59,763 nt of DNA, from positions 1-59,763 of IMG/VR virus record IMGVR_UViG_3300009370_000033; one strand, 5' to 3'. The translations under genes and the position numbers were made by a program. Positions within the stretch are counted from its first letter, which is position 1. Each line of letters starts with the position of its first letter. The notes beneath the pieces were generated by a model that was not told where the DNA came from, ran no database searches, and saw only the letters and a list, made by a program, of their open reading frames with translations. This DNA comes from a virus. Shown one piece after another: positions 1 through 59,763 of the stretch.

Positions 1-2
1 CT

Positions 3-71
3 CTTGGCGCACAGGGACTAGTTGGTTTAGCATCAGTTGGTGTCATCTACGCTATCTTTACTAGAAAATAA
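3..71 (+). CDS. C-terminal end of a membrane protein (partial)
   Basis: The open frame runs in from the left edge and ends at TAA 69-71, giving 22 residues that finish in IYAIFTRK. The stretch is a hydrophobic glycine-rich helix followed by a short basic tail, as in a C-terminal membrane anchor. The start lies outside the window, so the product cannot be named. A G+C-rich hairpin follows directly. Confidence 0.45.
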   Translation, partial: LGAQGLVGLASVGVIYAIFTRK

Positions 72-79
72 ATTGTTAT

Positions 80-103
80 AGAGGGGCTGCGGCCCCTCTG
101 TTT
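80..103 (+). terminator. Hairpin terminator
   Basis: An 8-bp perfect stem, AGAGGGGC (80-87) with GCCCCTCT (92-99), closes a TGCG loop and is followed by GTTT. The T tract is short, so termination may be partial. It separates the partial gene from the small gene at 120. Confidence 0.6.
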
Positions 104-119
104 GACTTAAGGAGATATT

Positions 120-350
120 ATGAAAGGTATCATAAAAGCATTTCATAAACCAACAGGACAAATTGTAACACCAGGTAGAGTGTATGATTTTAATGTTGAT
201 TGTGTATATGGAAGTATTCAGAATAATCAAGAAGTTGATTTTATGGTAAATGATGATGGTCATGTGTTAAGAATTGATGGTATAGGTGCAGAACCTGTAG
301 AAGAAGAATCAATACAAGAAGAACTATTATTAGAAGAAGAGGAGGATTAA
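120..350 (+). CDS. Small acidic-tailed protein, unknown function
   Basis: A 76-residue protein preceded by the ribosome site AAGGAG at 109-114. The first two thirds look like a compact beta-rich domain. The C-terminus is almost entirely Glu and Asp. It ends 2 bp before the structural gene at 353, with which it is probably co-transcribed. I do not recognise a family. An acidic tail beside a virion protein could fit an assembly partner, but that is only inference. Confidence 0.6.
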   Translation: MKGIIKAFHKPTGQIVTPGRVYDFNVDCVYGSIQNNQEVDFMVNDDGHVLRIDGIGAEPVEEESIQEELLLEEEED

Positions 351-352
351 CA

Positions 353-925
353 ATGGCATCATGGGGAAGTTCAGATACAGACGAAGCCAAACCAAAATGG
401 CTGACGACTGAAGAACAAAGAGCTGTATATGCAACAAGTGCTGGATGGGTACAACCTGCACAAGCAGGTTCTGGTGATCCAGAAGTATTAGTAGCAATTC
501 GTGGTCTTTCAACTCGCACAAGTGCTGGTGGAGATACTACGGGATTAAATGTTGCAGACATTAGTTCTATTAATTGGAATATTAGTGCATACTCACGCGC
601 AGCTGGTGGAACATTATCAGTAACAGTAAATTATAATGAAGAAGTTGCTGTAACTGGTACACCACAACTTACAGTTGTTAATGATAGTCGTACTAATCAT
701 ACATTGAGTTATGCAAGTGGTACGGGTACAAATCGTTTGACTTTTACATTGGTAATAGCAGCTGGCCATGCAAGCTTGCAAGCTACTGATGTAATATCAA
801 TCGGTGCAAACGCTATGTCATTAAATAGTGGAACAGTTAAAGAAAAAGGTACAAATACTAATGCAACTATAACAAATAGTGCAGGTATTGGAACAGCTGC
901 TGGAACAATTACAGCTGTTGCGTAA
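353..925 (+). CDS. Probable virion structural protein with Ig-like repeat
   Basis: A 190-residue protein. Its N-terminus (MASWGSSDTDEAKPKWLT, then a GWVQP motif near residue 32) resembles short structural proteins of marine T4-like phages. Residues of about 75-190 are Thr-, Gly- and Ala-rich, and alternating beta strands with the pattern TLSVTVNYNEEVAVTG suggest an immunoglobulin-like or SwmB-type adhesive repeat. The probable role is head or neck decoration. There is no signal peptide, consistent with cytoplasmic assembly. The family call rests on pattern memory, so the exact T4 equivalent is unknown. Confidence 0.55.
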   Translation: MASWGSSDTDEAKPKWLTTEEQRAVYATSAGWVQPAQAGSGDPEVLVAIRGLSTRTSAGGDTTGLNVADISSINWNISAYSRAAGGTLSVTVNYNEEVAVTGTPQLTVVNDSRTNHTLSYASGTGTNRLTFTLVIAAGHASLQATDVISIGANAMSLNSGTVKEKGTNTNATITNSAGIGTAAGTITAVA

Positions 926-936
926 GAAGTTGTACA

Positions 937-1422
937 ATGTTAAAAACGATTCTTCTCACCTGGGTCCTGTTGTTTGGTTTAGTTGCACCAGTAGATAGTG
1001 CAGTTTATTTTAAACAACATGAAACTGGTGGTTGGCAAATAGTTCTTCAAGACGAACTTCAGGAACCCACACTCGACAAATTAATCGACTGGGTTCCTGA
1101 AGAAGTCCCAAGAACTGTATCGTTTTATTTTGATACTGATGCAGATGGAAAGTTTGATATTAAGATTGCATATTCATTGATTGAAGCTTTTCCATGTAGA
1201 CAAAATTGTGTAAGTAGAATAACGGATAAAGGAGATCATTGGTTACTTCCTGCACCCGGTATAAATTACTATGTAATAAAGAAATGGATTGTTTATCGTT
1301 ATGTGGATGATGAAGATTGGCGTGGACTAGATAAAACACAACAATGGATTTTTAAACATCCATATAATGATGATTGGTTAAGAGAGAAATTTTATCCTTT
1401 GTGGCCAAATCAAATGAAATAA
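937..1422 (+). CDS. Secreted protein, unknown function
   Basis: 161 residues with a clear N-terminal signal peptide (hydrophobic core about residues 4-20, likely cleavage after DSA). The mature part is rich in Trp, Tyr and Asp and has two Cys (CRQNC near residue 88), so it could be disulphide-bonded in the periplasm. A DTDADGKFDI segment near residue 66 resembles an EF-hand-like calcium loop. A perfect 13-bp inverted repeat lies inside the gene (1057-1069 with 1090-1102). The function is unknown. Confidence 0.6.
   Translation: MLKTILLTWVLLFGLVAPVDSAVYFKQHETGGWQIVLQDELQEPTLDKLIDWVPEEVPRTVSFYFDTDADGKFDIKIAYSLIEAFPCRQNCVSRITDKGDHWLLPAPGINYYVIKKWIVYRYVDDEDWRGLDKTQQWIFKHPYNDDWLREKFYPLWPNQMK
1057..1102. 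repeat. Perfect 13-bp intragenic inverted repeat
   Basis: CTTCAGGAACCCA at 1057-1069 is the exact reverse complement of TGGGTTCCTGAAG at 1090-1102, with a 20-nt loop. It lies in the mature-protein part of the secreted-protein gene, far from any gene end, so it is not a normal terminator. Confidence 0.8.
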
Positions 1423-1423
1423 C

Positions 1424-1819
1424 ATGAGAGATTATATGAGATTTAATGAATTGACGAATGAAAATTATTTAATGTATGCATTATTACATTATGATAATCC
1501 ACATTGTACAGACATAAAAGAATACTTTGAAGATGTTAGAAAGTTAAAGTATATTAAAAGATTATTTAATCGTTATAGAGAAGAAGGAATTATTAAAGAA
1601 CGATTAATACTTAATCATCTTATATCTTTTTATAATGTTTTTGAGAATGCCGCGGCAACCAGACTTTTATTTTTTAGAGTTGGTAGAGAATACTATCCAT
1701 TATTAAAAACATTTTTAGTTTACTTAAATCGAATGCCTGATAAAGTTAACGAAGAATTATATTCATCTGATATAGATATGGATGAAGAAGTAATAAAAAT
1801 TTTAAGGAAAATCAAGTAA
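1424..1819 (+). CDS. Conserved T4-like phage protein, unknown function
   Basis: 131 residues, largely helical. The N-terminal motif MRFNELTNENYLMYALLHYDNP (split after M5 from an alternative start) is reminiscent of a small protein widespread in marine T4-like myoviruses. It starts 1 bp after the previous stop and ends directly before the ATG at 1820, so the three genes look translationally coupled. An internal Met at residue 5 is an equally good start. No catalytic motif is visible. Confidence 0.6.
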   Translation: MRDYMRFNELTNENYLMYALLHYDNPHCTDIKEYFEDVRKLKYIKRLFNRYREEGIIKERLILNHLISFYNVFENAAATRLLFFRVGREYYPLLKTFLVYLNRMPDKVNEELYSSDIDMDEEVIKILRKIK

Positions 1820-2158
1820 ATGGCTTCACGAGCTTTTGATACGTTTATTACATATAGAATTATTTCTACATTGGTTACAGATTGGAAAGATCAACCAGCA
1901 TTTGAGCATGGTATAATTGATGAGAAAGGAAAGTTATTAAAAAAATCTCGTTCTCTTAAAACAAAAGAAGAAAAAGATTCTTATACACTTTTTCATAGAT
2001 TGGTTTTTAATCTGAAAAGAATTATTCAAAAAATACCAGGTGGAAATACTAAGCTTGGTTCATATACAGCTGGTTTATTTTTAATTAAAGAAGAAATTGA
2101 TACAGAAAGATTACTCAATGAAGGAGAGTCATATGTCGAAGAATTGCTCCAAGACTGA
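1820..2158 (+). CDS. Conserved phage protein, unknown function
   Basis: 112 residues, Lys-rich and predicted helical. The mid-section (SLKTKEEKDSYTLFHRLVFN) is a pattern I associate with marine T4-like phage genomes without an assigned role. The start abuts the stop of the gene at 1424. The last 26 bp overlap the following gene, whose ribosome site AAGGAG lies inside this coding region. Confidence 0.6.
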   Translation: MASRAFDTFITYRIISTLVTDWKDQPAFEHGIIDEKGKLLKKSRSLKTKEEKDSYTLFHRLVFNLKRIIQKIPGGNTKLGSYTAGLFLIKEEIDTERLLNEGESYVEELLQD

Positions 2159-2759
2159 AGAAGCACCCCCACTCAAAAAATCTCTTATACGCAAAGTGGA
2201 AAAACAATACGGTAAAGATAATCCAAAAACGTACGCTACTTTGTGGAAGATATATAAAAATCGTCAACAAACTGAAGAACCTGCCAATGCAACTGGAGTT
2301 TCAGTAGCTGGAACTGGTGATGATTCGTCCGTAGTAAAGAAAAAGAAAAAGAAAAAATCTCCTTGGGATAAGTATTCACCAGATGCTCTTGGTAGACAGT
2401 TTCGTATGGAAGAAAAGAAGAAAAAGAAATTAAAATCAACAAGAGTTGTTGGTGAAAAACCAGATGAAGAACTAGAGTTTTGGAAAGAAGAAGAAGTAGC
2501 TGTTGCAGAACCAAATATTACTCCAGATGATACGTTTGCTGGTGTTGATGTATTTAAAGTTGGTGATAATGAGTATAATAATTGTAAGTTGGGCAAGAAA
2601 AAATATGCAAGATGGGATAAGTATGTTGATGTTGAATCGGAAACTGGAAAACGAATTACTGGTTATGCAAAGAAGCATCCAAAGAAATCTATTATTGTTC
2701 AACATGATAAAACAGACCATATGTTGTATTTAAAGAAATTTGAAAAAGGAGAAGAATAA
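2133..2759 (+). CDS. Lysine-rich protein, unknown function
   Basis: 208 residues. I chose ATG 2133 because AAGGAG at 2121-2126 sits 6 bp upstream. A longer frame opens at 2097 but lacks such a site. Residues 1-45 form a basic domain; two poly-Lys runs follow (about residues 70-80 and 96-105), then an acidic linker and a basic C-terminal half. The charge pattern suggests nucleic-acid binding or a disordered assembly factor. The A-rich Lys runs make the reverse strand appear open, but that is a shadow. Confidence 0.6.
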   Translation: MSKNCSKTEEAPPLKKSLIRKVEKQYGKDNPKTYATLWKIYKNRQQTEEPANATGVSVAGTGDDSSVVKKKKKKKSPWDKYSPDALGRQFRMEEKKKKKLKSTRVVGEKPDEELEFWKEEEVAVAEPNITPDDTFAGVDVFKVGDNEYNNCKLGKKKYARWDKYVDVESETGKRITGYAKKHPKKSIIVQHDKTDHMLYLKKFEKGEE

Positions 2760-2980
2760 TGTTAGGATCAATAATTGGAAACGCACTTGGACTTGGTTTA
2801 AAAATCATGGACAAGGTAGAAAGAAATTCTGATAAAGATAGTTTTGAAGAATTTAAAGCACGAAAAAAAGAAATGGATAATACGTTAGCTGATGCTGATG
2901 TAGAAGGTATTGATTCTATGTTTGAGTATCTAGCTGATAGAGCTCGTGCTGGTAAGACGGGTCGAAAGGAACTGAAATGA
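2759..2980 (+). CDS. Small protein with N-terminal hydrophobic helix
   Basis: 73 residues. An N-terminal Gly/Leu/Ile helix (about residues 2-17) is followed by a charged helical domain. The start overlaps the previous stop (TAATG). It sits upstream of a lipoprotein and a tail-anchored coiled-coil protein, so it could belong to an envelope or lysis set, but there is no direct evidence. It is not a recognised family. Confidence 0.5.
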   Translation: MLGSIIGNALGLGLKIMDKVERNSDKDSFEEFKARKKEMDNTLADADVEGIDSMFEYLADRARAGKTGRKELK

Positions 2981-3192
2981 AAAATATATTGATTGGGTTA
3001 TCCTTAATGTTATTTATTGGTTGTGCATCTAGTAATGCTTATGAACGACCTACAGTAAGAATAGTTGGTGAAGCTCAGATGACTAAGTTGGCTAATGGAA
3101 ATTATGAAGTAACACCTCGATGGATTAAAGATCGTTTTGATGCAGAAAATTCTATGATTAAGCAGTTGGAGGATTGTAGAGAGGCCAGGTAA
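2977..3192 (+). CDS. Small lipoprotein
   Basis: 71 residues. The signal peptide is followed by a lipobox (LFIGC, Cys at residue 16), so the mature protein should be lipid-anchored with about 55 residues in the periplasm. It overlaps the previous gene by 4 bp and the next gene begins directly after its stop. Size and position beside a membrane coiled-coil protein would fit an outer-membrane spanin subunit, but there is no proline-rich region, so this stays speculative. Confidence 0.6.
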   Translation: MKNILIGLSLMLFIGCASSNAYERPTVRIVGEAQMTKLANGNYEVTPRWIKDRFDAENSMIKQLEDCREAR

Positions 3193-3546
3193 ATGTCAGA
3201 ACAATCGAGGGAGTCTGAGAAAAAGTTTATTGCAATAGAAAAAGATATAGAACATTTAAATTATGTTATTAATGAATTAGAAAAAGAATGTGAATTTGTA
3301 AAGAAACATTTTACAACAAAAAATAATGAACGTCTTGATGATGTTAAAGTGCTTCATGGAAGAATAGAATCACATCAAAAAACTGATTTAGAATTTCACG
3401 AAAATGTTCGTAAGAAAATCTCAGAAAAATTTGACGCACTTGACGAAAGAATAAGACAGTTAGATAAATGGAAATGGGCAACATGGGGAGCATTGATGGT
3501 TGTAGGAGCTTTAATTGGATATTCCTTTCCTATATCTATTAAGTAG
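3193..3546 (+). CDS. Coiled-coil protein with C-terminal membrane anchor (XhlA-like)
   Basis: 117 residues: a long heptad-repeat coiled coil (about residues 10-95), then LDKWKWATWGALMVVGALIG, a membrane helix preceded by tryptophans. This layout matches the XhlA/hemolysin-like family of phage membrane proteins linked to lysis. The orientation is probably N-in. It is the last gene before the promoter at 3553, and no terminator is obvious between them. The function is inferred from architecture only. Confidence 0.55.
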   Translation: MSEQSRESEKKFIAIEKDIEHLNYVINELEKECEFVKKHFTTKNNERLDDVKVLHGRIESHQKTDLEFHENVRKKISEKFDALDERIRQLDKWKWATWGALMVVGALIGYSFPISIK

Positions 3547-3552
3547 TTTTCC

Positions 3553-3588
3553 TTGTTTTTAGTTGTTTGTTATGGTATAATAGTGTTA
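3553..3588 (+). promoter_or_regulatory. Sigma70-type promoter for the 3588 operon
   Basis: -35 TTGTTT (3553-3558), 17-bp spacer, extended -10 TGG-TATAAT (3576-3581). It shares the TTTTCC lead-in with the promoters at 23237 and 26559. With standard spacing, transcription would start at about 3588, the A of the next ATG. Confidence 0.75.
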
Positions 3589-4709
3589 TGGATAATAAAG
3601 ATATACACATTGGAATAGTTGGTGCTGGTAGAATTGGAACTGCCATCTATAGTTTATTAGTTGGTAAGAGTTCTGATTATACAATATCCATAGCGGATGT
3701 AGATTCACATCATAAACATTGGTCTATTAATGAATCACATTTTTTTGAGATAGAAACACCAGTATCATATGCAACACAATTTAATAAATTTGTTGAAGGT
3801 AAATCTCTTGTCATTAATGCATTACCATATACAGAAAATATAAATCTGTATCAGGCTTGTTTAGAATATAATGTTCCTTATTTTGATCTTTCAGAAGATG
3901 ATGCATTAGATAAGTGGATTGATGAACGTAATTATGTTTCAACAACTCGGACAGGTTTACCATTCACAATGCCTCATTGTGGATTAGCTCCGGGTATGTC
4001 AACAGTAGTAGCAAACCATCTAGCAAAGGATTTTTCCGATTTACATGATGTTAAGATACGAGTTGGTGCATTATCACAAGATGCTACGAACAAGTTAAAG
4101 TATCATGCGTCTTGGAGTGGTGATGGTTTGGTTAATGAGTACATGGGCAAGTGTCAAGTAGTTCGTAATGGATCCTATGACGAAGTAGATGCATTGTCTG
4201 GTTATGAAACATTAACGATTGATGGTGTCGATTATGAAGCATTTAATACATCTGGTGGTATTGGTTCTTATGCAAGAAGTTTATCAGAACAAAATATAGC
4301 TGGTGTTAATGCAGATTATAAAACTATTCGTAGAGTAGGACATCATCAGTATGTTGATTTTCTTTTTAATGATCTTAAACTTCCACAAGATATATTAACA
4401 AATATGTTCAAAAAGTATATTCCAAATACAAGAAAAGATGAAGTTATACTTTATGCTTCAGCTGGTGGATATACTGGTAATGAGTTTCATTATCAGACAA
4501 AAGATTATAGTATGTTGTTTCGCCCATTAACTATTTACGGGAGAAGTTATACAGCAATAGAATATACGACAGCTTGTGGTATGTTGGCTATGGTTGAGTT
4601 ATTTTTAACTGGTAAATTACCACAAGAAGGTTATGTAACACAAGAGTCAGTAGATTGGAAAGACGTTTTGAGTACAACATTCGGGAAACATTATAGAGAG
4701 GAATACTAA
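3588..4709 (+). CDS. Saccharopine dehydrogenase-like oxidoreductase
   Basis: 373 residues. An N-terminal Rossmann fold with GAGRIG at residues 12-17 is followed by the middle domain of saccharopine dehydrogenase-like enzymes, with PHCGLAPG, the DGLVNEY segment and EAFNTSGGIGSY. LYS9-type enzymes interconvert saccharopine with 2-aminoadipate semialdehyde plus glutamate. The related carboxynorspermidine dehydrogenases act in polyamine synthesis, so the substrate is not settled. I chose ATG 3588, although the frame opens at 3567, because the promoter at 3553 would put +1 on this A, giving a leaderless message. An aldehyde dehydrogenase for the next pathway step lies at 21699. It overlaps the primase gene by TAATG. 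Confidence 0.75.
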   Translation: MDNKDIHIGIVGAGRIGTAIYSLLVGKSSDYTISIADVDSHHKHWSINESHFFEIETPVSYATQFNKFVEGKSLVINALPYTENINLYQACLEYNVPYFDLSEDDALDKWIDERNYVSTTRTGLPFTMPHCGLAPGMSTVVANHLAKDFSDLHDVKIRVGALSQDATNKLKYHASWSGDGLVNEYMGKCQVVRNGSYDEVDALSGYETLTIDGVDYEAFNTSGGIGSYARSLSEQNIAGVNADYKTIRRVGHHQYVDFLFNDLKLPQDILTNMFKKYIPNTRKDEVILYASAGGYTGNEFHYQTKDYSMLFRPLTIYGRSYTAIEYTTACGMLAMVELFLTGKLPQEGYVTQESVDWKDVLSTTFGKHYREEY

Positions 4710-5719
4710 TGAGTACAGCTTATATTGATGTAAAGTATATTAATTTATGTTCGTCAGTTTTAGAAAGATTTAAACAGAAGCAAAATAATTTATGGAATTT
4801 CAGATGTCCTATCTGTGGTGATTCCAAGAAGCATAAGAACAAGTGTCGTGGTTTTATCTATGAAAAGAAGAATAAATATTTTTATAGATGTCATAACTGT
4901 AATGTTGGTACAAGTTTTAATAAGTTTTTAGAACAAATAAGTCCTGCATTACATAGAGATTATATAACAGAAAATTATAAAGAAGAAGCTTGGAGGAAAA
5001 AAGATGTTAAAACAGTATTACCTGAGTTTGATTTTGTTCCTAAGTTCAATAATGTCTTGGAAGGTCTGGAGCCTATCTCACGACTTGCACCGGGTCATCC
5101 AGCATACCAATACTTACAGCAAAGATTAATAAGAGAACATCATTACAAGTATCTCTACCTTTGTAAAGAATTTAAGAAGTGGACAAACTCTATTATACCA
5201 GATAAGTTTAGTTCATTATCATTGAAGCATGATGCACCAAGATTGGTGATACCATTTTTTAATGAAAAACATAATGTGATTGGTTATCAAGGTCGTTCAT
5301 TTGATCCGAATGAACAATCAAAATACATAACAATAAAGATGAAAGGAGTAGACAATTTAATCTATGGTCAAGAACGTCTTGACATAAAGAAAAAGATTTA
5401 TTGTGTAGAAGGTCCTTTGGATAGTTTGTTTTTACCAAACTGTTTAGCAACAGCTGGTTTAAATTTTAAAGGATTGAAGATGACTAACATTATAGTATTA
5501 GATAATGAAAGACGAAATGTGCAGATAGTAGATGCATTAAAGAAGGTAATAGCAAATGGTTATAGTGTTTGCATTTGGCCTGATAGTGTGAAAGAGAAAG
5601 ATATTAATGAGATGATTATGGGTGGAATGACAACTGAACAAATCGTAAACGTCATAGATAATAATACATACTCAGGTTTGCAAGCAGATTTTCAACTCTC
5701 TCAATGGAAAAGATGTTAG
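4709..5719 (+). CDS. 61: DNA primase (T4 gp61-like)
   Basis: 336 residues. The N-terminal zinc ribbon has CPIC at 33-36 and CHNC at 61-64. A TOPRIM-type catalytic core includes the YCVEGPLDS motif near residue 230. T4 gp61 makes RNA primers for the lagging strand together with helicase gp41, which is not in this window. The start overlaps the preceding stop (TAATG), so expression is coupled to the dehydrogenase gene. Confidence 0.85.
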   Translation: MSTAYIDVKYINLCSSVLERFKQKQNNLWNFRCPICGDSKKHKNKCRGFIYEKKNKYFYRCHNCNVGTSFNKFLEQISPALHRDYITENYKEEAWRKKDVKTVLPEFDFVPKFNNVLEGLEPISRLAPGHPAYQYLQQRLIREHHYKYLYLCKEFKKWTNSIIPDKFSSLSLKHDAPRLVIPFFNEKHNVIGYQGRSFDPNEQSKYITIKMKGVDNLIYGQERLDIKKKIYCVEGPLDSLFLPNCLATAGLNFKGLKMTNIIVLDNERRNVQIVDALKKVIANGYSVCIWPDSVKEKDINEMIMGGMTTEQIVNVIDNNTYSGLQADFQLSQWKRC

Positions 5720-5728
5720 GAGGATAAG

Positions 5729-5923
5729 ATGCTTTTATCAGAACAGCAAACAAAGTTTTATTTAGATGAAATGATTAATCATTATGGTAAAAAAGAACAG
5801 GATTCACAGCAGTTATCGTGGAATCGTAGTGAAGCAGATGCAAAGAGAAAAGCTTTTCAAGATATGAAGATCGTACTTTTTGGAGATGATAATAATGAAA
5901 ATAAAAGAGAGAAAGTTGCATGA
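5729..5923 (+). CDS. Small charged protein, unknown function
   Basis: 64 residues, hydrophilic and predicted helical. It is preceded by AGGAGG near 5718. Its last 29 bp overlap the start of thyX, whose ribosome site lies inside it. It carries no motif and is probably an ordinary operon member. Confidence 0.55.
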   Translation: MLLSEQQTKFYLDEMINHYGKKEQDSQQLSWNRSEADAKRKAFQDMKIVLFGDDNNENKREKVA

Positions 5924-6776
5924 ACATGGGTTTGTAAGACTCATTGATGTAATGGGTGATGATAATTCAATTGCTGATGCAGCTCGTGTATCATATGGAA
6001 AGGGTACACGGACTGCATCAGACAACAGAAATTTAGTTCGTTATTTAGTTCGACATAAACATACCTCACCACTTGAGATGGTGGAAGTTAAGTTCCATCT
6101 CAAGCTTCCTATATTTGTAATGAGGCAATTGGTTCGACATAGAACGGCATCCCTTAATGAGTATTCTGGAAGATACTCTATAATGTCTGATGATTTTTAT
6201 GAACCAAGTGAGGAGTATATCCAACCACAATCTAAATTTAATAATCAAGGTCGTGGGGGTGAAATGCCCGATACTTGGAAAACAAAGTATGCACAAACTA
6301 TAAATGAGATTACCTACAAGTGTCAAGTTGCTTATAAGAATTTGATTGGTTTTGGTTCAGTATCTCATGGTGGTTTAGCAAGAGAGTTGGCTCGTATTGT
6401 TTTACCAGTTTCAAACTATACAGAATGTTACTGGAAGATAAACTTGCACAACTTTTTTCATTTTTGTCAGTTGAGAATGGATGACCATGCACAACAAGAG
6501 ATACAAGATTATGCAAAAGTTATGTTTGATATGGTGAAACCAGAGGTTCCAATAGCTGCTGAGGCCTTTGAAGATTATTGTCTAAATAGTATATCACTTA
6601 GTAGAATGGAAGTGGATATTCTACAATATGTTTTTAATACATTTCCAGAAAAACAACACGCCTCTGGATTTGTTCAATCAATAACAAGTTATTTAAAAAA
6701 AGTACAGAAAGCAGAAGATGTCACTTTTGATATGAGTAAACGAGAGTGGCAAGAATTGGAGGAGAAATTAAAATAA
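5895..6776 (+). CDS. thyX: FAD-dependent thymidylate synthase ThyX
   Basis: 293 residues. The ThyX signature RHRTASLNEYSGRY (residues 81-94) holds the conserved Arg, Ser, Glu and Arg residues that bind dUMP and flavin. ThyX methylates dUMP to dTMP using methylene-THF, FAD and NADPH. I chose ATG 5895 because GGAG (5882-5885) is correctly spaced. The RNR gene follows directly and a 5-formyl-THF cyclo-ligase lies at 16458, so dTMP and dNTP supply is well covered. The gene contains a 10-bp inverted repeat (6072-6104). Confidence 0.93.
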   Translation: MKIKERKLHEHGFVRLIDVMGDDNSIADAARVSYGKGTRTASDNRNLVRYLVRHKHTSPLEMVEVKFHLKLPIFVMRQLVRHRTASLNEYSGRYSIMSDDFYEPSEEYIQPQSKFNNQGRGGEMPDTWKTKYAQTINEITYKCQVAYKNLIGFGSVSHGGLARELARIVLPVSNYTECYWKINLHNFFHFCQLRMDDHAQQEIQDYAKVMFDMVKPEVPIAAEAFEDYCLNSISLSRMEVDILQYVFNTFPEKQHASGFVQSITSYLKKVQKAEDVTFDMSKREWQELEEKLK

Positions 6777-8702
6777 ATGCTACCAACAACTTATCAACAA
6801 TTTATACATCAAAGCAGATATGCTAGATGGCAAGAGGATAAATCACGCAGAGAAACATGGGCAGAAACAGTAAAGAGATACTTTGATTTTTTTGAAGAAC
6901 ATCTTGGAAACAAAGCTAAGAAAGATAGAAAAGAATTAGAAAAAGCAGTATTGAATTTAGAGATCATGCCTTCCATGAGGGCATTGATGACTGCTGGAGA
7001 AGCATTACATAGAGATAATGTTGCAGGATATAATTGTGCATATTTAGCTGTTAATCATAAGAGTGCATTTGATGAATGTTTATTTATTTTGATGTGTGGA
7101 ACTGGAGTAGGATTCTCTGTAGAACGTAGAGAAGTTGAGAAACTTCCATTGGTAGCAGATGAACTATACGATACAGATACAACTATTGTTGTTGCTGATT
7201 CAAAAATTGGTTGGGCAAAGTCATACAAAGAATTAATATCTATGTTGTATGCAGGACAAATACCAAAGTGGGATATGTCAAAGATTCGTAAAGCTGGTGA
7301 ACGATTAAAAACTTTTGGTGGTAGAGCATCAGGTCCCTTACCATTGGATAATCTTTTTCGTTTTACAATAGAAACATTTAAGAGTGCAAAAGGTAGAAAA
7401 TTATCTTCTATTGAGTGTCACGATTTGATGTGTAAAATTGCAGAGATAGTTGTGGTTGGTGGTGTTCGTAGGTCAGCATTAATCTCTTTATCCAATCTTA
7501 CAGATGAACGAATGAGAAAAGCAAAGTCTGGTCAATGGTGGTTGGATAATACACAACGTGCTTTGTCTAATAATTCTGTTGCATATACAGAAAAGCCAGA
7601 CATTAGTATTTTTCTTAAAGAATGGTTGTCGTTGATAGAATCAAAATCGGGGGAACGTGGAATCTTTAATAGAGTGGCTGCAAAAAAACAAGTCGAGAAA
7701 CTTGGTGATCGTAGAGATCCTAATTATAGTTTTGGTACTAATCCTTGCTCAGAGATTATATTAAGAGATGCAGAGTTCTGTAATTTAACAGAGATTGTTA
7801 TTAGACCAGAGGATACTCCTGCAAGTCTTAAAGAGAAAGTTAGACTTGCAACTATACTTGGTACTTGGCAAGCAACACTTACACATTTTCGTTACTTGTC
7901 TAAAAATTGGAAGAAGAATTGTGAGGAAGAAGCATTGCTTGGTGTATCATTAACTGGTATTATGGATAATGCATATACTAATGGTATTCATTATGGTACA
8001 AATGAGAAAGGACTACCAGCTCTTTTAGAGTCCCTAAAAGCTATTGCTGTTTCTACAAACAAAGCAACAGCAAAACAAATTGGTATTAATCCTGCGGCAG
8101 CTATTACTTGTGTGAAACCATCTGGTACTGTTTCACAATTAGTTGATGCAGCTTCTGGTATCCATGCACGACATGCTCCTTTTTATGTTAGAACTGTACG
8201 AGGTGATAAGAAAGATCCTCTTTGTCAGTTTATGGTAGAGAAAGGCATACCACATGAATCAGATGTAACTAAACCAGAACATACATGGGTATTTTCTTTT
8301 CCAATTAAAACATCTAAGACAGCAACGTGCCGACATGATAATACAGCTATAGAACAATTAGAGTTCTGGAAATTATATCAACTGCATTGGTGTGAACATA
8401 AACCATCTGTTACCATAACCGTTAAGGAGGAGGAGTGGATTGAAGTTGGTGCATGGGTCTACAAGAATTTTGATATGATTTCTGGAATCTCTTTTTTACC
8501 ACATATAGATCATTCTTATCAACAAGCTCCTTATCAAGATTGTACTGAAGCAGAGTACAAAGAAATGATTAAGAAGATGCCAAAAGAAATTGATTGGAAT
8601 GAGTTGTCTAAATACGAACAAGAAGATCATACACGAGGTTCTCAAGAATATGCTTGTACTGGTGACAAGTGTGAAATTGTAGATGTACAATCGGAGAATT
8701 AA
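6777..8702 (+). CDS. nrdJ: Adenosylcobalamin-dependent ribonucleoside-triphosphate reductase (class II)
   Basis: 641 residues, of the monomeric class II type like the Lactobacillus leichmannii enzyme but shorter. The key residues are in the expected pattern: Cys87 (NCAYL) and Cys335 as the reducing pair, Cys324 in NPCSEI as the thiyl-radical site with Glu326, and Cys627/Cys632 (CTGDKC) as the C-terminal shuttle pair. It reduces NTPs to dNTPs and needs coenzyme B12 from the host or its surroundings. It begins at the base after the thyX stop. Confidence 0.9.
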   Translation: MLPTTYQQFIHQSRYARWQEDKSRRETWAETVKRYFDFFEEHLGNKAKKDRKELEKAVLNLEIMPSMRALMTAGEALHRDNVAGYNCAYLAVNHKSAFDECLFILMCGTGVGFSVERREVEKLPLVADELYDTDTTIVVADSKIGWAKSYKELISMLYAGQIPKWDMSKIRKAGERLKTFGGRASGPLPLDNLFRFTIETFKSAKGRKLSSIECHDLMCKIAEIVVVGGVRRSALISLSNLTDERMRKAKSGQWWLDNTQRALSNNSVAYTEKPDISIFLKEWLSLIESKSGERGIFNRVAAKKQVEKLGDRRDPNYSFGTNPCSEIILRDAEFCNLTEIVIRPEDTPASLKEKVRLATILGTWQATLTHFRYLSKNWKKNCEEEALLGVSLTGIMDNAYTNGIHYGTNEKGLPALLESLKAIAVSTNKATAKQIGINPAAAITCVKPSGTVSQLVDAASGIHARHAPFYVRTVRGDKKDPLCQFMVEKGIPHESDVTKPEHTWVFSFPIKTSKTATCRHDNTAIEQLEFWKLYQLHWCEHKPSVTITVKEEEWIEVGAWVYKNFDMISGISFLPHIDHSYQQAPYQDCTEAEYKEMIKKMPKEIDWNELSKYEQEDHTRGSQEYACTGDKCEIVDVQSEN

Positions 8703-8703
8703 T

Positions 8704-8874
8704 ATGGATGAAGTAGAGAAACGATTTGGTTGTGATGAATGTGGAAGTGTTTTTTGTATGGAATGTGAGGAAGATATGATTCCAAAGTTTTGCCCTTTTT
8801 GTGCTAATCCAGTTTATAATAGAGATGAAGAACAAGAGTGGGATGGTGATGATGATCTCCCCTTTGAGGTTTAA
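8704..8874 (+). CDS. Small zinc-ribbon protein
   Basis: 56 residues with three CxxC pairs (Cys10/13, 18/21 and 30/33) and an acidic tail. It probably binds one or two zinc ions. I chose ATG 8704 because it lies 1 bp after the RNR stop. It overlaps the next gene at TAATG. The function is unknown; nucleic-acid or protein binding is typical of such ribbons. Confidence 0.65.
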   Translation: MDEVEKRFGCDECGSVFCMECEEDMIPKFCPFCANPVYNRDEEQEWDGDDDLPFEV

Positions 8875-9398
8875 TGAGCAGTAAATCAAAACAAAAAGGC
8901 AAGGGATGGGAACGTGATGTATGTTTATATCTTTCTGCGTTATATAATGATTCTTTTATTAGAGTGCCAGGTTCTGGTGCGTTTATTGGTGGAACAAATC
9001 AATTTAGAAAAGATTATCTATCAGAGGAACAGATAAAGTTATCGCGTGGTGATATTATCCCACCAGTAAAGTATCCGTTCTTCTTGGCTGAGTGTAAGAA
9101 CTATGCAGAGTTTCCTTTTCATCAGTTAATATCTAAAGAACGAATTGTTCTGTTAGATTCATGGATAGAACAAGTAGAACATGATGTGACATCAGAGAAT
9201 GATTTGTGGTTATTGTTTATTAAGATAACTAGAAAAGGAGCATATGTATTATATCCAATTCGTAAACTTGATGACTTACAACATGGGGTGAGATACAGAC
9301 AATATTGGTTGTGTGATATGAATTATTTTTTTAAATGTTATAAAGATGAATTAGATTTGAGGTGGAGAGATTATGGTAGAAAAACCGAAGAAGATTAA
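8874..9398 (+). CDS. PD-(D/E)XK-type nuclease, possible Holliday junction resolvase
   Basis: 174 residues. The N-terminal GKGWERDV, the RVPGSGAFIGGTN segment, GDII and then LAECKNY match the E...GD...ExK core of Hjc-like and related archaeal/phage resolvases. Such enzymes trim branched DNA before packaging. The C-terminal half is less typical. It overlaps the GAPDH start by 26 bp. The substrate is unproven; the fold call is stronger than the resolvase call. Confidence 0.6.
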   Translation: MSSKSKQKGKGWERDVCLYLSALYNDSFIRVPGSGAFIGGTNQFRKDYLSEEQIKLSRGDIIPPVKYPFFLAECKNYAEFPFHQLISKERIVLLDSWIEQVEHDVTSENDLWLLFIKITRKGAYVLYPIRKLDDLQHGVRYRQYWLCDMNYFFKCYKDELDLRWRDYGRKTEED

Positions 9399-10407
9399 TA
9401 TAGCATTTAATGGTTTTGGTAGAATTGGTAGAAATCTGGTTCGTAAATTAATAACTGATAAACGATATAATATAGTTGCTATTAATGCAAGAACAACTGT
9501 TGATGTAAGAGCTCATTTGTTTAAGTATGATTCAGTTCATGGTAAGTATTCAGGTGATGTTACTTATGAATTGGATAATATGATTATTGATGGTCATACA
9601 ATTCCAAACTTTGATAGACGCACACCAGTAAAACTTCCTTGGGGTGAATTAGAAGTTGATTTTGTCATTGATTCAACTGGTAAGTTTACAAACAAACATG
9701 ATCTTGAACAACATATAGAAGCTGGTGCAAAGAATGTTATCGTGACATCACCTGCAAAAGATGTAGATGCTACATTAGTATTTGGTGTGAATGAAACCAG
9801 TTATAAAGTTCAAGAAACAAATATTATTTCTGCTTCATCTTGTACTACCACTTGTTTAACACCCATCCTTAAAGTTCTGTTGAAAAATTATGGTATCAAA
9901 CAAGGTACAATGACAACAGTTCATTCATTTACTATGGGACAAGCATTACTTGATTCGTCACATCCAGATTTAAGACGAGCAAGATCAGCAACCATGTCTA
10001 TTATTCCAACATCCACAGGAGCTGCAAGTAATGTTGGTGTCATCATTCCAGAATTAGAAGGTAAGTTAGATGGACTTGCACTTAGAGTTCCAGTTCCAAA
10101 TGTATCTTTGTTAGATTTGTCGATTGAGTTAGAACAAGATACGACAATGGAAGAAATTATTGAAGTGTTTGAAAAAGAGAAAAAGATGCATGGAATATTA
10201 TGTGTTTCGTATGAGCCGTTGGTATCGGTAGATTATATTGGTAATTCATGTTCGGCTATAGTTGATACTCTCTCCTCCAAAATGGTTAATAAACGATTGT
10301 TGAAATTGATTGCTTTTTATGATAATGAATATGGTTATTGCTGTCGCGTGCTAGATTTGCTTGAATATCTTGCCAAGAAATTGCCCCAACCAACCCCAAG
10401 TAAATAA
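9373..10407 (+). CDS. gap: Glyceraldehyde-3-phosphate dehydrogenase (GAPDH family)
   Basis: 344 residues and full length. GFGRIGR (14-20) starts the NAD(P) domain. The catalytic Cys157 lies in SSCTTTC (canonical ASCTTNC, so Asn is replaced by Thr) and His184 in TTVHS. GAPDH converts glyceraldehyde-3-phosphate to 1,3-bisphosphoglycerate. The usual NAD-specifying Asp after the second strand is missing: the sequence reads INAR (37-40), which could shift preference to NADP. Erythrose-4-phosphate dehydrogenase is a close alternative. It is the last gene before the hairpin and promoter region at 10410. Confidence 0.88.
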   Translation: MVEKPKKINIAFNGFGRIGRNLVRKLITDKRYNIVAINARTTVDVRAHLFKYDSVHGKYSGDVTYELDNMIIDGHTIPNFDRRTPVKLPWGELEVDFVIDSTGKFTNKHDLEQHIEAGAKNVIVTSPAKDVDATLVFGVNETSYKVQETNIISASSCTTTCLTPILKVLLKNYGIKQGTMTTVHSFTMGQALLDSSHPDLRRARSATMSIIPTSTGAASNVGVIIPELEGKLDGLALRVPVPNVSLLDLSIELEQDTTMEEIIEVFEKEKKMHGILCVSYEPLVSVDYIGNSCSAIVDTLSSKMVNKRLLKLIAFYDNEYGYCCRVLDLLEYLAKKLPQPTPSK

Positions 10408-10409
10408 AG

Positions 10410-10484
10410 GGTCTGTAACTCCTTTGTTTACAATGACTTACATAATAATGGTGTAACCCATTATAAAACAACAACTTACAGACC
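10410..10484. promoter_or_regulatory. Structured intergenic control region with ACTTACA motifs
   Basis: GGTCTGTAA (10410-10418) pairs exactly with TTACAGACC (10476-10484), enclosing a second stem, ATAATGG with CCATTAT, around 10444-10463. GACTTACA and ACTTACA occur at 10435-10442 and 10474-10480. The 26 bp at 10417-10442 recur with one mismatch on the other strand at 49212-49237. It could be a terminator for the GAPDH operon, an operator, or both. Confidence 0.6.
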
Positions 10485-10494
10485 ATATTGTTCC

Positions 10495-10530
10495 TTGTAA
10501 TATTGCCTAGAATTTGCTATAATAGTAGTA
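10495..10530 (+). promoter_or_regulatory. Sigma70-type promoter for the 10554 operon
   Basis: -35 TTGTAA (10495-10500), 17-bp spacer, extended -10 TGC-TATAAT (10518-10523). ACTTACA ends 14 bp before the -35. The segment TTTGCTATAATAGTAGTATATTAA is nearly the same as at 23255, quoted here only in part. Confidence 0.85.
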
Positions 10531-10553
10531 TATTAAGTGAGAAAAGGAGCTAT

Positions 10554-10778
10554 ATGAAATACATTCTTTATGTTATGATAACAGTTTTCTTGGAAACAGG
10601 AGAACCACTTGAACACAAATTTACATTATCATTTGATAATGCTAAAAATTGTACTGAGTTTAAAAAAGTAGTTGATGTTGGTGTATCATTTTTTCGTCTT
10701 GCTAATGGTGGTGAGATAAATTATTCTGGAAGCTGTAAAAAAGTAGTCGCTTCTACGACTATAAAAGGGAGTTTGTAA
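10554..10778 (+). CDS. Small possibly secreted protein, unknown function
   Basis: 74 residues. I chose ATG 10554 because AAAGGAG lies 7 bp upstream and it is downstream of the promoter; the longer frame from 10488 overlaps the promoter. The N-terminus is hydrophobic and could be a weak signal. Two Cys residues (near 38 and 60) might pair. It overlaps the next gene at TAATG. Unknown family. Confidence 0.55.
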   Translation: MKYILYVMITVFLETGEPLEHKFTLSFDNAKNCTEFKKVVDVGVSFFRLANGGEINYSGSCKKVVASTTIKGSL

Positions 10779-10966
10779 TGAGTATCTTTGAAGAAGAATG
10801 GGAAGATTATGAATTGGATAAATATCAGTTTGAACAATGGTTGGATTCTATAGAAGGTGAAGGAACTGATAAAGAAAAGTATGATAGAGAAATGGCTAAG
10901 CAAGCTGAGTATCCTGAAGTGGTGGTTCAATCATCAAAATACACAATGACATATAGTAATAATTGA
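10778..10966 (+). CDS. Small acidic protein, unknown function
   Basis: 62 residues, strongly acidic in the first half (EEEWEDYELDKY), with no membrane segment. It is coupled to the preceding gene by overlapping stop and start. No motif is visible. Confidence 0.5.
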   Translation: MSIFEEEWEDYELDKYQFEQWLDSIEGEGTDKEKYDREMAKQAEYPEVVVQSSKYTMTYSNN

Positions 10967-10975
10967 GAGGACGAT

Positions 10976-11845
10976 ATGACTAAACCAGTTTATGATTTAA
11001 TGAAGTGCCATGATGGTGTGACAAGAGCATGTCGATTAGAACATGGTGTATTGATTGACCCAAGCTTACCAAAAAACGGCGAGGCTTTTGAGAAAAAAGA
11101 TGTCGAAAAAAAAGTCAGACCAAAAATCAGTATCCAAGATCGACTACAAGGTAAAGTGGAAGATTTCATTTCAGTCATTGAAGGACAGGTAGATGATTTT
11201 GTTGATAGTGATTATAAGTTGAAATATGATGTTTATAATCATATGTTAGAAGTTGGTTGTAAAGCTGCTCATGCACGAAAGATGAGGCCGTTTTATGTTG
11301 ATTGTTATAATGAGTTAGTAGACGTATATAATAAAGATGATGAATATTATGTTGAAGCATGGAGTCATCTTAAACCAAAGTATCATAAAAAGATGATGGA
11401 CTTCTATGGTACAATTGTTGATGATTTAGATCGTATTATTAAGAATTCTACAGCACAACGTAAACCACGCAAGAGGAAAACATTGTCAGCTGCAAGACTT
11501 GTTAAGACGTTAAAGTATCAACAAGAATTTTCTGATCTTAAATTGGTTAGTATTAATCCAGAGAAAATTATTGGTGCTAATGAGTTGTGGGTCTATAATA
11601 CTAGATACAAAACACTTGGTGTATATCATGCCGTTAATTCTGTTCGGGGATTATCTGTTAAGGGTTGTACTATACAACATTTTGATGAAGATACATCAAT
11701 CCAGAAAACTGCTAGAAAACCACAAGAGGCACTTGAGGTCTTGAACAAACGCTCTTTGAAAAAGCAGTTGAAAAATATGAAAACCAAAGAGCAAATTATG
11801 ACAGGGCGTATTAATGCTCAAACTATATTATTAGGAGTATTCTGA
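10976..11845 (+). CDS. Conserved T4-like marine phage protein, unknown function
   Basis: 289 residues, highly charged. The central region has a basic run (RKPRKRKTLSAARLVKTLKY) followed by a domain with NELWVYNTRYKTLGVYH. I recall this combination in cyanophage T4-like genomes without an assigned role. The C-terminus (TGRINAQTILLGVF) is a recurrent ending in that group. A DNA-binding or replisome-associated role is possible given the neighbours (RNase H downstream), but this is inference. AGAGGA precedes the start. Confidence 0.6.
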   Translation: MTKPVYDLMKCHDGVTRACRLEHGVLIDPSLPKNGEAFEKKDVEKKVRPKISIQDRLQGKVEDFISVIEGQVDDFVDSDYKLKYDVYNHMLEVGCKAAHARKMRPFYVDCYNELVDVYNKDDEYYVEAWSHLKPKYHKKMMDFYGTIVDDLDRIIKNSTAQRKPRKRKTLSAARLVKTLKYQQEFSDLKLVSINPEKIIGANELWVYNTRYKTLGVYHAVNSVRGLSVKGCTIQHFDEDTSIQKTARKPQEALEVLNKRSLKKQLKNMKTKEQIMTGRINAQTILLGVF

Positions 11846-12036
11846 TGTTTAAGAAAAAGGCTAAAAAGTTGAGAATCACAGATAATTATAAACACAACGC
11901 ATTCGATAAAAGAATGATGCATCAAGATAGTGGTATTCAAACTATAATTGATAATGATTATTTTGAGAATCGTGATTGGGATTTTTTTGATAATTTTAAT
12001 GATGGTGATGTTGATTTAACATCAAGATTATATTAA
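11845..12036 (+). CDS. Small protein, unknown function
   Basis: 63 residues: a basic N-terminus (KKKAKKLR), then an Asp/Asn/Phe-rich C-terminal half. It is coupled to the previous gene (TGATG). It carries no recognised motif. Confidence 0.5.
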   Translation: MFKKKAKKLRITDNYKHNAFDKRMMHQDSGIQTIIDNDYFENRDWDFFDNFNDGDVDLTSRLY

Positions 12037-12047
12037 GGAGCGTTCTA

Positions 12048-12326
12048 ATGTTTAAAAATATTGTTATTATTATTCTTGTTTTTCTTTTATGTTCTTTATT
12101 GTTTCAGAATAAAGAGAATATAAACATTTTAGTTAAAGATTTGGCTGATACAAAAGAGTTGGTTGTTGATGGTACAAATTATGTTACGAAAGCTTTTGAG
12201 AAAGAGTTTTCTGTTAATGAGTTTAAAGTGGATATAGATATACCATCTATGCAGATACAGAAAGAACCATTTTCTGAAGGTTCTGCTATTCAAGAAGATA
12301 CTTTTTTTAATGAGGAGGAAAAATGA
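12048..12326 (+). CDS. Membrane-anchored small protein
   Basis: 92 residues with one N-terminal membrane helix (about residues 3-20) and a charged, probably periplasmic remainder. It is preceded by AAGGAG near 12034. The end overlaps the next start by 4 bp. Function unknown. Confidence 0.55.
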   Translation: MFKNIVIIILVFLLCSLLFQNKENINILVKDLADTKELVVDGTNYVTKAFEKEFSVNEFKVDIDIPSMQIQKEPFSEGSAIQEDTFFNEEEK

Positions 12327-12580
12327 AGCGAGATACACTAATTAAAAATTTACAAAAGAGGTCTATGAGAATTACATTTACGAAAGTAAATGGTGAGGAA
12401 CGAGTCATGGATTGTACGTTGCAAGAAAGTTTAGTTCCTCCTACAAAATATACTGATCGAAAACGAAATGAAGAAGTCTTGCCTGTTTTTGACATTAATA
12501 AGGGTGAATGGCGTTCATTTCGTATGGATTCTATTACTAATATAGAAGCATTAGAATATCAAGATTATGGGGCATTATGA
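12323..12580 (+). CDS. Small SH3-like barrel protein (DUF2693/WYL_2-like)
   Basis: 85 residues. The pattern of an N-terminal helix, then ITFTKVNGEERVMDCTL and a final D-x-WRSFRMDSIT strand, resembles the small Sm/SH3-like fold proteins (DUF2693) common in T4-like phages. They are thought to bind nucleic acid or proteins. AGGAGG lies just upstream. It overlaps the RNase H start by 4 bp. Confidence 0.6.
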   Translation: MKRDTLIKNLQKRSMRITFTKVNGEERVMDCTLQESLVPPTKYTDRKRNEEVLPVFDINKGEWRSFRMDSITNIEALEYQDYGAL

Positions 12581-13443
12581 TTTTACTTGATTTTTCAAAT
12601 ATAATAGTTGGCAGTATTATGGTGGCTTCCAGAATCCCTGATGAAGAAAGATTTTCAGAGGACTTTATTCGACATTTAGTACTGAATAGTGTTAGATCAT
12701 ATCGTAAAAAATATGGTGATAAATATGGTGAAATGGTTATCTGTACGGACTATCTTTCTAGTTGGAGAAAGGTAGCTTTTCCATTTTATAAGGCCCATAG
12801 AAAGAAGCAAAGAGATAAGCAAGACAAAGAACAAGGCATGGATTGGTCAGCATTATTTGAAACAATTGCCAAAATTACTGATGAGCTAAAGATACATTTT
12901 CCATATAAAGTGATACAAGTCCCACACGCAGAAGGCGATGATGTAATAGCAGTATTGGCTAAACACGCAAATAATGACTTAAATGAGCTATCTTTAATCG
13001 TTTCTAGTGATAAAGACTTTAACCAGTTGTATAAATATAAGAAAATACGACAATATTCTCCGATGCGTGGAAAGATGTTGAAGGGTATTGACGCAGAAGC
13101 TTATTTGAAAGAGCATATTATTCGTGGTGATAAGGGAGATGGTATTCCAAATATTTTATCAGCTGATAACTGCATAGCTGAAGGTAATCGACAGAAACCA
13201 ATTACCAAGAAGAAAGTTGCTAAATGGTTGCCACTTGATAGAGAAGATTGGATTGATAATGGCATGGTGCATGGTTGGGATAGAAACCAAGAGTTGATAG
13301 ACTTTGAGTTTATTCCACCTCCAATGGTACTTGAGATTATGGAACAATATAATGGACAGACACCTCCTAATAGAAGTGGTTTGTTAAATTATTTTGTGAA
13401 GCATAGGTTGAAAATGTTAATTGAACATATAGGAGATTTCTAA
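12577..13443 (+). CDS. rnh: RNase H / 5'-3' exonuclease (T4 Rnh-like)
   Basis: 288 residues of the FEN/PIN nuclease fold. Acidic metal ligands are visible in LLDFSN (Asp5), VICTDYLSSWR (about residue 50), EGDDVIAV (about 125-132), SSDKDFNQL (about 147) and RGDKGDGIPN (about 185). In T4, Rnh removes RNA primers and short stretches of lagging-strand DNA. It overlaps the previous gene by 4 bp and the next starts at its stop. Confidence 0.85.
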   Translation: MILLDFSNIIVGSIMVASRIPDEERFSEDFIRHLVLNSVRSYRKKYGDKYGEMVICTDYLSSWRKVAFPFYKAHRKKQRDKQDKEQGMDWSALFETIAKITDELKIHFPYKVIQVPHAEGDDVIAVLAKHANNDLNELSLIVSSDKDFNQLYKYKKIRQYSPMRGKMLKGIDAEAYLKEHIIRGDKGDGIPNILSADNCIAEGNRQKPITKKKVAKWLPLDREDWIDNGMVHGWDRNQELIDFEFIPPPMVLEIMEQYNGQTPPNRSGLLNYFVKHRLKMLIEHIGDF

Positions 13444-13895
13444 TGGCACAAGATGGATTTACAGAAACTATACCTGAAATTTTTACTAAGATTGAAACAG
13501 CTAAAACCAAGAAAGATAAAAAAGAAATATTGGAACAGTATAAAACTATTCCAGTACTTCAACATATTTTAAGAGGTGCTTTTGATCCAAATATAGAATG
13601 GTTGATAAAAGATCAACCAGATTTTACTCCAAATGATTCACCAGTTGGATTATCTGAAAATAATCTTTATCAGGAGATACCAAAGTGTTCTCTTTTTGTT
13701 AAAGGACATCCAGCAAATCGTGGAGTAAAGCCTGAGAGATTAAAACAACTTTTAATTCAGATATTAGAAAGTATGCATCCATCAGAAGCTTTTGTTTATA
13801 TGGAAATGTTAAAAAAGAAAGTTAGAGTAAAAGGTCTTACTTCTAAATTGGTATTAGAAGTTTGGCCAAATTTATATAAAGAAAAAGGAGCATAA
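13443..13895 (+). CDS. Conserved T4-like phage protein (DUF6433-like)
   Basis: 150 residues, mostly helical. The order of blocks (KKDKKEILEQYKTIPVLQHI, then a proline-rich turn, then helices) resembles DUF6433, found next to rnh in cyanophages. Its function is unknown. It is coupled to rnh through TAATG. Confidence 0.6.
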   Translation: MAQDGFTETIPEIFTKIETAKTKKDKKEILEQYKTIPVLQHILRGAFDPNIEWLIKDQPDFTPNDSPVGLSENNLYQEIPKCSLFVKGHPANRGVKPERLKQLLIQILESMHPSEAFVYMEMLKKKVRVKGLTSKLVLEVWPNLYKEKGA

Positions 13896-13896
13896 A

Positions 13897-14232
13897 ATGG
13901 CCATAGGTGTTACAACAGATGGTGAAAATTTAAAAACTACTGTTAGTGTAAAATCTGGCAGAAAGAAATTATATGATAATGAAGCAATAGTAGTAGAAGC
14001 TTTCAAAGAAAAACATATTAAAGTTGATTTGGTTGATGAGGACGATCATTATTTTAAATTAAATTGGAATGGAGAAAAGTATGAGGGTAATTTTTTTGGT
14101 ACAACATTAACTACACAGTATGATGTGACTAGAGATTTTAAAGCAGATATTTCTGCACCAAATAGAAACGAGTCAGGTCCTACTGTTTATGCAAAACGCT
14201 CGAATGGAGGAAGGCCACATAGATATAAGTAA
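13897..14232 (+). CDS. Small protein, unknown function
   Basis: 111 residues, beta-rich (YFKLNWNGEKYEGNFFGTTL) with a basic C-terminal tail ending in GGRPHRYK. AAAGGAG precedes the ATG. The tail is encoded immediately before the SprT-like gene, and no motif is recognised. Confidence 0.5.
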   Translation: MAIGVTTDGENLKTTVSVKSGRKKLYDNEAIVVEAFKEKHIKVDLVDEDDHYFKLNWNGEKYEGNFFGTTLTTQYDVTRDFKADISAPNRNESGPTVYAKRSNGGRPHRYK

Positions 14233-14242
14233 AGGAGGTTCA

Positions 14243-14692
14243 ATGTACGTTTCAAAAGAAAATCCTGTAATTCAAGAAGTGAGAAGTTACGAAACTAACT
14301 TGGGCAGAGCTTACAAAGAAAATAAAATTGGTGAGGAACGATATTTAAAAACCTTTTTTCCAACGAAACATCTTATCACACGTTGGTTCAATATTTTTAA
14401 TCAAGAGATTTTCAGAGATGAAATCTATCCCTTTCACGAAATAGAAATAAAACAAAAGAAAGGCTGTCACGCAGAACATATTCCATTTGAAGAATATGAT
14501 GGAAAAATATATGCTATTCTTTCTATTTCAGATCGTTTTATTAATAAAAATGAATTTTTGTTTGTGTTAGCACATGAGATGGTTCATCAATGGCAATGGA
14601 TGCATCTTCATAGGTCAGATCATGGTGAATCTTTTTGGAAGTGGAAAAATAGATTAGCAAAATTTGAAATACCATTAGGAGTGAGTGTATAA
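14243..14692 (+). CDS. SprT-like zinc metalloprotease
   Basis: 149 residues. The HEMVH zinc motif (residues 111-115) is followed by the third ligand His127 in a SDHGESFW context, typical of SprT/Spartan-like proteases. Those relatives cleave DNA-protein crosslinks or act in stress responses. I chose ATG 14243, with AAAGGAGG 5 bp upstream, rather than the frame opening at 14189. It overlaps the zinc-ribbon gene at TAATG. The role in the phage is unknown; clearing proteins from replicating DNA is plausible. Confidence 0.75.
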   Translation: MYVSKENPVIQEVRSYETNLGRAYKENKIGEERYLKTFFPTKHLITRWFNIFNQEIFRDEIYPFHEIEIKQKKGCHAEHIPFEEYDGKIYAILSISDRFINKNEFLFVLAHEMVHQWQWMHLHRSDHGESFWKWKNRLAKFEIPLGVSV

Positions 14693-14949
14693 TGCCAAAT
14701 TATGTTTTTGAGTGTAGTGAATGTACGCATAGTTTTGAGCAGTTTGAAACTATAGCTAATATGGATACTCCCTTAAATGAACCATGTCCAAAATGTGAAC
14801 ATAAGGGAAGTGTTATTCGTCTTGTTGGACAGTCACAAATTGTTGATCCTGTAACGATTGGATTAAAGAAAGTTCCCAGAGATTTTCAGAATATTTTGGA
14901 AAGAATGAATACTAATGTGCCGGGTGCTAATATTAAGGTTAGAGATTAA
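14692..14949 (+). CDS. FmdB-like zinc-ribbon protein
   Basis: 85 residues. Two CxxC pairs (Cys8/11 and Cys32/35) frame a FEQFETI segment, as in the FmdB/Zn-ribbon_8 family of putative regulators. The remainder has a KKVPRDFQNILERM helix. It is coupled to both neighbours by overlapping TAATG. Target unknown. Confidence 0.7.
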   Translation: MPNYVFECSECTHSFEQFETIANMDTPLNEPCPKCEHKGSVIRLVGQSQIVDPVTIGLKKVPRDFQNILERMNTNVPGANIKVRD

Positions 14950-15278
14950 TGAAAAAAATAATTTATTGCTTGAGTTTAGTTTTGATTATGACGTTAAGTA
15001 GTAGTACAGCTATAAGTGGTACAAAACAGTTGAAAAATGTAGATGAGGTTTTACTATATTGTAATACTAAAGAATTTATCAAGAATATGGTTGTGAAACA
15101 ATACAAAATGCAATTAGCTGCAGATGGATTAGTCAATGATGATAAGCATAAACATTTAGCAACAGTTAGTATGTGGATTAATTCAAGCAACGGTCAATGG
15201 GCAATTGTGTTTGTTTACAAGGGACAAGATAAAAGCTGTGTTCTTGGTGGAAATGATATAGATTTACATACTCCTTGA
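14949..15278 (+). CDS. Secreted small protein
   Basis: 109 residues with a signal peptide (about residues 1-23, SSSTAISG near the cleavage site). The mature part has two Cys residues. It precedes the HtrA-like lipoprotein gene and may act in the same compartment. Family unknown. Confidence 0.55.
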   Translation: MKKIIYCLSLVLIMTLSSSTAISGTKQLKNVDEVLLYCNTKEFIKNMVVKQYKMQLAADGLVNDDKHKHLATVSMWINSSNGQWAIVFVYKGQDKSCVLGGNDIDLHTP

Positions 15279-15309
15279 CTTATTTTTTAACTCTCTGAAG
15301 GAGAAAGAG

Positions 15310-16458
15310 ATGTTACAAAAAGTCATTAAAAATTTAATAGTTATTGGTAGTCTTTGTATAACACTTGGATGTGGTGGTGTTACTGCACTTTCAGCATTAG
15401 GAACTGCTGGTAGTGCAGCTGCAACAAAAGTTATTGAACATACTGCTGGATATGGTATTCAGTCACCACATACTATTATAGAAAAAGTAATGCCGGCAGT
15501 TGTAACGGTTACTGTTGAAATACAACAACCAGTACTGGATGATGTACGGCGTTTTATAAAACCTGGAGAACCAATCGGTCCTCAACAACCAGAAGTCAAT
15601 CCATTTTCTGCTGGTAGTGGTTTTGTTATACATGAAACTGGTGCTGTTGTTACGAATTGGCATGTAATAAGAAATGCCCTTAATCATAAAAGTATAATTA
15701 GAGTAGGATTTAGTAATCATGCAATATATGAAGCGACAGTATTTAATTATGATGCAACATCCGATATCGCAATACTCCAAATCAAGAATGATGATAAGGA
15801 AAAGTTCCAAGCAGTCGAATGGGGTGATAAGCCGAGGTTGGGAGGTCATGCGATCATCATTGGGTCACCTATTGGATTGGACTTTAGTGTTTCTTTCGGT
15901 ATCGTTTCTGCTGTCGATAGGACTATTTTGCGGGCTGCTCCTCCTTTTGTTCCATTTGTCCAGACAGATGCAGCGATGAATCGTGGTAACTCTGGTGGGC
16001 CGTTGTTCAATGCAGATGGAGAAGTGGTTGGTATTAATACTTTAATACTTTCACCAACTCCTAATCAAGAAGCTGGTGGAAGTATTGGACTTGGTTTTGC
16101 TATTGATGGACAGTATGCACAAAATATAATTAGACGATTAGCTAATGGTGAAAAAATTAAATGGAGTTACTTAGGAGTTCATTATCGTTTATTAGATCGT
16201 AATGAAACTAAAAGTAATAACTTAGAGTTTGGTAGAAATGTTATTATTGTGAAGGTAACTAAAGACGGAGCGGCATTTGATAAATTAAAAGAACATGATA
16301 TTGTTCAAAAGTTAGATGGTGAAATTGTGAAGCATACTAATTTTGCGACAATGATTGCACAGCATGCTCCGGGTACAGTAGTTAAGATGGAAGTATTGCG
16401 AGATGGTAAAGTAATTGAAGTTGAAATTACATTAATGGAAAGACCAAAAGGACCGTAA
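15310..16458 (+). CDS. HtrA/Deg-like serine protease with PDZ domain, probable lipoprotein
   Basis: 382 residues. The signal peptide ends in ITLGC (Cys21), a lipobox. The trypsin-like domain has the full triad: His118 (NWHV), Asp152 (TSDIAIL) and Ser228 (GNSGGP). A C-terminal PDZ-like domain (about residues 290-375) includes EHDIVQKLDGE. HtrA proteases degrade or refold damaged envelope proteins. Lipid anchoring would place it on a membrane facing the periplasm. It is rarely seen in T4-like phages, so a host origin is likely. A ribosome site (GAAGGAG) precedes the ATG. Confidence 0.85.
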   Translation: MLQKVIKNLIVIGSLCITLGCGGVTALSALGTAGSAAATKVIEHTAGYGIQSPHTIIEKVMPAVVTVTVEIQQPVLDDVRRFIKPGEPIGPQQPEVNPFSAGSGFVIHETGAVVTNWHVIRNALNHKSIIRVGFSNHAIYEATVFNYDATSDIAILQIKNDDKEKFQAVEWGDKPRLGGHAIIIGSPIGLDFSVSFGIVSAVDRTILRAAPPFVPFVQTDAAMNRGNSGGPLFNADGEVVGINTLILSPTPNQEAGGSIGLGFAIDGQYAQNIIRRLANGEKIKWSYLGVHYRLLDRNETKSNNLEFGRNVIIVKVTKDGAAFDKLKEHDIVQKLDGEIVKHTNFATMIAQHAPGTVVKMEVLRDGKVIEVEITLMERPKGP

Positions 16459-16970
16459 TGTTTGCTCTTAAAATATTCTTGAGAAATATGATGATGTATC
16501 GTAGAAATCGTATGTGTTCTCAAGAATGTTTGGAGCTATCTGAGAAAATACAAAAATCAGTATGGAGTACGCATGAGTGGAAAAGTGCTGGAAATATAAA
16601 TATCTATAAGAGTGTTGGGAATGAAGTTTCGACACAATTTCTTATACATGATGCTGAGAAGTATTCTGATAAAGAGATATATTATCCAGAACCAGAGCCG
16701 AGAGAGAATGTTTTAGATGTTGATTTAGTAATTGTCCCAGGAGTAGTCTTTGATGAAAAACGAGCAAGATATGGTAGAGGCAAAGGATACTATGATAGAT
16801 TTTTAGATCAATTACCAAAGACAACTTGTATAATTGGTATAGCATATGATTTTCAAGTTTTACCATATAAATGGAAATTGAAGCTGAACGAATTTGATGT
16901 TAAGATGGATATGATTATAACAGAGAAAAGAATTATTCAAAAGAGAGGGACACTCAACTATAAGGAGTAA
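16458..16970 (+). CDS. 5-formyltetrahydrofolate cyclo-ligase-like protein
   Basis: 170 residues. The signature GRGKGYYDRF (106-115), preceded by VPGVVFDEKRARY, is the ATP/folate-binding motif of 5,10-methenyl-THF synthetase. The enzyme recovers 5-formyl-THF for one-carbon metabolism, which feeds ThyX. It is slightly shorter than bacterial homologues, and the usual N-terminal Lys/Arg loop is reduced. The exact start is uncertain, since Met19 is also possible. It overlaps the protease stop at TAATG. Confidence 0.75.
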   Translation: MFALKIFLRNMMMYRRNRMCSQECLELSEKIQKSVWSTHEWKSAGNINIYKSVGNEVSTQFLIHDAEKYSDKEIYYPEPEPRENVLDVDLVIVPGVVFDEKRARYGRGKGYYDRFLDQLPKTTCIIGIAYDFQVLPYKWKLKLNEFDVKMDMIITEKRIIQKRGTLNYKE

Positions 16971-16975
16971 GAAAA

Positions 16976-17518
16976 GTGAAATTCGTAATTTCACTTGTTA
17001 TGTTTTTGTTGGTTAGTTTATTATCACACACAGTATATGGAGCAGATAGTAATACGGTAAGTAGTTCGACAGTCACAGGAACGACAACAGTTGACAGAAC
17101 ACCTAGTACAGCTGCTTCACCAAATGTAATTATAAATAATCAAGATGTATGTACTACTGGAATAAGTGGTGCGGCACAATCAGCTTGGTTTGGTCTTTCG
17201 TTTGGTAAAACGATAAGAGATGAGAATTGTGAACGATTAAAACTTGCACGTTCTTTATATGGTATGGGTATGAAAGTTGCTAGTGTTAGTTTAATGTGTC
17301 AAGATACAAGAGTTTTTCAAGCCATGGAAATGGCTGGTACTCCATGTCCGATAGATGGAAAGATTGGAGAAGCTGCAAAAGTCATATGGGACAAAGAACC
17401 ATATCGCAGACCAGACTATCACGAATGGCGAGAGAAACGAGAGAACAAAGATAAAGTTAAAGAGTTAGATACTTACAAGAATGATGAGGAGCCTGATTGG
17501 GATGATGACTACTATTAA
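16976..17518 (+). CDS. Secreted protein, unknown function (GTG start)
   Basis: 180 residues with GTG as start (16976) after AAGGAG at about 16962. A signal peptide (residues 1-22, cleavage after VYGA) leads into a Ser/Thr-rich linker, then a domain with four Cys and an acidic tail. The core pattern NCERLKLARSLYGMGMK with paired cysteines resembles small periplasmic proteins of marine T4-like phages. Function unknown. The end overlaps the next gene. Confidence 0.55.
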   Translation: MKFVISLVMFLLVSLLSHTVYGADSNTVSSSTVTGTTTVDRTPSTAASPNVIINNQDVCTTGISGAAQSAWFGLSFGKTIRDENCERLKLARSLYGMGMKVASVSLMCQDTRVFQAMEMAGTPCPIDGKIGEAAKVIWDKEPYRRPDYHEWREKRENKDKVKELDTYKNDEEPDWDDDYY

Positions 17519-18779
17519 AAAGCTGGGTAACCTGGTGAGTGAAGATTCCCCTAGTCTATCCAGATTTAACAGGAAGATCATCACGTTATTTAGCTGCCTA
17601 GTGATGATCTTCCTGGCCCATAATGTGTTTGCAGATACAGAAACGACTGCTGATGTAACAGAGAAAAGTGCAGGAGCTACTCACGAATGTGTGAGAACTG
17701 GTGGTCAATGTTCTTATGACCCACGAACTGATATATGGTCAGATAGTGGTACAGATGATGATGTAATTTATTGGGATAGACATGGTAAGAAATTTAGTAT
17801 TATGAATGACATCAGTACGTTTTTGACTGAGGAACAAATGCTTCAGGGTTTCACTATGGATAGTGCCATTGGTGTTAGAGATAGGAATAGTGTTGGTGGT
17901 GATGAATTTACTGTTGAGATAAAAGTAACAGATGGAACGACTACTTATTCTGATACACAAGAATTTACCATGGCATCTGGTTCAGCATATGAAACTGTAA
18001 CTAGTCAATTAATTGTTCCAGAGAATACATTAGCATATTCTCTTGCAACATTTGGTTTGATTATGGAAGGGGTGAGTTTGTCTAGTGGTTATGCAGGACC
18101 TCAAACCAATGCAATTAATTTAACTGCAACATATGAACTGATTAACAATGTAGAGGATACAGTATTAGACTTAGTTGCAAATGCTGTTGATGATATTCTT
18201 ACAGATACAGGTGTGTCTGCTATTGATACAGCTACAATGGAAATAAGTGTTGCAACTCCATCTGGTACTAGTAATATTAATGTTGGAGTAACGGCAACAC
18301 CAACAGCAGTTACATTATCTGTTCCAACTGTTGCTGGTAAGATAGAGAGAATCCAGATTAATACGGGTATGGCATCTAGTGATAGTCAACCAGAACAAGT
18401 AGCAGAAGTTGCAGAAGCAGTAGCAGAAGTTGAAACAGCTGTTGAAGAACAAGAATCTAGTTCTGAACAAAAAGAAGAAAAAGAAGATACGAAAGAAACT
18501 AAAACAGATAAAGCAAAAGCAGTACAAGCTATAGTTACAAGAGTTTTACAAGCAGTACAGATGGCAGGTGGAGATGCAGATGGTACGAAGTTAGCATTGA
18601 TGGGTATTCTTGGAACACCAGGATTTCGTTCTTATCAACAACAAGAAATACCAGATGTTGCATTTTATGATACGACTGTTGAGTACACATCAGAGAGTTA
18701 TGCAGATCCTCTTGGTGGAATATTTAATCTTGGGTCAGATCAAATGATGGATGCTATGACAGATGCACAATATGAATAA
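17502..18779 (+). CDS. Secreted protein, possible virion or surface component
   Basis: 425 residues. I chose ATG 17502 (ATG 17505 is equivalent) after GAGGAG at 17486-17491. A signal sequence covers about residues 18-42. The N-terminal half is beta-rich, a Glu/Ala/Lys-rich low-complexity stretch occupies about residues 300-340, and the C-terminus mentions repeated Tyr and Asp. The signal-peptide part is encoded by a perfect 15-bp inverted repeat (17570-17615) with higher GC than its surroundings. I do not recognise the family. Confidence 0.55.
   Translation: MMTTIKKLGNLVSEDSPSLSRFNRKIITLFSCLVMIFLAHNVFADTETTADVTEKSAGATHECVRTGGQCSYDPRTDIWSDSGTDDDVIYWDRHGKKFSIMNDISTFLTEEQMLQGFTMDSAIGVRDRNSVGGDEFTVEIKVTDGTTTYSDTQEFTMASGSAYETVTSQLIVPENTLAYSLATFGLIMEGVSLSSGYAGPQTNAINLTATYELINNVEDTVLDLVANAVDDILTDTGVSAIDTATMEISVATPSGTSNINVGVTATPTAVTLSVPTVAGKIERIQINTGMASSDSQPEQVAEVAEAVAEVETAVEEQESSSEQKEEKEDTKETKTDKAKAVQAIVTRVLQAVQMAGGDADGTKLALMGILGTPGFRSYQQQEIPDVAFYDTTVEYTSESYADPLGGIFNLGSDQMMDAMTDAQYE
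17570..17615. repeat. Perfect 15-bp intragenic inverted repeat
   Basis: CAGGAAGATCATCAC (17570-17584) is the exact reverse complement of 17601-17615, with a 16-nt loop. The RNA hairpin would lie about 70 nt inside the secreted-protein gene, across its signal-peptide codons. Confidence 0.85.
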
Positions 18780-18788
18780 GGAGAATAG

Positions 18789-19118
18789 ATGGCAGAGATA
18801 ATACATATTACGGAGTCAGCATATAATATGGCTAAGTCACAATTAGAAGGTGATGACAATTTACGATTAGCTGTTGCAGGTGGTGGATGCTCTGGAATGT
18901 CTTATGAATTATATTCTGAAGAAGCAGATAAAGTTCAAGAGATTGATACTGTTATTGACTATCCAGATTTTAAAGTTGTAATAGATCAAAAGAGTTTAAT
19001 TTACTTGAAAGGCATTGAATTAGATTATGAGGGTGGTTTGGAAGGTAATGGCTTTCAATTTGGTAATCCTAATGCTACAAACACTTGTGGTTGTGGCGAA
19101 TCATTTTCGGTGGTATAA
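18789..19118 (+). CDS. A-type iron-sulphur carrier (HesB/IscA/ErpA family)
   Basis: 109 residues and full length. The three cluster ligands are present: Cys34 in GGGCSGM and Cys100/Cys102 in CGCGESF. A-type carriers pass Fe-S clusters to client enzymes in the cytoplasm. AAGGAG precedes the ATG. In a phage it may support host Fe-S enzymes during infection; no Fe-S client is evident in this window. Confidence 0.88.
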   Translation: MAEIIHITESAYNMAKSQLEGDDNLRLAVAGGGCSGMSYELYSEEADKVQEIDTVIDYPDFKVVIDQKSLIYLKGIELDYEGGLEGNGFQFGNPNATNTCGCGESFSVV

Positions 19119-19684
19119 TGGCAGACGTAGAGTACAAGGGAGTTAGTGTAACAGGTATTAAAGGTGGATATTTATTAGTATTGTTTCCATTGTTCGGATC
19201 AATTATTGGTGGTCTTTGGGGTGGATTTGAATTGTGGACACGTTATCAATCTATGGAACAAAAGATCAATGAATATGTTGCACCAGATTTATCTGGTTTT
19301 GATAAACGTATTGAAGTTATGGAAACTCTTATCAAAGAACAACGAACAACTATTAATACAGAACTTGGTGCGTTAAAAGACCTTGTTGCAGATGCACAAG
19401 AAACTTCTCGCGATATTCGTACAGATATTAAAGGAGAGATTGGAGAACAATCAGATCAAATTTCTGCGATAGATAAAAGGTCAAGAGAAGATGGTCTTGA
19501 AACAAGACAAGCTATGAGAGGTGCAGAGAGTGAGATAAGAGATTTAATCACACAAACGTCTAAAAGATGGGATGATAAGTTGACTAAAGTTGATTCTCAA
19601 ATTGAGAACTTGGAGAAAAAAATAGATAAGAAAATAACAAAAGCATTAGAAAATCCTCTAGCTGCTATGACGAAAACAAAATGA
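19118..19684 (+). CDS. Membrane protein with long coiled coil
   Basis: 188 residues. I chose ATG 19118, which overlaps the preceding stop (TAATG). A membrane segment (about residues 18-36) is followed by an extended heptad-repeat coiled coil to the end. The architecture resembles tail-anchored or holin-associated phage proteins, but nothing specific is recognised. Confidence 0.6.
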   Translation: MADVEYKGVSVTGIKGGYLLVLFPLFGSIIGGLWGGFELWTRYQSMEQKINEYVAPDLSGFDKRIEVMETLIKEQRTTINTELGALKDLVADAQETSRDIRTDIKGEIGEQSDQISAIDKRSREDGLETRQAMRGAESEIRDLITQTSKRWDDKLTKVDSQIENLEKKIDKKITKALENPLAAMTKTK

Positions 19685-19857
19685 TGGAGGCAGATCCGAA
19701 TGTAAAAGTAGTAGAAATTGTGCCTAAGACTATAGAAGATGAGCTTAAAGAGTTAAAGAAAGAAAATGCTGAGATGAAAGGTACACTTAATAAACTCAAG
19801 TCGTATGTTCATCCAAATCATCACTACTTGTATTTTAAGGAGAAGAAAAATGTTTAA
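19684..19857 (+). CDS. Small coiled-coil protein
   Basis: 57 residues read from ATG 19684 (overlapping the previous TGA) to TAA 19855-19857. It contains a short coiled coil (EDELKELKKENAEMKGTL) and a C-terminal SYVHPNHHYLYF segment. Tight coupling to the upstream coiled-coil membrane protein suggests joint expression. No known family. Confidence 0.5.
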   Translation: MEADPNVKVVEIVPKTIEDELKELKKENAEMKGTLNKLKSYVHPNHHYLYFKEKKNV

Positions 19858-19933
19858 TAATCGAACTTTGTTGATATTGGGGATTTGGTCAGCATTTTTG
19901 ATAGCAATTATTTGGTGGATGAGTAGTGTGTAA
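19850..19933 (+). CDS. Tiny single-helix membrane protein
   Basis: 27 residues from ATG 19850, preceded by AAGGAG (19836-19841), overlapping the previous gene by 8 bp. It consists of a short polar start and one membrane helix with Trp residues. Plausible because of the ribosome site and hydrophobicity, but too short for any family call. Confidence 0.4.
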   Translation: MFNNRTLLILGIWSAFLIAIIWWMSSV

Positions 19934-19949
19934 TATTTAGGAGGTTGTT

Positions 19950-20285
19950 ATGGTTCGTTATTTTAAGAAAGGCCAGATAGTTCTTAAAGAAGGCAACACA
20001 GATCGTGATGCATATATAATAGAACATGGTGAATGTGAAGTGTTAAAGAATGATGAAGTGATTGCCACACTTGGTAAGAATGAAATCTTTGGTGAACTTG
20101 GTTGGTTACAACATATACCAAGAAGTGCAACAGTAAAAGCAGTTAGTGATGTGACGCTTCGTGTTATTAAAGCAGAAGAAGCTCCATTGTTTATGGAACA
20201 TAATCCAAAAGCATTGATTCCAGTTTTAAAGATTGTTTGTAGTAGAATGGGAGATATGCTTGATAAAATGAGTAAACATACATGA
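19950..20285 (+). CDS. Stand-alone cyclic-nucleotide-binding domain protein
   Basis: 111 residues, almost exactly one cNMP-binding domain of the CRP/PKA-R fold. The phosphate-binding cassette FGELGWLQHIPRSATV has the Glu (49) that holds the ribose 2'-OH and the Arg (58) that holds the cyclic phosphate. There is no DNA-binding helix-turn-helix, kinase or channel domain. It could sequester a cyclic nucleotide or regulate a partner protein. AGGAGG precedes the ATG, and it overlaps the nuclease gene by 4 bp. Confidence 0.85.
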   Translation: MVRYFKKGQIVLKEGNTDRDAYIIEHGECEVLKNDEVIATLGKNEIFGELGWLQHIPRSATVKAVSDVTLRVIKAEEAPLFMEHNPKALIPVLKIVCSRMGDMLDKMSKHT

Positions 20286-20980
20286 AGAAATTTATACATA
20301 GAGATGATGTTGGTGATTTTGAATGTCCAGAGATAAAAGTTATTGATGGTAAACGATTTTATGTAACTCCTGATGGTAAAAACTATCCAAGTATTACAAC
20401 AATACTAGCTCAACAAGAAAATTTAGGTCTTGAGGCATGGAAAGCTAAAGTTGGTGAAAAAGAAGCCAGACGTATTTCCAAAGAGTCAGCAAGAATTGGT
20501 ACGGCTGTCCATCAATTAGCTGAGTATTATTTGTCTAATGTACAAGTTAAGTTAGATAAAGAAGAAAAGAAGATTATAGACACATTTAATCGTCTACGCT
20601 TCTTACTTGGTAATATAAATAATATAGTAGGTTTAGAAATTCCATTGTTTTCTGATCTGTTGCGTGTTGCTGGTACGACTGATTGTATAGCAGAGTATAA
20701 TGGTCAATTATCTATTATAGATTTTAAGACATCACGCAAACCAAAGAAAGCAGAATGGATTGATGATTATTATATGCAGACATTTGCTTATAAGTTAATG
20801 TTTGAAGAAATGACAGGGATAGAGATACAGCAAATAGTTATCTTGGTTGCTTGTACTGAATCGTTTGATGTTCAAGTGTTCAAGAAACCAGCTAAAGATG
20901 CAGATGAGTGGTTAGAGAAGTTAGTCAAGATTATGAAAGCAAATCCACATATAACTGGTATGATGCATCAACCATTTTAA
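20282..20980 (+). CDS. RecB/Cas4-like PD-(D/E)XK nuclease
   Basis: 232 residues. The order of motifs fits the RecB-type nuclease fold: GTAVHQLAEYY (His77), GLEIPL (Glu119), AGTTDCIAEY (Asp134) and IIDFKTSR (Asp147, Lys149). Phage proteins of this kind are exonucleases in recombination or end processing. No Fe-S cysteine cluster is seen, so it is not a typical Cas4. It overlaps the cyclic-nucleotide protein by 4 bp. Confidence 0.8.
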   Translation: MKKFIHRDDVGDFECPEIKVIDGKRFYVTPDGKNYPSITTILAQQENLGLEAWKAKVGEKEARRISKESARIGTAVHQLAEYYLSNVQVKLDKEEKKIIDTFNRLRFLLGNINNIVGLEIPLFSDLLRVAGTTDCIAEYNGQLSIIDFKTSRKPKKAEWIDDYYMQTFAYKLMFEEMTGIEIQQIVILVACTESFDVQVFKKPAKDADEWLEKLVKIMKANPHITGMMHQPF

Positions 20981-20992
20981 AGGAGAAGTACA

Positions 20993-21391
20993 ATGGCAGA
21001 TTTTGATTTAGACAGTATAGATGATATAGATTATAACATGGATTTTGGTTTTACTACTGTAGATGAAGATGAAGTACAGGAGTTTGAAACAGCAGTACAA
21101 GAGAAAGTAGCAAAGGCTACTCAACAAGAAACTGGTGCATTAGAAGGCAAGATTGATGAATTAATTAAAATGCGCAAAGATGATAATAGCTATCAAGTTC
21201 TTTTTGAAAAACGCAAAGCTGAGTTAGAAGAAGTTTATAAAGGACAAATGAAAAAAGTTGAAAAATTAATTTTACCTTTGCTATATAATTTGATGAAGAA
21301 TCCAGAAAACGAATATATTAAATGGCCGGGTAGAACAACTATTGTTCAAAAACAAATTAATAAAATAGTAGCAATTACTAGAGGAGTATGA
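20993..21391 (+). CDS. Acidic helical phage protein, unknown function
   Basis: 132 residues. The N-terminus is very acidic (DFDLDSIDDIDYNMDF), followed by helices and a C-terminal WPGRTTIVQKQINKI motif that I associate with a small conserved protein of T4-like marine phages. AAGGAG precedes the ATG. A regulatory or replication-associated role is possible but not shown. Confidence 0.55.
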   Translation: MADFDLDSIDDIDYNMDFGFTTVDEDEVQEFETAVQEKVAKATQQETGALEGKIDELIKMRKDDNSYQVLFEKRKAELEEVYKGQMKKVEKLILPLLYNLMKNPENEYIKWPGRTTIVQKQINKIVAITRGV

Positions 21392-21392
21392 T

Positions 21393-21476
21393 ATGACACA
21401 AGGAGATTTATGGATGTGGGTTGGTGGTGTTGTAGTATTGATAGCATGTTATAAATTAGTAAAAACTTATTATTAA
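21393..21476 (+). CDS. Tiny membrane protein
   Basis: 27 residues with one membrane helix (about residues 7-22) and a short basic/aromatic tail. GAGGAG sits upstream near 21381-21386. It starts 2 bp after the preceding stop. No family. Confidence 0.4.
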   Translation: MTQGDLWMWVGGVVVLIACYKLVKTYY

Positions 21477-21489
21477 AAGGAGGTTTGTT

Positions 21490-21702
21490 ATGTCTGTTAT
21501 TTTAATTACTATTGGTCTTGTATTTGGTGCTTATTTGTATCAACCTATGTGGTTTGACAATGGGCCATATCATTATGTAAGTTCACATGAGTCATTAGCT
21601 GATTGTGAAAGAGCCAAAACTTCTGGCCATGATGAAACTTATGGGAAAGATTTGATTTGTGCTGATGGTGAATTGTATATGAAGAAGGAGGATGAAAAAT
21701 GA
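21490..21702 (+). CDS. Small membrane or secreted protein
   Basis: 70 residues. A hydrophobic N-terminus (about residues 2-17) may be a signal or anchor; the rest has two Cys (DCERAK and LICADG) that could pair outside the cytoplasm. AAGGAGG precedes the start. The end overlaps the ALDH start by 4 bp. Unknown function. Confidence 0.55.
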   Translation: MSVILITIGLVFGAYLYQPMWFDNGPYHYVSSHESLADCERAKTSGHDETYGKDLICADGELYMKKEDEK

Positions 21703-23198
21703 TTTATAAGAATTTTATCGGTGGTGTGTGGATGGAGTCTATTACTGGTAAGACTTTTAAATCTCATAATCCAGCACATACGGGTCAAGAAGTTGGTGAG
21801 TTTCAAGACTCAGGCCGAGTTGATATTGATCGTGCAGTTGAATTTGCAAAAGATGCTTTCAAGATGTGGAGCCATACACCTGCACCAAAACGTGCAGAGA
21901 TTCTTTTTAAAGCTGCACAGATTATGGAACGTGATAAAGAGTGTATTGCAAAGGGCATGACTCAAGAGATGGGCAAGATTCTTGCTGAAACTAGAGGAGA
22001 TGTTCAAGAAGCAATCGACATGGCATATTATGCAGCTGGTGAAGGTAGACGAATGGCTGGTGAAACAAATCCATCTGAATTAAAAGATAAGATGGTGATG
22101 ACTATTCGACAACCAATGGGAGTTATTGGTGCGATAACGCCGTGGAACTTTCCAATAGCAATACCTGCATGGAAAGCATTTCCAGCATTAGTTGCTGGTA
22201 ACACAATGGTTATTAAACCAGCAGAAGATACTCCGTGGTCAGTTATTAAATTAGCTGAAGTTTTTATTGAAGCTGGATTACCACCTGGTGTATTTAATGT
22301 TGTAACTGGTTATGGCCCGACAGCTGGATTACCACTTGTAAGAAATAAAGATGTTAAGATGTTATCGTTTACTGGTTCAACAGCAACTGGTAAAATCATT
22401 GCGACTACTTGTGCAGAACTTGGTAAACAGTATTCACTTGAGATGGGTGGTAAGAATGGCATTATTGTAGATAAAGATGCAGACCTCGACCTTGCAGTTG
22501 AAGGAGTTGCATTTGGAGCATTTGGAACTACGGGTCAAAGATGTACTGCTTGTTCCAGAGTGTTTATCCACGAAGATGTTAAAGAAGAATTTACAGAGAA
22601 GCTAGTAGCAAAAGCACAATCGTTATTTCTTGGTGATGGACTAGATGAAACAGTCCACATGGGACCCTTGATAAATGAGAAAGCTGTACGCAAAGTAGAT
22701 AAGTATGTTAGAGATGCAAAAGATCGTTTTGCTTTTGAAGGTGGTGGCAAGTTACTTTGTGGTGGCAATTTTATAACTGAACCAACTGATACGACTTATG
22801 GTTGGTTTTTTGAACCTACAATTTTTGATGATGTAGATGTTAATGATCCACTTATGCAAGAAGAAATCTTTGGGCCAGTAGTTGCCTTAACTACTTTTAA
22901 TAATCCCATTGAAGCACTTTGGCAAATCAATAATACTGCTTATGGTTTAAGTGCAGCTCTTTATACTAGTGATGTCAATTTTGCCATGATGGCATTTAAG
23001 CATATCGAAACTGGATTGGTTTATGTTAACGCCTCCTGTATTGGTGCAGAGGTGCATCTCCCCTTTGGAGGACTAAAAGGAACAGGAAATGGACATAGAG
23101 ATGCTGGTCAAACCATGCTTGATAACTGTACTGAATGGAAGGTCTGCTCTATAGACTTCTCAGGGCGTATCCAAAAGGCACAAATAGACAACGAATAA
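21699..23198 (+). CDS. NAD-type aldehyde dehydrogenase, semialdehyde class
   Basis: 499 residues and full length. Catalytic Cys282 (GQRCTAC), general base Glu248 (LEMGGKN), oxyanion Asn150 (PWNFP) and the cofactor residues Lys173/Glu176 (KPAE) are present; Glu176 favours NAD. The C-terminal signature GAEVHLPFGG followed by GNGHRDAG resembles bacterial 2-oxoglutarate-semialdehyde and 2-aminoadipate-semialdehyde dehydrogenases. A saccharopine dehydrogenase-like enzyme at 3588 could make 2-aminoadipate semialdehyde, so this may be the next step. The exact substrate cannot be settled by eye. The operon ends here, before the hairpin at 23196. Confidence 0.88.
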   Translation: MIYKNFIGGVWMESITGKTFKSHNPAHTGQEVGEFQDSGRVDIDRAVEFAKDAFKMWSHTPAPKRAEILFKAAQIMERDKECIAKGMTQEMGKILAETRGDVQEAIDMAYYAAGEGRRMAGETNPSELKDKMVMTIRQPMGVIGAITPWNFPIAIPAWKAFPALVAGNTMVIKPAEDTPWSVIKLAEVFIEAGLPPGVFNVVTGYGPTAGLPLVRNKDVKMLSFTGSTATGKIIATTCAELGKQYSLEMGGKNGIIVDKDADLDLAVEGVAFGAFGTTGQRCTACSRVFIHEDVKEEFTEKLVAKAQSLFLGDGLDETVHMGPLINEKAVRKVDKYVRDAKDRFAFEGGGKLLCGGNFITEPTDTTYGWFFEPTIFDDVDVNDPLMQEEIFGPVVALTTFNNPIEALWQINNTAYGLSAALYTSDVNFAMMAFKHIETGLVYVNASCIGAEVHLPFGGLKGTGNGHRDAGQTMLDNCTEWKVCSIDFSGRIQKAQIDNE

Positions 23199-23222
23199 GT
23201 CCTTATTTTACAAGGACTTACA
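23196..23222. promoter_or_regulatory. Hairpin with ACTTACA motif
   Basis: TAAGTCCTT (23196-23204) pairs exactly with AAGGACTTA (23212-23220) around a 7-nt loop. The right arm runs into ACTTACA (23216-23222), which ends 14 bp before the -35 box of the next promoter. It includes the ALDH stop codon and may also act as a terminator. Confidence 0.65.
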
Positions 23223-23236
23223 TGCCATGTTTTTCC

Positions 23237-23272
23237 TTGTATTTTAGGGCATTATTTGCTATAATAGTAGTA
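23237..23272 (+). promoter_or_regulatory. Sigma70-type promoter for the 23298 operon
   Basis: -35 TTGTAT (23237-23242), 17-bp spacer, extended -10 TGC-TATAAT (23260-23265), then AGTAGTATATTAA as in the promoter at 10495. Confidence 0.85.
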
Positions 23273-23297
23273 TATTAATGATTAATGGAGCTTTGTT

Positions 23298-23651
23298 ATG
23301 AGTGATTCAGATTGCCCTTATAAATTAGAACCACAAAAGACGTATGATACGATTATGGCATATTGTCAATCTTGTCATAAACGAATTGATATTCCAGTTG
23401 TCCATGAAAAGGCAACAAATAATCAATATCAGTTGGTAAGTGTTCCAGTTGTTTTAAGTGATAAGTTAAATAACTATAAGGCCTATTGCAATAATTGTGG
23501 TAGTACAAACATTATTGAAAAACAACAGAAAGTAACAAATTTTGAAGTGTTTACTGTAAAGCTTGATTGTTCTAATATGAATGAAGGTACTGATTCTTGG
23601 TATGAAAATGATTCATCATCAAGTGGTGATGGTCATCCAAGAAAATTTTAA
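23298..23651 (+). CDS. Zinc-ribbon protein, unknown function
   Basis: 117 residues. CxxC pairs CQSC (about residues 23-26) and CNNC (about 56-59) suggest a zinc ribbon; the C-terminal tail is Ser/Asp-rich and likely disordered. It is the first gene after the promoter at 23237, with TGGAG upstream. A role in early takeover is conceivable from its promoter-proximal position but untested. Confidence 0.55.
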   Translation: MSDSDCPYKLEPQKTYDTIMAYCQSCHKRIDIPVVHEKATNNQYQLVSVPVVLSDKLNNYKAYCNNCGSTNIIEKQQKVTNFEVFTVKLDCSNMNEGTDSWYENDSSSSGDGHPRKF

Positions 23652-23661
23652 AGGAGAAGTT

Positions 23662-24264
23662 ATGAAACATTTTATTATGATTAGTTTGATTTTCTTGTTG
23701 GGTGCTTGTGGTACAATTCCAACAATACCAGAACCTCCAAAGGCACTTACAGAATATTCGCCCCCGAAATGGGTTATCGCTGGAGGTGGTGCATTTACTG
23801 ATAAAGATGGTAAAGCATTTTATGGTGTTGGTTCTGCTACTGGTATTAAGAATTTTTCACTACAACGTCAGATTGCTGATGATCGAGCAAGAGCTGATCT
23901 TGCAAAAGTGTTTGAGTATTACACTCAATCATTAACAAAAGATTATCAGGCTCATACGACTGCTGGTAATTTTGATGCTTCTACTGAAGAACAGAACTCT
24001 GAAAATGCCGTTAAAGTTGTCGTAGCTAATACTCTTAGAGGTGTTATTATTATAGATCACTTTGAGATTCCAGCAAGGCGTGAGATGTTATCTCTTGCAC
24101 GTTTAGATTATAATGCCTTTAAACAGAATTTGCAAGAGGCAAAAGAATTTAAACAGTTACCATCTAAAGTGCGTGAAGATATTAAAGAACGTGCTGATGC
24201 TTTACATAAAGAGTTGGAGAAAGACTCCAATAAACTTATTGAAGGACAGACATTCTTTGATTAA
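23662..24264 (+). CDS. LPP20-like lipoprotein
   Basis: 200 residues. I chose ATG 23662 with AAGGAG upstream. The lipobox LLGAC gives Cys16. The mature protein has an LPP20-type core (YGVGSA...IADDRARADLAKVFEYY) and a helical C-terminus. LPP20/FlgP relatives sit in or on the outer membrane. The next gene carries a diverged copy of the same domain, so the two may act together. A change of host surface or secretion is possible. Confidence 0.65.
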   Translation: MKHFIMISLIFLLGACGTIPTIPEPPKALTEYSPPKWVIAGGGAFTDKDGKAFYGVGSATGIKNFSLQRQIADDRARADLAKVFEYYTQSLTKDYQAHTTAGNFDASTEEQNSENAVKVVVANTLRGVIIIDHFEIPARREMLSLARLDYNAFKQNLQEAKEFKQLPSKVREDIKERADALHKELEKDSNKLIEGQTFFD

Positions 24265-24284
24265 TTTTTAATGGAGTTTATATC

Positions 24285-25643
24285 ATGTATTACATAATGT
24301 TATATTTGATACTGTTGTCGGGTTGTGCAACAGCAGGTTCACCAAATGCGATGAACACTTTATCGGATGTTGGGCCCTCAAAGATAAAGGTTGTACAACC
24401 AGATAAAACTCCACGACCGCCTAACTGGATATTGGGCAAAGAACATTCCGGGTTTAGTAATGCTCAATATCTAGTTGGGATTGGTTTCTCTGATAAAAAT
24501 GCTGTGTCAGCAAGTGAGTCAGCAAGAGCGGAGTTAACAAAAAATATTAGATTTAAGATTAAATCTTTGATGAAAGACTACTCAAGTAATGATGGGTCTT
24601 TTATTGAATCGTTTGTTAAAACTGAAACAGATTTTCTTTTAGAAGGCGTACAAATAAAAGATGGTTGGTATGACCCTGTAAAGAAAGTTTATTACTCTTT
24701 TGCAGTAGTAAAGAGAAAAGATGTTTTGACAATGATTCAAGATCAAATTGATAATTTGACTGCTACTGTTGTTTTAATTATGAAGCAGGCTAATACATTT
24801 TATGATAGTGGTGATGTTTTAAAAGCACTTGTGCATTATTATGATGGTTATAATGAGAGCTCTAAACTGTTACCACTTTTACGAACATATAAAACAGTAA
24901 ATCGTTTTCCAGAGGTTCCAGCAGTAGCAAAAAGTGTGCCTTCAGCTAATGATTTTAAAGAGAAGGTTCAATCTATAGTTAGTGGTATTAAAGTTGAAAA
25001 GATAGATGATAAGTATAAATCAATATCTACAAATAAAGATGTTTCATTTACCATTAAAGTTACACATGATGGTATAGCAATACCACATTTGCCTATTAAG
25101 TTTCATGGCAATTCATATAACTTTATTAATCGAACTACAACTGATTTAAATGGTATATGTCAAGCCACAACAAATGGTTCGACTATTCTTGATGAAGAAA
25201 ACTTTGCATTTGTGGAAGCTGAGATAGATTTGTTTCGTTTGTCTAAACGATTTAATTATAAACTAAAGAAGGACTTGTTTGGGCGTTTAGAAACATTAGA
25301 CGTTACGTTTAAAAGATTTAAACCAGTTTCATTTAACTTTTCTCTTAAAGATACAAGTATTAAAACAGGTAATAGTATTGTGTTTTTTGTAGAATCTGAT
25401 ATGCCAGGGTACTTAGTTATTAAGTCCCCGACTGATAAGATATTTCCAAATTATATGATGCGAGATAATTATATCCAGAGAAATAAGATGTATAACATAG
25501 GTGGTACTGGATATGAGTTTAAGTTTTTAGTAAAACCACCTCTTGGCCATGAGTCTGTTACTGCGACTTTGTATAAAGAAGCAAGTTTAAAAACGATTCT
25601 TGGTGAACATAAGATTGATTATGAGATTGTGAAAGGAGATTGA
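24285..25643 (+). CDS. Large lipoprotein with LPP20-like and DUF4384-like domains
   Basis: 452 residues. The lipobox LLSGC places the lipid Cys at residue 14. Residues of about 55-160 form an LPP20-like domain (YLVGIGFSD...ESARAEL); the middle is a beta-sandwich; and the C-terminal part (GYLVIKSPTDKIFPNYM) resembles DUF4384. In bacteria LPP20 and DUF4384 proteins accompany CsgG-like outer-membrane systems. It follows the smaller LPP20 lipoprotein in the same operon. The role in infection is unknown; superinfection exclusion and envelope remodelling are candidates. Confidence 0.6.
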   Translation: MYYIMLYLILLSGCATAGSPNAMNTLSDVGPSKIKVVQPDKTPRPPNWILGKEHSGFSNAQYLVGIGFSDKNAVSASESARAELTKNIRFKIKSLMKDYSSNDGSFIESFVKTETDFLLEGVQIKDGWYDPVKKVYYSFAVVKRKDVLTMIQDQIDNLTATVVLIMKQANTFYDSGDVLKALVHYYDGYNESSKLLPLLRTYKTVNRFPEVPAVAKSVPSANDFKEKVQSIVSGIKVEKIDDKYKSISTNKDVSFTIKVTHDGIAIPHLPIKFHGNSYNFINRTTTDLNGICQATTNGSTILDEENFAFVEAEIDLFRLSKRFNYKLKKDLFGRLETLDVTFKRFKPVSFNFSLKDTSIKTGNSIVFFVESDMPGYLVIKSPTDKIFPNYMMRDNYIQRNKMYNIGGTGYEFKFLVKPPLGHESVTATLYKEASLKTILGEHKIDYEIVKGD

Positions 25644-25644
25644 T

Positions 25645-25716
25645 ATGTTAGAAAGTATTTTGATTGGTACAGGTGTTTATTTGGTTTTAGCTTATGTTGT
25701 ATTTCCATTATTCTAA
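25645..25716 (+). CDS. Tiny membrane protein
   Basis: 23 residues, nearly all one membrane helix. AAAGGAG is 7 bp upstream and the start is 1 bp after the lipoprotein stop. It cannot be assigned to a family. Confidence 0.4.
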   Translation: MLESILIGTGVYLVLAYVVFPLF

Positions 25717-25767
25717 GAGGTAATTATGTTCCCTATTTTTGGTTTGTCAAATTCAAAAGGAGAGCCT

Positions 25768-26292
25768 ATGTTAATTGGTATTTCTGGTAAAGCTGGTGCT
25801 GGTAAAGACACACTTGGTAAATACTTGTGTGACGAATATCGTTGTTTGCATTATTATTTTGCAAAGCCTCTTAAAGAGGGAGCAAAAGTTATGTTTGCAT
25901 TGACTGATAACCAGATTGCAAACAAAGAAGTGCCTATTGAACCTTGGGGTATTTCACCAAGAAAGATTTGGCAGTTACTTGGTACTGAAGTAGGTCGTGG
26001 TATTGATCCTGCAATTTGGATTAAGAACGCAGAGATGTTTATTAAGAAACATCCTGGCCGTACAGTTGTAATTACTGATGTACGATTTGACAATGAAGCT
26101 ACTTTCATTCGCAATAGAGGGGGAGTTGTTATAAATATAGAAAGAGATAGTAAAGATATTTATGAGAATAGACATTCAAGTGAGGGTGGTTTGAGTGAAG
26201 ATAATATTGACTTGACTATCAAGAATAATGGTAGTATTGAGGATATGTGTAATGAAGTTACATATATGATTCAGAAAGGAATTGCTGTATAA
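25768..26292 (+). CDS. 1: Deoxynucleoside monophosphate kinase (T4 gp1-like)
   Basis: 174 residues. The P-loop GKAGAGKDT lies at residues 7-15, followed by the LLGTEVGR and DVRFDNEA segments typical of phage dNMP kinases. It phosphorylates dNMPs released from host DNA. I chose ATG 25768 because AAGGAGA is well placed; ATG 25726 in the same frame is an alternative with AGAGG. The stop region overlaps the predicted acceptor piece of the tmRNA. Confidence 0.8.
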   Translation: MLIGISGKAGAGKDTLGKYLCDEYRCLHYYFAKPLKEGAKVMFALTDNQIANKEVPIEPWGISPRKIWQLLGTEVGRGIDPAIWIKNAEMFIKKHPGRTVVITDVRFDNEATFIRNRGGVVINIERDSKDIYENRHSSEGGLSEDNIDLTIKNNGSIEDMCNEVTYMIQKGIAV

Positions 26293-26550
26293 TCTTAGAG
26301 TGAAAGTTTTTTTGGACACGGGTGCAATTCCCGTCGCCTCCACCAATTTTTATAAGACGAAGTAAAGGGCAGTCATAGACAGGGGGGTGAACTAGTTTCG
26401 ACAGGAGAATGGAAACTATAAGACAGCACGGAGAAGAATGATGGCTCCGTTATCAATCATTCAAACTATAAACGCTAACGATTACGACTTAGCGCTTGCT
26501 GCTTAATTAAGTAGCGGAGTCCGAGGGTACTTGTCAACAGAAACCCTCAC
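26285..26550 (+). ncRNA. ssrA: Circularly permuted (two-piece) tmRNA
   Basis: The acceptor piece comes first (about 26285-26345): a T arm, ACGGGTGCAATTCCCGT, then CGCCTCC-ACCA with encoded CCA ending at 26345. A 37-nt spacer follows. The coding piece starts GGGGGUG at 26383-26389, which pairs over 7 bp (one G-U pair inside and one at the end) with CGCCUCC, and continues into the conserved GTTTCGACAGG. The tag frame at 26474-26506 reads ANDYDLALAA-stop. ACAG (26423-26426) and AAGA can pair with CUGU (26285-26288) and UCUU as helix P2. A GAGGGT/ACCCTC stem (26523-26548) with T5 ends the gene. Permuted order and the LALAA end are typical of alphaproteobacterial tmRNA. Confidence 0.92.
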
Positions 26551-26558
26551 CTTTTTCC

Positions 26559-26594
26559 TTGTATTCTAATTCTCGTTATGTTATAATGAGATGT
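26559..26594 (+). promoter_or_regulatory. Sigma70-type promoter after the tmRNA
   Basis: -35 TTGTAT (26559-26564), 17-bp spacer, extended -10 TGT-TATAAT (26582-26587). The TTTTTCC lead-in doubles as the T tract of the tmRNA terminator stem. The start point is predicted at about 26594. Confidence 0.8.
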
Positions 26595-26597
26595 TGT

Positions 26598-26648
26598 TAT
26601 GGTGAATGAGTGATGGTTATCGGGTTCAATGCCCGACCGTTCATCATG
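26598..26648 (+). promoter_or_regulatory. Structured leader with T-arm-like hairpin
   Basis: A perfect T-arm mimic, TCGGG-TTCAATG-CCCGA (26619-26635), is enclosed by a 10-bp helix formed by ATGGTGAATG (about 26599-26608) and CGTTCATCAT (about 26637-26646), allowing G-U pairs. The D arm and anticodon arm of a tRNA are absent. It begins about 5 nt after the predicted transcript start and ends 19 nt before the ribosome site of the 26678 gene. Confidence 0.5.
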
Positions 26649-26677
26649 TTTTTGTAAATCCTTTTAAGGAGATGTGT

Positions 26678-26893
26678 ATGGGTATGACTACGAAACACGG
26701 CCAGCCTCGAACTGGCCGAAAGTATGCTCGCAAGATGACTCGAGCTGAGTGCGAGCTAACAGATTTGCCACGATGGGTTCAGATTTATACGAGCCCTGCT
26801 ACTGGACAAGTTGCGTTTAAGAACGCAGACATTGTTGGTGGCGCAAAGACTGTTAACTCTATCCGAAAGAAACTGAATAAGTTTTGGGGATAG
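26678..26893 (+). CDS. Small basic protein, unknown function
   Basis: 71 residues, strongly basic in the first third (KHGQPRTGRKYARK) and at the end (IRKKLNKFW). I chose ATG 26678 because AAGGAG (26666-26671) is 6 bp upstream. Codon use is richer in G and C than in the neighbouring genes. A 7-bp hairpin, CGGCCAG with CTGGCCG, covers 26698-26718, early in the gene. It has its own promoter, structured leader and strong terminator, so it is a single-gene unit. RNA binding is an inference from charge; it is too short to be SmpB. Confidence 0.6.
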   Translation: MGMTTKHGQPRTGRKYARKMTRAECELTDLPRWVQIYTSPATGQVAFKNADIVGGAKTVNSIRKKLNKFWG

Positions 26894-26900
26894 TACCGGG

Positions 26901-26932
26901 TGGTGTGGGGCTTCGGCCCCCACCTTTTTTTT
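26901..26932 (+). terminator. Strong intrinsic terminator
   Basis: GGGGC-TTCG-GCCCC with an outer GGTG/CACC extension and one bulged T, followed by eight T. The UUCG-type loop and long T run make this the clearest terminator in the window. Confidence 0.9.
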
Positions 26933-26935
26933 GTT

Positions 26936-26943
26936 TATAAATA
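26936..26943 (+). promoter_or_regulatory. T4-type late promoter TATAAATA
   Basis: Exact TATAAATA directly after the terminator and 5 bp before ATG 26949; start of transcription would fall at or next to the ATG. Confidence 0.5.
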
Positions 26944-26948
26944 CTATT

Positions 26949-27212
26949 ATGGTTAAGTGGACTAAAGAACAATTAATAGAAGCATCACTATCATTAGTTA
27001 GACAGAAATCACAACTAGCTATGATAGAAAAGAAATTTAAAGATAAAGGCATAAGAATGCCTTTCGGTGAACGAATGGATTTTAAAAAGAAGTATTCACC
27101 ATTAAAGAAAAAAATAACTGATATGGAAAACGAATTTTTATTGAATGTAGCTGGTAATGGTGTAGAGGGAGAATGTGATGATGCGGAACCTCCTCCTACG
27201 AATAAAGAATAG
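26949..27212 (+). CDS. Small charged helical protein
   Basis: 87 residues. Mostly helical and Lys-rich, with a C-terminal acidic and proline-rich tail. I chose ATG 26949, after the late promoter; the frame opens at 26931 inside the terminator T run. No clear ribosome site is seen, which fits a leaderless or very short-leader message. It may be a late gene. Function unknown. Confidence 0.5.
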   Translation: MVKWTKEQLIEASLSLVRQKSQLAMIEKKFKDKGIRMPFGERMDFKKKYSPLKKKITDMENEFLLNVAGNGVEGECDDAEPPPTNKE

Positions 27213-27315
27213 TAAACATTCTAAACTTTTATTTAAGTTATATATTGCATGGTCAATCGTTGCAGATTTAACATTAGTTGGTGGCATCATTTGGGGACTT
27301 GTTTATTTTTGGTAA
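27178..27315 (+). CDS. Small membrane protein
   Basis: 45 residues from ATG 27178, overlapping the previous gene by 35 bp in another frame. GAGGGAG is correctly placed upstream. A basic N-terminus (LLLRIKNSKHSK) is followed by one long membrane helix ending in Trp. It lies upstream of a cell-wall hydrolase, so a holin-like role is conceivable, but it is unsupported by homology. Confidence 0.45.
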   Translation: MMRNLLLRIKNSKHSKLLFKLYIAWSIVADLTLVGGIIWGLVYFW

Positions 27316-27319
27316 TATT

Positions 27320-27394
27320 ATGTTGGAATTATTTATTATATATCCAGTAGCAATTTATGTGTTAGGGGGTATAGTTTATTATTTGGTGAGTTGA
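27320..27394 (+). CDS. Tiny membrane protein
   Basis: 24 residues with a single hydrophobic helix. The ribosome site is weak (GGTAAT). It starts 4 bp after the preceding stop and ends 1 bp before the hydrolase gene. Existence is plausible from context only. Confidence 0.35.
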   Translation: MLELFIIYPVAIYVLGGIVYYLVS

Positions 27395-27395
27395 T

Positions 27396-27935
27396 ATGAA
27401 GAAGTTAATTTTATTATGTTTAGTTTTGGTTGCTTGTAGTGCCTTTAAGAGGGTAACTTATGTACCAGCATCTTATGATTATCAAGATGAAGTTAAGTGT
27501 CTGGCTCAAAACATTTATTTTGAAGCTAGAGATCAAACGATTAAAGGTCAAATTGCAGTCGCACTTGTTACGATAAATCGTGTAGAAAGTAAAAGGTTTC
27601 CTAATAGTATATGTAAAGTTATTCATCAAGCAAGACGATATAGTAATGGTAAGATAAAAAAACATAAGTGTCAGTTTTCTTGGTATTGTGATGGACTATC
27701 AGATACACCAAGAGATCGAATAGCATGGAAAGTATCAAAGACTATTGCAAGAGCTATGTTAAAACAGCCAGGTGCTAGTATTAAACACTTTGGAAAGAAG
27801 TGGGACATGGAAGATTTTCTTAATGGTGCAAAATATTATCATCGGATAGATGTTAATCCATATTGGAATAGCAAGATGATTAAAGTGTTGCAACTTGGCG
27901 ATCATATTTTTTGGAAAGATTACTTAAACGAGTGA
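27396..27935 (+). CDS. SleB-type cell wall hydrolase, exported
   Basis: 179 residues. A signal peptide ends near LVACS (possible lipobox, Cys14). The Hydrolase_2/SleB core follows: CLAQNIYFEARDQ with catalytic Glu43, GQIAVALVTINRV, RFPNSICKVI and CQFSWYCDG. SleB enzymes are lytic transglycosylases or amidase-like hydrolases that cut peptidoglycan. Two tiny membrane proteins precede it, so this may be a lysis or entry cassette. Confidence 0.75.
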   Translation: MKKLILLCLVLVACSAFKRVTYVPASYDYQDEVKCLAQNIYFEARDQTIKGQIAVALVTINRVESKRFPNSICKVIHQARRYSNGKIKKHKCQFSWYCDGLSDTPRDRIAWKVSKTIARAMLKQPGASIKHFGKKWDMEDFLNGAKYYHRIDVNPYWNSKMIKVLQLGDHIFWKDYLNE

Positions 27936-27964
27936 CGGAATTTCAAACAGGGAGTAAAGTTGAG

Positions 27965-28522
27965 ATGGCAAAAGAGAAAAAAGTAGACGCCCAGCCGTCA
28001 GTCGAAGAATGTGGCATATATCTTCTGATGGATGAGATATCAGACAGTACTTGTAAAGATGCAATATCATTTATTATATCAAAGAATTTAACAAAACCAT
28101 ATCCAAAGTATTTACAGTTAGTACTTAATTCTGGAGGTGGTGATTTACAAGCAGCTTTTGCACTTATAGATACAATGAAAGGGAGTGCAATTCCAGTTCG
28201 TACAGTTGGACTTGGTTGTGTAGCATCAGCTGCAGTATTGATTTTTATATCTGGTGAGAAAGGACATAGAGTATTGACCCCGAATACTTCTATACTATCA
28301 CATCAGTTTTCATGGGGGACTTATGGTAAAGAACATGAGTTGTTTGCAACAGTTAGAGAATATGAATTAACTACTAAACGAATGATAAATCATTATAAAA
28401 AATGTACTGGTTTGAATGAAAAGAAAATTAGAGAATTTTTATTACCAGCACAAGATGTTTGGTTAGAAGCAAGAGAAGCAAAGAAACTTGGTTTATGTGA
28501 TAGTGTTAAAACAGTTTACTAG
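27965..28522 (+). CDS. clpP: ClpP-like serine protease
   Basis: 185 residues. Ser88 (VASAAV), His113 (LSHQFSWG) and Asp164 (PAQDVWLEAREAKKLGL) align with the ClpP triad, and NSGGGDLQAA matches the family's oxyanion-loop glycine motif. I chose ATG 27965 with AGGGAG upstream; the frame itself opens at 27911 inside the hydrolase. ClpP chambers work with ClpX or ClpA. No unfoldase is seen here, so host ClpX would be needed. A prohead protease role is an alternative, but no head genes are adjacent. Confidence 0.8.
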   Translation: MAKEKKVDAQPSVEECGIYLLMDEISDSTCKDAISFIISKNLTKPYPKYLQLVLNSGGGDLQAAFALIDTMKGSAIPVRTVGLGCVASAAVLIFISGEKGHRVLTPNTSILSHQFSWGTYGKEHELFATVREYELTTKRMINHYKKCTGLNEKKIREFLLPAQDVWLEAREAKKLGLCDSVKTVY

Positions 28523-28530
28523 GAGAAGTT

Positions 28531-28746
28531 ATGAACATCACACTACCAGATACAGTATTACGAAATGATGAGATTATAAATATCAAGAAGCAAGATAAAG
28601 TGAAACAACCAAAGATTATTTCTGATACAATACCAAAGTTTGTTCAGGACATAGATGGTAAGTGGATCAAGAATCCACTTTTTATACAAGATGTAGATGG
28701 TAAATGGATTAAAAATCCTGATTGTCAAGTGGAGTGTAATAATTAG
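28531..28746 (+). CDS. Small protein with tandem 13-residue repeat
   Basis: 71 residues. The motif F-(V/I)-QD-(I/V)-DGKWIKNP occurs twice in tandem (about residues 36-48 and 50-62); the DNA is also repeated with third-position changes. AGGAG precedes the ATG. No family is known. It sits between clpP and gene 33. Confidence 0.55.
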   Translation: MNITLPDTVLRNDEIINIKKQDKVKQPKIISDTIPKFVQDIDGKWIKNPLFIQDVDGKWIKNPDCQVECNN

Positions 28747-28748
28747 TT

Positions 28749-28955
28749 ATGACTATAGATATGAATTTAAAGATTGAAGATGTAGTACAAAAAACAGAAA
28801 TATCTTACATGGATGCAGTTCTTGAATATGCTTTGAATGCTGGTATTGAACCAGAAGCAATGGCAAAGATGTTGAACCAATCCATTAAAGATAAAATAGA
28901 AGTTGAGGCACAGGGCCTTAATATGTTGAAAAAGACAGCAAAGCTTCCGATATAA
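28749..28955 (+). CDS. 33: Late transcription co-activator gp33-like protein
   Basis: 68 residues. The pattern (SYMDAVLEYALNAGIEPE, then MLNQSIKDKIEVEAQ and a final LNMLKKTAKLPI) fits the short gp33 proteins of marine T4-like phages. gp33 bridges the RNA polymerase beta-flap and the gp45 sliding clamp to activate late promoters. Position just before gene 32 and the TATAAATA sites elsewhere support this. It is shorter than T4 gp33, as in cyanophages. Confidence 0.7.
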   Translation: MTIDMNLKIEDVVQKTEISYMDAVLEYALNAGIEPEAMAKMLNQSIKDKIEVEAQGLNMLKKTAKLPI

Positions 28956-29077
28956 GAAAGGAGTGAATGGTCAATTTGGGTCAAGGGGTTGGGTAATGAT
29001 TTCATACTGAAGTCAGGAAGCTGATATATGATGATACAAAGTAATATAACAATATAACGTAATAAGGAGTAATAAGT
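28956..29077 (+). promoter_or_regulatory. Leader of the gp32 gene
   Basis: 122 bp without a gene. The first half has weak hairpins; the last 45 bp are an A+T-rich stretch without stable structure running into AAGGAG. In T4, gp32 represses its own mRNA by cooperative binding to such a leader. Here that is inference from layout. Confidence 0.35.
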
Positions 29078-29947
29078 ATGGCAAGTTTTAAAGAAATGAA
29101 GAAGAACCGCATGGCTAATTTGGAATCTCTTTCCAAGCAAGTCGAGAAACTCGCAGAAAAACCTTCGTATGAAGATGAACGAATCTGGAAACTGGAACGT
29201 GATAAAACTGGTAATGGTTACGCAGTAATTCGTTTTCTCCCTGCCGCAGTAAATGAAGATGTCCCGTGGGTTCGTATTTGGACACATGGTTTCAAAGGTC
29301 CCGGTGGATGGTATATCGAAAACTCTTTAACCACTCTTGGTAAAGATGATCCTGTATCAAAAGCTAACACAGCTTTGTGGAACTCTGGTATTGATTCTGA
29401 TAAGAACATTGCTAGAGAACGCAGACGCAAACTTAACTATTATTCAAACATCTATATTGTGGAAGATGCAGCTAATCCAGACAATGTTGGAAAAGTATTT
29501 CTCTTTCGATATGGAAAGAAAATCTTTGAGAAGATTACTGGTGTGATGAATCCAGAGTTTCAAGATGAAACTCCATTGAACCCTTTTGACTTTTGGGAAG
29601 GTGCAAACTTTAAAATAAAGATGCGTCAAGTAGATGGTTTTCCAAACTATGACAAATCTGAGTTTACTGATGTTTGTCCTTTGCATGAAGATGAGAAGAA
29701 GATGGAAGAAATCTGGGGACAGCAGTATTCTCTAAACGAGATTATTGAAGAAAAGAACTTCAAGCAATATGCAGAACTTGAAGCTCGATTCAATACAGTA
29801 ATTGCTCGAAGCGATCAATATAAGAATGCTGATGGAACGGGTGAGTTTGTTGGTACGATTGAAGAAAGTACAGATGATGCAGTTGCTACTGGAGAAAAGA
29901 CTGATGATACTCTGGACTACTTCAAGAAGTTAGCAGAACAAGATTAA
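29078..29947 (+). CDS. 32: Single-stranded DNA-binding protein gp32
   Basis: 289 residues. An N-terminal Lys/Arg-rich segment (KEMKKNRMANLESLSK) for cooperativity, an OB-fold core with GYAVIRFLPA and WYIENSLTTLGKDDPVS, and an acidic C-terminal tail for partner binding. It coats ssDNA in replication, recombination and repair. The zinc ligands of T4 gp32 are not present: no Cys occurs in the first two thirds of the protein. It ends at a hairpin shared with the convergent minus-strand hub genes. Confidence 0.9.
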   Translation: MASFKEMKKNRMANLESLSKQVEKLAEKPSYEDERIWKLERDKTGNGYAVIRFLPAAVNEDVPWVRIWTHGFKGPGGWYIENSLTTLGKDDPVSKANTALWNSGIDSDKNIARERRRKLNYYSNIYIVEDAANPDNVGKVFLFRYGKKIFEKITGVMNPEFQDETPLNPFDFWEGANFKIKMRQVDGFPNYDKSEFTDVCPLHEDEKKMEEIWGQQYSLNEIIEEKNFKQYAELEARFNTVIARSDQYKNADGTGEFVGTIEESTDDAVATGEKTDDTLDYFKKLAEQD

Positions 29948-29953
29948 CCTTTC

Positions 29954-29980
29954 GGGGAGGGCTTCATGCTCTCCCCACTT
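29954..29980. terminator. Terminator between convergent gene 32 and hub operon
   Basis: GGGGAGGGC (29954-29962) pairs with GCTCTCCCC (29968-29976) with one G-U pair and a 5-nt loop, followed by ACTTT on the plus strand. It lies between the stop codons of convergent genes. Confidence 0.7.
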
Positions 29981-32091
29981 TAATTAAAACCTTCATGTGC
30001 AAACATTGTTACTCCATTAACATCACCATTTTTGTCAATTGCTGTATTCCCCATAACAGAAACACCAGAATTGTTATTGGTAACATTGTTAGTGACTGAA
30101 CCATCAACAATTACATTACCAGCTCCACCACCACTTCCACCAAATTTTATATTAGCATTATTAAGTTGACTTAATGCCTGTCCACTTACATTAGGAACAC
30201 CTACGGCATTAGCTGCTGTTGTTCCCCATGTTGATGATTTAGTACCAAATGCATCTGTTGTATCGAAAGAACCACTTTTGAATTGATTAGCCATACTTGT
30301 TGCACCCGATAAATGTGCGCCACCAATCATAAAGGCACGTTCTTTTTTAGATAGTCCTTCCCATGTTTCTTTACCAAGTTTTTTTATTATTTGAGCTCTA
30401 TTACTTAAAGCAAGTTTTGACATTCCTATATCTTGCATTTTTTCATTTGACATATATTCTGCAAGATTAGCTGGGCGTTTATTACCAGCTGCATCTGTTC
30501 CACCAACCCAATTAGAATCATTAGCCATGAGAGAAGCATTACCTTTTTTGCCTCTTTTTTTCCATGTCCCTGCTTTTATATAACCAATAGTTTCTAAAGC
30601 TGCAGCTCCAAATTGATATTTACCTACATAGCCTAAACGATTTGTTTCACTTATATCTCCTCCACTTTCAGCTTGGCCAATTGCTTTAAAAATTGATTTA
30701 AAGTCTTGTTGACTTAATGTATGGGTCCCTAGTCTTTCTCTAGGAACTTCTCCTCGTTCTTTTTGTAGTTGTGTGAAAACTCTTGCTTTAACTTTGTCCG
30801 ACATATCAGCAAGTGGTTTGCCTTGTTGGATTGCAGTTGGTTTTGGAATTTTGAAATATTCTGCATTAGCATTTCTTGGGTTTTTTGTTGGATCATAATC
30901 ATCTATTTCTCTAGCCATAAATGATGTTGGAGTTTTTATTTTACCCAAGTTTTTATAAGCATTACTTGCATCTCGATAAAAAGCTTTTGGGGCGTTGATA
31001 AGACTTTTAATTTGTTCTGGAGATGCCAGATTGAATGTAGCACTACTTAAAGCTTTTGAAACGGCCGTTTTTGTATCATCACCTTGGGATTTAAAATATA
31101 AAGCTTCCGCACCTACTACTAGTGGTAAGACAGCTTTTCCTCCAATATTTTTGCCCCATTGGAGGCCTGTCTTTAGAACAGGAGAAGCTTTTTCCTTTGC
31201 AAGATTAATTCCTTTTTCAAGATTACGTTTTATAACATTCATTGCTTTTTCATATCTTGATAATTTTTTAGGTGCTTTAGTTCCCTTTGTTGTTTTCATT
31301 GGTGATTCACCAACGCCAGGTTTACGAGCATGAGGATTATCTTCAGGCTTAGGAACTATTTTTAAGTCTGGTGCTACAGCTCCTGACATACCAGATGGCT
31401 TAAGTCCACTCCAAGTTTTGCCCGTTGCTTTGTTTAAAAGACCCCGACCTGTTTTTATGCCTAAATTCTTCGCTGCATCCGCTGTTTTTTTGACTGTATA
31501 AGCAGTCGCGACTGTTCCTGTTGCGGCTATTCCAGCTGCTGTTTTTGGATTTTCGGCAACAAAATCCAACACCTTAGCTGTTTTTGGAAATTGTTTTCTT
31601 AAATCATCTGTTTTCTTTTTAAGGGCTTTGTCTATCATGTCATCTATTTTTTTCTGCGGATCTTTTAAAAATTCTGTGACTTGTTTGAACATTGATTTTA
31701 ATGAATCACCAATTTTTGACCACATTTTCATAGGAACCATTAGTAAACCAAAGATAACAAGCGCGCCGAGAATAAATTTACCAATGATCTTCATCCATTT
31801 CATTAGAAAACCATCTTCTTTATCTTTTTTATCGTTTAGTTTTTCTAATTGCTCAGTTTGTTTTTTTTCTTCTTTGTCTTTTATTTTTTGTGCGCGTGCA
31901 TTTTCAATAGAATCTTCTTCACTTTCTTTTTGAGAAGATAAAAAGCTTAGAATAGCTTCTTGTGTTTTAGCTACTTGATTTAAACTATGACGCATAGCTT
32001 TTTCGTTAAGCATATCTTTGGATGTTCGTACAGCTGCTCCTGCTACTCCTGCTGCTACTCTAGCTGCTCCTGCGATTATTGGTGCTGCCAT
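29980..32091 (-). CDS. Baseplate hub / tape-measure protein with lytic transglycosylase domain (gp29-like)
   Basis: 703 residues. Helical N-terminus, a membrane-like helix at about residues 100-120, a long basic Ala/Lys-rich central part, then an SLT-like peptidoglycan-cutting domain at about residues 465-620 (QAESGGDISE, with Glu as acid, and GYVGKYQFG). The C-terminus is Gly/Asn-rich. Position directly after gp51 and gp26 matches T4 gp29, which sets tail length. T4 carries its lysozyme in gp5; here the enzymatic domain seems to reside in the tape-measure protein. The exact T4 equivalence is inferred from size and order. Confidence 0.65.
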   Translation of the reverse strand: MAAPIIAGAARVAAGVAGAAVRTSKDMLNEKAMRHSLNQVAKTQEAILSFLSSQKESEEDSIENARAQKIKDKEEKKQTEQLEKLNDKKDKEDGFLMKWMKIIGKFILGALVIFGLLMVPMKMWSKIGDSLKSMFKQVTEFLKDPQKKIDDMIDKALKKKTDDLRKQFPKTAKVLDFVAENPKTAAGIAATGTVATAYTVKKTADAAKNLGIKTGRGLLNKATGKTWSGLKPSGMSGAVAPDLKIVPKPEDNPHARKPGVGESPMKTTKGTKAPKKLSRYEKAMNVIKRNLEKGINLAKEKASPVLKTGLQWGKNIGGKAVLPLVVGAEALYFKSQGDDTKTAVSKALSSATFNLASPEQIKSLINAPKAFYRDASNAYKNLGKIKTPTSFMAREIDDYDPTKNPRNANAEYFKIPKPTAIQQGKPLADMSDKVKARVFTQLQKERGEVPRERLGTHTLSQQDFKSIFKAIGQAESGGDISETNRLGYVGKYQFGAAALETIGYIKAGTWKKRGKKGNASLMANDSNWVGGTDAAGNKRPANLAEYMSNEKMQDIGMSKLALSNRAQIIKKLGKETWEGLSKKERAFMIGGAHLSGATSMANQFKSGSFDTTDAFGTKSSTWGTTAANAVGVPNVSGQALSQLNNANIKFGGSGGGAGNVIVDGSVTNNVTNNNSGVSVMGNTAIDKNGDVNGVTMFAHEGFN

Positions 32092-32096
32092 TTTAT

Positions 32097-32270
32097 TTAC
32101 CCTCTTTGTTGTTGCTGTTGTTGCATTAACTGTTGTCTATGTTCATTTTCTTCTTGCACATGCTTAATTAATAAACTAACGTAAATCTCCCTTTCCCAAG
32201 GCACCATATTTTCTAGTTCAGATAATGAATATTTGTGATGTTGAACCATTTGAAAATTGGTTTGAATCAT
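32097..32270 (-). CDS. 51: Baseplate hub assembly factor (gp51-like)
   Basis: 57 residues read on the minus strand from ATG 32270 to TAA 32099-32097. The core YSLSELENMVPWEREIYV is typical of the short gp51 proteins of T4-like phages, and the C-terminus is poly-Gln. T4 gp51 catalyses hub assembly. It lies between gp26 and the gp29-like gene, the T4-like neighbourhood. The frame stays open upstream into gene 26, so a non-ATG start is possible. Confidence 0.65.
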   Translation of the reverse strand: MIQTNFQMVQHHKYSLSELENMVPWEREIYVSLLIKHVQEENEHRQQLMQQQQQQRG

Positions 32271-32296
32271 ATTTACTAATGACTCTTGACAAAGGG

Positions 32297-33061
32297 CTAG
32301 CCGAAAAAAGATCCGAGTCCCTCCAGAGTTAGTTGTTCTCTATAGCCACATGGTTTATCTTGTTTCTTATTAGTTTTACCATTCTTACTCTTAACTTTTT
32401 GTGGACATATTAGTTCTACTTCATGTTTTAGTGCAGGCATTGTTTCAAAGAATTTTGCTATTTTTTGAAAATGTTCATCAGTTAAAGACTCTATGAAGTC
32501 ACGCATTTCTTTTTCTGTATGGTCTTTAGCTGGATATGTTGCCGCTGCATCATATATGTAATCTACACAACGTATAATCGTATCGAATAGTGCATCAATT
32601 TCATGTTTGTCTTTAGTTATTTCAGCAAGTTCTTCTTGTACTGTTAAATCTGGATATCGCATAACCACACCAAGAGTTTCATCAAGTTTAATTGTATTTG
32701 TATGCTCTTTGGTTTTTATGATTTTAACTTCATCTACATTTATGTTAAGTGGTATTTCACCTTCACACTTTGGACATTTATATTTTAATTCAAGAACTTC
32801 TCCCTTAGCTTTGCCTCTTAACTGTAAGAATATATATTCTAAATCAAATGCCGGCATTGTGTTTACATCAATGTCAGCTCCATAGATGCAATTTTGTACA
32901 ATGTCTTTGGTTGCTTCTATTATTTGTTTCTGGTCATCTGATTCCATTGCTATAAGAAGAATTTTTTCTTCTTTTACCAGAAATGGTCTATACTTAATCT
33001 CTTTGCCATTTGATGGTATGGTTAAATTATATTGTGGTACTGCAATTGTTGGTAATCCCAT
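32297..33061 (-). CDS. 26: Baseplate hub protein gp26-like
   Basis: 254 residues. The N-terminal block GLPTIAVPQYNLTIPSNGKEI, followed by RPFLVKEEKILLIAMES, is the hallmark of the T4 gp26 baseplate family. A CPKC motif (about residue 128) and a later Cys pair (ICPQK...PCGY) could bind zinc. T4 gp26 is a baseplate hub component and assembly factor. It is preceded on the minus strand by AGGAG at about 33070. Confidence 0.85.
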   Translation of the reverse strand: MGLPTIAVPQYNLTIPSNGKEIKYRPFLVKEEKILLIAMESDDQKQIIEATKDIVQNCIYGADIDVNTMPAFDLEYIFLQLRGKAKGEVLELKYKCPKCEGEIPLNINVDEVKIIKTKEHTNTIKLDETLGVVMRYPDLTVQEELAEITKDKHEIDALFDTIIRCVDYIYDAAATYPAKDHTEKEMRDFIESLTDEHFQKIAKFFETMPALKHEVELICPQKVKSKNGKTNKKQDKPCGYREQLTLEGLGSFFG

Positions 33062-33098
33062 TTCATTTCACTCCTATATAAAATGATGTTAATATTAT

Positions 33099-33899
33099 TT
33101 ATCCTTCTCCTACTTCAGTATCGTCATGTCCTCCTCCTGCAAATTTCCACCCTTCTTCTCTAATTTCACGCATTGGATCGACTTTATTCCAATCAGAACG
33201 ACTACTTGGTGCATATAATGGCCCTGTGATTGAATCACCAACTGGCACCATTGGAAAGCTTGGTGTAAAGTGTCGATATGTCATAGTTATATTTACAGAT
33301 ATGATAGTATCATTAGTTCCATAATCTAGTTGAATTGGATCAACTTGTTTTGGATATGCATCATGTAATATCCATTTACCAGCCATTGGATTTCCAACAT
33401 GACGAGTTAATTGTTTAATTACAACTTGGTCTGTATATTCACTATAATAATTAAAATGTTTTGTTTTACGATTTACGATTTTATCCATCCAATCTTGAAA
33501 GAATTTTAATTCTCTCAAATTTCCACTAGAATAAAATCCAAGAATAATATCTGCATAGGCTTGTTGATATGCGAATTGTCTAAAACCAATATCTCTTTCA
33601 GTTGTTAGAATGTTAGAACCTGGTATTTGTGCTTGATAACAATTTATCGTAAATGGTTTTTGTGATGAAGCTTTAACTTTTCCAATTTCTACTTGAAAAA
33701 GATTAGGTCTTGCAAAGTCACTTTGTACATTAGCTACTACATCATCAATATTTCTTGCCGTAGAACTTTGGTCTTTTCTTGGAAGAAATCCAGACAAAGC
33801 TTGTTTTATTCGAGCTGCACCATTAGCTATTGCAGGGTCGATAAATCTGCCTTGTACTTCTCTTTTTGCTCTGTCAATGGCTTTATCCAGTAATGACAT
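33099..33899 (-). CDS. 54: Tail-tube-fold baseplate protein (gp54-like)
   Basis: 266 residues. RPNLFQVEIGKVKA, YQAQIPGSN, FYSSGNLRELKFFQDW and VNITMTYRHFTPSFP are features of the gp19/gp48/gp54 tube fold. With gp48 encoded at 35452, this is most likely gp54, the platform on which the tail tube starts. A tail-tube protein gp19 is the alternative, but gp19 is usually shorter. A minus-strand late promoter lies at 33933-33940. Confidence 0.6.
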   Translation of the reverse strand: MSLLDKAIDRAKREVQGRFIDPAIANGAARIKQALSGFLPRKDQSSTARNIDDVVANVQSDFARPNLFQVEIGKVKASSQKPFTINCYQAQIPGSNILTTERDIGFRQFAYQQAYADIILGFYSSGNLRELKFFQDWMDKIVNRKTKHFNYYSEYTDQVVIKQLTRHVGNPMAGKWILHDAYPKQVDPIQLDYGTNDTIISVNITMTYRHFTPSFPMVPVGDSITGPLYAPSSRSDWNKVDPMREIREEGWKFAGGGHDDTEVGEG

Positions 33900-33910
33900 A
33901 TAACTCTCCG

Positions 33911-33940
33911 TATAAATATTAGTGACTCTATATATTTATA
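33911..33940. promoter_or_regulatory. Opposed pair of T4-type late promoters
   Basis: TATAAATA on the plus strand (33911-33918) and its reverse complement (33933-33940) on the minus strand are 14 bp apart and point towards each other. Predicted starts near 33924 (plus, to gene 4) and 33927 (minus, to gene 54) would nearly coincide, giving two short leaders. Confidence 0.7.
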
Positions 33941-33948
33941 CATCTAAT

Positions 33949-34446
33949 ATGAATTTTCAGAAGCACGTTGGCAAATATAAAGTACACAATAAGGCAAAAT
34001 ATGTAGCAAATTTGCAAGAAGTTGTGTACAGATCATCATGGGAGCTCAAGTACATGAAGTATCTTGATAGACATCCATCAGTTCTTGAGTGGGCTTCAGA
34101 GAATGTCATTATACCATACTACAATCAGATTGAGAAGAAAACCAGACGCTACTTTGTTGATTTTTATGTAAAGATACAGAATCCAGAAGGAGAGATTAAG
34201 AAGTATATCATTGAAGTGAAGCCTGCTAGTCAATGTCGGCCCCCTAAGAAACGAAAGAGAATCTCTATCAAGTATAAGAATGATCTGAAACGATTTATGG
34301 TGAATCAGAGTAAATTCAAGGCTGCTCGTAAATGGGCTGAAAAACGTGGTATGCAATTCGTTATTTTAACAGAAAAAGAGTTGGATATTCCATCAAGACC
34401 TTATAAATATAAGAAGAATGGCAATACAAGACAGAACACCAAGTAA
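33949..34446 (+). CDS. 4: Head completion nuclease-like protein gp4
   Basis: 165 residues. The YRSSWELKYMKYLDRHPSV block, then YYNQ...RRYFVDFYV and KYIIEVKP, has the order E...D...ExK of TnsA-like nuclease folds, as in T4 gp4 (gp50). The protein completes heads after packaging so that tails can join. I chose ATG 33949 downstream of the late promoter. It overlaps the next gene by 29 bp, which contains another TATAAATA. Confidence 0.75.
   Translation: MNFQKHVGKYKVHNKAKYVANLQEVVYRSSWELKYMKYLDRHPSVLEWASENVIIPYYNQIEKKTRRYFVDFYVKIQNPEGEIKKYIIEVKPASQCRPPKKRKRISIKYKNDLKRFMVNQSKFKAARKWAEKRGMQFVILTEKELDIPSRPYKYKKNGNTRQNTK
34402..34409 (+). promoter_or_regulatory. T4-type late promoter TATAAATA
   Basis: An exact match inside the end of gene 4, 8 bp before ATG 34418. 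It could be a chance match in A+T-rich coding DNA, but the position fits. Confidence 0.4.
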
Positions 34447-35440
34447 AGTAATATTAAGTGGACTAGCATTAGGAGCGAGAGTTCCTGGTATTAGAAACTT
34501 TTTTAAAGCGGCATCTAAACTGTTAACACTTGGAAGATTAAAAAAACTTTCAGATGTTGGTAATTCACAACAGTTAGCAAATGCAGTTAAAAAATTTACT
34601 AAGCAAGAAGTTACATTATATAATAAACATTTAGTACCACTTGGTTTTCCAAAGTTAGTTCTGGAAGGAAAAATTGGCCAACGAGGTTCTAAGATAACTG
34701 GTTTTGCACAAAAAGAAACAACTCGTACTGTACATAGAGGGGTCACTATAGCAGACGCAGAAATGAGAAGAATGGGCGTTACTAAAGAAAAAGTAATGCG
34801 TACTATAGACCAACATATTGATTTTTTAAAATCAGAATCATTTTTTCAGAAAGCACACAAACACGCAAAACAACAAGGTATTATTGAACGTACTGAATTG
34901 TCAAGAGAGTGGTTTCACGATTATGCATTAGAACAGGGACTCAATTATCGTTCAATGGAAATGTTGAGAACTGGTGGCAAACGAATTTCTGATATGAGAT
35001 TGGGCCGAATGTATTTTTTTAGATATAGGCCAAATAAACCAGAAGAAATTTATGATGAGTTTCCATTAATGTTTTTACTTGCTGAAGATCCTGACAATAT
35101 GTGGGGATTGAATTTTCACCATCTTAGTCCAAAACGTAGAGCAATATTACTTGGAAAAATGTTGGACTTTATGAACAATACAGAGTATAATGAGAATACT
35201 AGATTGATGGCACGAAAGTTTAGAAGCATGATACAGACAAATAAACGATTTCGTGATGCCAAGGCAATCTATCGACAATATAGAACAGAAGAAATAAAAT
35301 CTAAAGTTATTCATGTTCATCCATTGGATTGGGAGTTGGCTATCATGGTGCCGACAGAAAGATTTAAAACACTTGGTGGTGGAAGAACAGCAAGTAAAAA
35401 GATTTGGTATAAAACTTTTAGAAGAGCTAAAACACTATAG
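34418..35440 (+). CDS. Conserved T4-like structural or packaging protein
   Basis: 340 residues and basic. The N-terminal ~100 residues look helical and disordered. The C-terminal part has FFRYRPNKPEEIYDEFPLMF and GLNFHHLSPKRRAILL, a block found in a widespread T4-like protein family near gp4. Gene order (beside gp4) makes the DNA end protector gp2 one candidate, but I cannot confirm it. It is followed 11 bp later by gene 48. Confidence 0.5.
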   Translation: MAIQDRTPSKVILSGLALGARVPGIRNFFKAASKLLTLGRLKKLSDVGNSQQLANAVKKFTKQEVTLYNKHLVPLGFPKLVLEGKIGQRGSKITGFAQKETTRTVHRGVTIADAEMRRMGVTKEKVMRTIDQHIDFLKSESFFQKAHKHAKQQGIIERTELSREWFHDYALEQGLNYRSMEMLRTGGKRISDMRLGRMYFFRYRPNKPEEIYDEFPLMFLLAEDPDNMWGLNFHHLSPKRRAILLGKMLDFMNNTEYNENTRLMARKFRSMIQTNKRFRDAKAIYRQYRTEEIKSKVIHVHPLDWELAIMVPTERFKTLGGGRTASKKIWYKTFRRAKTL

Positions 35441-35451
35441 GGAGTAAAGAC

Positions 35452-36774
35452 ATGGGCAACTCAGCAATGAGAGGTTTAACACCAGCTTCAGATGGACAAA
35501 ATCATTCATTTAATGATTTTACTGATATGGAAGTTGTTGAACGTGAGAAAGAAGTTAAAACAGCTACACCATCTGCTGATGCTGCTGGTGCATATCAACC
35601 ATCAAAGTTCGATACTCTTGTATATCCATTGGATTTAGAACCAGAAAATTTTTATCCAGAGTGTATTAAGTTTACTGTTATGAAAAGAGTTGGTTTAGAC
35701 TTGAAGAAAACTGTTCAATATATTAAAGATAATTATAGTGCTGAGTATAAAAAACGAGAAGCTATAAGAAAAAAAGCTGTGCAAGATGAGTTTGATAAAA
35801 CATTACCCAGGAAAGAACTTGAGCATATTTACAAGGGTGGACCTAATAAGGTTGCACTTAGAAAACAACTTGAATCAGATTTAGCTGGTAATCTTTTGGA
35901 TAAGACAAGTCAGGCTGCCGGAGCAACCGGCTCAACACTTAGTGGAGCATACAATGCGAATGCAGATGATATTGCAGCACAAAATAAATTAAGAGCTGAA
36001 GGCTGTTCTATTAATACTCTTGGAAGTATGTATCTTAATATGCCAAACAATATTCAGTTTACTGAGAATGCTAATTGGAATGGTGAAGAAATGGGCTGGG
36101 TTGGTGCAATAAAAGATGCTGGTTTTAGTGGAGCTCTTGGACAGGGAGCTGTTGGTAGTATTGGAAATCTTGTATCTGGTGGTGCTGGTGGTGCTATCGG
36201 TTCTATTCTTGGTAAATTTGGTGTAACTGGTTCAAACTGGATGTTAGGAACTTTGGTAACTGCTCTTTCTCAAGGAGATAAGATACAACATGGTTTTGAT
36301 TCTTTAGTTAGTATGAAATCTAATCCATATATGGAAATGTTATTTCAAGGCGTCGATTTTCGTAGGTTTACTTTTACGTTTATGTTAAGACCTCGCAATG
36401 AAGATGAAGTTAAACAAGTTGCTGGTATTATACAAATGTTTCGTTTACATTCACGACCATCATGGAACTCTGGACTAATGAATAATGGCCATGGTTTTAT
36501 GAAATATCCACAAGAATTTCATATTAGTTTTTTAACTCAAGAAAAAGATACATTTAAATTTGCACCAGATGGTAGTAGTTCTGAACATCGCTTAATCCAA
36601 AATCCTGCAATACCAAAAATAAAACCATGTGTGTGTACTAGTGTTGAAACAAATTTTACACCACAAAGTATTTGGGCTGCCTTTAGACAAGGAAAACCAA
36701 TAGCAACTAGTTTAGCTGTTTCGTTTGCCGAAACTGAATTGGTTATGGCAGAAGATATCGTTTCAAATTATTAA
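35452..36774 (+). CDS. 48: Baseplate tail-tube cap gp48-like
   Basis: 440 residues. The C-terminal half carries the gp48 pattern: NPYMEMLFQGVDFRRFTFTF, LRPRNEDEVKQV, FRLHSRPSW and YPQEFHISFL. The middle has a Gly/Ala-rich hydrophobic insertion. gp48 caps the baseplate and nucleates the tail tube with gp54. GGGAG precedes the start, and gene 53 follows. Confidence 0.8.
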   Translation: MGNSAMRGLTPASDGQNHSFNDFTDMEVVEREKEVKTATPSADAAGAYQPSKFDTLVYPLDLEPENFYPECIKFTVMKRVGLDLKKTVQYIKDNYSAEYKKREAIRKKAVQDEFDKTLPRKELEHIYKGGPNKVALRKQLESDLAGNLLDKTSQAAGATGSTLSGAYNANADDIAAQNKLRAEGCSINTLGSMYLNMPNNIQFTENANWNGEEMGWVGAIKDAGFSGALGQGAVGSIGNLVSGGAGGAIGSILGKFGVTGSNWMLGTLVTALSQGDKIQHGFDSLVSMKSNPYMEMLFQGVDFRRFTFTFMLRPRNEDEVKQVAGIIQMFRLHSRPSWNSGLMNNGHGFMKYPQEFHISFLTQEKDTFKFAPDGSSSEHRLIQNPAIPKIKPCVCTSVETNFTPQSIWAAFRQGKPIATSLAVSFAETELVMAEDIVSNY

Positions 36775-36786
36775 AAGGACAATAAC

Positions 36787-37341
36787 ATGGCATATTTTCA
36801 ATATTTTCCAAAAATATATTATGATGTGCGTGGACAATCAAACCAAGCACAACATGATGTAGTGACAAATATACTAGCTCGTGTTTTGGTAAAATCACAT
36901 GGTTGGGCAAATGTTGATGGTGAAGTGCATGAGTTATTAACTGGTGCTACTTATTTTGCACAACATTATATTAAAGATTTTGAACGGCCTGATATACTAG
37001 CAGATAAATATTATGGTGATTCAGAGTTGCATTGGTTATTCTTTTTTGCTAATGGTACTAAGATGATAAATCCATATTTTGATTGGCCGATGACTCAATA
37101 TGACTTGGTTAAATATATTAATAAAAAGTATGGTAGTGCAAATATTAATGATACACATCATTATATAGATGGTGATAGATATGAAGTAGATTCAGATGCA
37201 CCTAGTGCTACTGCTGTTACTAATTTCATATACGAACAAGAGTTGAATGATAATAAAAGGCCTATACGAATCTTACAAAATTCTATGGTTGCACCAGTTG
37301 TTGACGAATTTAAAAGGTTATTAAACGATCATACTGTTTAG
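36787..37341 (+). CDS. 53: Baseplate wedge protein gp53
   Basis: 184 residues. FPKIYYDVRG, the region DILADKYYGDSELHWLFFFANG and WPMTQYDLVKYI are the gp53 signature. gp53 joins wedges around the hub. AAAGGA precedes the ATG. The order 48-53-27-5 groups central baseplate genes. Confidence 0.88.
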   Translation: MAYFQYFPKIYYDVRGQSNQAQHDVVTNILARVLVKSHGWANVDGEVHELLTGATYFAQHYIKDFERPDILADKYYGDSELHWLFFFANGTKMINPYFDWPMTQYDLVKYINKKYGSANINDTHHYIDGDRYEVDSDAPSATAVTNFIYEQELNDNKRPIRILQNSMVAPVVDEFKRLLNDHTV

Positions 37342-37350
37342 AGAGATATT

Positions 37351-38754
37351 ATGGAACAACTAAGTATAAGTGATTGCAAAATAGAAAGATTATCATTACA
37401 AGCTGCAAATGGTGTCTATGATTTAATTCCACATTTGTTGGAGTTGAATATATATGAAAATTTATTCTCACCACACTTGTCTGGTAATATAACATTATCA
37501 GATACATATAATCTTCCATACAAACTTCCAATCAGAGGTGAAGAAACAATTGAATCTGAGATTCTTATGGAAGGAGCTCCTGATGTATTAGCATTAAAAC
37601 CTCCATTATTTCATATCCATAATCTTTCAGATCGTTTTTTACGAGCAACTGGTACAAGCCAACAATATACACTCAACTTTGTATCTGAACAATGTATAAG
37701 TAATTTGCATGCTCGTGTTAGTAAGGCATATACAAATACACTAGTCAATGAAATTGTAGAAGATATTTGGGAAACATATTTAGATGATGATAGAAATGGT
37801 TTAGATACAGAAATAACATACAATACAATAGACTGTATTATACCAAATTGGAGTCCTCATTATGCGATGGGGTGGTTAGCTGCTCGAGCTCAACCACAAC
37901 AAGAAGGTAATGCTGTTAATTATGTTTATTGTGAAACATTAGATGGTGTGTTTTTTAAGAGTTTGCAATCATTAGCAAAACAAACTCCTGTATTAACATT
38001 TGGTTTAGAACCAAGAGTAACAGATATACATAAAGTAGAAGCATTAACTGGTGGTTATATAAAAGTAGATCATATGTATTTTATGGATGATTTTAGAAAA
38101 CTTTATAACATTCCAGCTGGTAATTATTCATCTAAATTAATAACACATGATATTACTACTAAAAAGATACTACAATATGATTATAGTAGTTTAGATGATT
38201 GGGAGATGTATAATCATATAGCTTTAAATAAACCACTTGCTAATTCAGAGATTGAAGTAAAAAGTGTTGATGAACCAAGAAAATCATTTGCACCAGTAGC
38301 AGATGAAAGTTTTGCTATTGAAGAAGGTCCACACTTATCTCAACAGACAGATAGTAAAGTTTATTTTTATCCAACACACACTAACTTATATCAAAATAGT
38401 GCAGCTGCACCAGATGAAGTTTTATATCATAATAAAGTAGAAGAATGGAAGTGTCAACGAAATGCACAAATGTCATATTATACTACTAATGCAATTAAGA
38501 TGCAAGTTCAATGTGCTGGTTTACAATTTTTAAGAGTTGGTATGATGGTAAAGATGAATGTACCAGCTATGGCACCATCAAATCAAGATGGATCAATTGA
38601 TAAATTTCTTAGTGGTAGTTATATGATTACAGCAATTCGTCATATTGTTGCAAATGAGTCAGCTAATATAGGATATAAAATGATTGTTGATTTGGTTAAA
38701 GATGGTTTGGAAGAAACGCCTCCAATACGTCAAGCTATGAAAACGGAGAAATAA
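37351..38754 (+). CDS. 27: Baseplate hub protein gp27-like
   Basis: 467 residues. The N-terminal SDCKIERLSLQAANGVYDL and ELNIYENLFSPHLSG pattern and the later LNFVSEQCISN region match gp27-like hub proteins, which form the trimeric torus holding gp5. It sits directly before gene 5 (2-bp gap), as expected for interacting proteins. The C-terminal part has the beta-rich RVGMMVKMNVP segment. Confidence 0.75.
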   Translation: MEQLSISDCKIERLSLQAANGVYDLIPHLLELNIYENLFSPHLSGNITLSDTYNLPYKLPIRGEETIESEILMEGAPDVLALKPPLFHIHNLSDRFLRATGTSQQYTLNFVSEQCISNLHARVSKAYTNTLVNEIVEDIWETYLDDDRNGLDTEITYNTIDCIIPNWSPHYAMGWLAARAQPQQEGNAVNYVYCETLDGVFFKSLQSLAKQTPVLTFGLEPRVTDIHKVEALTGGYIKVDHMYFMDDFRKLYNIPAGNYSSKLITHDITTKKILQYDYSSLDDWEMYNHIALNKPLANSEIEVKSVDEPRKSFAPVADESFAIEEGPHLSQQTDSKVYFYPTHTNLYQNSAAAPDEVLYHNKVEEWKCQRNAQMSYYTTNAIKMQVQCAGLQFLRVGMMVKMNVPAMAPSNQDGSIDKFLSGSYMITAIRHIVANESANIGYKMIVDLVKDGLEETPPIRQAMKTEK

Positions 38755-38756
38755 TT

Positions 38757-40376
38757 ATGTATGGTAATTTTACATGGTGGCAAGGAGTAGTCGAAGATAG
38801 AAATGATCCAATGAAGTTGGGTCGTTGTCGAGTTCGTATATTCGGCTATCATACAGATGATAAAAATGATATTTCTGTAGCACAATTGCCATGGGCTACC
38901 ATGATGCAACCAACTACATCTGCAGCTATGAATGGAATTGGTACAACTCCATTGGGTCCTGTTGAAGGCACATGGGTCGTTGGTTTTTTTCGTGATGGAA
39001 ATAATGCACAGGAACCAGTTATCATGGGAACTGTTGGTGGCCAACATGAATTAAGTCATAAGAAAGATCCTTCCATAGGCTTTAATGATCCAAAAGGCAA
39101 ATATCCACGCGATGAGTATATTGGTGAACCAGATACGAATAGATTGGCTCGTGGTATTGCAAAGTTTCCACTTGGTGCGAAGAATGGTGAGGATGCTAAG
39201 TCACTTGCATATAAACGAAAAACCAGAAGGCGTGGTGATCCAATAGCTGGTAGTGATTTAACAAATACTGGTGTTCCAAAAGCAGTAGCTGGTAGTATGT
39301 GGAATACAGAAAAAAAACAAGAAACTATTAAAGATACCGCAGATTCAAGACCAGTAGGCGATCGTAAATTAAGTGGTCATTGGGATGGTGATGCCAATCA
39401 TTATGTCAATGATTATTGGAATGAACCAAATCCAAGATATGGCGGTGGTTCTAAAGCAGATAAAGATAGTGATATAAAATATTTAAAAGATGCAGCCACT
39501 ATTAATACGTCAACTGGAAAATTAGACCCTGAAGATGGTATGATATCATCTCTGTATCCATATAATCATGTTCGTGTTAGTGAGTCAGGCCATGTAGAAG
39601 AATGGGACGATACTCCAGGTTCTGAACGATTGCATAGATACCATAAAACTGGAACATTTGAAGAAATACAACCAGATGGTTCACGCGTTGTTAAAGTTGT
39701 TGCTAATGATTATGAGATAGTAGCTGGTAGTAAGAATGTATCTATTGAGGGAGTATGCAATCTTACAATTAATGGAGATGCTAGAGTTCTCTATAGAGGA
39801 GATTTAGTTCAAGAAGTTGTTGGTGACTACCATCTTCATGTTGCTGGAGAGATGAGAACTAAAATTATTGGTAATGATACTAAAGAAGTTCATAAGAATC
39901 GAAAGATTGTTATCAATCTTAATGATGATTTATTCGTTGGTGAAAATCAAACTATCAATATTGGTGATAACAAAACAATTACAGTTGGTGGTAATTTGAA
40001 AGATACTGTCAAGAAAGACGTTGATTCATTTTATGGTTATAATACTGGTATCGTGCCAGGACACCATACAGTAAATGTATCTGGTCTTGCAAATTATAAT
40101 GTTGATAGTGAATATACGATTTTCTGTAAAGACCATATTAGAGTTACAACATTAACACATTTAGATATGATTGTTACAAAAGATTATCATCAAGAAGTTG
40201 GTATAAATTCTTTGATAGAAGTTCATGGTACTGGAACTGAAAATATTGATGGTGCTGTTGCAGAAACATATGGTGCAACAATGGATACAACCATTTCTTC
40301 AACTGTTATGTGGAAATCAACTGGTGGAAATATAACTGTTGATGCATCATCTGACATATACTTGAATCCAAACTAG
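38757..40376 (+). CDS. 5: Tail spike / puncturing device gp5-like, without lysozyme domain
   Basis: 539 residues. An N-terminal OB fold (WWQGVVEDRNDPMKLGRCRV and FFRDGNNAQEPVIMG) binds the gp27 torus. The C-terminal ~250 residues are short beta repeats typical of the triple-stranded beta-helix needle. No lysozyme motif of the T4 gp5 central domain is visible. The PAAR tip gene follows 7 bp later. Confidence 0.82.
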   Translation: MYGNFTWWQGVVEDRNDPMKLGRCRVRIFGYHTDDKNDISVAQLPWATMMQPTTSAAMNGIGTTPLGPVEGTWVVGFFRDGNNAQEPVIMGTVGGQHELSHKKDPSIGFNDPKGKYPRDEYIGEPDTNRLARGIAKFPLGAKNGEDAKSLAYKRKTRRRGDPIAGSDLTNTGVPKAVAGSMWNTEKKQETIKDTADSRPVGDRKLSGHWDGDANHYVNDYWNEPNPRYGGGSKADKDSDIKYLKDAATINTSTGKLDPEDGMISSLYPYNHVRVSESGHVEEWDDTPGSERLHRYHKTGTFEEIQPDGSRVVKVVANDYEIVAGSKNVSIEGVCNLTINGDARVLYRGDLVQEVVGDYHLHVAGEMRTKIIGNDTKEVHKNRKIVINLNDDLFVGENQTINIGDNKTITVGGNLKDTVKKDVDSFYGYNTGIVPGHHTVNVSGLANYNVDSEYTIFCKDHIRVTTLTHLDMIVTKDYHQEVGINSLIEVHGTGTENIDGAVAETYGATMDTTISSTVMWKSTGGNITVDASSDIYLNPN

Positions 40377-40383
40377 TAAAAAA

Positions 40384-40686
40384 ATGGCAAATAAAAAAGT
40401 ACATAGAAATACAGATCCCAGAATATGTGGAGCAAGTACGGTTGTTGCTGGACAGAGTACAGTATTCGCTAATAATAATCTATTAGTATCTGTTAATGCT
40501 GATCCAAATTCTCATGGTGGTGGTGCATTGAATGCTAGTTCAAATAAAGTTTATTGTGAGAATAAACTTGTTGTAATTCATAGAGCAGATAGTGCAGCTC
40601 CAGATTCATTATGTCCAATACCACCGATTCATTGTGCGCCGTCAACAGCAGGTGGTTCACCAGATGTATTTGCAGGAGAGGGGTAA
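40384..40686 (+). CDS. 5.4: PAAR-like spike tip protein gp5.4
   Basis: 100 residues. DPRICGASTVVAGQSTVFAN, then HGGG and IPPIHCAPS give the PAAR-type arrangement of Cys and His metal ligands at a sharp beta cone. It caps the gp5 needle and helps pierce the outer membrane. The order 27-5-5.4 supports it strongly. Confidence 0.85.
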   Translation: MANKKVHRNTDPRICGASTVVAGQSTVFANNNLLVSVNADPNSHGGGALNASSNKVYCENKLVVIHRADSAAPDSLCPIPPIHCAPSTAGGSPDVFAGEG

Positions 40687-40689
40687 ACT

Positions 40690-41688
40690 ATGGCTATATG
40701 TGGATTAAATGTAAATCTGAGTTCTATACAAGGCGATATTACTGCTAAGATAAGTGGTATTATTGATTTAAATAGTACACTAACTTCTATTTCAGCATTG
40801 ACTAGTTATAAAGCGACTCTTGATGCTGGTATGTCATCTATTAAGTCAAAAGTATCTGATATGATACCAGATATACCAATATCTACATCTGGATTCTCAT
40901 CATTACGAAATGAGTTAGAATCATATGTATCGGCACCATCTATCGGTGGACTTGCAGATATATCATCCAAATTTGGTGGTCTAACATCATTAACTGGATT
41001 TGCAGATATTAATCTGAGTGATTTAGCATCTTCAGCATTGAGCTTAAGTGCATCATTTGATCCATGTGCATTAGCTGGTGATTTGAAGATACCAAATATA
41101 GTAGCAGACGTATCTGGTGAGTTATCAGCAATTTCAGATGAAGTGCCAAATCTTGGTGGAACACTTTTGGGACTTAAACGTCAAATACCAGACTCTCAAA
41201 TTTTTGATAGCCTAGCATTGGGCATGAAAGATAACATCAAAGTCTTGACTACTACTAGTGTGGCATCTGCAAAAGATTTATTTGAGTCTAATATAATACC
41301 ATCAGCAGAAGCTGCAATCAGAAAGTTGCCAAGTGGTAAAGAAGTGATTGAAACAACAGCACGACATACTGAAACATTAGCTATGGAAGCACAAAATTTA
41401 CAAGACGAAGATTCATTTGCCTCATTTCTTGGACTATATGATGTGTCTAAAGATCCTATACTACAAGCACAAGAATCAACACTTGCAAAAATTAATGGAC
41501 AGAGAGCTGCAACAGCAAAGGCTGCATCTTCCAGTTCGTTGAACGAAATACAAATGTACAGAATGACAGATGATGGTTCGTTTGATGATCCATCTTCACC
41601 AAACTATCACAGAGTAAATGGTGTTAAAAAGAAATTGATTGAAATGGGTCCAGCTGGTGATAAATATCCAGTATGGGTTAACGCATGA
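40690..41688 (+). CDS. Probable tail or hub-associated structural protein
   Basis: 332 residues, Ser/Ala/Leu/Ile-rich with weak amphipathic repeats in residues 1-200 and a C-terminal beta-rich RVNGVKKKLIEMGPAGDKYP segment. It directly follows the gp5.4 gene, as an unnamed structural protein does in some marine T4-like phages. No enzyme motif is visible. A spike-interacting role is inferred from position only. Confidence 0.5.
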   Translation: MAICGLNVNLSSIQGDITAKISGIIDLNSTLTSISALTSYKATLDAGMSSIKSKVSDMIPDIPISTSGFSSLRNELESYVSAPSIGGLADISSKFGGLTSLTGFADINLSDLASSALSLSASFDPCALAGDLKIPNIVADVSGELSAISDEVPNLGGTLLGLKRQIPDSQIFDSLALGMKDNIKVLTTTSVASAKDLFESNIIPSAEAAIRKLPSGKEVIETTARHTETLAMEAQNLQDEDSFASFLGLYDVSKDPILQAQESTLAKINGQRAATAKAASSSSLNEIQMYRMTDDGSFDDPSSPNYHRVNGVKKKLIEMGPAGDKYPVWVNA

Positions 41689-41756
41689 TTACGGTGAACA
41701 CACGCTGATGTCTTACTATTATACATACTATTACAATCGTCACATAGGAGAACACT

Positions 41757-41972
41757 ATGTCAGATTACTCAGAAGTTTCACAACTGAGGACACAATGTAC
41801 AATATTGGAATCGCAAATAAACGTATTACAAACCAAGAACGCAAAATTAGAAGAACGTATAAAACAACTGGAAAACTCGTCAACACCCAAGTATAAAGAG
41901 ATACCAAACGTAGGCAAGTTTCCAGTAGATTACTCGACATTGGGACCCGATGACGGCAGTTTTCAAGTGTGA
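41757..41972 (+). CDS. Small coiled-coil protein
   Basis: 71 residues. A canonical heptad coiled coil (about residues 8-40) is followed by a Pro/Tyr-rich tail. AGGAG is well placed upstream. Another frame opens at 41639 and 41708 across the same DNA but lacks a comparable ribosome site. It is the first of a run of very small genes. Confidence 0.55.
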   Translation: MSDYSEVSQLRTQCTILESQINVLQTKNAKLEERIKQLENSSTPKYKEIPNVGKFPVDYSTLGPDDGSFQV

Positions 41973-42124
41973 TTGGATGGAAACTATCCAGAACCATAAT
42001 AGACATACCATGGCTACATAACACGATAGGATTCATATTTCTCACACTACTCTTGGCGTATATAACACTAGTACCCTATATACTCTACAAGATCACACGA
42101 AACAATGATAAACTGGGTCAATAA
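41969..42124 (+). CDS. Small membrane protein (GTG start)
   Basis: 51 residues from GTG 41969, overlapping the previous TGA by 4 bp. One membrane helix (about residues 20-40) with a basic C-terminal tail. Part of a tandem series of small membrane proteins. Family unknown. Confidence 0.45.
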   Translation: MIGWKLSRTIIDIPWLHNTIGFIFLTLLLAYITLVPYILYKITRNNDKLGQ

Positions 42125-42260
42125 ACCATATAACGAGATACACGATATGTCAGTTACAGCATCACAACTATTAGCACAGATACTCGCAGCAAGTATGGGC
42201 ATGATCGCATTGATGGCAATTTGCTATGGACTAGTAAAATTAATCTTTAGGGAGAAGTAA
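42105..42260 (+). CDS. Small membrane protein
   Basis: 51 residues from ATG 42105, overlapping the previous gene by 20 bp. A polar N-terminus is followed by one Met/Ala-rich membrane helix and a basic end. The start may instead be Met15. Family unknown. Confidence 0.45.
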   Translation: MINWVNKPYNEIHDMSVTASQLLAQILAASMGMIALMAICYGLVKLIFREK

Positions 42261-42262
42261 CA

Positions 42263-42433
42263 ATGGCAGAAATTAAACCAGTAGGATGGAAACCAGATGG
42301 AACTCATATACACAAGGGAGCTTTAGCCCTAGTTATCTGCATACTTATTGGACTATACTGTATATACTCAGATGCACCATTTGGCAATGCAAAAACATCC
42401 ACAACTATAACCAAAGACATGGGAGATAAATAA
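42263..42433 (+). CDS. Small membrane protein
   Basis: 56 residues. The N-terminal ~20 are polar, then one membrane helix (ALALVICILIGLYCIY) and a Thr/Lys-rich tail. GGGAG is upstream within the previous gene. It overlaps the next start at TAATG. Confidence 0.5.
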   Translation: MAEIKPVGWKPDGTHIHKGALALVICILIGLYCIYSDAPFGNAKTSTTITKDMGDK

Positions 42434-42762
42434 TGGAATCTGCCATGTTAGTGTTATTACTCACGTTGGCAGGACTATTGACATATCTGTTATTTTCACC
42501 AAAGTCCATTATAGGTCCCTATCTCGACAAACTATGTCAAGACAAAAAAGACAAATGGACAGGAGAAACTATAGGAGAATCACCATTTAAAGTGCAAGAG
42601 GGTACTCCATTTACACCATCATTAACTGAATCATTTGATGATCCAGAAGTGCCAAATAGACCCTCAAAACGTAAAAAACGTAAAACAGGCAAAAATCCAA
42701 ATGTAGGGCCTGTTAATGGAAGAAGAAAGAAACGCGTATATAAGAGAAAGGGCAAAAAATGA
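42433..42762 (+). CDS. Membrane protein with basic cytoplasmic tail
   Basis: 109 residues. One N-terminal membrane helix (about residues 4-22), a central acidic/proline region and a highly basic C-terminus (RRKKRVYKRKGKK). The layout suggests N-out, C-in with a tail able to bind phospholipid or nucleic acid. Function unknown. It overlaps the following gene by 4 bp. Confidence 0.55.
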   Translation: MESAMLVLLLTLAGLLTYLLFSPKSIIGPYLDKLCQDKKDKWTGETIGESPFKVQEGTPFTPSLTESFDDPEVPNRPSKRKKRKTGKNPNVGPVNGRRKKRVYKRKGKK

Positions 42763-42899
42763 AATCACTACTATTCGTTCCATTTTTACTAGGTAATTCA
42801 GCAGGAGGCCTTGGTGCATTAATTGGTCTGGTAGGCTATCTAATTGCACTCGTAGCATGTATTGGTGTTATATGGGGACTTATAAAATGGCTAACTTAA
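42759..42899 (+). CDS. Small membrane protein, possible holin-like
   Basis: 46 residues, Gly- and Leu-rich, with one or two membrane helices ending in a basic/Trp cap. Small hydrophobic proteins upstream of an endolysin-like M15 peptidase (44539) often act as holins, so this is a candidate, without homology support. Confidence 0.45.
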   Translation: MKSLLFVPFLLGNSAGGLGALIGLVGYLIALVACIGVIWGLIKWLT

Positions 42900-43102
42900 A
42901 GAAGAAGAAAAGCTATCGTTGGGTATGGTGGATATTACTGATATTGTTCATATGGGCATTTATAAGTAGTACTCCATCTAAGGCTTATTCTCGCGTGCCT
43001 TTGGCACGGGCCGTAGAACCAACAAAGTTGGTTCTACAATATTGGTATTGTGAACAATACGACTTTGTAAAGAAGAAGTGCAAAGTATGGATAGAGAAAT
43101 GA
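42887..43102 (+). CDS. Small membrane-anchored or secreted protein
   Basis: 71 residues. I chose ATG 42887; the frame opens at 42857. The N-terminus is basic (KKKKSYR), then a Trp-rich membrane helix, then a short domain with two Cys (YCEQY and KKCKVW). The codons of the middle part form two adjacent perfect hairpins (42994-43008 and 43013-43037). It overlaps the previous gene by 13 bp. Confidence 0.5.
   Translation: MANLKKKKSYRWVWWILLILFIWAFISSTPSKAYSRVPLARAVEPTKLVLQYWYCEQYDFVKKKCKVWIEK
42994..43037. repeat. Two adjacent perfect hairpins inside a gene
   Basis: CGTGCC-TTT-GGCACG (42994-43008) and GTAGAACCAAC-AAA-GTTGGTTCTAC (43013-43037) are perfect stems of 6 and 11 bp with 3-nt loops. They lie in the coding part of the 71-residue membrane protein, 65 bp before its stop. 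Confidence 0.8.
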
Positions 43103-43148
43103 ACGTGTCTATAGACAGGTCCATCTTACAAGCTCCAGAGGAGCTAGT

Positions 43149-43235
43149 ATGATGAACACATTTGGTGCATGGTTTGTATGTATAAGCATGTTATTGGCTC
43201 TTATAATGATTCTAAGGGCGATTGGTGGTGGTTAA
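43149..43235 (+). CDS. Tiny membrane protein
   Basis: 28 residues with one membrane helix, from ATG 43149 (ATG 43152 equivalent). GAGGAG is 6 bp upstream. A 17-residue frame at 43099-43152 overlaps its start and could be a leader peptide. No family. Confidence 0.4.
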   Translation: MMNTFGAWFVCISMLLALIMILRAIGGG

Positions 43236-43377
43236 AGTGTTGCATAGTGTCACGAAGTGTCACGTTGTGTAGTATGGTATGAAGTGGTTATTTGCTATGT
43301 CTTATAGCACGAGATATACGAGGGGGACATAAAGTTAAAGGAACCCTCCCAAAGTTACCAATGAAATTTGCTGAGAG
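43236..43377 (+). other. Short non-coding gap with a direct repeat
   Basis: Between the tiny membrane protein and the gene at 43378. AGTGTCACG occurs twice in tandem (43246-43254 and 43256-43264). A GAGGG/CCCTC stem can form around 43319-43349. No promoter of the kinds seen elsewhere is apparent. Confidence 0.4.
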
Positions 43378-43689
43378 ATGAAGTATTTGACAGACATTAC
43401 AGAGGAACACGTTGAAACAATACGTTGTGCTATGAATGATGTACAGAATGAGTATAGCCCTGACAAAGTTCTGCAATTACGAGTCTACTCTATATCACAG
43501 AAACTCTCAGAGAACCCCAGTATGTATCAGTTATCCTCTGAGGAACTTGATATAATCTCTATGTGTCTGAATGATAGCCTGGCAATACTAGACGAGTTAT
43601 ACCAGGAGTTAGACACAGAGGAGAAAAGAGAATCACAGCAATACTCTGAGGAGATAGAGAGAATCCTCAGTTTATTGCAGAGGAGTTGA
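43378..43689 (+). CDS. Acidic helical protein, unknown function
   Basis: 103 residues, Glu-, Ser- and Leu-rich, probably a helical bundle (DVQNEYSPDKVLQL and SSEELDIISMCLNDSLAIL). No membrane segment. The ribosome site is weak (GAGAG). Codon use contains more C-ending codons than the replication genes. Family unknown. Confidence 0.5.
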   Translation: MKYLTDITEEHVETIRCAMNDVQNEYSPDKVLQLRVYSISQKLSENPSMYQLSSEELDIISMCLNDSLAILDELYQELDTEEKRESQQYSEEIERILSLLQRS

Positions 43690-43697
43690 CGAGTATT

Positions 43698-43823
43698 TTG
43701 GCAGCTAAATCACCAAAATCAGTCGTGTTGCCATCTGATGCAAAAGTGAATTTTTCTATGTTTTGGCCAAATAGCGGCCATCGTGACGCGACAGTATACG
43801 GGATAAATGTGAGGGGGACTTAG
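43698..43823 (+). CDS. Possible small protein with TTG start
   Basis: A 41-residue open frame from TTG 43698 to TAG 43821-43823, with AGAGGAG 12 bp upstream at the end of the preceding gene. The composition (SMFWPNSGHRDATVYGINV) looks protein-like and beta-rich. No ATG is available. The last codons fall in the left arm of the large stem at 43811. Existence is uncertain. Confidence 0.3.
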   Translation: MAAKSPKSVVLPSDAKVNFSMFWPNSGHRDATVYGINVRGT

Positions 43824-43858
43824 TGCGCTTACTGGCAACCTCTTTCCGAGTCCCCCTT
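43811..43858 (+). terminator. Long-stem hairpin
   Basis: GAGGGGGACT (43811-43820) pairs over 10 bp (one G-U) with AGTCCCCCTT (43849-43858) around a 28-nt loop, followed by AAAAATATT. There is no T tract, so it may be a structured RNA or boundary element rather than a simple terminator. Confidence 0.45.
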
Positions 43859-43887
43859 AAAAATATTCCAAGATATAAAAAACGGCT

Positions 43888-44139
43888 ATGAAAAAATACG
43901 TCAAAAAAATTTTCTGCTCCAGAACCTCAATATCAAACTGGCTCCTGTTCCTCCTGGTGTACATGATGTTCGCAGAGTTCTCAGTAATACTCGACCAAAC
44001 CAGAACAATCAAAGAACAACGATTTATGAGAATATGTCCAGAACCCTATGTATGTGTAGTCCCTCCAAACAACTGGAAAGGCATGGAGTCTTATAAAGTA
44101 CCGATGGGACTTACCATATATAAACGTATACCCGTATGA
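43888..44139 (+). CDS. Small membrane-anchored protein
   Basis: 83 residues. Basic N-terminus, one membrane helix (about residues 17-36), then a periplasmic segment with two Cys (CPEPYVCVVPP) that may pair. It overlaps the next gene by 4 bp. Function unknown. Confidence 0.5.
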   Translation: MKKYVKKIFCSRTSISNWLLFLLVYMMFAEFSVILDQTRTIKEQRFMRICPEPYVCVVPPNNWKGMESYKVPMGLTIYKRIPV

Positions 44140-44366
44140 AGTATGGACAAGTAGATTTAACAGCTATGACGTATACATTCAAGTGTGATAATAAGAAGTG
44201 TGAGAAGTCCATAATATGCATATTGTCTAAGTATAATGATGAAGATTACTTTGGTAGATGTAACTACTGTCATTCTGGCAGGCTTAAATGGATTAAGAAT
44301 ATTAACTTACAAGAAGTATTGAGAGAGCATAAGATTATTCATACTATTAAAAAACATGGAGAATAG
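44136..44366 (+). CDS. Zinc-ribbon protein
   Basis: 76 residues. FKCDNKKCEKS and RCNYCHSGRL provide four Cys in a zinc-ribbon spacing, followed by a helical tail. Cytoplasmic. It overlaps the preceding membrane protein. Function unknown. Confidence 0.55.
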   Translation: MKYGQVDLTAMTYTFKCDNKKCEKSIICILSKYNDEDYFGRCNYCHSGRLKWIKNINLQEVLREHKIIHTIKKHGE

Positions 44367-44368
44367 CT

Positions 44369-44542
44369 ATGATTGCGAATGCGTTAGAGAAAGAAGTAGA
44401 ATACTTGAAACAAGAGAATGACAGACTGCAACATTTGACTACTGTATTGATAGACCATATATGGAAAACTGGGGATAGAGGATTACCTCTGAGAGGGATT
44501 GATCGACAGATGGAGTTATATGATAAGGAGAATGGAACATGA
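44369..44542 (+). CDS. Small coiled-coil protein
   Basis: 57 residues from ATG 44369 to TGA 44540-44542. Residues 5-30 form a coiled coil (EKEVEYLKQENDRLQHL). GGAG lies upstream at the end of the previous gene. It overlaps the M15 peptidase gene by 4 bp. Unknown family. Confidence 0.5.
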   Translation: MIANALEKEVEYLKQENDRLQHLTTVLIDHIWKTGDRGLPLRGIDRQMELYDKENGT

Positions 44543-44907
44543 CACAACTTACAGAACACTTTACAAAAGAAGAATTTGACTGTCAATGTGGATGTGGTAA
44601 TGGGGATATTGTTATTAGTGAGAAACTGGTGTATGAACTGGAAACAGTTAGGGGATACTATGGAAAGCCTATGCGGATCAATAGTGGTATCCGTTGTCTA
44701 TCTCACAATAGAAAGATTGGTTCAAGAGATACTTCCAGCCATATAAAAGGCCTGGCCGCAGATATTGGATGTACTGATATGGGGACTAGATTGGAATTGG
44801 TGAAACGGCTGTTACGAGATGGAGAGTTTACTCGGGTCGGTATGCATAAAGACTTTATCCATGTGGATGTGGATTACGATAAACCAAAGGGAATCTTTTT
44901 ATATTAA
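44539..44907 (+). CDS. M15-type D-Ala-D-Ala carboxypeptidase / endolysin
   Basis: 122 residues. His68 (SSHIKGLAADI), Asp75 and His108 (FIHVDVD) are the zinc ligands of the peptidase M15_3 family, which cuts peptidoglycan cross-links or stem peptides. The N-terminal CQCGCGNG motif is also common in this family. There is no signal peptide, so it would need a holin for export, and small membrane proteins lie just upstream. AAGGAG precedes the start. Confidence 0.85.
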   Translation: MTQLTEHFTKEEFDCQCGCGNGDIVISEKLVYELETVRGYYGKPMRINSGIRCLSHNRKIGSRDTSSHIKGLAADIGCTDMGTRLELVKRLLRDGEFTRVGMHKDFIHVDVDYDKPKGIFLY

Positions 44908-44916
44908 GGGGGACTT

Positions 44917-45048
44917 ATGATCGGGGAACTATCTGGGGATACAGCAGATTTTCTAAATGAAATACCGTGGTTTGATGGTATCATTTATATAATAATGTTG
45001 ATGGGACTTTATGTATTTTATAAGTGGGTCAATAAGAAATTCAGATAA
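44917..45048 (+). CDS. Small membrane protein
   Basis: 43 residues from ATG 44917. Acidic N-terminus, one membrane helix (about residues 20-35) and a basic C-terminus (YKWVNKKFR). AAGGGGG is upstream. Directly after the endolysin-like gene it could be a second holin or antiholin candidate. Confidence 0.45.
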   Translation: MIGELSGDTADFLNEIPWFDGIIYIIMLMGLYVFYKWVNKKFR

Positions 45049-45083
45049 AAAAAGGGGACCTGGAATTAACCAGATCCCCTTTA
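45046..45083. terminator. Bidirectional terminator between convergent blocks
   Basis: AAAGGGG (45051-45057) pairs with CCCCTTT (45076-45082), with an inner CTGG/CCAG stem. On the minus strand it is followed by a run of seven or more T (complement of 45046-45053), so it is a strong terminator for the minus-strand block. Confidence 0.85.
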
Positions 45084-45100
45084 GTGCTACACCGTAAAAG

Positions 45101-45211
45101 TTATTCTACTTCTACGTTGTCCTGATTCGCGACGATGCCAAGATCGCCGTTTTCGTATTCTTCCACCGTAAGTGGAAAAATATCATATGCTACTTCAACT
45201 GTATCATTCAT
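45101..45211 (-). CDS. Small acidic protein
   Basis: 36 residues on the minus strand, from ATG 45211 with CAGGAG upstream. It is acidic (LTVEEYENGDLGIVANQDNVEVE) without a membrane helix. Last gene of the minus-strand block. Function unknown. Confidence 0.45.
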   Translation of the reverse strand: MNDTVEVAYDIFPLTVEEYENGDLGIVANQDNVEVE

Positions 45212-45246
45212 AATATACTCCTGTTGGTTCAAAAGACTCCAGAACT

Positions 45247-45393
45247 TTATTGTTGTGGAGATGGTGCTAATGCCGTATCAATAATATAACTGAATATAAA
45301 ACCATCAAATAATAATACTGATGCGACAATAATGTATGGAAGTAAAAAGTACATTGCTGTACCGACTAGCGTAATGGTTAATAAAATTTTCAT
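45247..45393 (-). CDS. Small membrane protein
   Basis: 48 residues from ATG 45393, with two closely spaced hydrophobic helices. It overlaps the stop of the preceding gene (ATGA). Family unknown. Confidence 0.45.
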   Translation of the reverse strand: MKILLTITLVGTAMYFLLPYIIVASVLLFDGFIFSYIIDTALAPSPQQ

Positions 45394-45515
45394 ATCTTAA
45401 ATAGTATAATGACCTGGATTATTAAAACCAGAATCGGTACGATTGTGCGCACCAGTTCCATTGTATGATTACAGTTATCAAGTGCTAATTCTAATTTTGT
45501 TTTGTTGTTAATCAT
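45390..45515 (-). CDS. Small membrane protein
   Basis: 41 residues. I chose ATG 45515, with AGGAG upstream, rather than the frame opening at 45635. Polar N-terminus, C-terminal membrane helix (IVPILVLIIQVIILF). Coupled to its downstream neighbour. Confidence 0.45.
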   Translation of the reverse strand: MINNKTKLELALDNCNHTMELVRTIVPILVLIIQVIILFKI

Positions 45516-45516
45516 A

Positions 45517-45711
45517 TTAAACTCCTGTTTTATTTTTGATCTCATAATTGTAAGTGTTTGGTAACGATTGAATGTAACGTAACATTGATGGTTCGTCAAA
45601 CTGCGTTTCCAATAAAGACAACCGGTGTGAGTCAATAAGCTTGACTACTTTATACATATCTTTACCATAGACTTTTTTATCTTTAATTTTTTCTATCATT
45701 AATTTCGGCAT
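45517..45711 (-). CDS. Small basic protein
   Basis: 64 residues, Lys- and Leu-rich, no membrane segment. It ends 1 bp before the next start region and overlaps that gene's ribosome site. No family recognised. Confidence 0.45.
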   Translation of the reverse strand: MPKLMIEKIKDKKVYGKDMYKVVKLIDSHRLSLLETQFDEPSMLRYIQSLPNTYNYEIKNKTGV

Positions 45712-45713
45712 TC

Positions 45714-45920
45714 TTATTCTCCGTATTTTGAGAGTTCGTTAATTTGATCTATTGTCATGTCGTTAATCTCATCTATAATATGAGATACATGCCAAAGGTG
45801 TCCACCTGGACATTCGTAATGATCTGGTGCTACATATTCAAAACCATTCATTAGAATGTATTTTTCTACTAGGGCCTCATCGGCCCAATTTTCATTTTTT
45901 GATTGTTTGAAAGTTATCAT
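45714..45920 (-). CDS. Small acidic protein
   Basis: 68 residues, with WADEALVEKYILMNGFEYV and a central YECPGGHLWHVSH motif holding Cys and three His, which could bind a metal. GGAGAA is upstream. Typical size for early takeover proteins, but the function is unknown. Confidence 0.5.
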   Translation of the reverse strand: MITFKQSKNENWADEALVEKYILMNGFEYVAPDHYECPGGHLWHVSHIIDEINDMTIDQINELSKYGE

Positions 45921-45923
45921 ATA

Positions 45924-46127
45924 TTATTCTCCTAATTGTGATTTATACATATTGCGTTCGTGTTCTCTTTCAAGATAAAGTTGAAAGTCCCCGATGGTGT
46001 AAACACCATACTCGGCCCAATGATCTGGGTCGTTTGTTAAGAAACCATTTGCTCCACGATCTCTAGTATCTTGGTTTAGTTTATTAATGTGGTTTACTAA
46101 ATCGTTTGTGTAATGAGCTCCAGCCAT
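45924..46127 (-). CDS. Small protein, unknown function
   Basis: 67 residues, polar, with RDRGANGFLTNDPDHWAEYG in the centre. AGAGG lies upstream. It starts at the last base of the preceding gene. Confidence 0.5.
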   Translation of the reverse strand: MAGAHYTNDLVNHINKLNQDTRDRGANGFLTNDPDHWAEYGVYTIGDFQLYLEREHERNMYKSQLGE

Positions 46128-46378
46128 TATATTACCTCTTTTGTTAGTTTAATTATTTTGTTAATATTGATATGCTCTGAATTGTTTACTTTAATATTTC
46201 TGAGAATCCATCGCATATTTAATTCAGTTACTTTTCGACGCATTAGTGGAATGTCTAAAGTAAGATCATTTAAATGCGTTTGTAAAGTTCTGATCTTAGT
46301 TATTCGGTCAGCTTCTGTTCTAAAGATTTGACCTAATTTAGTTTTGGATATCATTTGCATTATCTTGCTCCGCTCCAT
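46127..46378 (-). CDS. Basic helical protein
   Basis: 83 residues, strongly basic and helical (RITKIRTLQTHLNDL). Start codons at residues 1, 7 and 9 are all possible. It overlaps the previous gene by 19 bp. Could bind nucleic acid; unproven. Confidence 0.45.
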   Translation of the reverse strand: MERSKIMQMISKTKLGQIFRTEADRITKIRTLQTHLNDLTLDIPLMRRKVTELNMRWILRNIKVNNSEHININKIIKLTKEVI

Positions 46379-46806
46379 ACTGTTTTATAATTCGGATAAT
46401 CTGGATTTGGTTTCGTTACATTATCCATTGTGCCTAGTCGAATGTTACCGACTGACTGTTTTGTTTCGGCCTGATTCCAAGAACGTGCTTTTAATAAATC
46501 GCCTTGAGAAAAATAGTTACCGCCGTTCATACCATGCGTGCAAACAACTGTATCATTCTCACGAACAACAAAGCCCCATACTGATTTTTGACCCCACTTG
46601 TCAACTGTATAGATTTTGATGTATTTGCTATTCACTTTATAAGTGATGCCATCTTTAAATTCTTTTGCCTGAACATCTCGGGCATAACTATCGTTATAGT
46701 TGCCATCATGCATTTTAATAGAATCTGACCAACGATAATAATTCTCAATAATTTCACAGATCAAAAATTCGACTGAATGTTCTAAATTTGTTTTTGTTTT
46801 ATTCAT
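46360..46806 (-). CDS. Member of a duplicated phage protein family (copy 1)
   Basis: 148 residues. The C-terminal half (SVWGFVVRENDT, then a GDLLKA segment and NPDYPNYKTVWSGAR) matches the protein at 47373, and the central YIKIYTVDKWGQK aligns as well. The shared domain looks beta-rich with conserved Trp and Tyr residues. I know no function. Its position in a block with sigma70-type promoters suggests early expression. Confidence 0.55.
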   Translation of the reverse strand: MNKTKTNLEHSVEFLICEIIENYYRWSDSIKMHDGNYNDSYARDVQAKEFKDGITYKVNSKYIKIYTVDKWGQKSVWGFVVRENDTVVCTHGMNGGNYFSQGDLLKARSWNQAETKQSVGNIRLGTMDNVTKPNPDYPNYKTVWSGAR

Positions 46807-46808
46807 TA

Positions 46809-47120
46809 TTATAAATTCTCCATTTCGTGATGAGTTTCAAAAGCTTCACCAGCCAATTCATCATTATGAAAAGACCAAGATTCAAAATTATCTGGAAACG
46901 CCAAACCATAATACTTGCGAGAGTAACCAGTATCATGAGCCCAATGAGTCAAAATATTAGAACCACAAAGCCAATGCTCATTGCCATTTGGTGAAACAAT
47001 ATAAGCAGAACAATTCTTAACAAAGTATTTAAGATACTCTGCCCGAGATGTTTTATTAAACATCTCAATTTCTTTTAATGTATCGTCTTTAATCATCATA
47101 GTCATTATGCGTTGCTCCAT
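46809..47120 (-). CDS. Small protein, unknown function
   Basis: 103 residues with many aromatic and His residues (NEHWLCGSNILTHWAHDTGY). It overlaps the previous gene by 16 bp. Start alternatives exist at residues 6, 8 and 9. No family recognised. Confidence 0.5.
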   Translation of the reverse strand: MEQRIMTMMIKDDTLKEIEMFNKTSRAEYLKYFVKNCSAYIVSPNGNEHWLCGSNILTHWAHDTGYSRKYYGLAFPDNFESWSFHNDELAGEAFETHHEMENL

Positions 47121-47347
47121 ACGTTATAAGTTTTTTCTGAACTATATATGCGAGAGATTAAAACACGAATTTCGTTTTTATCCATATCGTTAATATAAGA
47201 TTCAATTTCATTTTCATCATACCACATATCTTTATCGTTTGGATTTTTCCATACGCGATAACGATTGTGTGGATTTTTCATTTCTATTAAATTGTACATA
47301 TCCACATATGCGTTTACTAAAAGTTTTATTTGATTTTTGTTATACAT
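47105..47347 (-). CDS. Small protein, unknown function
   Basis: 80 residues, hydrophilic, ending in KTYNVWSNA, which resembles the YPNYKTVWSGA ending of the duplicated family. That may reflect shared ancestry or a recombination joint. No motif of known function. Confidence 0.5.
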   Translation of the reverse strand: MYNKNQIKLLVNAYVDMYNLIEMKNPHNRYRVWKNPNDKDMWYDENEIESYINDMDKNEIRVLISRIYSSEKTYNVWSNA

Positions 47348-47372
47348 TTTTTTCTTTCGTTAAAGTTTAAAT

Positions 47373-47858
47373 TTACCAGATGTCGGCGCCTGCCCAACAA
47401 TCTGTATAGTTTGGATAATGAGAATTTGGCTGTCCAAGATTCGCTGTATTGCCATCCAAAACATTACCAACTTTTTCATAATTGCGAGTCAAGATGTCAC
47501 CACGTTTAAAAGTTTCAGTATCATTCTTTACAACAAAGCCCCAAACGTGTTTATCTTTATGAGCCGTTTTATACATCTTAGAATTTTTCTGATCTATAAT
47601 AGAATTACAACCAGATTTTTGAGATGCTTCGATACGAAAATATTTTGAACCAACAAACACACCAAAACCATGTCCGAAATTTCGGCTCTCAATACAATAC
47701 TCTTTAGTATCTGTTACACAGCCCAACCAACCATGATAGTTTTTATTGATTGCGTTTGAGAGTCCAATAACTTCCCATTTTAAGTTCATTTTTTTAACTT
47801 TGTTTTTCATGTTCATTTTTAAGTCCTTATTTGATTTAATGTTATTTCTTATTTTCAT
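47373..47858 (-). CDS. Member of a duplicated phage protein family (copy 2)
   Basis: 161 residues from ATG 47858, or 147 from ATG 47816, which has AAGGA upstream. It shares HVWGFVVKNDT, GDILTRN and NSHYPNYTDCWAGA with copy 1 at 46360. ATG 47858 would coincide with +1 of the promoter at 47865-47893 (leaderless), whereas 47816 has a normal ribosome site. The first gene of a minus-strand operon. Function unknown. Confidence 0.55.
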   Translation of the reverse strand: MKIRNNIKSNKDLKMNMKNKVKKMNLKWEVIGLSNAINKNYHGWLGCVTDTKEYCIESRNFGHGFGVFVGSKYFRIEASQKSGCNSIIDQKNSKMYKTAHKDKHVWGFVVKNDTETFKRGDILTRNYEKVGNVLDGNTANLGQPNSHYPNYTDCWAGADIW

Positions 47859-47893
47859 ACTACTATTATAGCAGCCTTTTCTATAGAAGTCAA
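47858..47893 (-). promoter_or_regulatory. Sigma70-type promoter, minus strand
   Basis: On the minus strand: -35 TTGACT (47893-47888), 17-bp spacer, -10 TATAAT (47870-47865), predicted start at 47858. ACTTACA (47913-47907) ends 13 bp before the -35. Confidence 0.88.
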
Positions 47894-47906
47894 ATTTATT
47901 TGCATA

Positions 47907-47955
47907 TGTAAGTCGTTGTTTTGTAACGACTTATGGACAATCGACCGAGCCCTTT
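47907..47955. promoter_or_regulatory. Hairpin and shared 14-bp element upstream of the promoter
   Basis: TAAGTCGTT (47909-47917) pairs exactly with AACGACTTA (47925-47933), loop 7 nt. CGACCGAGCCCTTT at 47942-47955 recurs exactly at 49169-49182, also upstream of a minus-strand promoter. Confidence 0.65.
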
Positions 47956-48015
47956 GTTTATGGTAGTTTACAGAGTTTCTGATAACGCTAACCATTGTTT
48001 TATAAGGGCTTACAG

Positions 48016-48297
48016 TCATATTGATAACGCCATCTTTGCAAGTCCAAAGAGGGCAATCGCAATTACTATGCAATTTAATGCGATTAAATTAACACTATTG
48101 CGCAACCATGCGTTGATGATATGGAGTGAAGAGCCAACTATCTGAATTAAGAATATAGTTAAGATAGAAACGGACTCGCCGTACCATGCCATTAATACAT
48201 AGATTAAGATGAAACAAACGGATCCGACTGTTTCACAGAACAGCCTGAATCGGTTGTTTTTCCAATCGTCTTTTAACCAGTTTATAATTTTCTTCAT
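48016..48297 (-). CDS. Small multi-pass membrane protein
   Basis: 93 residues. A charged N-terminus (KKIINWLKDDWKNNRFRL) and three hydrophobic helices. A short integral membrane protein in the minus-strand block is a candidate for superinfection exclusion or membrane modification, but this is speculation. It overlaps its upstream neighbour by 4 bp. Confidence 0.55.
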   Translation of the reverse strand: MKKIINWLKDDWKNNRFRLFCETVGSVCFILIYVLMAWYGESVSILTIFLIQIVGSSLHIINAWLRNSVNLIALNCIVIAIALFGLAKMALSI

Positions 48298-48530
48298 TTT
48301 ACTAAATATTGTTTAATGTTTTTTGGTAGAAAAATTTGAGTAATCCAATACAAATGATTTTTCTGTTTTACTGCGTGTTTTGCAAAAGCTTTTCGTTGCT
48401 TTTCTGATACAGTAAAAATGATTGTATCTTTGTCAATATCATAACCATTGACAAAATGATCTTCCAATTCAAACGCATCTCCGATGCGGTCAAATTGGGC
48501 TCTTGGAATTTCAAGTTTATAAGTTTCCAT
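48294..48530 (-). CDS. Small protein, unknown function
   Basis: 78 residues, mixed alpha/beta (LEIPRAQFDRIGDAFELED and IIFTVSEKQRKAFAKHAVK). It starts at the final base of the preceding gene. No family recognised. Confidence 0.5.
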   Translation of the reverse strand: METYKLEIPRAQFDRIGDAFELEDHFVNGYDIDKDTIIFTVSEKQRKAFAKHAVKQKNHLYWITQIFLPKNIKQYLVK

Positions 48531-48796
48531 TATACAGATACGCCTTTCACAAAGTTGTCAATTTCAGATTGCGGAACCATCTGTATTATATCAGATAGAT
48601 TAGCGATCCAATTATTAATATGTTTAGAAGTTGTGCGAGAATACTTTTCAGTTGTTACACAAACTCTAGTTTGCTTTTTGCCTAAATGCATTGCTTCAGT
48701 AATAATACAAACTGGCGTTTCGTATGAGAAAAAGATTTGCGTTCCATCTTCTAACTGTAATTCCGTTTGGTTTGCACCGATTAATTTTAATTTCAT
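48530..48796 (-). CDS. Small phage protein (DUF8033-like, tentative)
   Basis: 88 residues. The beta-rich N-terminus (LIGANQTELQLEDGTQIFFS), a central ITEAMHLGKKQTRVCVTTEKY and the TSKHINNWI helix recall a small family in T4-like cyanophages. The name is tentative. GGAG lies upstream at about 48800. Confidence 0.5.
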   Translation of the reverse strand: MKLKLIGANQTELQLEDGTQIFFSYETPVCIITEAMHLGKKQTRVCVTTEKYSRTTSKHINNWIANLSDIIQMVPQSEIDNFVKGVSV

Positions 48797-48809
48797 ATTA
48801 TACTCCGAT

Positions 48810-48890
48810 TTATAAAAACATCATTAAAAAGGCCATTAAACAAATCAACAACAATACTAATATATCTGTTAGAATTTCTTTAATAGTCAT
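48810..48890 (-). CDS. Tiny membrane protein
   Basis: 26 residues from ATG 48890, almost entirely one membrane helix after a short MTIKEILTD start. It lies 1 bp after the upstream stop. Assignment rests on position and hydrophobicity. Confidence 0.4.
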   Translation of the reverse strand: MTIKEILTDILVLLLICLMAFLMMFL

Positions 48891-48891
48891 A

Positions 48892-49047
48892 TTATTCACA
48901 TTGACCCCAACGTGCGTTTTTAGAGCCCTTTGCTTTTCGTGTTGGACACTTAATAAAGCCTCCATTTTTTTTGAGTTTTTTCAACTCTTTTTCTGTTACC
49001 ATATTATTGGTAACTACTGCTCCCCAATTTTGTGCTTTAATTTCCAT
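48892..49047 (-). CDS. Small basic protein
   Basis: 51 residues from ATG 49047, with GAGGA upstream. Lys-rich centre (KELKKLKKNGGFIKCPTRKAKGS) and two Cys. First gene after the minus-strand promoter at 49092. Small basic early proteins often target host factors; no direct evidence. Confidence 0.5.
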   Translation of the reverse strand: MEIKAQNWGAVVTNNMVTEKELKKLKKNGGFIKCPTRKAKGSKNARWGQCE

Positions 49048-49084
49048 TTATTAATCCTCAATTTTTATTATTAATCATTAAATA

Positions 49085-49120
49085 CAATACTAGTATAGCA
49101 AAATCAATCAAATAAGTCAA
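49085..49120 (-). promoter_or_regulatory. Sigma70-type promoter, minus strand
   Basis: On the minus strand: -35 TTGACT (49120-49115), 17-bp spacer, extended -10 TGC-TATACT (49097-49092), predicted start near 49085. ACTTACA (49140-49134) ends 13 bp before the -35, and AAATAAATTTGACTT is shared with the promoter at 47893. Confidence 0.85.
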
Positions 49121-49168
49121 ATTTATTTTGGCTTGTAAGTCATTGATTTATTGGCAGTTACAAACAAA

Positions 49169-49237
49169 CGACCGAGCCCTTTAAAAATGGGGACTTACAG
49201 CGTTGAAAATCTGTAAGTCCTTGTAAACAAAGGAGTT
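49169..49237. promoter_or_regulatory. Structured intergenic element with shared repeats
   Basis: GGACTTACAG (49191-49200) pairs exactly with CTGTAAGTCC (49211-49220). CGACCGAGCCCTTT (49169-49182) repeats 47942-47955, and 49212-49237 repeats 10417-10442 in reverse orientation with one mismatch. Confidence 0.7.
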
Positions 49238-49254
49238 GCCATTTCCACAGATAT

Positions 49255-49262
49255 TATAAATA
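49255..49262 (+). promoter_or_regulatory. T4-type late promoter TATAAATA
   Basis: Exact match in the gap between the minus-strand block and the plus-strand gene at 49276, 13 bp before its ATG. Confidence 0.65.
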
Positions 49263-49275
49263 TCACAAAAAGGCT

Positions 49276-49722
49276 ATGCTTTTATCAAAAGAGATCGAAA
49301 AATGGCGATCAAAACCAACATATAAAGAGCCATCGAAAATCCATTGGTTTGTTTGGCTTCTGGAAAATCCAAAAAGTCCCATTAGTTTGACAGGAGCAAT
49401 AGACCTTTATAACCATGATATTATCCATATCTTGTTAGAGCGTGGTATGGAAGTCAAAGATGAAGCTTCTGTAATTGGATTTACTATGGGCAATAGTGAA
49501 ACTACCAGTTCCTGGGTCCGATGGTTATTTGAGTTTTGTGCAAGATACCTATATCCAGAGGGGTATCGTTTTAGTGAAGATGATTTGGTGGAATTTGAAA
49601 TGGGGTATGCATATGGATATACCAGACCCAAGCGTAATATTCATCTGGCCATTTTTGATGTTCAGAAAGATGTGGAAGAAATACGAAAAGAATGGGATAT
49701 AGAACTTATAAATAATAGATAG
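49276..49722 (+). CDS. Conserved phage protein, unknown function
   Basis: 148 residues. KIHWFVWLLENPKSPISLTG and FTMGNSETTSSWVRWLFEFCARYLYPEGY indicate a compact alpha/beta fold that I associate with marine T4-like phages, without a known role. It follows a late promoter, so late expression is likely. The ribosome site is only AAGG. Confidence 0.55.
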   Translation: MLLSKEIEKWRSKPTYKEPSKIHWFVWLLENPKSPISLTGAIDLYNHDIIHILLERGMEVKDEASVIGFTMGNSETTSSWVRWLFEFCARYLYPEGYRFSEDDLVEFEMGYAYGYTRPKRNIHLAIFDVQKDVEEIRKEWDIELINNR

Positions 49723-49731
49723 AGGAGAACT

Positions 49732-50205
49732 ATGGCAAAAATATTTTGTGACATGGATGGGGTACTGGTAGATTTGCTTGGTAGTATCAAGAGGCATCTT
49801 GGAACGACTAAATTGAATCAGGGACTAATTGACGATTTCTTTTATAGTGAAGCTGGAACTGGTACGGAGTTTTGGGCTAATTGTGGATGGGAGTCTGGTG
49901 GTAAACAACTCTGGAAATTCATCAAATCATATAAGCCTCAAATACTATCTGCTTGTCCATCTGTTTGTAATAAAGATAAGGCAGTAATAAAAGGCAAGAC
50001 CCTCTGGTGTGAGAAGAATCTCGGTATTCCAAAAAGTCAGGTCAATATCGTACAACGCAGAGAGAAGCAGAACTTTGCCGGTAAAGATATAATCTTAATT
50101 GACGATCATAAAAAGAACATAAGAGAATGGGAGAGTGCTGGTGGAACAGGTGTTCTTCATGTAAATGTTAGAACTACAATTAAACAACTGAAAGGGTTAA
50201 TTTAA
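49732..50205 (+). CDS. HAD-family 5'(3')-deoxyribonucleotidase-like protein
   Basis: 157 residues. Motif I DMDGVLVD gives the nucleophile Asp7 and acid Asp9; motif IV is LIDDHKKNI (about residues 122-130). The small size and the FWANCGWESGG cap region fit NT5C-type deoxyribonucleotidases, which remove phosphate from dNMPs. It could balance the dNMP kinase at 25768. AGAGGAG precedes the start. Confidence 0.72.
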   Translation: MAKIFCDMDGVLVDLLGSIKRHLGTTKLNQGLIDDFFYSEAGTGTEFWANCGWESGGKQLWKFIKSYKPQILSACPSVCNKDKAVIKGKTLWCEKNLGIPKSQVNIVQRREKQNFAGKDIILIDDHKKNIREWESAGGTGVLHVNVRTTIKQLKGLI

Positions 50206-50432
50206 TGGAAACAACTTATAAAGAATTTATGGAAGCAAAAGTGAAGAGCTGGAAAGACATGAAGGATCGTAATGTTCTTAGAGCTGCAGATAAGTTCAAA
50301 AAGAAAATGAGAACTGGTAATGTTCTTGGGTATACTCTAGCACATGGTGAGTTTGTTATCTTTCGTAATGAGAAAGAATGGGACGATTCAGTTAAGCATG
50401 CTAAAGACATGAAGTGGATTCGTGTGGAGTAA
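50205..50432 (+). CDS. Small basic protein, unknown function
   Basis: 75 residues, Lys-rich helical N-terminus followed by beta strands (GYTLAHGEFVIFRNEKEW). It overlaps the previous stop (TAATG). No family recognised. Confidence 0.5.
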   Translation: METTYKEFMEAKVKSWKDMKDRNVLRAADKFKKKMRTGNVLGYTLAHGEFVIFRNEKEWDDSVKHAKDMKWIRVE

Positions 50433-50436
50433 TTAG

Positions 50437-51567
50437 ATGGCATCAAATGCAATAGAAACTGCCAAACAAGAAAATGGTTCTTTATTTGTTTTTCAGTCTT
50501 TTATTGAAAAAGGAAAAATTCCTACAGCAGCAGCAATTGAAAAAGCCGCTTATAAAAATATGCCATCTAAATGGTACACAACTTTTGATTTACAAGCAAG
50601 AGCATTAAAAAAATATATTGGAAGTGGTAGGGGATATGTATATAGTCGTGATAAAGGAATGATGCCTTTTTTAGAAAGGACTGCATCTAAGGCTATGGGT
50701 GTTTCTGTTAAAGATAGATGGAATCCTATGGATGTCGTAATGACTAAAAAAGGAAAAGAAGTAGAAATACAAAATAAAGTTAATAGTATATCTGAAGAAG
50801 CTATAGAAAAAAAAGCCAAGTTAATTAAACTTAATAACTATATGGCGTCTTTGTTAAAGAAGAAACTATTATTACCAATCTCTTTAAAAGAAGTTAAAAA
50901 AGGTGTAACTGCCGCTAATGTAGAAGAAGCCAATTTAGGTAAAGGTTCTAAAGGTGTAAATTTTACTTATAAAAGGAGAACTTTAAAATGTAATTTATCT
51001 ATAGATAGAAATGGTTTATTTGATACTGGAGAATTAGCATTTGATTTTTATGCTGACGATACTGAAATTCATGTTCAAGCCAGAAGTTTTAGATATAGTA
51101 TTCCAAGTACAGTAGTGCAAACAGATTTAACACCAAAAGGTAGACAGAGTGGTGCAAAACTTGGTAAGGCATCTACAGAAGCATTAGATCCTTTTTTAAC
51201 TAAATTAAGATTAGCAAGACCCAAATCACCAACACAACATCCTGAAATCGCAATGGATGGTAATTTTACAACGAAGCAAATTAAGTACTGGAAAGATTTG
51301 CATAAGAAACTTAAATCAGTTACTATACAAAATGAAAAAATAGAATTAAAAGGTAATATAAGTAACATCTTTGCACTTGTGAATAAAAATAAAAAGAAAG
51401 CAAATGTTCTGGGCAGACTTACATCTAAATTGGTAGTAATGGAATGGTTATGGATTTATGCTGAAATAGATAAAAAACGAAAATTTAAAGATTGGTTAAG
51501 TGTATTGTATTATGGTGCAAAAAAAGAATTTTCTGAAACTAACGGACCATTTATAAAAATTTATTAA
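50437..51567 (+). CDS. Basic protein, unknown function, possible virion protein
   Basis: 376 residues, strongly basic, starting with a helical SLFVFQSFIEKGKIPTAAAIEKA segment. The middle has a beta-rich block (DTGELAFDFYADDTEIHVQARSF) and the C-terminus a Trp-rich helix. Its position before the wedge genes suggests a virion or assembly protein. I do not recognise the family. A late promoter and a small basic gene follow. Confidence 0.5.
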   Translation: MASNAIETAKQENGSLFVFQSFIEKGKIPTAAAIEKAAYKNMPSKWYTTFDLQARALKKYIGSGRGYVYSRDKGMMPFLERTASKAMGVSVKDRWNPMDVVMTKKGKEVEIQNKVNSISEEAIEKKAKLIKLNNYMASLLKKKLLLPISLKEVKKGVTAANVEEANLGKGSKGVNFTYKRRTLKCNLSIDRNGLFDTGELAFDFYADDTEIHVQARSFRYSIPSTVVQTDLTPKGRQSGAKLGKASTEALDPFLTKLRLARPKSPTQHPEIAMDGNFTTKQIKYWKDLHKKLKSVTIQNEKIELKGNISNIFALVNKNKKKANVLGRLTSKLVVMEWLWIYAEIDKKRKFKDWLSVLYYGAKKEFSETNGPFIKIY

Positions 51568-51573
51568 AACTCT

Positions 51574-51581
51574 TATAAATA
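51574..51581 (+). promoter_or_regulatory. T4-type late promoter TATAAATA for the wedge genes
   Basis: Exact match in the 28-bp gap before ATG 51596, with GAGGAG (51585-51590) as ribosome site. Confidence 0.7.
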
Positions 51582-51595
51582 TATGAGGAGATATT

Positions 51596-51736
51596 ATGGC
51601 TCAACAAGTAGTTAAAAATAAGCGAGATAAGATTAAGCACGTTACTTCCATTGGACATTCTGTAAGAAGTAGACCAAAGAATAAGAAGAAACGAGTAAGT
51701 TGGAAAAGATATAAGGGACAAGGGAAAAGACGATAA
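51596..51736 (+). CDS. Small very basic protein
   Basis: 46 residues from ATG 51596 to TAA 51734-51736; about half are Lys or Arg (PKNKKKRVSWKRYKGQGKRR). It overlaps gene 25 at TAATG. Similar tiny basic genes before gene 25 occur in other marine T4-like phages, as I recall. Nucleic-acid binding is likely from charge only. Confidence 0.55.
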   Translation: MAQQVVKNKRDKIKHVTSIGHSVRSRPKNKKKRVSWKRYKGQGKRR

Positions 51737-52152
51737 TGGCAACAGTCTACACAAAAGGGCTTTCAACAAATGCTCGAGCATGGGCCGATCTTGATTTAGA
51801 TTTCATAAAACATCCTGTCACCAAAGACATCACAAGAAAGACAGATGTTGAAGCAGTCAAACGAGCTGTTAGAAATCTCATAATGACAAACCAGTATGAT
51901 AAACCATTTCATCCTGAGATTGATGGAGGAGTAACTCGACACTTATTTGGTTTGTCAACAGCTCACACAAAACACGATATCGCTGAAGCTGTTAGAGTTT
52001 GTTTAGAAAATTATGAACCAAGAGTAATTGTAGATGACGTAGTTGTTTCAGGAGATTTAGACAAGAACGGGTTTAATGTTTCTATACATTTTTCTTTAAT
52101 CAATTCACCACAACCGATTGAAGTTGCTTTATTTCTGGAGAGGGTAAGATAA
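51736..52152 (+). CDS. 25: Baseplate wedge protein gp25
   Basis: 138 residues. The gp25/lysozyme-like wedge fold is shown by RAWADLDLDFIKHPVTKDI, AVKRAVRNLIMTNQYDKPF and a final IHFSLINSPQPIEVALFLER. gp25 sits in the inner wedge next to gp6 and gp53. Catalytic activity is not expected in this class. It is followed immediately by gene 6. Confidence 0.9.
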   Translation: MATVYTKGLSTNARAWADLDLDFIKHPVTKDITRKTDVEAVKRAVRNLIMTNQYDKPFHPEIDGGVTRHLFGLSTAHTKHDIAEAVRVCLENYEPRVIVDDVVVSGDLDKNGFNVSIHFSLINSPQPIEVALFLERVR

Positions 52153-53994
52153 ATGGCAAGCAATAAATTAAAAGTTACAGATTTAGAATTTGATGAGATA
52201 AAAACTAATTTAAAAACTTATCTTAAATCACAAAGTCAATTCTTAGATTATGATTTTGAAGGTAGTGGTATGAATGTTATATTAGATGTCCTGGCATATA
52301 ATACTCATTACATGGGATTCTATGCAAACTTACTTGCTAATGAAATGTTCTTGGATTCGGCTTCACTTAGAGATTCTGTAGTTTCTCATGTCAAACATTT
52401 AAATGTTATTCCAAATTCTGTTACAGCACCTTCTGCTCTTCTTGATATGACATTTTCTCCTTCTAATTCTCCTACTTCGTTAACCATCGCAAAAGATACA
52501 AAATTTACTACAAGTATTAGTGGAGTAAGTTATACGTTTACAACAACTGAAGCTAAAATAATTTATCCAGTTGGTTCATCTTATTCTGTAACAGGTTTAC
52601 CAATCAAAGAAGGTAAAATTTTAAATAAATCATATACTGTTAATTTGGCAAATACAGCACAACGATTTATTATTCCAAATCTAAATATTGATATTTCTAC
52701 TATATCAGTACAAGTTCAAAATTCTGCAAGTGATACAACAGTAGCTACATGGTCAGATGGTAATGCATTAGATGTTACAACTATTGCTTCTTATCAAAAA
52801 GTTTTCTTTGTACAAGAAATAGAAGGTGGAAAATATGAATTACTTTTTGGTGATGGTTCAGTTGGAAAAGAGTTAGCTGATGGTAATATTATTTTTATTG
52901 AATATCTTGTTACAAGTGGATCAGCTGCTAATAAAGCATCTTCTTTTACTGCTGTTGGTTCTGTTGCTGGGTTATCATCTTCTAACTATACAATAACAGT
53001 TACATCAAATGCAACGGGTGGATCAGCAATTGAAACAATTACATCATTAAAAAATAATGCACCAAAATTATATCAAGCACAAAAACGTGCAACTACAACT
53101 GAAGATTATAAAGCTATTTTATTAGGTGAACGAACTGATATCGAATCAATTAAAATATATGGTGGTGAAGATGCTAACCCAGCTGTATATGGTAAAGTGT
53201 ATATAGCAGTTAAACCAGTTGGTAATACTGCTTATAGTATAGCAACAAAAGATGCAATAAAAACTTCTATTCTTAAAAAGACAAATGTAGTTACTGTAAC
53301 ACCAGAAATTGTCGATCCAATTTTTTATTATTTGTTAATTGATACTACAGTTAATTATGATCCTGTTACATTATTGACAAATGAAGATACTTTAAAAGCA
53401 GGTATTAGTAATTCAATTACAAGTTATTTTACCAGTAGCTTACAGAAATTTGACCAGAAATTTCGATATTCAGTATTGACACAAACAATAGATGATACAA
53501 ATAGTTCTATACGAAATAGTAAAACATCTATTAAGTATCAAATGGAGATTGCCCCTACAACATTAGCAGTAGCTGCCACATATACTATGGAGTTTAATAA
53601 TCCAATAACTAAAGGAACACTTACTAGTACAGGATTTACAGCTAGTGATGGATTTACATATACATTGATAGATGATAGTCTTGGAAATGTTAAACTCATA
53701 CGGTCAACATATTCTAGTAGTACGGGACTTATGACAGTTGATAGTCCAGCAGTCTATATGACTTTAGTATCTGGTTCACAAAATCTTGGTACTATAGATT
53801 ATGATACTGGTACAATTGTTTTAAATAGTTTTACTCCTTATACAATTTCTGATGCAAAGACATATATTAGAATGACAGTAACACCTGGAATTAATAATCA
53901 AGATATTACACCATTAAGAGAACAAATATTAACAACTGATATATATGATACAACCGCCGTCAATATTACAATGGTTGCTGAAACAATAATTTAA
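52153..53994 (+). CDS. 6: Baseplate wedge protein gp6
   Basis: 613 residues. KLKVTDLEFDEIKTNLKTYL, then GSGMNVILDVLAYNTHYMGF and LANEMFLDSASLRDSVVSH, is the strong gp6 N-terminal signature. The middle and C-terminus are beta-rich. gp6 dimers form the inner ring of the baseplate and control the contractile switch. It begins at the base after the gene 25 stop. Confidence 0.93.
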   Translation: MASNKLKVTDLEFDEIKTNLKTYLKSQSQFLDYDFEGSGMNVILDVLAYNTHYMGFYANLLANEMFLDSASLRDSVVSHVKHLNVIPNSVTAPSALLDMTFSPSNSPTSLTIAKDTKFTTSISGVSYTFTTTEAKIIYPVGSSYSVTGLPIKEGKILNKSYTVNLANTAQRFIIPNLNIDISTISVQVQNSASDTTVATWSDGNALDVTTIASYQKVFFVQEIEGGKYELLFGDGSVGKELADGNIIFIEYLVTSGSAANKASSFTAVGSVAGLSSSNYTITVTSNATGGSAIETITSLKNNAPKLYQAQKRATTTEDYKAILLGERTDIESIKIYGGEDANPAVYGKVYIAVKPVGNTAYSIATKDAIKTSILKKTNVVTVTPEIVDPIFYYLLIDTTVNYDPVTLLTNEDTLKAGISNSITSYFTSSLQKFDQKFRYSVLTQTIDDTNSSIRNSKTSIKYQMEIAPTTLAVAATYTMEFNNPITKGTLTSTGFTASDGFTYTLIDDSLGNVKLIRSTYSSSTGLMTVDSPAVYMTLVSGSQNLGTIDYDTGTIVLNSFTPYTISDAKTYIRMTVTPGINNQDITPLREQILTTDIYDTTAVNITMVAETII

Positions 53995-53995
53995 T

Positions 53996-55930
53996 ATGGC
54001 CAGTAATCCAAACATACCAATACATCCTTCGTTTGATGAACGTATATCTGTTCGTGTAGAAGGACAGTTACCAGATTTTGTTAAACAAGATCATCCTACT
54101 TTTGTAGCTTTCTTAGAAGCATACTATGAGTATCTTGAGCAAGTTGGTAAGCCGTATGAGATTATTGGTAATTTAGATAATTATTTTAATATTGATAAGA
54201 CTGTTGATGATTTCTTACAATATTTTAAAACACAGTTTGGTAAAGATATTCCAGAGGCAGTATTTGCTAATTCAAATAAGCCTCATGTAATAAAAAGACT
54301 CCGTGATTTTTATCGTTCTAAAGGTAGTGAGAAATCTTTTCAGTTTTTATTTCGTTTATTGTATCAAGAAGAAATTGAATTTTATTATCCATCTGTTGAT
54401 ATGCTTCGTGTATCAGATGGAAGATATACTAAAGATAAAATTTTAAGATGTATTGATACAAGTGGTAGTTCAGCTATTTTTGATTTTACTGGTGAAACAA
54501 TTACTGGTGGAACATCTGGTGCGAAAGGTATTGTTGAATTGGTACTGAATGAACAGATAGGAGCCTTTGTTGTATCTACAATTTATCTTTCTAAAGTAAA
54601 TGGAACATTTACAACTAATGAAACTATTACAGATGGAACAAATACGTTTACTCTGGACAGTATGGTAACTGGGTATACGATAACAAATCCTGGTAATGGA
54701 TATAGTATAGATGATAATATTGCAGTAACAGGTGGTGGTGCAGGAGCTGTCGGAGCACAGTTTTTAGTTTCATCATTAACAACGGGAAGTATGACTACAG
54801 CGACTATTGTTTCAGGTGGAACGGGATATGTTGTTGGTGATAAACTTACGATTAACAATACAGATAAATTAGAGATAGACGGAAGAACTTGTAGTGTACT
54901 TGTTAAGACAGTAAACTCTGGTGTAATTACTGCTATTGAGTTTGAACATAACGGATCTGGATATAAAGCAATCCCAACTATTTCTGGTGGTGGAACTGGA
55001 ACAGGTGCAAATATTACATTGAGTGGTTCTGGTATTGGTGGAATTAAAACTTTAAAACTAGTAAATGGTGGTTTCCATTATCAGTCAATTCCAACATTAA
55101 ATTTTTCTGCTAAAGGAGATGGAACAGCAACTGGTACTGCATCAATTGGTAGTTATGAAGATGAAGCAAATACAAGATGGGTTGGTGATGATAGTCAAAT
55201 TTCTGCAGCTAATTATATTCAAGATAGTAAGTATTATCAAGCATTTTCATATGAGATAAAAGCTGGCCAGACAATAGATAAGTGGAGAAATTATGTTAAG
55301 CGAATAGTACATCCTTCTGGTTTGGCATTGTTTGGTAGAACATTAATTACGGGTTTACTTGAAACTGGATTAAAACTTTCTCTGCCACCTACACATAAAT
55401 ATCCTTATACAATTATATGGCATGATGGTGATATTGAACCACCGGTTCGATTAAATAATCAATTACAACAAACAAATCCAGAATGGCCAGATGGAGCACC
55501 TTGGCCACATGATGGACAAGCTCTTGGTTCTCAAATGGGACCCGGACATTCAGATTGGCATATATATGAAATTGATTTGCCAATTATTGTTTTAAGTATA
55601 GCAGATAGTGATGATTGGTTATATACCCAGATGGAACTTACCATGCCATCTGAGAATTGGACTTATATTACAGATGGGAGTATTTCTGTACATGAAGATT
55701 GGGGACAGATTTCAAGTGGTATTGGAGGAGCATTACAGTTAGGACCTTTGCGCCGTCAAGTAGACAGATTGAAATTTGCAAAGCAAGCTGGATTTGGTAC
55801 ATTGAAAACAGACTTGGGTAGTAATGCATATACGATTAATTTTTTTAAGGATGAACAGATTTCCAGATATGTTACAACACAGAATGAAAAAACGAAAATT
55901 GTGATGAATAGTCACATAAGTATTGTATAA
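53996..55930 (+). CDS. Baseplate wedge protein, gp7 position
   Basis: 644 residues. The N-terminal domain (LPDFVKQDHPTFVAFLEAYY and FRLLYQEEIEFYYP) is conserved in wedge proteins of marine T4-like phages. The middle has Gly-rich repeats of the type NPGNGYSIDD and GGTGYVVGD, which recur in gp8 and in the next protein. The C-terminus is beta-rich. Position between gp6 and gp8 suggests the gp7 role, but the sequence is much shorter than T4 gp7 (over 1000 residues). Confidence 0.6.
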   Translation: MASNPNIPIHPSFDERISVRVEGQLPDFVKQDHPTFVAFLEAYYEYLEQVGKPYEIIGNLDNYFNIDKTVDDFLQYFKTQFGKDIPEAVFANSNKPHVIKRLRDFYRSKGSEKSFQFLFRLLYQEEIEFYYPSVDMLRVSDGRYTKDKILRCIDTSGSSAIFDFTGETITGGTSGAKGIVELVLNEQIGAFVVSTIYLSKVNGTFTTNETITDGTNTFTLDSMVTGYTITNPGNGYSIDDNIAVTGGGAGAVGAQFLVSSLTTGSMTTATIVSGGTGYVVGDKLTINNTDKLEIDGRTCSVLVKTVNSGVITAIEFEHNGSGYKAIPTISGGGTGTGANITLSGSGIGGIKTLKLVNGGFHYQSIPTLNFSAKGDGTATGTASIGSYEDEANTRWVGDDSQISAANYIQDSKYYQAFSYEIKAGQTIDKWRNYVKRIVHPSGLALFGRTLITGLLETGLKLSLPPTHKYPYTIIWHDGDIEPPVRLNNQLQQTNPEWPDGAPWPHDGQALGSQMGPGHSDWHIYEIDLPIIVLSIADSDDWLYTQMELTMPSENWTYITDGSISVHEDWGQISSGIGGALQLGPLRRQVDRLKFAKQAGFGTLKTDLGSNAYTINFFKDEQISRYVTTQNEKTKIVMNSHISIV

Positions 55931-55942
55931 ATATTATAAATA
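55926..55942 (+). promoter_or_regulatory. Tandem T4-type late promoters before gp8
   Basis: TATAAATA occurs twice (55926-55933 and 55935-55942) in the 40-bp gap before ATG 55971; the first overlaps the stop codon of the preceding gene. Confidence 0.65.
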
Positions 55943-55970
55943 TAAGAAATTAAAATAGAGGATTTGAGTT

Positions 55971-57296
55971 ATGCCAGCAATTATAACAAACGCATTTAGA
56001 ACCTATAACGCAGATAATTTTATTGGTTCGTTTTCAACTAATAAGATGTATTTGATGATCGGAAAAGCTGATGCTTGGTCTGGTGCAAGTGCAGGACAAT
56101 ATTCAGAATCTTCTCCTTCAGATACAGCAATTCCTACTCCGTTAGATACAACAGTAGGTCCCTATATTCATCACAATGATATGATCGCTGCTAAGCTAAT
56201 TAATGCTTCAGATGTATCTCATGTTGTTAAGAGAACCGATTGGACAACGGGAACAGTATATACAGAATACGATCATAAACAAGATGACCAGATTGACCAG
56301 ACATTTTTTGTAATGACAGACCAGTTTAATATCTATAAGTGTATTAGTAATTATGGTGGAGCACAATCTACTGTTAAACCAACCGGACAATCTGCATCAA
56401 TTATCGAAACATCAGATAATTATCGTTGGAAATTTATGTATGAGGTTCAGCAAGCAGATGTTTTGAAATATGTAACTACAGATTGGATTCCAATCAAGTA
56501 TTTAACAGCAAATGATGGTACGGCACAATGGACTGTACAGCAAGCAGCTGTTGATGGAGCATTAGAACATATAGATGTAACTGCTGGTGGAACTGGATAT
56601 ACGAATACAGATACAGGTACTGCACAGGCCGGCGCATCAACATCAATTACTCTTGCCTCAACAGCATCTTCTACTAATGATATCTATAATAGTATGACTG
56701 TTTATATTTCATCAGGAACTGGAAGTGGACAGATTAAAGTTATTACAGATTATGTTGGTTCTACAAAAGTAGCAACTGTTTCTGCATGGACAACGAATCC
56801 AGACAGTACAAGTGTATATGAAGTAATGCCAGCAATATCAATTACAACGACAGAAGGTACTGGTGCAACAGCAAGATGTTCAAGTGTAATTGGTGGTATT
56901 ATTAAGAAAATTGCTATGACAGCAGTTGGTACTGGTTATCGTTCTGCTACAGCAACTCTTACTGGTGGTGGTGGAACAGGATGTACTCTTGAACCACGAA
57001 TCGGTCCTAAGAATGGACATGGTAAAAATCCAAAGACGGAATTAGGTGGAGCATATGTAATGATGAATGTTCGTTTAACTGGAACAGAAGGTGGTGACTT
57101 TGTTGTTGGTGATGATTTCAGAAAAGTAATTTTGATTGCAAATCCATTTGTAAGTGGATCAGCTGCAACGGCAACTACATACTCTGGTGCAGAAATGGAT
57201 GATGATAGTGGAGAACAAATTTATATAGAGTTTCGAGCTCCAATTAATCGTGCATCTGACCAAACTGAGGATGTCAAGCTAGTAGTTGAATTTTAA
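55971..57296 (+). CDS. 8: Baseplate wedge protein gp8
   Basis: 441 residues. MPAIITNAFRTYNADNF, the YLMIGKADAW block and DNYRWKFMYEVQQADVLKY are the gp8 signature. An inserted repeat region (about residues 200-330, with TAGGTGYTNTDTG and AVGTGYRSATAT) makes it longer than T4 gp8 (334 residues). gp8 forms the outer wedge ring with gp10 and gp7. Gly-rich repeat modules are shared with both neighbours. Confidence 0.82.
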   Translation: MPAIITNAFRTYNADNFIGSFSTNKMYLMIGKADAWSGASAGQYSESSPSDTAIPTPLDTTVGPYIHHNDMIAAKLINASDVSHVVKRTDWTTGTVYTEYDHKQDDQIDQTFFVMTDQFNIYKCISNYGGAQSTVKPTGQSASIIETSDNYRWKFMYEVQQADVLKYVTTDWIPIKYLTANDGTAQWTVQQAAVDGALEHIDVTAGGTGYTNTDTGTAQAGASTSITLASTASSTNDIYNSMTVYISSGTGSGQIKVITDYVGSTKVATVSAWTTNPDSTSVYEVMPAISITTTEGTGATARCSSVIGGIIKKIAMTAVGTGYRSATATLTGGGGTGCTLEPRIGPKNGHGKNPKTELGGAYVMMNVRLTGTEGGDFVVGDDFRKVILIANPFVSGSAATATTYSGAEMDDDSGEQIYIEFRAPINRASDQTEDVKLVVEF

Positions 57297-57311
57297 TAAA
57301 GGTAATAATAC

Positions 57312-59763
57312 ATGACAACCAATATAAATTTAAATCTTAATCAAAGTCCCTACTTTGATGACTATGATGAAGCGAAAGATTTTCATCAAGTCCTCTATAA
57401 ACCTGCTGTTGCTATCCAAGCAAGAGAACTTACTCAAGAGCAAACAATACTAAGAAATCAACTCAAACGATTTGGCGATCATGTATTTGCAAATGGTAGT
57501 CGAGTATCGGGTGGTGAATTACACGTTGATACAGAATATAATTATGTAAAGTTACAAGCTAACTATAATGGTGTTGCAATTACTGCTGCAAATTTAAATG
57601 GTAAAACGATTATTGGTAGTCAGTCAGGAACAATTGCAAAAGTAGTAAATACTTCTGCTATTAATGCAACTACTGGTGATCCAGACACTTTATGGGTTAA
57701 GTATCTTACTGGTGGTGGTCTTACTCAAAAAGTTCAAGGTATTACTGTAACAAATGCTGGTACAGGCTATACTACGACACCAACTGTTACTATTACAGGT
57801 GGTGGTGGAACTGGTGCGACTGCAACTGCTGTTGTTGGAAATGCAGGAACCTCTGTTGCACAAACAGTTATTGGTATTAATGTTACAGCAAAAGGAAATG
57901 GATATACATCTACACCAAGTATATCTATTACTGGTGGTGGAGGTTCTTCTGCTACTTGTACTGCTACTTTGAATACTGCCGCGGTATTTAATTCAGGTGA
58001 ACGACTTGTTGCAGATGATTTTTCTTCCGCAGTATTTGCTGCATCATCATCTGCAACTGGTAAAGGTTCAGCAGTTTCTAATGATGCAGGTTATTATTAT
58101 TTTAATGGTAATTTTATACGAGCAGGTGCATCAACGGTTATTTTAGATAACTATACAAATACACCATCATATAAAATTGGTTTTCAAGTATCGGCATCTG
58201 TAGTTGCTTCTGGTGATGATAGTACATTATTAGACAATGCACAGGGAGCCTATAACTATGCAGCTCCAGGTGCAGATCGTTTAAAATACGAACTTACTCT
58301 TACTAAGAAATCTATAACATCAACTGATGATACAGATTTTATAGAAATGATTCGTTTGGTAAATGGTGTTCGTCATGTTGATGTTGAATATCCAGTTTAC
58401 TCTGTATTAGAAGAAATATTTGCAAGACGAACATTTGATGAATCAGGTAACTATACTGTAAGACATTTTCCTATTCAATTAAAAACACATTCTAGTGACG
58501 CAACAAAATTTACTGCAAGATTAGATCCGGGTAAAGCATATGTACAAGGACACGAATTTAGAACATTAATTTCAAGTGATGTTACTGTAGATCGTGCAAG
58601 AGATTATACTAATGTAAATGGTTTTGATAGATTGATGCAATTTGGTAATTATGCCAAGATAGATAACCTTAGTGGATTTTATGATTTTACAACTGGAACA
58701 GAATTTGATATTCACAATGCAGCTCCAGTTTTAACTAATCCAACTACATACGCAAATACTAAAATTGGTACAGCAAGAGCTCGTACTATAACTGTAATCG
58801 ACAGACCAACACCTGCTACACCAACTACTTGGAGATATCAATTATTTTTATATGATATTAAAATGACCGGTGGTAATGCATTTGCAGACGCAGAAAGATT
58901 TTCAATTCCTGTTAATGCCTCAGCAACACCTGTAGTTGTATCGACAGAATCAAGAGTAGCTGATGTTGGTAAAGTTGGTGGAGTGAGTGGTGGTGATGCA
59001 TTATTGTTTGAAACTGATTTTAATACAGCAGTATTTAAATTACCACAGAATACGATTAAAACAATTCGTGATGATTCAAGTAATATTGATACTAGTTATA
59101 CTAAACAAAAAACTTTTGGCTCTGTAACTATTAGTGCAGGTACTTGTACATTAACATCAAATGGTGCTAATGAAACATTTTATGGAACTGGTGTACTTAG
59201 TTCAACTGTTAAAGATACTTATTATCATGCACAAGATTCAGCAGGAACGAATGTTAATCTTAGTGCAACATCTCCTGCAGCTGCAACTGTTACAGTAGCT
59301 GCTAACGGACAATCAGTAACGATCTTTACTGGTGATAATTCTTTAAATACGACATTCAATTTTTGGGTAACTATGAATGTTGATACAAAACAAGAACGAA
59401 TCAAAACGCTTGTTCTGAATAAAGAATTAGCAATTGCGTCACCAAATACCACATCATTATCATATGATTCTCTTAATCTGGCTGATGCAACTTTAATTAA
59501 AGCAGTTTATGATTCTGGTAATACTGGTACAGATGCAACAGCTCCTACATTAACGGTGTCTGGTGCAACTGGAACTTTTATTGCTGGTGAAACTATTACT
59601 GGTGGAACGAGTGGTGCAACGGGAACTGTTATTGCACATAATCCTGCAACGACTATTACATTTGTTGTTACTTCAGGAACTTTTGCAGGCACAGAAACTA
59701 TTACTGGTACGACACATACTGCAACTATGGTTAGTCTTGCAGCTGGTGATACAGATATTAAAT
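57312..59763 (+). CDS. Large virion protein, DUF4815-like (partial at window end)
   Basis: At least 817 residues; the frame is open from ATG 57312 to the window edge. The N-terminal [20 protein letters not shown] and [20 protein letters not shown] match the DUF4815 family of baseplate or fibre-network proteins in marine T4-like phages. Repeats such as [20 protein letters not shown] and the near-copy [19 protein letters not shown] (residues about 148-220) are inserted after the N-terminal domain. It follows gp8 and is probably the base of the tail-fibre apparatus. The C-terminus is missing. Confidence 0.65.

Follow-up and report, generated by a model that had tools for sequence, protein, structure and literature searches.

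A circularly permuted two-piece tmRNA gene in a contig of a marine T4-like phage and its probable role in trans-translation

Identification of the permuted tmRNA gene

The window, i.e. the whole stretch of DNA analysed here, is a 59,763-base virus record from IMG/VR and is a contig of a marine T4-like phage. Baseplate and gp32 genes were found by search, and ribonucleotide reductase-like and ThyX-like genes were recognized in our own reading of the translations. The window also carries metabolic genes, namely a saccharopine-dehydrogenase-like gene (3567-4709), a GAPDH gene (9373-10407) and an aldehyde dehydrogenase gene (21699-23198). No nucleotide relatives of 24 kb of the window were found among isolated phages.

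When ARAGORN was run on the whole window, the sole RNA gene reported was a permuted tmRNA (tmRNA*) on the plus strand at 26253-26597, with the tag ANDYDLALAA. The Rfam model RF04321 (tmRNA_permuted) matches 26283-26506 over model positions 1-213 of 213, with 128.3 bits and an E-value of 8.6e-25 (gathering cut-off 47 bits), and RF01849 (alpha_tmRNA) matches 26233-26551 with 107.9 bits and an E-value of 1.6e-28 (cut-off 50 bits). An earlier note on this DNA, made from its letters, had claimed that the phage encodes a circularly permuted two-piece tmRNA with a complete tag and had proposed the alphaproteobacterial covariance model as a check; ARAGORN and Rfam agree on such a gene at about 26283-26551, and that model matches it. 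The 3′ end given by ARAGORN (26597) is probably too long, since the alpha model and the 3′ hairpin both stop at 26551. Among the subtype models, RF01849 scores above its cut-off and above both the beta and the cyanobacterial model: RF01850 (beta_tmRNA) gives 92.4 bits, which is above its cut-off of 84, and the cyanobacterial subtype was rejected because RF01851 (cyano_tmRNA) reaches 38.9 bits against a cut-off of 70. The folding energy of the RNA is only weakly better than that of shuffled sequences (z -1.57), which is not surprising because the RNA has pseudoknots and an unpaired mRNA part. Judged from its sequence, the gene is intact and looks functional.

Architecture of the two pieces and the kinase overlap

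The acceptor piece was modelled as running from about 26283 to 26345 on the plus strand, on the basis of the RF04321 and RF01849 alignments, the sequence itself and an alignment of 14 phage acceptor pieces. It carries the P2 5′ strand UGCUG (26283-26287), which pairs with CAGCA at 26424-26428, and contains a T stem-loop (26318-26334) with the loop UGCAAUU, followed, as read from the sequence, by the acceptor 3′ strand CGCCTCC (26335-26341), the discriminator A (26342) and an encoded CCA (26343-26345). A 37-nt spacer (26346-26382, plus strand), for which excision from the precursor is predicted, separates it from the coding piece, and an extra G (26382) precedes the mature 5′ G. The coding piece (26383 to about 26551, plus strand), delimited from Rfam alignments, sequence and folding, consists of the acceptor 5′ strand GGGGGTG (26383-26389), then GUUUCGACAGG, the P2 3′ strand and the tag reading frame, and ends with the hairpin GAGGGU..ACCCUC. 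The tag frame found by ARAGORN runs on the plus strand from the resume codon GCT to the stop codon TAA (26474-26506) and encodes ANDYDLALAA. The reading in the earlier note is thus borne out for the acceptor piece with its CCA upstream of the coding piece, the 7-bp acceptor stem between the pieces, the conserved start GTTTCGACAGG and the complete tag; the processing points that it named, 26345 and 26383, are the right positions by sequence, being the CCA end and the acceptor 5′ start.

All seven pairs of the acceptor stem form, including the two wobbles G3.U70 and U6.G67. A G.U wobble at the third acceptor pair is what AlaRS reads as alanine identity. The T loop, UGCAAUU, differs from UUCRANU in having a G where the second U is usual; a G at this place is also found in the GGCAGUA loops of some relatives and in the alpha consensus, and the T loops of alphaproteobacterial tmRNAs depart from UUCRANU at the same place.

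The dNMP kinase gene (PHROG 139, Pfam DNMK; 25726-26292, plus strand) ends within the acceptor piece as modelled (stop codon 26290-26292). The overlap of the acceptor piece with the kinase end, which had been pointed out earlier, is real, but it amounts to just 10 nt (26283-26292), wholly within the P2 region UGCUGUAUAA. The distance from kinase to tmRNA among relatives ranges from a similar overlap up to more than 500 nt, and because of this variation the overlap is not a conserved design.

Directly 3′ of the tmRNA, the hexamers TTGTAT and TATAAT, separated by 17 nt (26559-26587), are conserved in relatives. By sequence they resemble a sigma-70 promoter that would serve the following gene (71 aa, 26678-26893), and the automatic scan did not list this element. 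A hairpin at 26598-26656 has a T-arm-like top (CGGGTTCAATGCCCG) and is followed by a T run; in relatives the top is different, or a tRNA-Gly occupies this place. The T-arm-like part (26603-26645) was considered as a tRNA relic and rejected, since aligning the region with relatives points to a hairpin of variable form that precedes the T run.

Comparison with known tmRNAs

The earlier note regarded a permuted tmRNA as unusual in a T4-like phage. This view cannot be upheld, since HTVC008M and Melnitz (both Kyanoviridae) and BUCT-ZZ01 carry one. The two-piece tmRNA of Melnitz was described by Buchholz et al. 2022 (PMC9004378). Of the 133 phage tmRNA structures in their count, 53 were two-piece, and 50 of these came from samples of marine or aquatic origin; within the Melnitz cluster, they found a permuted tmRNA in 17 of 47 contigs. 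Our search confirmed the gene in Melnitz (113.4 bits, with the alpha model matched in Rfam) and gave 111.9 bits for BUCT-ZZ01 and 90.6 bits for HTVC008M, where it lies at 145161-145370 of KC465899 (contig L070 in our set) and is unannotated in the GenBank record.

Melnitz EXVC044M (MZ577097) resembles the window in being a T4-like marine myophage with a permuted gene, an alpha-type covariance match and G3.U70 in its acceptor stem (GGGGGCG/CGCCUCC), and SmpB was found in neither. It differs in its tag ANDNYVPVDYALAA, its spacer of 142 nt, the lack of a ClpP relative, and the surroundings of the tmRNA, which has a glutamine riboswitch directly on its 3′ side and precedes a late-transcription coactivator gene; no Rfam match to such a riboswitch was found in the window. 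HTVC008M, also T4-like, shares with the window the permuted order, a 7-bp acceptor stem with G3.U70, a T loop (UGCAAUA) close to UGCAAUU and an overlap with the end of the upstream ORF, in its case of 21 nt; its tag (ANFNEYALAA), 49-nt spacer and neighbours are different, and it has no ClpP relative.

The permuted tmRNAs of Alphaproteobacteria (RF01849, e.g. Caulobacter) have the same piece order, P2 pairing, a non-standard T loop and the CAACAGAAACC 3′ region of the coding piece, whereas the window gene is phage-borne, encodes the 10-residue tag ANDYDLALAA and scores only moderately higher with the alpha than with the beta model. To our knowledge, the tmRNAs of Bxz1, Wildcat and Bacillus phage G are one-piece and not permuted. 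These genes of mycobacteriophages Bxz1 and Wildcat and of Bacillus phage G (listed in PMC4131195) resemble the window gene in being phage-borne and having a tag.

Host assignment

It had been claimed that the tmRNA marks an alphaproteobacterial host. Such an assignment is unsafe: Melnitz, with an alpha-type tmRNA, infects OM43, on which it was isolated (PMC9004378), and the relatives are split by model. Twelve relatives were scanned with the tmRNA models; the beta model was best in six and the alpha model in four, and the stretches of the other two had no tmRNA. The subtype is therefore inconsistent among close relatives and fails as a host indicator, and both kinds of T loop are present in the window's lineage. 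The window leans towards alpha (107.9 versus 92.4 bits), but this is weak evidence and the score does not fix the host. Tag identity was rejected as a guide as well: the sole bacterial genome found with ANDYDLALAA is a Clostridia MAG, and since its tmRNA is one-piece, the shared tag is convergent and carries no information on the host. The aldehyde dehydrogenase proved uninformative, its best plasmid-borne relatives being 41-44% identical and spread over many phyla.

A ClpP-like protease near the tmRNA

Related tmRNA genes are present in dozens of contigs from marine phages. Permuted tmRNAs were found in 29 of 34 contigs fetched solely via similarity of the neighbouring kinase and in 21 viral stretches fetched via the tag pattern, the two sets overlapping. 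Downstream of the window tmRNA lies a gene for a ClpP-like serine protease (27911-28522, plus strand; Pfam CLP_protease, 2.4e-29), with a probable start at ATG 27965 and the S/H/D triad kept; its closest isolate-phage matches are in BUCT-ZZ01 (54%) and Sinorhizobium phage Phosso (50%). In 63 of 75 tmRNA loci a ClpP gene follows on the same strand at a distance of 0.4-1.9 kb, although these loci overlap and belong mostly to one lineage, so that the 63 are not independent events, and Ser, His and Asp align in every copy covering these residues. Starting from ClpP, a tmRNA is present in 40 of 80 loci (41 of 81 when L180, a tmRNA-only locus, is counted), some of them in lineages with other neighbours and tags.

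From this gene content, ClpP is a possible functional partner of the tag. The phage might run its own tagging and degradation route, in which the phage would supply both the tag and ClpP, and host ClpX together with this ClpP would break down the tagged fragments, of host or phage origin, for amino-acid recycling or regulation, a reading that we consider possible but doubtful. The frequency of a triad-bearing ClpP downstream speaks for it, as does the recurrence of the pairing with other neighbours and with the tags ANDAQFALAA, ANDELFALAA, ANDSVYALAA and ANDEVYALAA. A tmRNA of any kind was reported in just 2.3% of phages (PMC9004378). BUCT-ZZ01 carries both genes, 41 kb apart, and for the Sinorhizobium jumbo phage AP-J-162 both a tmRNA and Clp genes have been reported (PMC11242549). 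On the other hand, many ClpP-bearing contigs have no detected tmRNA, HTVC008M and Melnitz have the tmRNA without such a ClpP, and the linkage is explicable by shared ancestry of the gene block without any function. Our literature search found no paper linking phage tmRNA functionally with phage ClpP.

A conserved RNA element in the spacers of relatives

The spacers of relatives are of several unrelated types and range from 11 to 142 nt. An element of about 59-75 nt, UAUUUAGAUGCNGACUA...GAAGGAUCNGCGACUCCUCAAGUUAACAAUAU, is conserved in 21 contigs between the CCA and the acceptor 5′ strand (L015:3609-3682, and also in L010, L021, L039, L042, L044, L052, L078, L079 and others) and is absent from the window. 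A pseudoknot model with the helices GCNGA/UCNGC, UAAC/GUUA and AGGA/UCCU, built on eleven related sequences from which the structure itself was derived, has 99.3% of its cells paired. U-A, G-C and A-U all occur as the middle pair of its first helix, and the covariation score is 0.187, versus 0.098 in shuffles and below 0.04 when the model is slid. The sequence evidence for a conserved pseudoknotted RNA here is good but not final.

Identity with a known riboswitch or ribozyme was rejected, as Rfam gave no match, even at E 10 in L015, and blastn with the element matched no isolated phage record. A looser pattern gave extra matches, one of which (L091) lies within a tmRNA; given the pattern length, we judge them to be mostly chance. 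Copies of the element have so far been found only between tmRNA pieces. The element behaves as a module, because the close relatives L012 and L016 differ by its presence. It is conceivable, if rather unlikely, that an aquatic T4-like lineage carries the permuted tmRNA and ClpP as a rescue and degradation set, to which part of the lineage, the window not included, has added a new spacer pseudoknot (about 60-75 nt) that would help in precursor cutting, sense a signal or be released as a small RNA.

Selection on the gene and its proposed role

Across 29 distinct genes whose arms could be parsed cleanly, acceptor pairs 2, 4, 5 and 6 vary while every pair is kept, with stems such as GGGGGCG/CGCCUCC, GGGGACG/CGUCUCC, GGGAGUG/CACUUCC and GUGGGAG/CUCCUAC; T-stem pairs 1 and 2 also vary with pairing kept throughout, and G3.U70 is identical in 29 of 29. 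By a looser parse 35 of 36 genes agree, and the exception (L083) is a mis-parse that the stricter parse reads correctly. The compensatory stem changes together with the constant G3.U70 therefore place the tmRNA gene under selection. The tag frame is open in all phage genes seen; its approximately 21 tag variants all end in A[LIM]AA, and the amino-acid changes fall mostly at middle positions. The tmRNA is nevertheless dispensable to the phage, since at least two close contigs (L124 and L126) have none detectable; both keep the kinase and ClpP.

A search for SmpB, positive in 10 of 14 control genomes, found none in the window, in six related contigs (fragments) or in three isolate phages. Host SmpB is the likely partner because none was found in the phage contigs. 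We propose that the gene is an intact two-piece tmRNA of the proteobacterial permuted type that very probably serves in ordinary trans-translation with host SmpB, and we infer its expression, processing, charging, tagging and benefit as follows. It would be transcribed, probably with the kinase operon, as a precursor in the order acceptor piece, spacer and coding piece; host tRNA-processing enzymes would cleave at 26345/26346 and 26382/26383, the 37-nt spacer would be discarded, and the acceptor stem and P2 would hold the two pieces together. Host AlaRS would charge the RNA via G3.U70, and host SmpB, for which the contig has no gene, would deliver it to ribosomes stalled on broken mRNA. The sequence (A)ANDYDLALAA would then be added, with an ALAA end of the ClpXP-degradation type. 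The benefit would probably be that ribosomes are kept free and incomplete proteins cleared while host mRNA is being destroyed, and the phage ClpP may assist in this clearing.

Could the RNA instead be a decoy, which titrates SmpB or competes with the host tmRNA and thereby lowers host quality control? According to PMC4131195, which cites Mao et al. 2009, tmRNA is inhibited by a form with only the tRNA domain, such as that of phage DS6A, perhaps through titration of SmpB. A decoy would not need an open tag frame with a degradation-type end, which is kept in all phage genes seen, and this reading is very improbable. That the gene is a captured host relic without a role is scarcely credible, for although mobile elements commonly integrate at ssrA and fragments of host ssrA genes occur in prophages (PMC9004378), a relic would have decayed, whereas here distinct phage genes show compensatory stem changes, a fixed G3.U70 and an open tag frame at a position conserved across divergent contigs.

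Phage two-piece tmRNAs were already published in 2022; the window gene, with ordinary trans-translation as its most probable role, is a well-supported addition that extends their range to an uncultured T4-like lineage. As the natural set of variants shows, the tRNA-like and tag functions are maintained by selection in phages. With ClpP as a recurring neighbour, a phage-run tag-and-degrade route becomes testable, and the spacer RNA of the relatives would represent a new type of element, located in a segment that is usually discarded.
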